A DNA stretch of 11,224 nucleotides, from NCBI GenBank assembly GCA_021846145.1, contig JAJZCJ010000088.1, positions 1 through 11,224 of the forward strand, in the 5' to 3' direction. Source of the DNA: Bacillota bacterium. Its GTDB lineage: Bacteria > Bacillota > Bacilli > Alicyclobacillales > SLC66. Position numbers and translations under genes: made by a program. Of the stretch, positions 1-11,224 are shown piece by piece; within the stretch, counting starts at the first letter, position 1; each line of letters opens with the position of its first letter. The notes under the pieces were generated by a model that had not been told where the DNA came from, did not search any database, and was given only the letters and a program-made list of their open reading frames with translations.

Positions 1-333
1 TGTGTCCCGAATTGGCACATCAAGCAAATCTTGTTTCAATATTTGCTGGTAGTTGGCAATGATAAAATAATCAGGGCACAGTTCTTTGAGTTCCTGAATC
101 AAAGAAGGTGCATTTACCGTTTTAGGCCGGTATACAGAAATCCCCAATGATGATGCCTCTGCCTCCAAATCGACAAAATCACTCTCATTCAGGTAGTAAT
201 CGCAAAGTTTACCTGGAGCGCTGGTAACAAGGGCTAGTAAATTAACTCTAGAATCACCCATTAATTCCCTAAGAAACGGATAGCCGAACTTACTGTTTAC
301 CTCCGAAAACAAGACGATATTTATGGGGTTCAT
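1..333 (-). CDS. Formyltransferase-fold protein (Fmt/PurN-like), N-terminal part only
   Basis: The first 111 codons of a gene that runs off the left edge of the window. It begins MNPINIVLFSEVNSKFGYPF and contains a later VYRPKTVN stretch and NYQQILKQDLLDVP. This follows the pattern of the formyltransferase N-terminal Rossmann-type domain, where family members have a start like IVFxG, a GIPVxxP-xxVN strand and a Y/GxIL-xxxLLxxP helix. The family transfers a formyl group from 10-formyl-tetrahydrofolate to an amine: Met-tRNA in Fmt, a nucleotide in PurN, or a sugar amine. The catalytic N-H-D residues would lie beyond the edge, so activity cannot be judged. Its ATG overlaps the stop of the upstream ThiF-like gene by 4 nt (ATGA), so the two are probably translationally coupled. 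That coupling argues for a dedicated pathway enzyme rather than housekeeping Fmt, which is usually beside def or rsmB. Confidence 0.72.
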   Translation of the reverse strand, partial: MNPINIVLFSEVNSKFGYPFLRELMGDSRVNLLALVTSAPGKLCDYYLNESDFVDLEAEASSLGISVYRPKTVNAPSLIQELKELCPDYFIIANYQQILKQDLLDVPIRDT

Positions 334-1214
334 TCCGCCCACCACGCCTTTTCAACCAGCTTTGCTGTCCAAGTAAGGGAATCGAATACAGCGTATCCTG
401 GTTGGACTGGAAGTTTAATATGTCCCGGGATGTCCATTATTTCGTGTGCCAGGCGTTCCACCAAAATGCCCTCGGCCAGTGGTGGACAGGCTCCGAAAAT
501 AGGCATACGCTCCATATCAACAAACCAATGATCCAACATATCCTGACCGGGGAATTCATGAAGTTCGGGCATTATCCGTTCCATTAAACGCCGCGTCACT
601 TCCGGGGTAATATCAGCGTTCTCTGGAATACCGTAAACTTCTTCAATTGGCATGGAATCTTTGGTGTAAGTGAATACAAACACACTATGTCCTACGGTAG
701 GAATTTTGAACATAAACCTGCAGCGATCTGATTTTCGAAAAGCCCGATGAAGAGCATATCGGTTAGAGATTTGGAAGAAATCCATTTGATCCATGACAAC
801 GTCACAGCCATCCATGAACTCCTCAGCGGATTCCGGGGTAATACCCTCGGGGAAAACGTCAATATTGACGTCTTTCGTCAGTTCATATGCCATTTCCGCT
901 ACAACTTCGGCTTTATTTCGACCTACATTGACTAAGCTAGCCCCCATTTGCCGTTGAATGTTTGTGATATCAAATTGATCTGGGTCGGCCAGTTTTAAAT
1001 TTCGGACCCCCATTCGAATTAATCGCAGAGCTACAGCTCCACCGATGCCACCAGTTCCGGCAATACCGATAACAGCATCACGAAGTTTTTCCTGACGTTC
1101 TTTCTGTTCTTTTTCCGAATTTCCTAACCAACCAAGGTTCCGATCGACACGCTCCCAATAGAGATCACTATTATATTCACCCCGGTATATTGTCCTTTCC
1201 AACTTCTGAAGCAT
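330..1214 (-). CDS. ThiF/MoeB/E1-like adenylyltransferase
   Basis: A 294-residue protein of the ThiF/HesA/MoeB (E1-like) superfamily, which uses ATP to adenylate a carboxylate, typically the C-terminus of a small sulfur-carrier protein or a peptide. The nucleotide-binding loop is GTGGIG at residues 53-58. DPDQFDITNIQRQ at 77-89 carries the usual acidic pair plus the N-x-x-R-Q signature with R88. GRNKAE gives the expected lysine, K101, and D142/D145 match the Mg/ATP aspartates. There is no paired CxxC zinc ribbon and no rhodanese domain. The N-terminal 45 residues are charged and helical and do not resemble the fuller peptide-clamp domain of MccB. Cysteines are at 137, 165 and 243. The ATG is preceded by GGAGGTG at good spacing, and the stop overlaps the formyltransferase start. 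No ubiquitin-like carrier gene is visible here, so the substrate is unknown. Confidence 0.85.
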   Translation of the reverse strand: MLQKLERTIYRGEYNSDLYWERVDRNLGWLGNSEKEQKERQEKLRDAVIGIAGTGGIGGAVALRLIRMGVRNLKLADPDQFDITNIQRQMGASLVNVGRNKAEVVAEMAYELTKDVNIDVFPEGITPESAEEFMDGCDVVMDQMDFFQISNRYALHRAFRKSDRCRFMFKIPTVGHSVFVFTYTKDSMPIEEVYGIPENADITPEVTRRLMERIMPELHEFPGQDMLDHWFVDMERMPIFGACPPLAEGILVERLAHEIMDIPGHIKLPVQPGYAVFDSLTWTAKLVEKAWWAE

Positions 1215-1250
1215 TATCTACACCTCCAGTTTATTTAAAACCTAGGACAA

Positions 1251-1279
1251 TTGTATAAAGCAGATACTTTTGTTATCAT
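1251..1279 (+). promoter_or_regulatory. Sigma-70-type promoter of the ArsR regulator
   Basis: TTGTAT at 1251-1256 and TATCAT at 1274-1279 are separated by exactly 17 bp. The -10 matches the consensus at 5 of 6 positions. Transcription would start about 7 nt downstream, at or next to the ATG at 1286, and no ribosome binding site precedes that ATG. On the opposite strand TATACAA (1251-1257) could serve as a -10 for the ThiF gene, so the two divergent promoters may overlap. Confidence 0.5.
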
Positions 1280-1287
1280 AAAAGTAT
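1264..1287. promoter_or_regulatory. Inverted-repeat operator in the divergent intergenic region
   Basis: ATACTTTT (1264-1271) and AAAAGTAT (1280-1287) form a perfect inverted repeat around an 8-bp spacer. The repeat overlaps the -10 box and start codon of the ArsR-type gene and lies about 50 bp upstream of the ThiF gene. Its symmetry and place suggest the binding site of the adjacent regulator, controlling both directions. This is inference from position. Confidence 0.5.
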
Positions 1288-2008
1288 GGATGTAGGAAAC
1301 GATATTTTTGAAGCAGCCGATTTATTAGCCGACCGAAGCCGAGCGAAGATGCTCGTTGCCCTTAGTGATGGGGGTTCACTACCAGCCAGTGAACTTGCCC
1401 GTATCGCTGGTATTGCTTTGCCTACCGCCAGTCTTCATCTTCGACGATTAACTGAAAAGGATTGGGTTGTAGTAGAAAAGGTTGGTCGACATCGTTACTT
1501 TCGTCTTGCTGTAAATGAAAATCTCCGAAATGCTATCGAAGCTCTTTCGGCTCTATCCTCACCGCCGAGGGTAAAATCATTAAAAGACTCCATTATAATT
1601 CCCACTCTTAAAACCGGGCGGACTTGTTATGACCATCTTGCTGGTATGTTGGGAGTAACGATTGCAAAGACACTATTAGAACGGCAGGTCGTCATTGAAA
1701 ACAGTAACGGTTTTTATGTCACTAGTGATGGGGGTAACTGGTTCTCTTCTTTTGGGATTAATATAGAAGATGTTCAGAAAACGCGAAGAAAATTTGCTCC
1801 GATTTGCGTGGATTGGACCGAACGCCGACACCACATTGGTGGGGCATTAGGTGCTGCAATATACTCCCGCTTTATGGAATTATCTTGGATTGTTAAATCC
1901 CGAGATTCTAGAGCGGTATCATTAACTCCTACAGGTGCTGAAGGTTTACAATCAGTTTTCGGCATTGAATGGATACAGAACTATACGGGATCACAATTAG
2001 ACGTTTGA
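1286..2008 (+). CDS. ArsR-family winged-helix transcriptional regulator
   Basis: A 240-residue DNA-binding regulator. Residues 10-75 form an ArsR-type winged helix: recognition helix region LPASELARIAGIALPTASLHL, wing VVVEKVGRHRYFRL. This is followed by the long C-terminal domain common in this subfamily, with RTCYDHLAGMLGV at 112-124, a CVDWTERRHH motif at 174-183 followed by GGALGAA, and a final LTPTGAEGL segment. Single cysteines at 114 and 174 do not form the classic metal site (ELCVCDL) of ArsR/SmtB, so a small-molecule ligand is more likely than a metal. It is transcribed divergently from the ThiF/formyltransferase genes and probably regulates them and itself through the inverted repeat at its start codon. 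There is no Shine-Dalgarno before the ATG, and promoter spacing predicts a leaderless transcript. Confidence 0.88.
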   Translation: MDVGNDIFEAADLLADRSRAKMLVALSDGGSLPASELARIAGIALPTASLHLRRLTEKDWVVVEKVGRHRYFRLAVNENLRNAIEALSALSSPPRVKSLKDSIIIPTLKTGRTCYDHLAGMLGVTIAKTLLERQVVIENSNGFYVTSDGGNWFSSFGINIEDVQKTRRKFAPICVDWTERRHHIGGALGAAIYSRFMELSWIVKSRDSRAVSLTPTGAEGLQSVFGIEWIQNYTGSQLDV

Positions 2009-2071
2009 AAAAGTCTATTGTGGCAATCTTGATCATCTTTCTCCGTGAAATTCGGACAGTATTCTCAGCTT

Positions 2072-2101
2072 CGTTCAGTGGGATGGCCCCCCCACTGAAC
2101 G
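2072..2101. terminator. Strong stem-loop 64 nt downstream of the ArsR gene
   Basis: CGTTCAGTGGG and CCCACTGAACG form an 11-bp perfect stem around an 8-nt loop (ATGGCCCC). No run of T follows on the plus strand (TAAGG), so it is not a textbook intrinsic terminator. It could still end or stabilise the regulator transcript, or be a scattered palindromic or IS200/IS605-type end hairpin. Confidence 0.4.
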
Positions 2102-2277
2102 TAAGGTATGGTAACTCGCCGCCTATGAAGGCAGGAATTTTAGTATCTCTTGAAAAAGTTAGGTCTAATATCCAGGAAATTCATTAGTGTATATTTTTGT
2201 TAAAATGTCGGTTGAACCCTATTTTCTACAGATGTCGCACATTAGAAATGCCCTTAGAGTTGAAAAAACCGTATATC

Positions 2278-2568
2278 TCAATCCATGAAATCTATCCTCC
2301 CCCCCACCTTGTCAGTGTCAAATAATTGATACCCATTACCCCCTGCCAGAGTAACTGAAGGAGACATGATACGTTGCAAAAATCGGGCATAAAATGAACC
2401 CGACATTAACCCGATAAGTATCGCTGATTTGACTAGAAATTTCGGATTGTATCTCGGTCGGTTTTGGCTTACTCTATGAAAGTAAGGGGCTTCTGAATGA
2501 TTCTCTTCGTAAAAAATCGGATAGTACTCACTAAAGCCATTATTGATCCCACAGATTTTATTAAAGTC
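2278..2568 (-). pseudogene. Possible 5'-truncated reading frame, unknown protein
   Basis: This frame is open for 96 codons with no start codon near its upstream end; the first Met is at about codon 55. The conceptual protein has a natural-looking composition: an acidic and aromatic N-terminal half (FSEYYPIFYEEN), then a hydrophobic segment (KSAILIGLMSGSFYARFL), then a short tail ending RIDFMD. An open stretch of this length without a start is expected by chance several times in a window of this size, so it may mean nothing. I recognise no family. The rest of 2102-2700 holds only AT-rich sequence with scattered stops. Confidence 0.2.
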
Positions 2569-2704
2569 TTAAAATTTGATCTATATCACATCCAACTAAT
2601 CTGGCACATCTTTTTTACGCCAAAATGCCGCTAAACCTTGCCACTTTTGGGCTCATGCCGAATACCGCCGAAAAAATCACATAGCAAGTTTCAGTGGAAT
2701 TCAA

Positions 2705-2899
2705 TTAATTAACGCTCGAATGCAATTGGGTTAAGAGCCGCACTAAGCGCAAGGATAAAGTCAACAATAACAGCAAAACCAAAATCAGCATCAAGAGCAA
2801 AATCAAGAGCAACCCCAAAAATAACGCTCCGAGTAGAACCATCATCAGGATGAACTCTGCCTTATGATATATCACGAAATGGATCAATGAACTAACCAT
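2705..2899 (-). CDS. Small leucine-rich single-pass membrane peptide
   Basis: A 64-residue peptide starting MVSSLIHFVIYHKAEF. AGAGGTGAT lies 7 nt upstream of the ATG, a good ribosome binding site, which is the main reason to believe it. Residues about 17-50 are almost entirely Leu, Ile, Met and Val, enough for one or two membrane crossings, and the tail is weakly basic (RLVRLLTQLHSS). The DNA is low complexity (repeated short AGCAAAATC-like units on the plus strand), so the leucine run could be partly a repeat artefact. It starts 20 nt after the stop of the gene at 2920 and probably shares its transcript. It could be a holin-like or regulatory membrane peptide, but no family is recognised. 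Confidence 0.4.
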   Translation of the reverse strand: MVSSLIHFVIYHKAEFILMMVLLGALFLGLLLILLLMLILVLLLLLTLSLRLVRLLTQLHSSVN

Positions 2900-2919
2900 G
2901 TGAGCGATCACCTCTTGAT

Positions 2920-3213
2920 CTAGACTGATTGAACCGCACCGTCTCCTTCGTGGCCATGAGCCGCTATCAAGATTCCCGCCACAAAATCGGCAAACTGCCG
3001 AAGTTCCTCCCCGCACCGCTCCGCATTGGCCGCTTCCCACCGGTATAACCATTCATGTTGATCATCAGGCAAAACAGCCTTCAACTGTTCGATGAAATTC
3101 TCAGTGTTTCCCTGCTTCCCTGCGGATTCGTACTCATCATAGAAATCGTCGATCAGTTTTTCAGCCAATAAGCGCCTTGCAATGTGACACACCAGCCATC
3201 CACTCCCGGACAC
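2920..3213 (-). CDS. Hypothetical small acidic helical protein
   Basis: A predicted cytoplasmic protein of up to 97 residues, acidic and helix-rich, with a core reading RRLLAEKLIDDFYDEYESAG, then EQLKAVLPDDQHEWLYRWEA, then a hydrophobic FADFVAGILIA near the end. I do not recognise the family. Two GTG starts are possible. The one at 3213 lies just after a promoter-like TTGCTT-17-TAAAGT and overlaps a palindrome. The one at 3192 follows GGGAG at 10 nt and would give 90 residues. The small membrane peptide gene follows after 20 nt, so the two form a short operon. It sits beside the tmRNA-type attachment junction, as small cargo genes of integrated elements often do, but nothing in the protein itself says what it does. 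Confidence 0.5.
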   Translation of the reverse strand: MSGSGWLVCHIARRLLAEKLIDDFYDEYESAGKQGNTENFIEQLKAVLPDDQHEWLYRWEAANAERCGEELRQFADFVAGILIAAHGHEGDGAVQSV

Positions 3214-3222
3214 GTTTGTCCG
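3207..3222. promoter_or_regulatory. Short palindrome at the start of the small operon
   Basis: CGGACA and TGTCCG flank a 4-nt centre, just downstream of a promoter-like TAAAGT (complement of 3223-3228) read on the minus strand. It overlaps the upstream GTG candidate of the 97-residue gene. A repressor site is possible. Confidence 0.25.
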
Positions 3223-3281
3223 ACTTTAGCTTGGTTCCCGACTATAAGCAAGTGAATGAACGCATTACTGAACCCCGACCT

Positions 3282-3300
3282 GGTAGACAAATTGTCTACC
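3282..3300. repeat. Perfect 19-bp palindrome plus TTGTCTAC repeats
   Basis: GGTAGACAA-A-TTGTCTACC is a perfect inverted repeat at 3282-3300. Two further direct copies of TGTCTAC lie at 3334-3340 and 3345-3351. Four copies of one 7-mer within 70 bp, beside an attachment-site-like sequence, suggest binding sites for a recombinase, excisionase or repressor. Confidence 0.4.
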
Positions 3301-3371
3301 AAAATCACGACGAATTCTCCGCTCAAATTCTGATGTCTACAATTTGTCTACAAAACGGCTCCTGGAACGCG

Positions 3372-3398
3372 AAAAACCCGCTATTTACGCGGGTTTTT
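3372..3398. terminator. Rho-independent terminator, bidirectional
   Basis: AAAAACCCGC, a 7-nt loop (TATTTAC) and GCGGGTTTTT form a symmetric stem with T runs on both strands. Read on the minus strand it begins a few bases after the CCA of the tmRNA-like 3' end, the usual place for the ssrA terminator. That supports the left side of the junction being the original chromosomal flank. Confidence 0.7.
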
Positions 3399-3401
3399 CA
3401 A

Positions 3402-3422
3402 TGGAGGCGAGGGGAATCGAAC
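3402..3422 (-). other. tmRNA (ssrA) 3'-end fragment, probable attachment core
   Basis: On the minus strand this reads GTTCGATTCCCCTCGCCTCC followed by A: the T-loop, 3' T-stem strand, acceptor strand and CCA end as in Firmicutes tmRNA genes. Upstream of the T-loop the sequence is GGGGGGAAGCA, which cannot pair properly with the T-stem. No tmRNA body or tag-peptide region is recognisable further up, so this is only the last 20 or so bases of the gene. Such a fragment is what remains at the distal end when a tyrosine integrase inserts an element into ssrA and rebuilds the gene at the other end. No integrase gene is in the window. Confidence 0.55.
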
Positions 3423-3463
3423 TGCTTCCCCCCATCTCTCACCTAGTGTTATCTTTTCCCCGA

Positions 3464-3547
3464 TTGTCCCGTGTTGTCCGCATTTGTGCGACTTCAATTT
3501 CTTATCTTGTCCCGGCTGATCCCATCTAATCTTGCGGCGTATTGTCC
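3464..3547. repeat. Four TTGTCC repeats beside the attachment core
   Basis: TTGTCC occurs at 3464, 3474, 3507 and 3542, all in the same orientation, three of them followed by CG or C. Clusters of short direct repeats next to the core are typical arm-type integrase sites, and GGACAA-type arms are common for elements that use ssrA. Their position implies that the integrated element lies to the right of the core. Confidence 0.45.
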
Positions 3548-3639
3548 ACTTTGGATACAGCATTGGATACAGAATCGGTGAATTTGGTGAGAAAGATCGC
3601 CTATTTGTTATCTTGCATTATGACATACTGGTTGAAAAA
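3535..3639 (+). repeat. 105-bp direct repeat, copy A
   Basis: This segment aligns without gaps to 11033-11137, with 83 of 105 bases identical by hand count; the best block is GGTGAGAAAGATCGCCTATT. In the plus frame it could encode a GEKDRL-x-VI-x-HY-like peptide, but substitutions fall about equally on all three codon positions. A decayed or non-coding repeat is therefore more likely than a conserved gene. The neighbouring 3640-3808 is AT-rich with nothing recognisable. Confidence 0.6.
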
Positions 3640-3808
3640 CAGTGCTTTAATTACATGAACTACCCATATCTAAATTATAGTTTCTGTAGAAATGTAAATT
3701 TTTGTTATTATTATACTAAAGCTCCCGATTGAGTAATGTCATTTTTTACATTTTAGTTGCGAGTTCATAGAATCAAATCTTTTGTAAAGATTACACACTT
3801 CACATAAG

Positions 3809-3838
3809 AAATGAGCAGCAGCATCGCTGTGCCCATTT
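3809..3838 (-). terminator. Probable terminator of the GntR-slipin operon
   Basis: AAATGAGCAGCAGC (3809-3822) and GCTGTGCCCATTT (3826-3838) pair with one mismatch and one bulge around a 3-nt loop, about 54 nt after the slipin stop on the minus strand. The stem is followed by TTTCTTATG-like sequence, so the T run is weak. Confidence 0.4.
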
Positions 3839-3891
3839 GCCTTGTCATTGGGATTTGTTGTAATTAAAACCTAAAGAAAATTTTTGATATT

Positions 3892-4803
3892 TCAACGAAT
3901 AGAGGTTTCTTCTTCGATAGTTGGTTTCTCAAGATTATGGCTATTTGCAAGCGCAAGTACGTTGCCGATATTTGCTGCGTCTGCCAATGAGCTTGGGACT
4001 ACAATGAGCGATGCTTTCTCCTTAATTCCTTCATAGAGTATGTTCATCGCTCGAAGTTGCAGGGCAACAGGATTGTTATTATACATCTCTGCAGCCTTTA
4101 GGAATGACTCAGCAACTTGTTTCTCTGCATCACCGAGAATGGTTCTAGCTGTACGTTCTTTTTCTGCCTGTGCTGCACGTGACATGGCATCCTGCAAGTT
4201 CCCTGGTATATTAATATCACGAACTTGTACATTTTGAATGGTGATGCCCCATGGTTCCGTTCTCTCGTCCATTAGCTCTTTTAACTCTAAATCGATAGTC
4301 TCACGGGTTGACAATAAGTTATCTAAATTAGTTTTCCCAATCACATTTCTCAATGCGGTTTGAGCTGCCCACAATACAGATTCATTATAATTTACCACTT
4401 CCAATGCGGCTTTTTGTGCGTCCCACACCATCCAGAACAATACCGCATCAACATTTACAGGAATTGTATCCTTGGTCAATGTTTGTTCCGCGTTAAACTT
4501 TGTGGTAATGACGCGTTGGTCGATATAGGTTGGGACAGTATCAACAAAAGGAACAATTACAAATAGACCAGGACCCGCCATTTTTCTAAACCTACCCAAT
4601 CGAAGAACTATAGCTTTCTCCCATTGATTCGCCACTCGGAAAGAATCCGCTAGTAACCATCCTAAAACCGTAATAACCAAAAGAGTTATAATTCCCATTA
4701 CTAAGTGATCATCAATGAATAAAATTCCTCCCAATACCACTGCAGCAGCTAAAAAGATAACAAAAATTAATTTTTGAATTCCCTGTACTTTTCGCTTCTC
4801 CAT
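3892..4803 (-). CDS. Slipin (stomatin/SPFH-domain) membrane protein
   Basis: A 303-residue bacterial stomatin. Two hydrophobic segments (about 12-30 and 35-52) form the membrane anchor. An SPFH/Band 7 domain follows, starting RVANQWEKAIVLRLGRF and GPGLFVIVPFVDTV, with IDQRVITT and the ITIQNVQVRDINIP strand. A coiled-coil then carries the typical AAQAEKERTARTILGDAEKQ segment, and an acidic tail ends the protein. Slipins oligomerise as scaffolds in the inner membrane and often pair with an NfeD-type protein; none is encoded here. An ATG at 4818 is in frame, but AGGTGG sits 6 nt before the ATG at 4803, so that start is preferred. It follows the GntR gene by 26 nt and is probably co-transcribed and repressed by it. 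The GntR-slipin pairing recurs in Firmicutes. Confidence 0.9.
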   Translation of the reverse strand: MEKRKVQGIQKLIFVIFLAAAVVLGGILFIDDHLVMGIITLLVITVLGWLLADSFRVANQWEKAIVLRLGRFRKMAGPGLFVIVPFVDTVPTYIDQRVITTKFNAEQTLTKDTIPVNVDAVLFWMVWDAQKAALEVVNYNESVLWAAQTALRNVIGKTNLDNLLSTRETIDLELKELMDERTEPWGITIQNVQVRDINIPGNLQDAMSRAAQAEKERTARTILGDAEKQVAESFLKAAEMYNNNPVALQLRAMNILYEGIKEKASLIVVPSSLADAANIGNVLALANSHNLEKPTIEEETSIR

Positions 4804-4829
4804 CAACATCCACCTCATTTATGAGATTT

Positions 4830-5225
4830 TCATTTTTGGTGTTCGTTACCGGAATTTAATAGACGTTGCAACCCGGCAATCAGTTCAAGAAGTGTGACTC
4901 CATTTGCTTGAGCCATTTCTGCGATCACGGTTGAAATTTTGTTAACAATGCTTTCTCGAGAATCTGCTCCACCCATCCAATCTTCCTGTGGACGTACAAA
5001 GGTTCCTTTTCCTTGCTGAGTGCGAATAAACCCTTCTCTTTCAACTTCTTGGTATACACGACTAACAGTGTTTACGTTGATGCTGATATCAACAGCCATC
5101 TGCCTTACTGTCGGAAGTTGGTATCCCGCTTCCCATTCACCCTGAATAATCCTTTGGATAATTTGCTGCTTAAGTTGCAAGTACAGTGGAATGCCAGTGC
5201 TTGCATCTAGACTCCAATTTACCAC
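4830..5225 (-). CDS. YtrA-type GntR-family transcriptional repressor
   Basis: A 131-residue regulator with the GntR winged helix at residues about 10-78: YLQLKQQIIQ, QLPTVRQMAVDISINVNTVS as helix-turn-helix, and the wing TQQGKGTFVRP. Only a short helical C-terminal region of about 45 residues follows, the mark of the YtrA subfamily, which has no large ligand domain. The frame extends to TTG at 5240, but that codon lies upstream of the AGGGGTGA ribosome binding site. The duplicate copy at 9829-10059 has ATG at the position of GTG 5225, so GTG 5225 is chosen. A perfect palindrome directly upstream is its likely operator, making the gntR-slipin operon autoregulated. YtrA-type repressors commonly respond to cell-envelope stress or antibiotics, which would suit a slipin target. 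Confidence 0.88.
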   Translation of the reverse strand: MVNWSLDASTGIPLYLQLKQQIIQRIIQGEWEAGYQLPTVRQMAVDISINVNTVSRVYQEVEREGFIRTQQGKGTFVRPQEDWMGGADSRESIVNKISTVIAEMAQANGVTLLELIAGLQRLLNSGNEHQK

Positions 5226-5244
5226 CAATTCACCCCTCAAAGTT

Positions 5245-5272
5245 ACATTGTAATAATATATTATTACAATGT
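5245..5272. promoter_or_regulatory. Perfect 28-bp palindromic operator of the GntR-slipin operon
   Basis: ACATTGTAATAATA is followed by its exact reverse complement, centred 19 nt upstream of the ribosome binding site region. The same core, TTGTAATAATATATTATTACAA, sits upstream of the GntR pseudogene at 10074-10113, so its conservation marks it as the GntR binding site. Promoter boxes must lie in or beside it and cannot be separated from the palindrome by eye. Confidence 0.75.
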
Positions 5273-5308
5273 GTTTAAGGATACAATTTTAAATCGTATC
5301 ATGTGGTA

Positions 5309-5539
5309 ATGACGCTATGGGGTACTTTCCCGAAAGCAGCTCAAGTATTAGACGAGGCACTCGATGAGGAGCTGACCTACGGAATTTTCGAATAAGCACT
5401 AGATGCGAAACAGATCAATTCGAACAATCCACTAAAACGCGTGAATCGGCGACGGATGAACGTGGTGGAACCACTACTGCTGGATAGTCACGAAACGCTA
5501 TTTCAGCAAGAAATTGATGGCAAAAAAAACTTGAATTAA
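5309..5539 (+). pseudogene. IS256-family transposase C-terminal remnant
   Basis: One plus-strand frame reads MTLWGTFPKAAQVLDEALDE, then a stop (TAA), then KQINSNNPLKRVNRRRMNVV and a degraded tail to another stop. IS256-family (Mutator-type) transposases end with FPKAAxxLExAxxDxLAxxxFP and then a S/T-TNPLERLNxEIKRRTxVVG block, and both motifs are recognisable in order and at about the right spacing. The catalytic domain is missing, the linking segment contains a stop, and conserved residues have changed, so this is a dead fragment. It lies immediately upstream of the GntR operator in the opposite orientation. The following 5540-5705 holds nothing I can identify. Confidence 0.65.
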
Positions 5540-5705
5540 GGTCAGACAGCAATACGAGCCGGATGCCCCATAAGCAACACAAAGGGATCGGCACCCTCTC
5601 ACTACCAAATAACACAACTAGATAGGACTTGATCAATAAGAATTCCTAAAATTCGAGTTCGCAAATGCTTAGTGTGTAAAACCATTAAAATGTATTCTGT
5701 ATCCC

Positions 5706-5861
5706 TTATCTAATGAATGTTTTTTTGACTCGTTTGGACCGCAGAACATAGAGAATAAGTGCAACATTTACGATCATGCCGAATATAGCACTATACATCA
5801 GGATAGTGCTACTGTTTATGCCTGTTGCTGCTAGCATTGTTTGTCGGTAGATTTCCCACAG
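5706..5861 (-). pseudogene. Clipped C-terminal tail of a membrane protein
   Basis: The frame is open from a TGA at 5862-5864 to the TAA at 5706 and has no start with a ribosome binding site. It reads LWEIYRQTMLAATGIN, then a hydrophobic helix SSTILMYSAIFGMIVNVALI, then a basic tail LRSKRVKKTFIR. That is one transmembrane segment followed by positive charges, as in a genuine membrane-protein C-terminus. The upstream end coincides with the proposed left end of the transposon (TGTCGGT at 5842), so the insertion probably removed the rest. It is short enough that chance cannot be excluded. Confidence 0.35.
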
Positions 5862-5949
5862 TCATTGTCATCTGGAATTCACGGTGTACTCTTGCGAAAG
5901 TGGCGGAGAAAGCCCATCCAAATTCAGATAGGCACCGCGGTTATTTTCT

Positions 5950-6177
5950 CTATTTCTCCATACGGACAGCATAAGTTCCCTTGTGCCATAGACTAAGTCG
6001 CGCATTCCCGAGAAGGACATACCAATTTTCTGCATGCTCAATTCGCCCTTGCACATATCGGTCGCCTAGATGGAACGCCACCGTGTCTCCGCTGTGTAAC
6101 CACCACGCACCGTGGCGGTCTTCAAATCGCCAGTGTTCAATATCCTCGTCGTAAAGAAGCTTGCCAAACCGCTTCAT
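5950..6177 (-). CDS. DUF5348-domain protein, transposon accessory
   Basis: A 75-residue protein, MKRFGKLLYDEDIEHWRFED onward, with the short beta-rich pattern of DUF5348: a WWLHSGDTVAF core at 25-35, then a GRIEHAENWYVLLG strand-turn-strand. Its biochemical role is unknown. Genes of this family are repeatedly found as the last gene after transposase and ExeA-like ATPase genes in Firmicutes, which suggests a role in transposition or target choice. A GTG start at 6195 is in frame, but GGAGGTGA lies 5 nt before the ATG at 6177. That ATG overlaps the ATPase stop as ATGA, giving translational coupling. Confidence 0.75.
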   Translation of the reverse strand: MKRFGKLLYDEDIEHWRFEDRHGAWWLHSGDTVAFHLGDRYVQGRIEHAENWYVLLGNARLSLWHKGTYAVRMEK

Positions 6178-6971
6178 CCGTTCACCTCCCACCACGCACT
6201 TTCTACATTGGTGACGCCCACCACTTGTTCTCCTTGCATCGCTACGTTGAGCAAGGCTGCCTTGCAGATGCTGTTCACCACACGTGGCACGCCTTTACTC
6301 AGTTTTGCAATCTGCGCCACCGCATCTGCCGCAAATACCATCCGTTCTTCGCCCACCCGAAGCAATTGTTCCTTCATATAAAACGACAGCTCCTCGATGG
6401 TCATTGGCGTCATCGCGTAGCGCATCTCAATGCGCTGGGACAATGGGGTAAGTACCCGCAGTCGCAGTGTCTCACGAAGTTCCGTCTGTCCCACCAGCCA
6501 GAGCGACAGCGGGGAGAATGAGTCAGCGCGAAAATTCAGTAGGTAGCGTAACTCTCCGAGCACCAGCGGATTCAGATCATGTGCCTCGTCGATCACCGCC
6601 ACCACCTGTTGCCCAGATACATAGCTTTCTTCGAGTGCCTGTTGTACCAGCGCATGGTTGTCGCTGTACCGAACATGGGGTTCAATGTGTAATCGTTCGA
6701 GCAAAATGCGTACCAGTGTTTGTGAAGAGAGACTTGCGCTGGCCACGTAGATGGACCGGTAGTGGGCTGCGTCTAAACGGTGCAGGGCTGCGCGTACCGC
6801 TGTTGTCTTACCCATCCCCGTATCGCCTGTGACCAGTGCCAGTTGCCTGTGTTCGGCGGCAAACAATAGTCGAGCCGTCACCTCACTGTGTGCCTGAAAG
6901 GAGACGAGAGATTCTACGGGAATGTCGCGGTCAAAGGGATCGGACGTCCAGCCAAAATGCTTGGCAATCAC
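6174..6971 (-). CDS. ExeA/TniB-type AAA+ ATPase, transposition regulator
   Basis: A 265-residue AAA+ ATPase, full length for this group. The N-terminus, HFGWTSDPFDRDIP, is the hallmark start of ExeA-like ATPases. Walker A is GDTGMGKTT at 49-57, Walker B is VVAVIDEAHDL at 123-133 with D128 and E129, sensor 1 is at LVGQTELR (159-166), and KGVPR at 226-230 supplies a sensor-2 arginine. In Mu/Tn7/Tn5053-type transposons the ATPase (MuB, TnsC, TniB) forms ATP-dependent filaments on target DNA and activates the transposase. The gene starts with GTG overlapping the transposase stop (GTGA), with GAGGTGA 7 nt upstream. It ends by overlapping the DUF5348 start. Confidence 0.9.
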   Translation of the reverse strand: MIAKHFGWTSDPFDRDIPVESLVSFQAHSEVTARLLFAAEHRQLALVTGDTGMGKTTAVRAALHRLDAAHYRSIYVASASLSSQTLVRILLERLHIEPHVRYSDNHALVQQALEESYVSGQQVVAVIDEAHDLNPLVLGELRYLLNFRADSFSPLSLWLVGQTELRETLRLRVLTPLSQRIEMRYAMTPMTIEELSFYMKEQLLRVGEERMVFAADAVAQIAKLSKGVPRVVNSICKAALLNVAMQGEQVVGVTNVESAWWEVNG

Positions 6972-8347
6972 TGCGACTCACCTCGTTTCTCTTTCTGGCT
7001 ATACCACGTAGGCTTTGCACGGCTTTGGCGAATCGCTTCGTCTTGTACCTTGAGGGTGTCGAGAAATGAGCTGCCTGTTTCGATAGGTGCTGTATCGTCT
7101 GGGACTTGGTCTTTGGCCAATTTCTTATCGGTATGCCGACGAATGGTAAGCGGCGTGGCATCGGCATATCGCTTCCCTTCGTACCACACTTGGATGTCGC
7201 GTAAATCGTAGGGATCATAGCGAATCTCCACCTTACAACGCACGAGTACAGGCTCCACTTCATACGTATTACCTTGGACCGAGATGCAGGCCGTCTTATC
7301 CACTTTCGCTTCCGCTGCTCGTAAAAACGCTTGTCGTAATACAAGGGGATCAACAAGTCGAAGTGGGCCGTCTTCTTGCACCACCTGCGCTGGTCGCTTT
7401 TTCAGGGTGCGATGCACACGCTGGTGGTACATCGTCTCCAACCAAGCTTGGAAGTAGGCGTTGAGCTCCTCCAGATTCGCAATTTTCCCTTGTCGTACGT
7501 ACAGTTCTGCTTCAGGACGAAAGGCGCGCTCCACATAGCCAAACCATTTTTCAATCTTGCCGCGCCCCTGAGGCAAATATTTGGTCGAGTGAACCACTCT
7601 GAATTTCAACCGAGCGGCAATTTCCGTCAGGTGCGTCGCTTGAAAGACAGGTCCATTGTCGCAGTAAAATTTTTCCGGAGTTCCGTATTTGGAAATCGCT
7701 CTCTTCAAAGTTTCTTCGAGCGTCGGCAGATTCTCGCGAAAGAAGTACGTAGCTTGGCAGATATATCTCGACTTGTCGTCAAGTACGGCAAACAAGCGGG
7801 CGACGCGCATCTGCCCGTTCATTTGCGGGTCAGGGATGCGTAGTGAATCGCAGACATCGCTCTGCCAGACCTCGTGGACACGCGTGGCCGTATAACGTTG
7901 CCATACTTGAGATTTACGAATAGCTTTGGCACGGGCAAGACCTGCCTTTCGTAAATGCACGGATAAGGTACTCCGCTTGAGCACCCCCTTTGGGGCCATG
8001 CCTTCCATTTCGAGCATGGTAATCAGTTGTTCCACTGTGCGGGCGGGTTGTTCTCGTCGTAATACTATCGCCCGGTCAATGACTGCTTGTGGCAGGGCAC
8101 GCGGACGGTGACGATCATCGCGTGCTTGGGGATACAGTGCATCGAGTCCGCCTTTTCTGTAGTCCGCCATGTACCGTTCCAGCGTACGAATGGAGAAGCG
8201 CTTCTGAATACCTCCGGGGACTTCATAAACACGTTTTGCCACCTGTTCAAGTTGTGCTTGCAGTGCCCCGCGATGCGGGCTTTGCAGGAGCACGCAAATG
8301 AGTTCATAGCGGAACAGGGCGATTTGCCTTCGTTCTTCTTCGTTCAT
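6968..8347 (-). CDS. DDE transposase (rve core, Mu-type C-terminal domain)
   Basis: A 459-residue transposase. An N-terminal helix-turn-helix region (residues about 1-140, including FSIRTLERYMADYRKGGLDA) is followed by an RNase H-like integrase core. Catalytic residues are D164 in VWQSDVCDSL, D230 in KFYCDNGPVF and E266 in GRGKIEKWFG; D230 and E266 are separated by exactly 35 residues, so the site is intact. A beta-barrel-type Mu C-terminal domain (about 340-405, with VQGNTYEVEP) follows, then a polar tail (TGSSFLDTLKV) of the kind that contacts the partner ATPase. The frame opens at TTG 8362, but AGGAGAG sits 6 nt before the ATG at 8347, which is taken as the start. Ninety-two bp separate it from the DUF6431 gene, and it overlaps the ATPase gene by 4 nt. 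Confidence 0.92.
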   Translation of the reverse strand: MNEEERRQIALFRYELICVLLQSPHRGALQAQLEQVAKRVYEVPGGIQKRFSIRTLERYMADYRKGGLDALYPQARDDRHRPRALPQAVIDRAIVLRREQPARTVEQLITMLEMEGMAPKGVLKRSTLSVHLRKAGLARAKAIRKSQVWQRYTATRVHEVWQSDVCDSLRIPDPQMNGQMRVARLFAVLDDKSRYICQATYFFRENLPTLEETLKRAISKYGTPEKFYCDNGPVFQATHLTEIAARLKFRVVHSTKYLPQGRGKIEKWFGYVERAFRPEAELYVRQGKIANLEELNAYFQAWLETMYHQRVHRTLKKRPAQVVQEDGPLRLVDPLVLRQAFLRAAEAKVDKTACISVQGNTYEVEPVLVRCKVEIRYDPYDLRDIQVWYEGKRYADATPLTIRRHTDKKLAKDQVPDDTAPIETGSSFLDTLKVQDEAIRQSRAKPTWYSQKEKRGESQ

Positions 8348-8395
8348 GAGATCTCTCCTCAACCTTTGGGATAATCCTATTGTCGAGATGTCGGG

Positions 8396-8434
8396 TCATT
8401 CACACTAGAGATCACTTTGTGTGGGATGAATCAC
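8396..8434. promoter_or_regulatory. Interrupted inverted repeat before the transposase gene
   Basis: In the 92-bp gap between the DUF6431 stop and the transposase start, ATTCACAC at 8398 faces GTGTGGGATGAAT further right, pairing in two blocks around a short unmatched stretch. It may be a transposase or DUF6431 binding site controlling the transposase operon, or a structured leader. Confidence 0.25.
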
Positions 8435-8439
8435 CGGAT

Positions 8440-9165
8440 TTACGGGGAATGTCCAGGTGACAGGCCATACGACACCCTGTTCACCGACACCGATGGAGCA
8501 AATAGGCAAACCGCGATACGCAACACGTTCCAAGCTGCACTGGCACCCAACCCAACGGCGACCTGCCACCTTTCACCGAGTGCATAAAAGAAACAGACGG
8601 TTCGCTCACGAACCGACATTGGAATGGTCGGGGACAGGACATCTGGCTGTTGTGACAGCACAAGGGCCGTAAACCGAGCGGTGATGTCGTGGATTTGTAG
8701 GACACTGCGAAAGTACCAACGTTTGAGCGTCTGCGTAGAAAGCGAGCCGAGGGGAGAGGGGCTGGACTCAGCCACTTTGGCATAGCTGACACCGCTCGCG
8801 AGTTTCTTGACTACGATCTCCTGCACGGCAACTGCCACACGCTGGTAGGGGGCCACGATTTCTGGAAGGATTCCAAACGTCCTTTTACAGACGGGGCAAC
8901 GGCGACGATGGGCGCGAAAGTCCTCGCTATGATCCTCAAAATGGACGGTTCGGGGATAGGAGCCATGTCCGTGCGTCAGCGAATAGAGGCAATGAATACA
9001 AGGAAAATCTGTGGGGCAAAGCGAAGAAATGTGCAATTCATAAACGAATCGCAAATGGCCTGGTTCATGGCTATTGACGATGATACCAATGTAGCCTACG
9101 ATGGGCATAGGAATTCTGCCTTTGGGCAGTTGATTTGGATGCACGGATAAGGGCTGGGAAACCAT
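8440..9165 (-). CDS. DUF6431-type zinc-ribbon protein, transposon accessory
   Basis: A 241-residue protein whose N-terminal half matches the pattern of DUF6431 proteins. It has C50 and CIHC (56-59), a HGHGSYPR motif (65-72), then RRRCPVCKRTFGILPE with C90 and C93: two cysteine pairs forming a zinc ribbon like those of IS1/ISL3-type transposase leaders. The C-terminal half has a helical KLASGVSYAKVAE stretch like a helix-turn-helix and further uncharacterised helices. It probably binds DNA, and it accompanies the transposase module. ATG 9165 follows GGAG at 9 nt; MPIVGY at residue 20 is an alternative start. A strong hairpin lies directly upstream of the ribosome binding site. The family name is from memory of the motif pattern. 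Confidence 0.7.
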   Translation of the reverse strand: MVSQPLSVHPNQLPKGRIPMPIVGYIGIIVNSHEPGHLRFVYELHISSLCPTDFPCIHCLYSLTHGHGSYPRTVHFEDHSEDFRAHRRRCPVCKRTFGILPEIVAPYQRVAVAVQEIVVKKLASGVSYAKVAESSPSPLGSLSTQTLKRWYFRSVLQIHDITARFTALVLSQQPDVLSPTIPMSVRERTVCFFYALGERWQVAVGLGASAAWNVLRIAVCLFAPSVSVNRVSYGLSPGHSP

Positions 9166-9186
9166 TCATCCGTACTCCAGCCAAAT

Positions 9187-9228
9187 GAAAACACCACTTG
9201 GAATCTACCCGATTCCAGTGGTGTTTTC
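9187..9228. terminator. Long hairpin just upstream of the DUF6431 gene
   Basis: GAAAACACCACTTGGAATC (9187-9205) and GATTCCAGTGGTGTTTTC (9211-9228) pair over 18 bp with one bulged base around a 5-nt loop. Read on the minus strand it would form in the leader, ending about 10 nt before the ribosome binding site. It could block transcription entering from outside the element, act as an attenuator, or occlude translation. Confidence 0.6.
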
Positions 9229-9291
9229 TACATGGATCGCCAAACCCCTCTATTCCACATTTGTGGACACACCCTTCACAAGTATAAATGA

Positions 9292-9356
9292 TGTCGGTTA
9301 AAGGAGGTATTCCGTTTTGCACTACGCTTCGAGTGGAATTTCTCCTTTAACCGACA
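9292..9356. repeat. 65-bp inverted-repeat structure at the right transposon end
   Basis: Arms at 9292-9313 (starting TGTCGGTTAAAGGAG) and 9335-9356 (ending CTCCTTTAACCGACA) are 22 bp long and match at 20 of 22 positions around a 21-bp centre. The outer TGTCGG/CCGACA tips begin with TGT and end with ACA, as expected for Mu/Tn7-type termini. The two oppositely oriented copies may be paired transposase-binding sites of one end, or a separate small palindromic insertion. Confidence 0.7.
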
Positions 9357-9762
9357 GTGACTTATAGCAACTACGCCGCCAATGGTGACATTCAATGCGA
9401 GCATAAACAATGCCGCCTATACAAATAAGTAAAATAACAAAATTACGTAAAATCGCCCAGCTTTGAAGCCCTATAAACCAGTTTATAAAATCCCTTCGTC
9501 TTTTCATGAATTTGATCAACGCGATAATTGCAATAATGCTAGCGCCAAAAGAAGTCACTAAATCTATCCCATGTACAGTCGGGGTTGAGATCAGTTCTAC
9601 CCAATGTATATTCGGAGTTGTGAAAAGCCTTCGAAACGATAACCATAGAGAGTCAATAATAAAGCCGATAGGCTTAAAAATTGCACTAACCCATAATAAT
9701 GTTGCGATTAAACCTAACCAACCCTGTATCGGAGCCTTTTCTTCATTCAATGAGACCGTCAT
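9322..9762 (-). pseudogene. Polytopic membrane protein truncated by the transposon end
   Basis: A 146-codon frame starting MTVSLNEEKAPIQGWLGL, with a poly-G ribosome binding site 6 nt before the ATG at 9762. It predicts several membrane segments: GLIATLLWVSAIFKPIGFII, a second about GASIIAIIALIKF followed by a basic KRRR loop, and a third, NFVILLICIGGIVYARI. No family is recognised. The last dozen codons (from SLSVKGEIPLEA) are read from the inverted repeat of the transposon, so the native C-terminus is lost. The gene follows the GntR pseudogene in the place that the slipin gene holds after the intact GntR copy, suggesting that it was once controlled by that regulator. It may still be expressed as a shortened protein. 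Confidence 0.55.
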
Positions 9763-9828
9763 AATCATCCCCCCATGTTTTTTCATTAAATAATTACGCA
9801 ATTGTAGCATCCTAGCATGCATTATGAT

Positions 9829-10059
9829 CCGCCTGTGAGCGAACAAATGCTCCCCTTCCTTGTTGAGTGCGAATAAAACCCTCTTTTCAACTTCTTGGTA
9901 TACGCGACTAACGGTGTATACGTTGATACTGATATCAACAGCCATCTGCCTTACTGTCGGAAGTTGGTATCCCGCTTCCCTTTCGTTCTGGAAAATTTGC
10001 TGCTTAAGTTGCAAATACTGTGGCATGCCATTGCTTGCATCTAGGCTCTAATTCGTCAT
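9829..10059 (-). pseudogene. Duplicated YtrA-type GntR gene, inactivated
   Basis: A near copy of the GntR gene at 4830-5225; the stretch encoding AGYQLPTVRQMAVDISINV is unchanged at protein level and nearly so in DNA. Three lesions are visible. The third codon after ATG is AAT and the fourth is TAG, where the intact gene has TGG (Trp4). Four codons are missing between the first helix and EAGYQLP. A base is lost after YQEVE, shifting the wing (TQQGKGTF) out of frame, and the C-terminal dimerisation region is absent. A later Met could restart translation of the helix-turn-helix, but the frameshift would still spoil it. The low divergence means the duplication is fairly recent. Confidence 0.85.
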
Positions 10060-10073
10060 TTGTCCACCCCCTC

Positions 10074-10113
10074 AAAGTCATATTGTAATAATATATTATT
10101 ACAATATGACTTT
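10074..10113. promoter_or_regulatory. Perfect 40-bp palindromic operator upstream of the GntR pseudogene
   Basis: AAAGTCATATTGTAATAATA is followed by its exact reverse complement, with no mismatch and no spacer. The central 22 bp are identical to the operator of the intact GntR-slipin operon at 5245-5272. The regulator next to it is broken, so the intact paralogue could act on this site in trans. Confidence 0.75.
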
Positions 10114-10204
10114 GCAATCAAGCAGATTCGATGAGATTCCCATACCTTTTTGGGGTACATATCGACCACAGGAGTATATTTGTACAATTATGTTAATGTA
10201 CTTA

Positions 10205-10528
10205 TATTCCGTTATCGGGAAATTGACGGAGGTAGTGGGTATGGTGTAGGGCCTTTTATAAAACATGGTAGTGATATGCCTTTTGGCTCGAGCGTATCAA
10301 GGTTTTTCGCTTGTTTGCGTATTGCGGTTTATATGGGTTCACTGGTATTCACCACGCACTTCTCAACCTAGCTTCGGCCCGAATTCACTCTATCTGGCGC
10401 GGCTACATTGTCCCGTGAGCTATCGCCAGACCGCGTTACCACTATCCCACGTCACGGTAGGTTCGCGTCCGCAGTTCTGGACGAACGGATTTGAACCGCA
10501 TGATAACCAACAACTTTTGAGTCGCAAC
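10205..10528 (-). mobile_element. Probable group II intron 5' fragment (domain I), truncated
   Basis: Read on the minus strand from 10528, the sequence begins GTTGCGACTCAAAAG, close to the GTGCGACTC-type 5' end of chloroplast-like bacterial group II introns. It continues with blocks typical of their domain I: GTGGTGAATACCAGTGAACC, then GAAAAACCTTGATACGCTCG, then AAGGCATATCAC and CCCTACACCATACCCACTAC. The start falls exactly after a Trp codon of the IS5-type transposase fragment, as expected for an intron inserted into an IS gene. Domains V and VI and the reverse transcriptase are missing, so it cannot splice or move. The 3' limit near 10205 is approximate. Identification rests on remembered sequence patterns, not a covariance search. 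Confidence 0.45.
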
Positions 10529-10642
10529 CCAGGGAATCATGAACGTAAGTTTGACCCAGCGATTTTCTGGATTCAACCTTCCGCCAAATGGGAGGAAAAA
10601 ATCATCGGGAGGTAGGAATTGGTATTCGGAATGACGGTACAC
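10529..10642 (-). pseudogene. IS5-type transposase N-terminal fragment
   Basis: GTG at 10642, with GGAGG 7 nt upstream, opens a frame reading VYRHSEYQFLPPDDFFLPFG, then GRLNPENRWVKL and MIPW. This is the start of IS5/IS1182-like DDE transposases, which open with a pattern like FxxFFLPFGGKLxPxNRWVKLAxLIPWDxxE. After MIPW the frame leaves the family pattern at the proposed intron junction and ends at 10442. All catalytic residues are lost. The upstream 10643-10800 may include the left end of the insertion sequence, but no inverted repeat could be confirmed. Confidence 0.6.
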
Positions 10643-10809
10643 GATCAACCCTCCAAATGCACGGCTTTTATGTGGAATTAAGGGAAATATATGCATATCA
10701 TATCGACATAGAGGGGTAAAAATCCTTTAAATACAGGGCAAAATCCCCATTCAGCAGGCCCTACTTATTTGTTAAATTTCACATTTGTGAATTTCACTAC
10801 GTTTTAGGC

Positions 10810-10950
10810 TCACTTCATACCTCCACTATAATTAGGTATTCTTTCCTCGTAAATATTCCAAAGTCCATCACTGCCTACTCCAAATTCATGTTCAGACCGT
10901 TGTGTTACAACCTCAATACATTTCTCTATATCACACAAAGCTACAGTTTT
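10810..10950 (-). pseudogene. Possible protein-tail fragment, unknown family
   Basis: The frame is open for 46 codons between TAA at 10951-10953 and TGA at 10810, with no start codon at the upstream side. It reads TVALCDIEKCIEVVTQRSEH, then EFGVGSDGLWNIYEER and a short tail. The composition looks like a soluble globular protein, but the length is well within chance. Nothing else is recognisable between 10643 and 11032. Confidence 0.25.
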
Positions 10951-11032
10951 TTAAAGGCGATTGCTGAATTTCTTTACTCTAAGCTTCAAAATGCTATTCC
11001 ACCAGTCCCATAAAGTAATTGAGTTTATTGCT

Positions 11033-11137
11033 CAGCGTATTCTTACCTTTGGCTACAGAATTGTATACAGATCCATTGAACTCGGTGAGAAAGATCGCCT
11101 ATTGGTTATCATGCATTATGGTGTACTAATTGAAAAG
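11033..11137 (+). repeat. 105-bp direct repeat, copy B
   Basis: This is an ungapped match to 3535-3639, same orientation, about 79 percent identical by hand count. It lies in an open frame (FGYRIVYRSIELGEKDRLLV) without a convincing ribosome binding site. Together the two copies bracket about 7.4 kb that includes the GntR-slipin operon, the transposon and the GntR pseudogene. Confidence 0.6.
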
Positions 11138-11224
11138 TCCCTCATTAATAACTCAACTTTCGCATGTCAAAAGTGACAGATACCCCTTGATATAACTAGG
11201 CAGAGAGGCTATCCAGTTTAGAAG

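Follow-up and report, generated by a model that had tools for sequence, protein, structure and literature searches.

A transposon family, apparently undescribed, whose core comprises a DUF6431 gene, a DDE transposase and an AAA+ ATPase

What connects transposase, ATPase and target in transposons that have no TniQ? The question is raised by a compact element in a contig from a Bacillota bacterium, of which the whole stretch of 11,224 nt (the window) was analysed. A preliminary description had listed four genes for this element, including those for DUF6431 and DUF5348 proteins, and neither a TniQ/TnsD-type protein nor a resolvase. Our Pfam scan bore out both statements: genes for DUF6431, a DDE transposase, an AAA+ ATPase and DUF5348 lie on the minus strand, and no TniQ, TnsA, TnsD or resolvase/recombinase domain was found in these four genes. 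The transposase (6968..8347 from its ATG, minus strand; a TTG start at 8362 is also possible) is TnsB/TniA-like, with Pfam matches to rve (2.6e-13) and Mu-transpos_C (1.3e-8), and TnsB chains match it in phmmer (E 1.4e-4). Its catalytic triad is D169/D235/E271 in the 464-aa TTG-start frame; the D164/D230/E266 given earlier is the same triad, correctly numbered from the ATG five codons later. The ATPase (6174..6971, minus strand) is TnsC/TniB/MuB-like and matches AAA_22 (PF13401, 3.3e-21) and, weakly, TniB (15.6 bits, Pfam cut-off 22.4) and MuB (E 0.033); its 135 bits with TIGR03015 are also under the cut-off, yet higher than with TniB. The Walker A motif begins at residue 49, with Walker B near residue 123, in keeping with the earlier reading of both motifs. 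DUF5348 (PF17295, 6.9e-10), a small barrel protein, is encoded at 5950..6177 (minus strand) from ATG 6177, with a longer GTG frame reaching 6195. The chain of three genes joined by 4-nt overlaps is present as first described, the ATPase start overlapping the transposase stop at 6968-6971 and the DUF5348 ATG at 6177 overlapping the ATPase stop.

The claim of a compact transposon was upheld, and its ends had to be moved. Comparison with a relative, L001, and with multi-copy relatives places the complete transposon at 5823..9409 (minus strand, 3,587 bp, TGTTGCTGCT...GAGCATAAACA), with inverted-repeat ends of the form TGT..ACA. A perfect 5-bp target duplication, ATGCC, flanks it at 5818..5822 and 9410..9414. 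The terminal inverted repeats, 5823..5845 at the downstream, DUF5348-side end (plus strand) and 9387..9409 at the upstream, DUF6431-side end (minus strand), match at 18 of 23 positions, and by eye TGTC-type repeats seem to recur near both element ends. Two TGTCGG copies, at 5842 and 9356, had been taken for the ends; we rejected them because similarity to L001 extends past them (by 19 and 53 bp) and the duplications lie outside. Both copies are internal. The interrupted host gene encodes a small membrane protein, with its N-terminal part at 9415..9762 and its C-terminal part at 5706..5817 (both minus strand). When the element and one ATGCC are taken out, the joined flanks form a single open frame ending ...LYVLRSKRVKKTFIR; a contiguous homologue of the gene, in L238, is 34% identical and ends ...LYIVRSERVKKTFVH.

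Collecting related insertions, as the preliminary description had proposed, yielded exact ends and exact direct repeats of 5 or 6 bp around 12 of the 13 copies read at both ends; the remaining copy (L040) has both ends and no matching duplication. The eight copies whose length was determined span 3.2-3.6 kb. Site-specific targeting was rejected after alignment of 12 insertion sites, a sample compatible with a weak preference, in which no strong shared motif was found (highest column 0.75 bit). In one related genome there are 10 copies, nine of which are nearly identical, so the family has been recently active; the element in the window, which had been said to be possibly active, probably is. 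Of 398 genomes sampled from the phylum, 79 have relatives of the transposase at E 1e-20, and the three-gene core is found also on plasmids of Actinomycetota and Pseudomonadota. The family is widespread and apparently unnamed and undescribed, and it may already have an IS name.

The relatives separate the two extra genes. With the transposase as anchor, a DUF6431 gene immediately precedes it in 26 of 29 loci sampled across the phylum, 28 of 31 from the order and all 9 of the plasmid loci chosen (L232 included), which come from three phyla. Distances of DUF6431 and transposase correlate over 47 elements (Mantel r 0.72, 0 of 2000 permutations; transposase-ATPase r 0.84), a correlation that can also arise from gene linkage alone. 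Because DUF6431 stands upstream of the transposase in most loci and co-diversifies with it, we conclude from these sequence comparisons that it is a core gene and not a passenger. Among loci without it, L043 and L011/L051 look decayed, L043 retaining of the DUF6431 gene only the 3′ block described below and L051 having, by eye, an IstB-like gene upstream; L225 has no DUF6431 match in the 1.5 kb upstream of its transposase. A DUF6431-transposase fusion considered for L225 was discarded, the long frame passing through a masked stretch. Four more distant relatives have no DUF6431, and an annotated recombinase gene lies directly upstream instead. Anchored on DUF6431, the transposase adjoins in only 21 of 29 phylum loci, so the domain also occurs elsewhere or in remnants.

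Of 48 distinct elements, 8 have DUF5348; it was not found in the other 40, five of which have less than 1.1 kb of sequence past the transposase, and when DUF5348 loci were searched directly, this ATPase adjoined 15 of 30. We rule it out as a core gene and, on these counts, class it as accessory. The preliminary description had treated the two proteins alike as candidates for a role in transposition, to be regarded as passengers if relatives consistently lacked them. DUF6431 is kept and becomes the strongest candidate for a role not yet described, while DUF5348 is mostly missing, and the equal treatment of the two does not stand. For neither was a published role found in the literature searched, as the earlier remark that both roles are undescribed would have it; DUF6431 is named there only in an annotation table, and the available text of two Tn7-type surveys (PMC8649781 and PMC10293859) does not use the word. 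The family core is DUF6431, the TnsB/TniA-like transposase and the TnsC/TniB/MuB-like ATPase. We take the element to be a probable variant of the AAA+-assisted DDE transposons that has its own small zinc-ribbon protein, a putative DNA-binding one. This three-gene-core family, together with the mechanism and roles proposed below, is our best explanation as a whole, with a probability of roughly 0.7.

The DUF6431 protein (8440..9108, minus strand; PF20020, E 2.5e-8) has 222 aa from the ATG at 9108 (MPIV...), the start common to relatives, and not from 9165, and consists of a zinc ribbon and an HTH of ISL3 type. In the Pfam scan DUF6431 is the sole domain of these 222-241 aa proteins, which have no catalytic DDE domain; in L175 it scores 19.3 bits, under the cut-off of 26.6. 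A 1,335-aa frame in L155 has DUF6431 at its start. Compared with the N-termini of ISL3 transposases through a profile built from 8 ISL3 sequences, DUF6431 reached 91.0% (set A1) and 97.6% (broad set) in hhalign over 100-112 columns, and 5 of 33 members have weak Pfam ISL3 matches. The likeness is to the N-terminal zinc ribbon and HTH, whereas the protein here is separate and small, and stands beside an unrelated transposase. Its AlphaFold model is moderate (pLDDT 69.4) and fold matches are weak. As a free-standing protein of this type, DUF6431 would bind the element's own DNA, with the ends, the leader palindrome or the internal block at 8465-8489 as candidate places. Its most likely role, on which we would give even odds, is that of an element-DNA binder that is both an obligate transpososome partner and a regulator of the operon.

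It is possible, though we are doubtful, that DUF6431 is instead a target-side adaptor, a non-homologous stand-in for TniQ that bridges target DNA and ATPase filament with little sequence preference. Like TniQ in Tn7-like elements, it is the third gene of the conserved core, here in an element without TniQ, and its C-terminal tail is conserved inside its own clade. One genome rich in these elements (G031) has 15 DUF6431 matches and 0 TniQ matches; of the order's 59 genomes, however, 18 do have TniQ, and DUF6431 is present too in some of these (e.g. G002, G005 and G042). Profile comparison rules out homology, DUF6431 reaching only 1.6% and 3.2% in hhalign with 20 TniQ (PF06527) proteins from genomes of the order; that TniQ is not among the fold-search matches listed is uninformative by itself. 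The lack of a strong motif common to the twelve insertion sites also speaks against an adaptor, and to our knowledge Mu and Tn552 work without one. The available text of PMC10293859 gives zinc finger plus helical domains as the recipe of TniQ, which favours the adaptor, and reports no target selector for IS21, which does not.

The operon begins with a leader of successive hairpins (9109..9409, minus strand), in which sequence analysis predicts three, one with covariation support. Hairpin 1 (9292..9356, minus strand, loop GAAGCGTAG, z -6.4) recurs in L001 and L045, and the TGTCGG at 9356 once taken for an end is one of its arms. In hairpin 2 (9187..9228, minus strand, z -7.3), 6 of 13 pairs are changed on both sides in relatives (0 of 500 shuffles; 6 distinct rows, with the L035 row, cut short before its 3′ arm, adding mostly gaps). 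Hairpin 3 (9137..9178, minus strand, z -4.8) is a divergent form of a hairpin that has an apical AGGUUUGGCNGCCU in relatives, where there is little covariation (both sides are altered in 2 of 14 pairs; 23 of 500 shuffles). A model of the relatives' form, R1, did not recover the window's own copy, hit L044 and L042 at E 0.14 and 0.25, and, among the PF20020-core loci searched, matched none at better than E 1. Ten further R1 loci comprise four with a DUF6431 match (one weak, two pieces), one with an ATPase remnant and five with neither gene, among them L196, which by eye has an element-like end. Rfam (E up to 1) returned for the leader only microRNA families, below gathering scores.

Further in, the nucleotide block TGTCGGTGAACAGGGTGTCGTATGG at the 3′ end of the DUF6431 gene (8465..8489, minus strand) has a codon identity of 0.75 against 0.44 in the gene body, and is kept in L043 and, with 2 changes of 25, in L033. 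A conserved intergenic block, ATTCATCCCACACAAAGTGATCTCTAG, precedes the transposase gene (8405..8431, minus strand). Two conserved stretches within 8405-8489 are partly complementary. An RNA structure there was rejected: there is no covarying pair, pairing as good as that observed turns up in 154 of 500 shuffles, and five z-scores for single sequences range from -1.0 to +1.2. We keep the region as a sequence element.

Such a leader would suit a DUF6431 that acts solely to repress its operon, at the transcriptional or post-transcriptional level, with transposase and ATPase sufficing for transposition. DUF6431 is the first gene behind the structured leader and encodes an HTH protein, the leader itself containing a palindrome (hairpin 1), and 92 nt separate the gene from the ATG of the transposase gene, which is tightly coupled to that of the ATPase. 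Yet very divergent transposases in three phyla have kept it as a neighbour, and a regulator would as a rule be expected to be lost or exchanged across such evolutionary distances. We think a pure repressor unlikely, slightly more so than an adaptor. We consider it improbable that the free-standing ISL3-type protein, the leader RNA and the internal block are all parts of the transposition complex, which would make the family a separate RNA- or enhancer-assisted, TniQ-independent AAA+ branch.

Of known systems, Tn7-like elements share with this one a TnsB-like transposase with an AAA+ ATPase partner, terminal inverted repeats (18/23 here), a 5-bp duplication (ATGCC here, 5 or 6 bp in relatives) and what look like repeats near both ends, and differ in the TnsA, TniQ and TnsD domains missing from its four genes. 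IS21 (IstA/IstB) and Mu (MuA/MuB) likewise pair a DDE transposase with an AAA+ ATPase and have little target sequence preference; we know of no DUF6431 partner for either, and the transposase stays under the IS21 family cut-off (49 bits against 160). Its best NCBIfam match is IS481 (156.3 bits, under the cut-off of 224), but IS481 elements are single-gene and an ATPase gene accompanies the transposase here. Tn552 and Tn5053 (Tn402) likewise have TGT..ACA ends and 5-bp duplications, and encode an AAA ATPase next to a DDE transposase that contains rve and Mu-C domains; both carry a resolvase, and Tn5053 also TniQ, whereas here there is no resolvase and DUF6431 is in the operon. That the element is an ordinary transposon of that type which lost its resolvase and carries passengers is already very unlikely, for although its transposase is distantly related (about 24-31% over part of its length, one match being annotated as transposase for transposon Tn552), DUF6431 is common to a whole clade, and the four distant relatives with an upstream recombinase gene have none.

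In the three-gene-core reading that we prefer, the transposase would bind the repeats in both ends, nick the 3′ ends and join them to staggered target positions, and the ATPase, by analogy with related transposons, would coat and select target DNA. Since genes for TnsA and a resolvase are both absent from the element, the joined product would probably be resolved, again as in related transposons, by replication and host recombination. DUF5348 may tune the system in some lineages only, and restricting operon expression, for instance expression driven by read-through transcription, is the most likely function of the structured leader.

Tn7-superfamily transposons are under development as insertion tools, and this family bears on how, where TniQ is absent, the transposase and ATPase are connected with the target, its better-known relatives carrying targeting or recombinase genes where DUF6431 sits here. 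The family is small and recently active, and the role of its one consistent extra protein can be tested simply by deleting the gene. An essential DUF6431 would be a new third component; were it dispensable, the family would be a minimal two-protein AAA+ transposon.

The window element is a single minus-strand operon in the order DUF6431, DDE transposase, AAA ATPase, DUF5348. As the preliminary description held, the transposase and ATPase look intact, with catalytic and Walker motifs in place, and three genes are chained by 4-nt overlaps, at the transposase-ATPase and ATPase-DUF5348 junctions; the gap from the DUF6431 gene end to the transposase ATG is 92 nt. For the DUF6431 gene the most likely start is ATG 9108 (MPIV...), which its nearer relatives also use.

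The genome contig search found one relative, L001, with an 86% identical transposase, sitting (by eye) within an IS110-type transposase gene. The ends had been placed at TGTCGG, at 5842 and 9356. Similarity between L001 and the window runs beyond TGTCGG on both sides and ends at TGTTTATGCTC... and ...AGCAGCAACA; the window element is therefore 5823-9409. ATGCC lies on each side of it, and its two ends match at 18/23 positions. When the flanks are joined minus the element, keeping one ATGCC, a single open frame runs across the site. A homologue of the interrupted host gene, sought in 59 genomes, was matched in one (G041); this protein, 34% identical, is contiguous across the insertion site. Exact direct repeats were found in 12 of the 13 copies read at both ends, a tally restricted to copies in which neither end is absent, broken, unlocated or unread (so without L033, L037, L041, L042, L044, L047, L049, L055 and the G026 copies, among others). 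Repeats are 5 bp in the window, L001, L034, L035 and L039, and 6 bp in L036, L038, L048, L050, L052, L053 and L054; L040, read at both ends, has none. No strong common motif was found among the 12 insertion sites when aligned. L034 is a composite: ahead of its copy, part of the upstream end (~360 bp, oriented 1693-2057) is repeated in tandem, and AGCAT repeats flank the whole unit. Four fluoride riboswitch matches (20-81, 1143-1205, 1366-1431 and 6717-6781) surround an inserted transposon copy in L053.

Ten copies occur in genome G031 (3.6 Mb), with transposases 60-62% identical to that of the window. Nine form one group whose copies occupy different sites: L039 and eight others, each of which matches it at 99.8-100% identity over the longest aligned stretch; from such identity we infer that these copies moved recently. 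The window element is a real transposon and, as had been suggested, probably active, its ends having been wrongly drawn. In two of the G031 copies, L033 and L037 (oriented), the same sequence, which resembles a group II intron, interrupts the element near its downstream end, after CCCCCTTTATTTA.

Elsewhere in the window, two copies of a GntR-regulator segment (4980-5273 and 9827-10108; 79-93% identical over pieces) have the transposon between them and carry the palindrome TTGTAATAATATATTATTACAA; the gene in the second copy falls under the Pfam cut-off and looks degraded. A 138-nt direct repeat (3537-3674 and 11035-11172; 73% identical, spacing 7,498 nt) flanks the whole region. Rfam matches RF02012, a group II intron end domain, at 10359-10488 on the minus strand (38.1 bits; gathering score, 34).

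Our survey was anchored on the transposase, not on DUF6431, and upstream content was then scored; order and phylum are those of G001 (Alicyclobacillus sp. SP_1), the genome of L001. DUF6431 lies upstream of the transposase in 28 of the 31 loci examined in the order, many of them copies of one element (one of the searches listed 36 places), in 26 of 29 new phylum loci among the matches listed, from the 79/398 genomes with a match, and in all eight plasmid loci, hand-chosen from 40 listed of 863 records; in one of these, L175, its Pfam score is below the cut-off. A further plasmid relative, L232, also has it. Where it was missed, the contig extends <520 nt upstream of the transposase in L206 and L210, L225 has a different frame there, the transposase of L005 is truncated, L010/L043 retains only a block from the DUF6431 gene 3′ end, and L011 has other mobile DNA upstream. 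DUF6431 was not found at E 0.1 in four more distant relatives (L230, L231, L233 and L234; 29-31% identity over 63-74% of the transposase query), where a 'recombinase family protein' is annotated directly upstream of the transposase, on the opposite strand in two. Across 47 elements, pairwise DUF6431 distances correlate with those of the transposase (r 0.72; transposase-ATPase, 0.84).

Linkage is looser when read from DUF6431 to transposase. PF20020 occurs in 95/398 phylum genomes; at 29 such loci (L094-L122) a transposase is within the fetched stretch in 21 and absent in 8. In a wider view of these eight, L094/L153 stops at the contig end, and L156, L158 and L160 encode small DUF6431 variants (127-138 aa). 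No transposase lies within the 7.5 kb fetched for these three, and upstream of each variant is a similar protein with ...GLTWSSNA.EGNTL. L159 combines DUF6431 with an ATPase fragment and DUF5348, the arrangement that loss of the transposase by deletion would leave. No transposase was seen in the wider stretch of the remaining loci. At eight weaker PF20020 loci (L162-L169) transposase sequence adjoins in all, some of it broken.

DUF5348 follows the ATPase in at least 8 of 48 distinct elements, a lower bound because in five of the other 40 the sequence continues for <1.1 kb downstream; 15 of 30 fetched DUF5348 loci adjoin this type of ATPase. Consistent absence from related elements was to mark either protein as a passenger: DUF6431, at the frequencies found, is core, and DUF5348 is accessory.

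The leader hairpins and a block inside the DUF6431 gene are new parts of the element. Three hairpins lie between the upstream element end and DUF6431, with no Rfam match at gathering scores. L001 and L045 retain hairpin 1 (9292-9356), with a common outer stem, a differing inner stem and an identical loop, GAAGCGTAG. Hairpin 2 (9187-9228) covaries, both sides being changed in 6/13 pairs (0/500 shuffles), among only 6 distinct rows. In the 42%-identity clade, hairpin 3 (9137-9178) corresponds to a hairpin whose apical AGGUUUGGCNGCCU is conserved; a similar two-part fold is predicted in 13 leaders, but covariation is weak inside that clade and the window copy is divergent. A model of this hairpin matches 24 places in 12/59 genomes of the order, 12 of them at elements of the set described above; at 10 further loci there is a DUF6431 match in four, an ATPase remnant in one and neither in five.

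The block (8465-8489, 25 nt, at the DUF6431 gene 3′ end) shows strong conservation, with a codon identity of 0.75 at shared degenerate residues, vs 0.44 in the gene body (five elements). The first 12 codons also stand out (0.85, five elements). Exact or near-exact copies of the block occur in the window, L001, L045, L042, L044, L009 and L043, the last with no DUF6431 match left, and the L033 copy has 2/25 changes. A short-motif search of more distant clades (L048, L053, L003, L173 and L013) gave at most one single match each and no block, and covariation/shuffle and z-score tests gave no support for RNA structure. The block includes TGTCGGTGAA, as does the downstream end of L001; our guess is that DUF6431 or the transposase might bind there.

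The comparison literature comprised PMC12323340, PMC8649781, PMC10293859 and PMC11406308. DUF6431 appeared, in the literature searched, only in a gene table of PMC12323340, adjoining a DDE transposase gene. DUF5348 was not found, and no title or abstract start among the matches listed concerned this transposon family, in a search whose coverage excludes most subscription journals. Among AAA+-assisted DDE transposons, the element represents an apparently new form, defined by its conserved DUF6431 partner.
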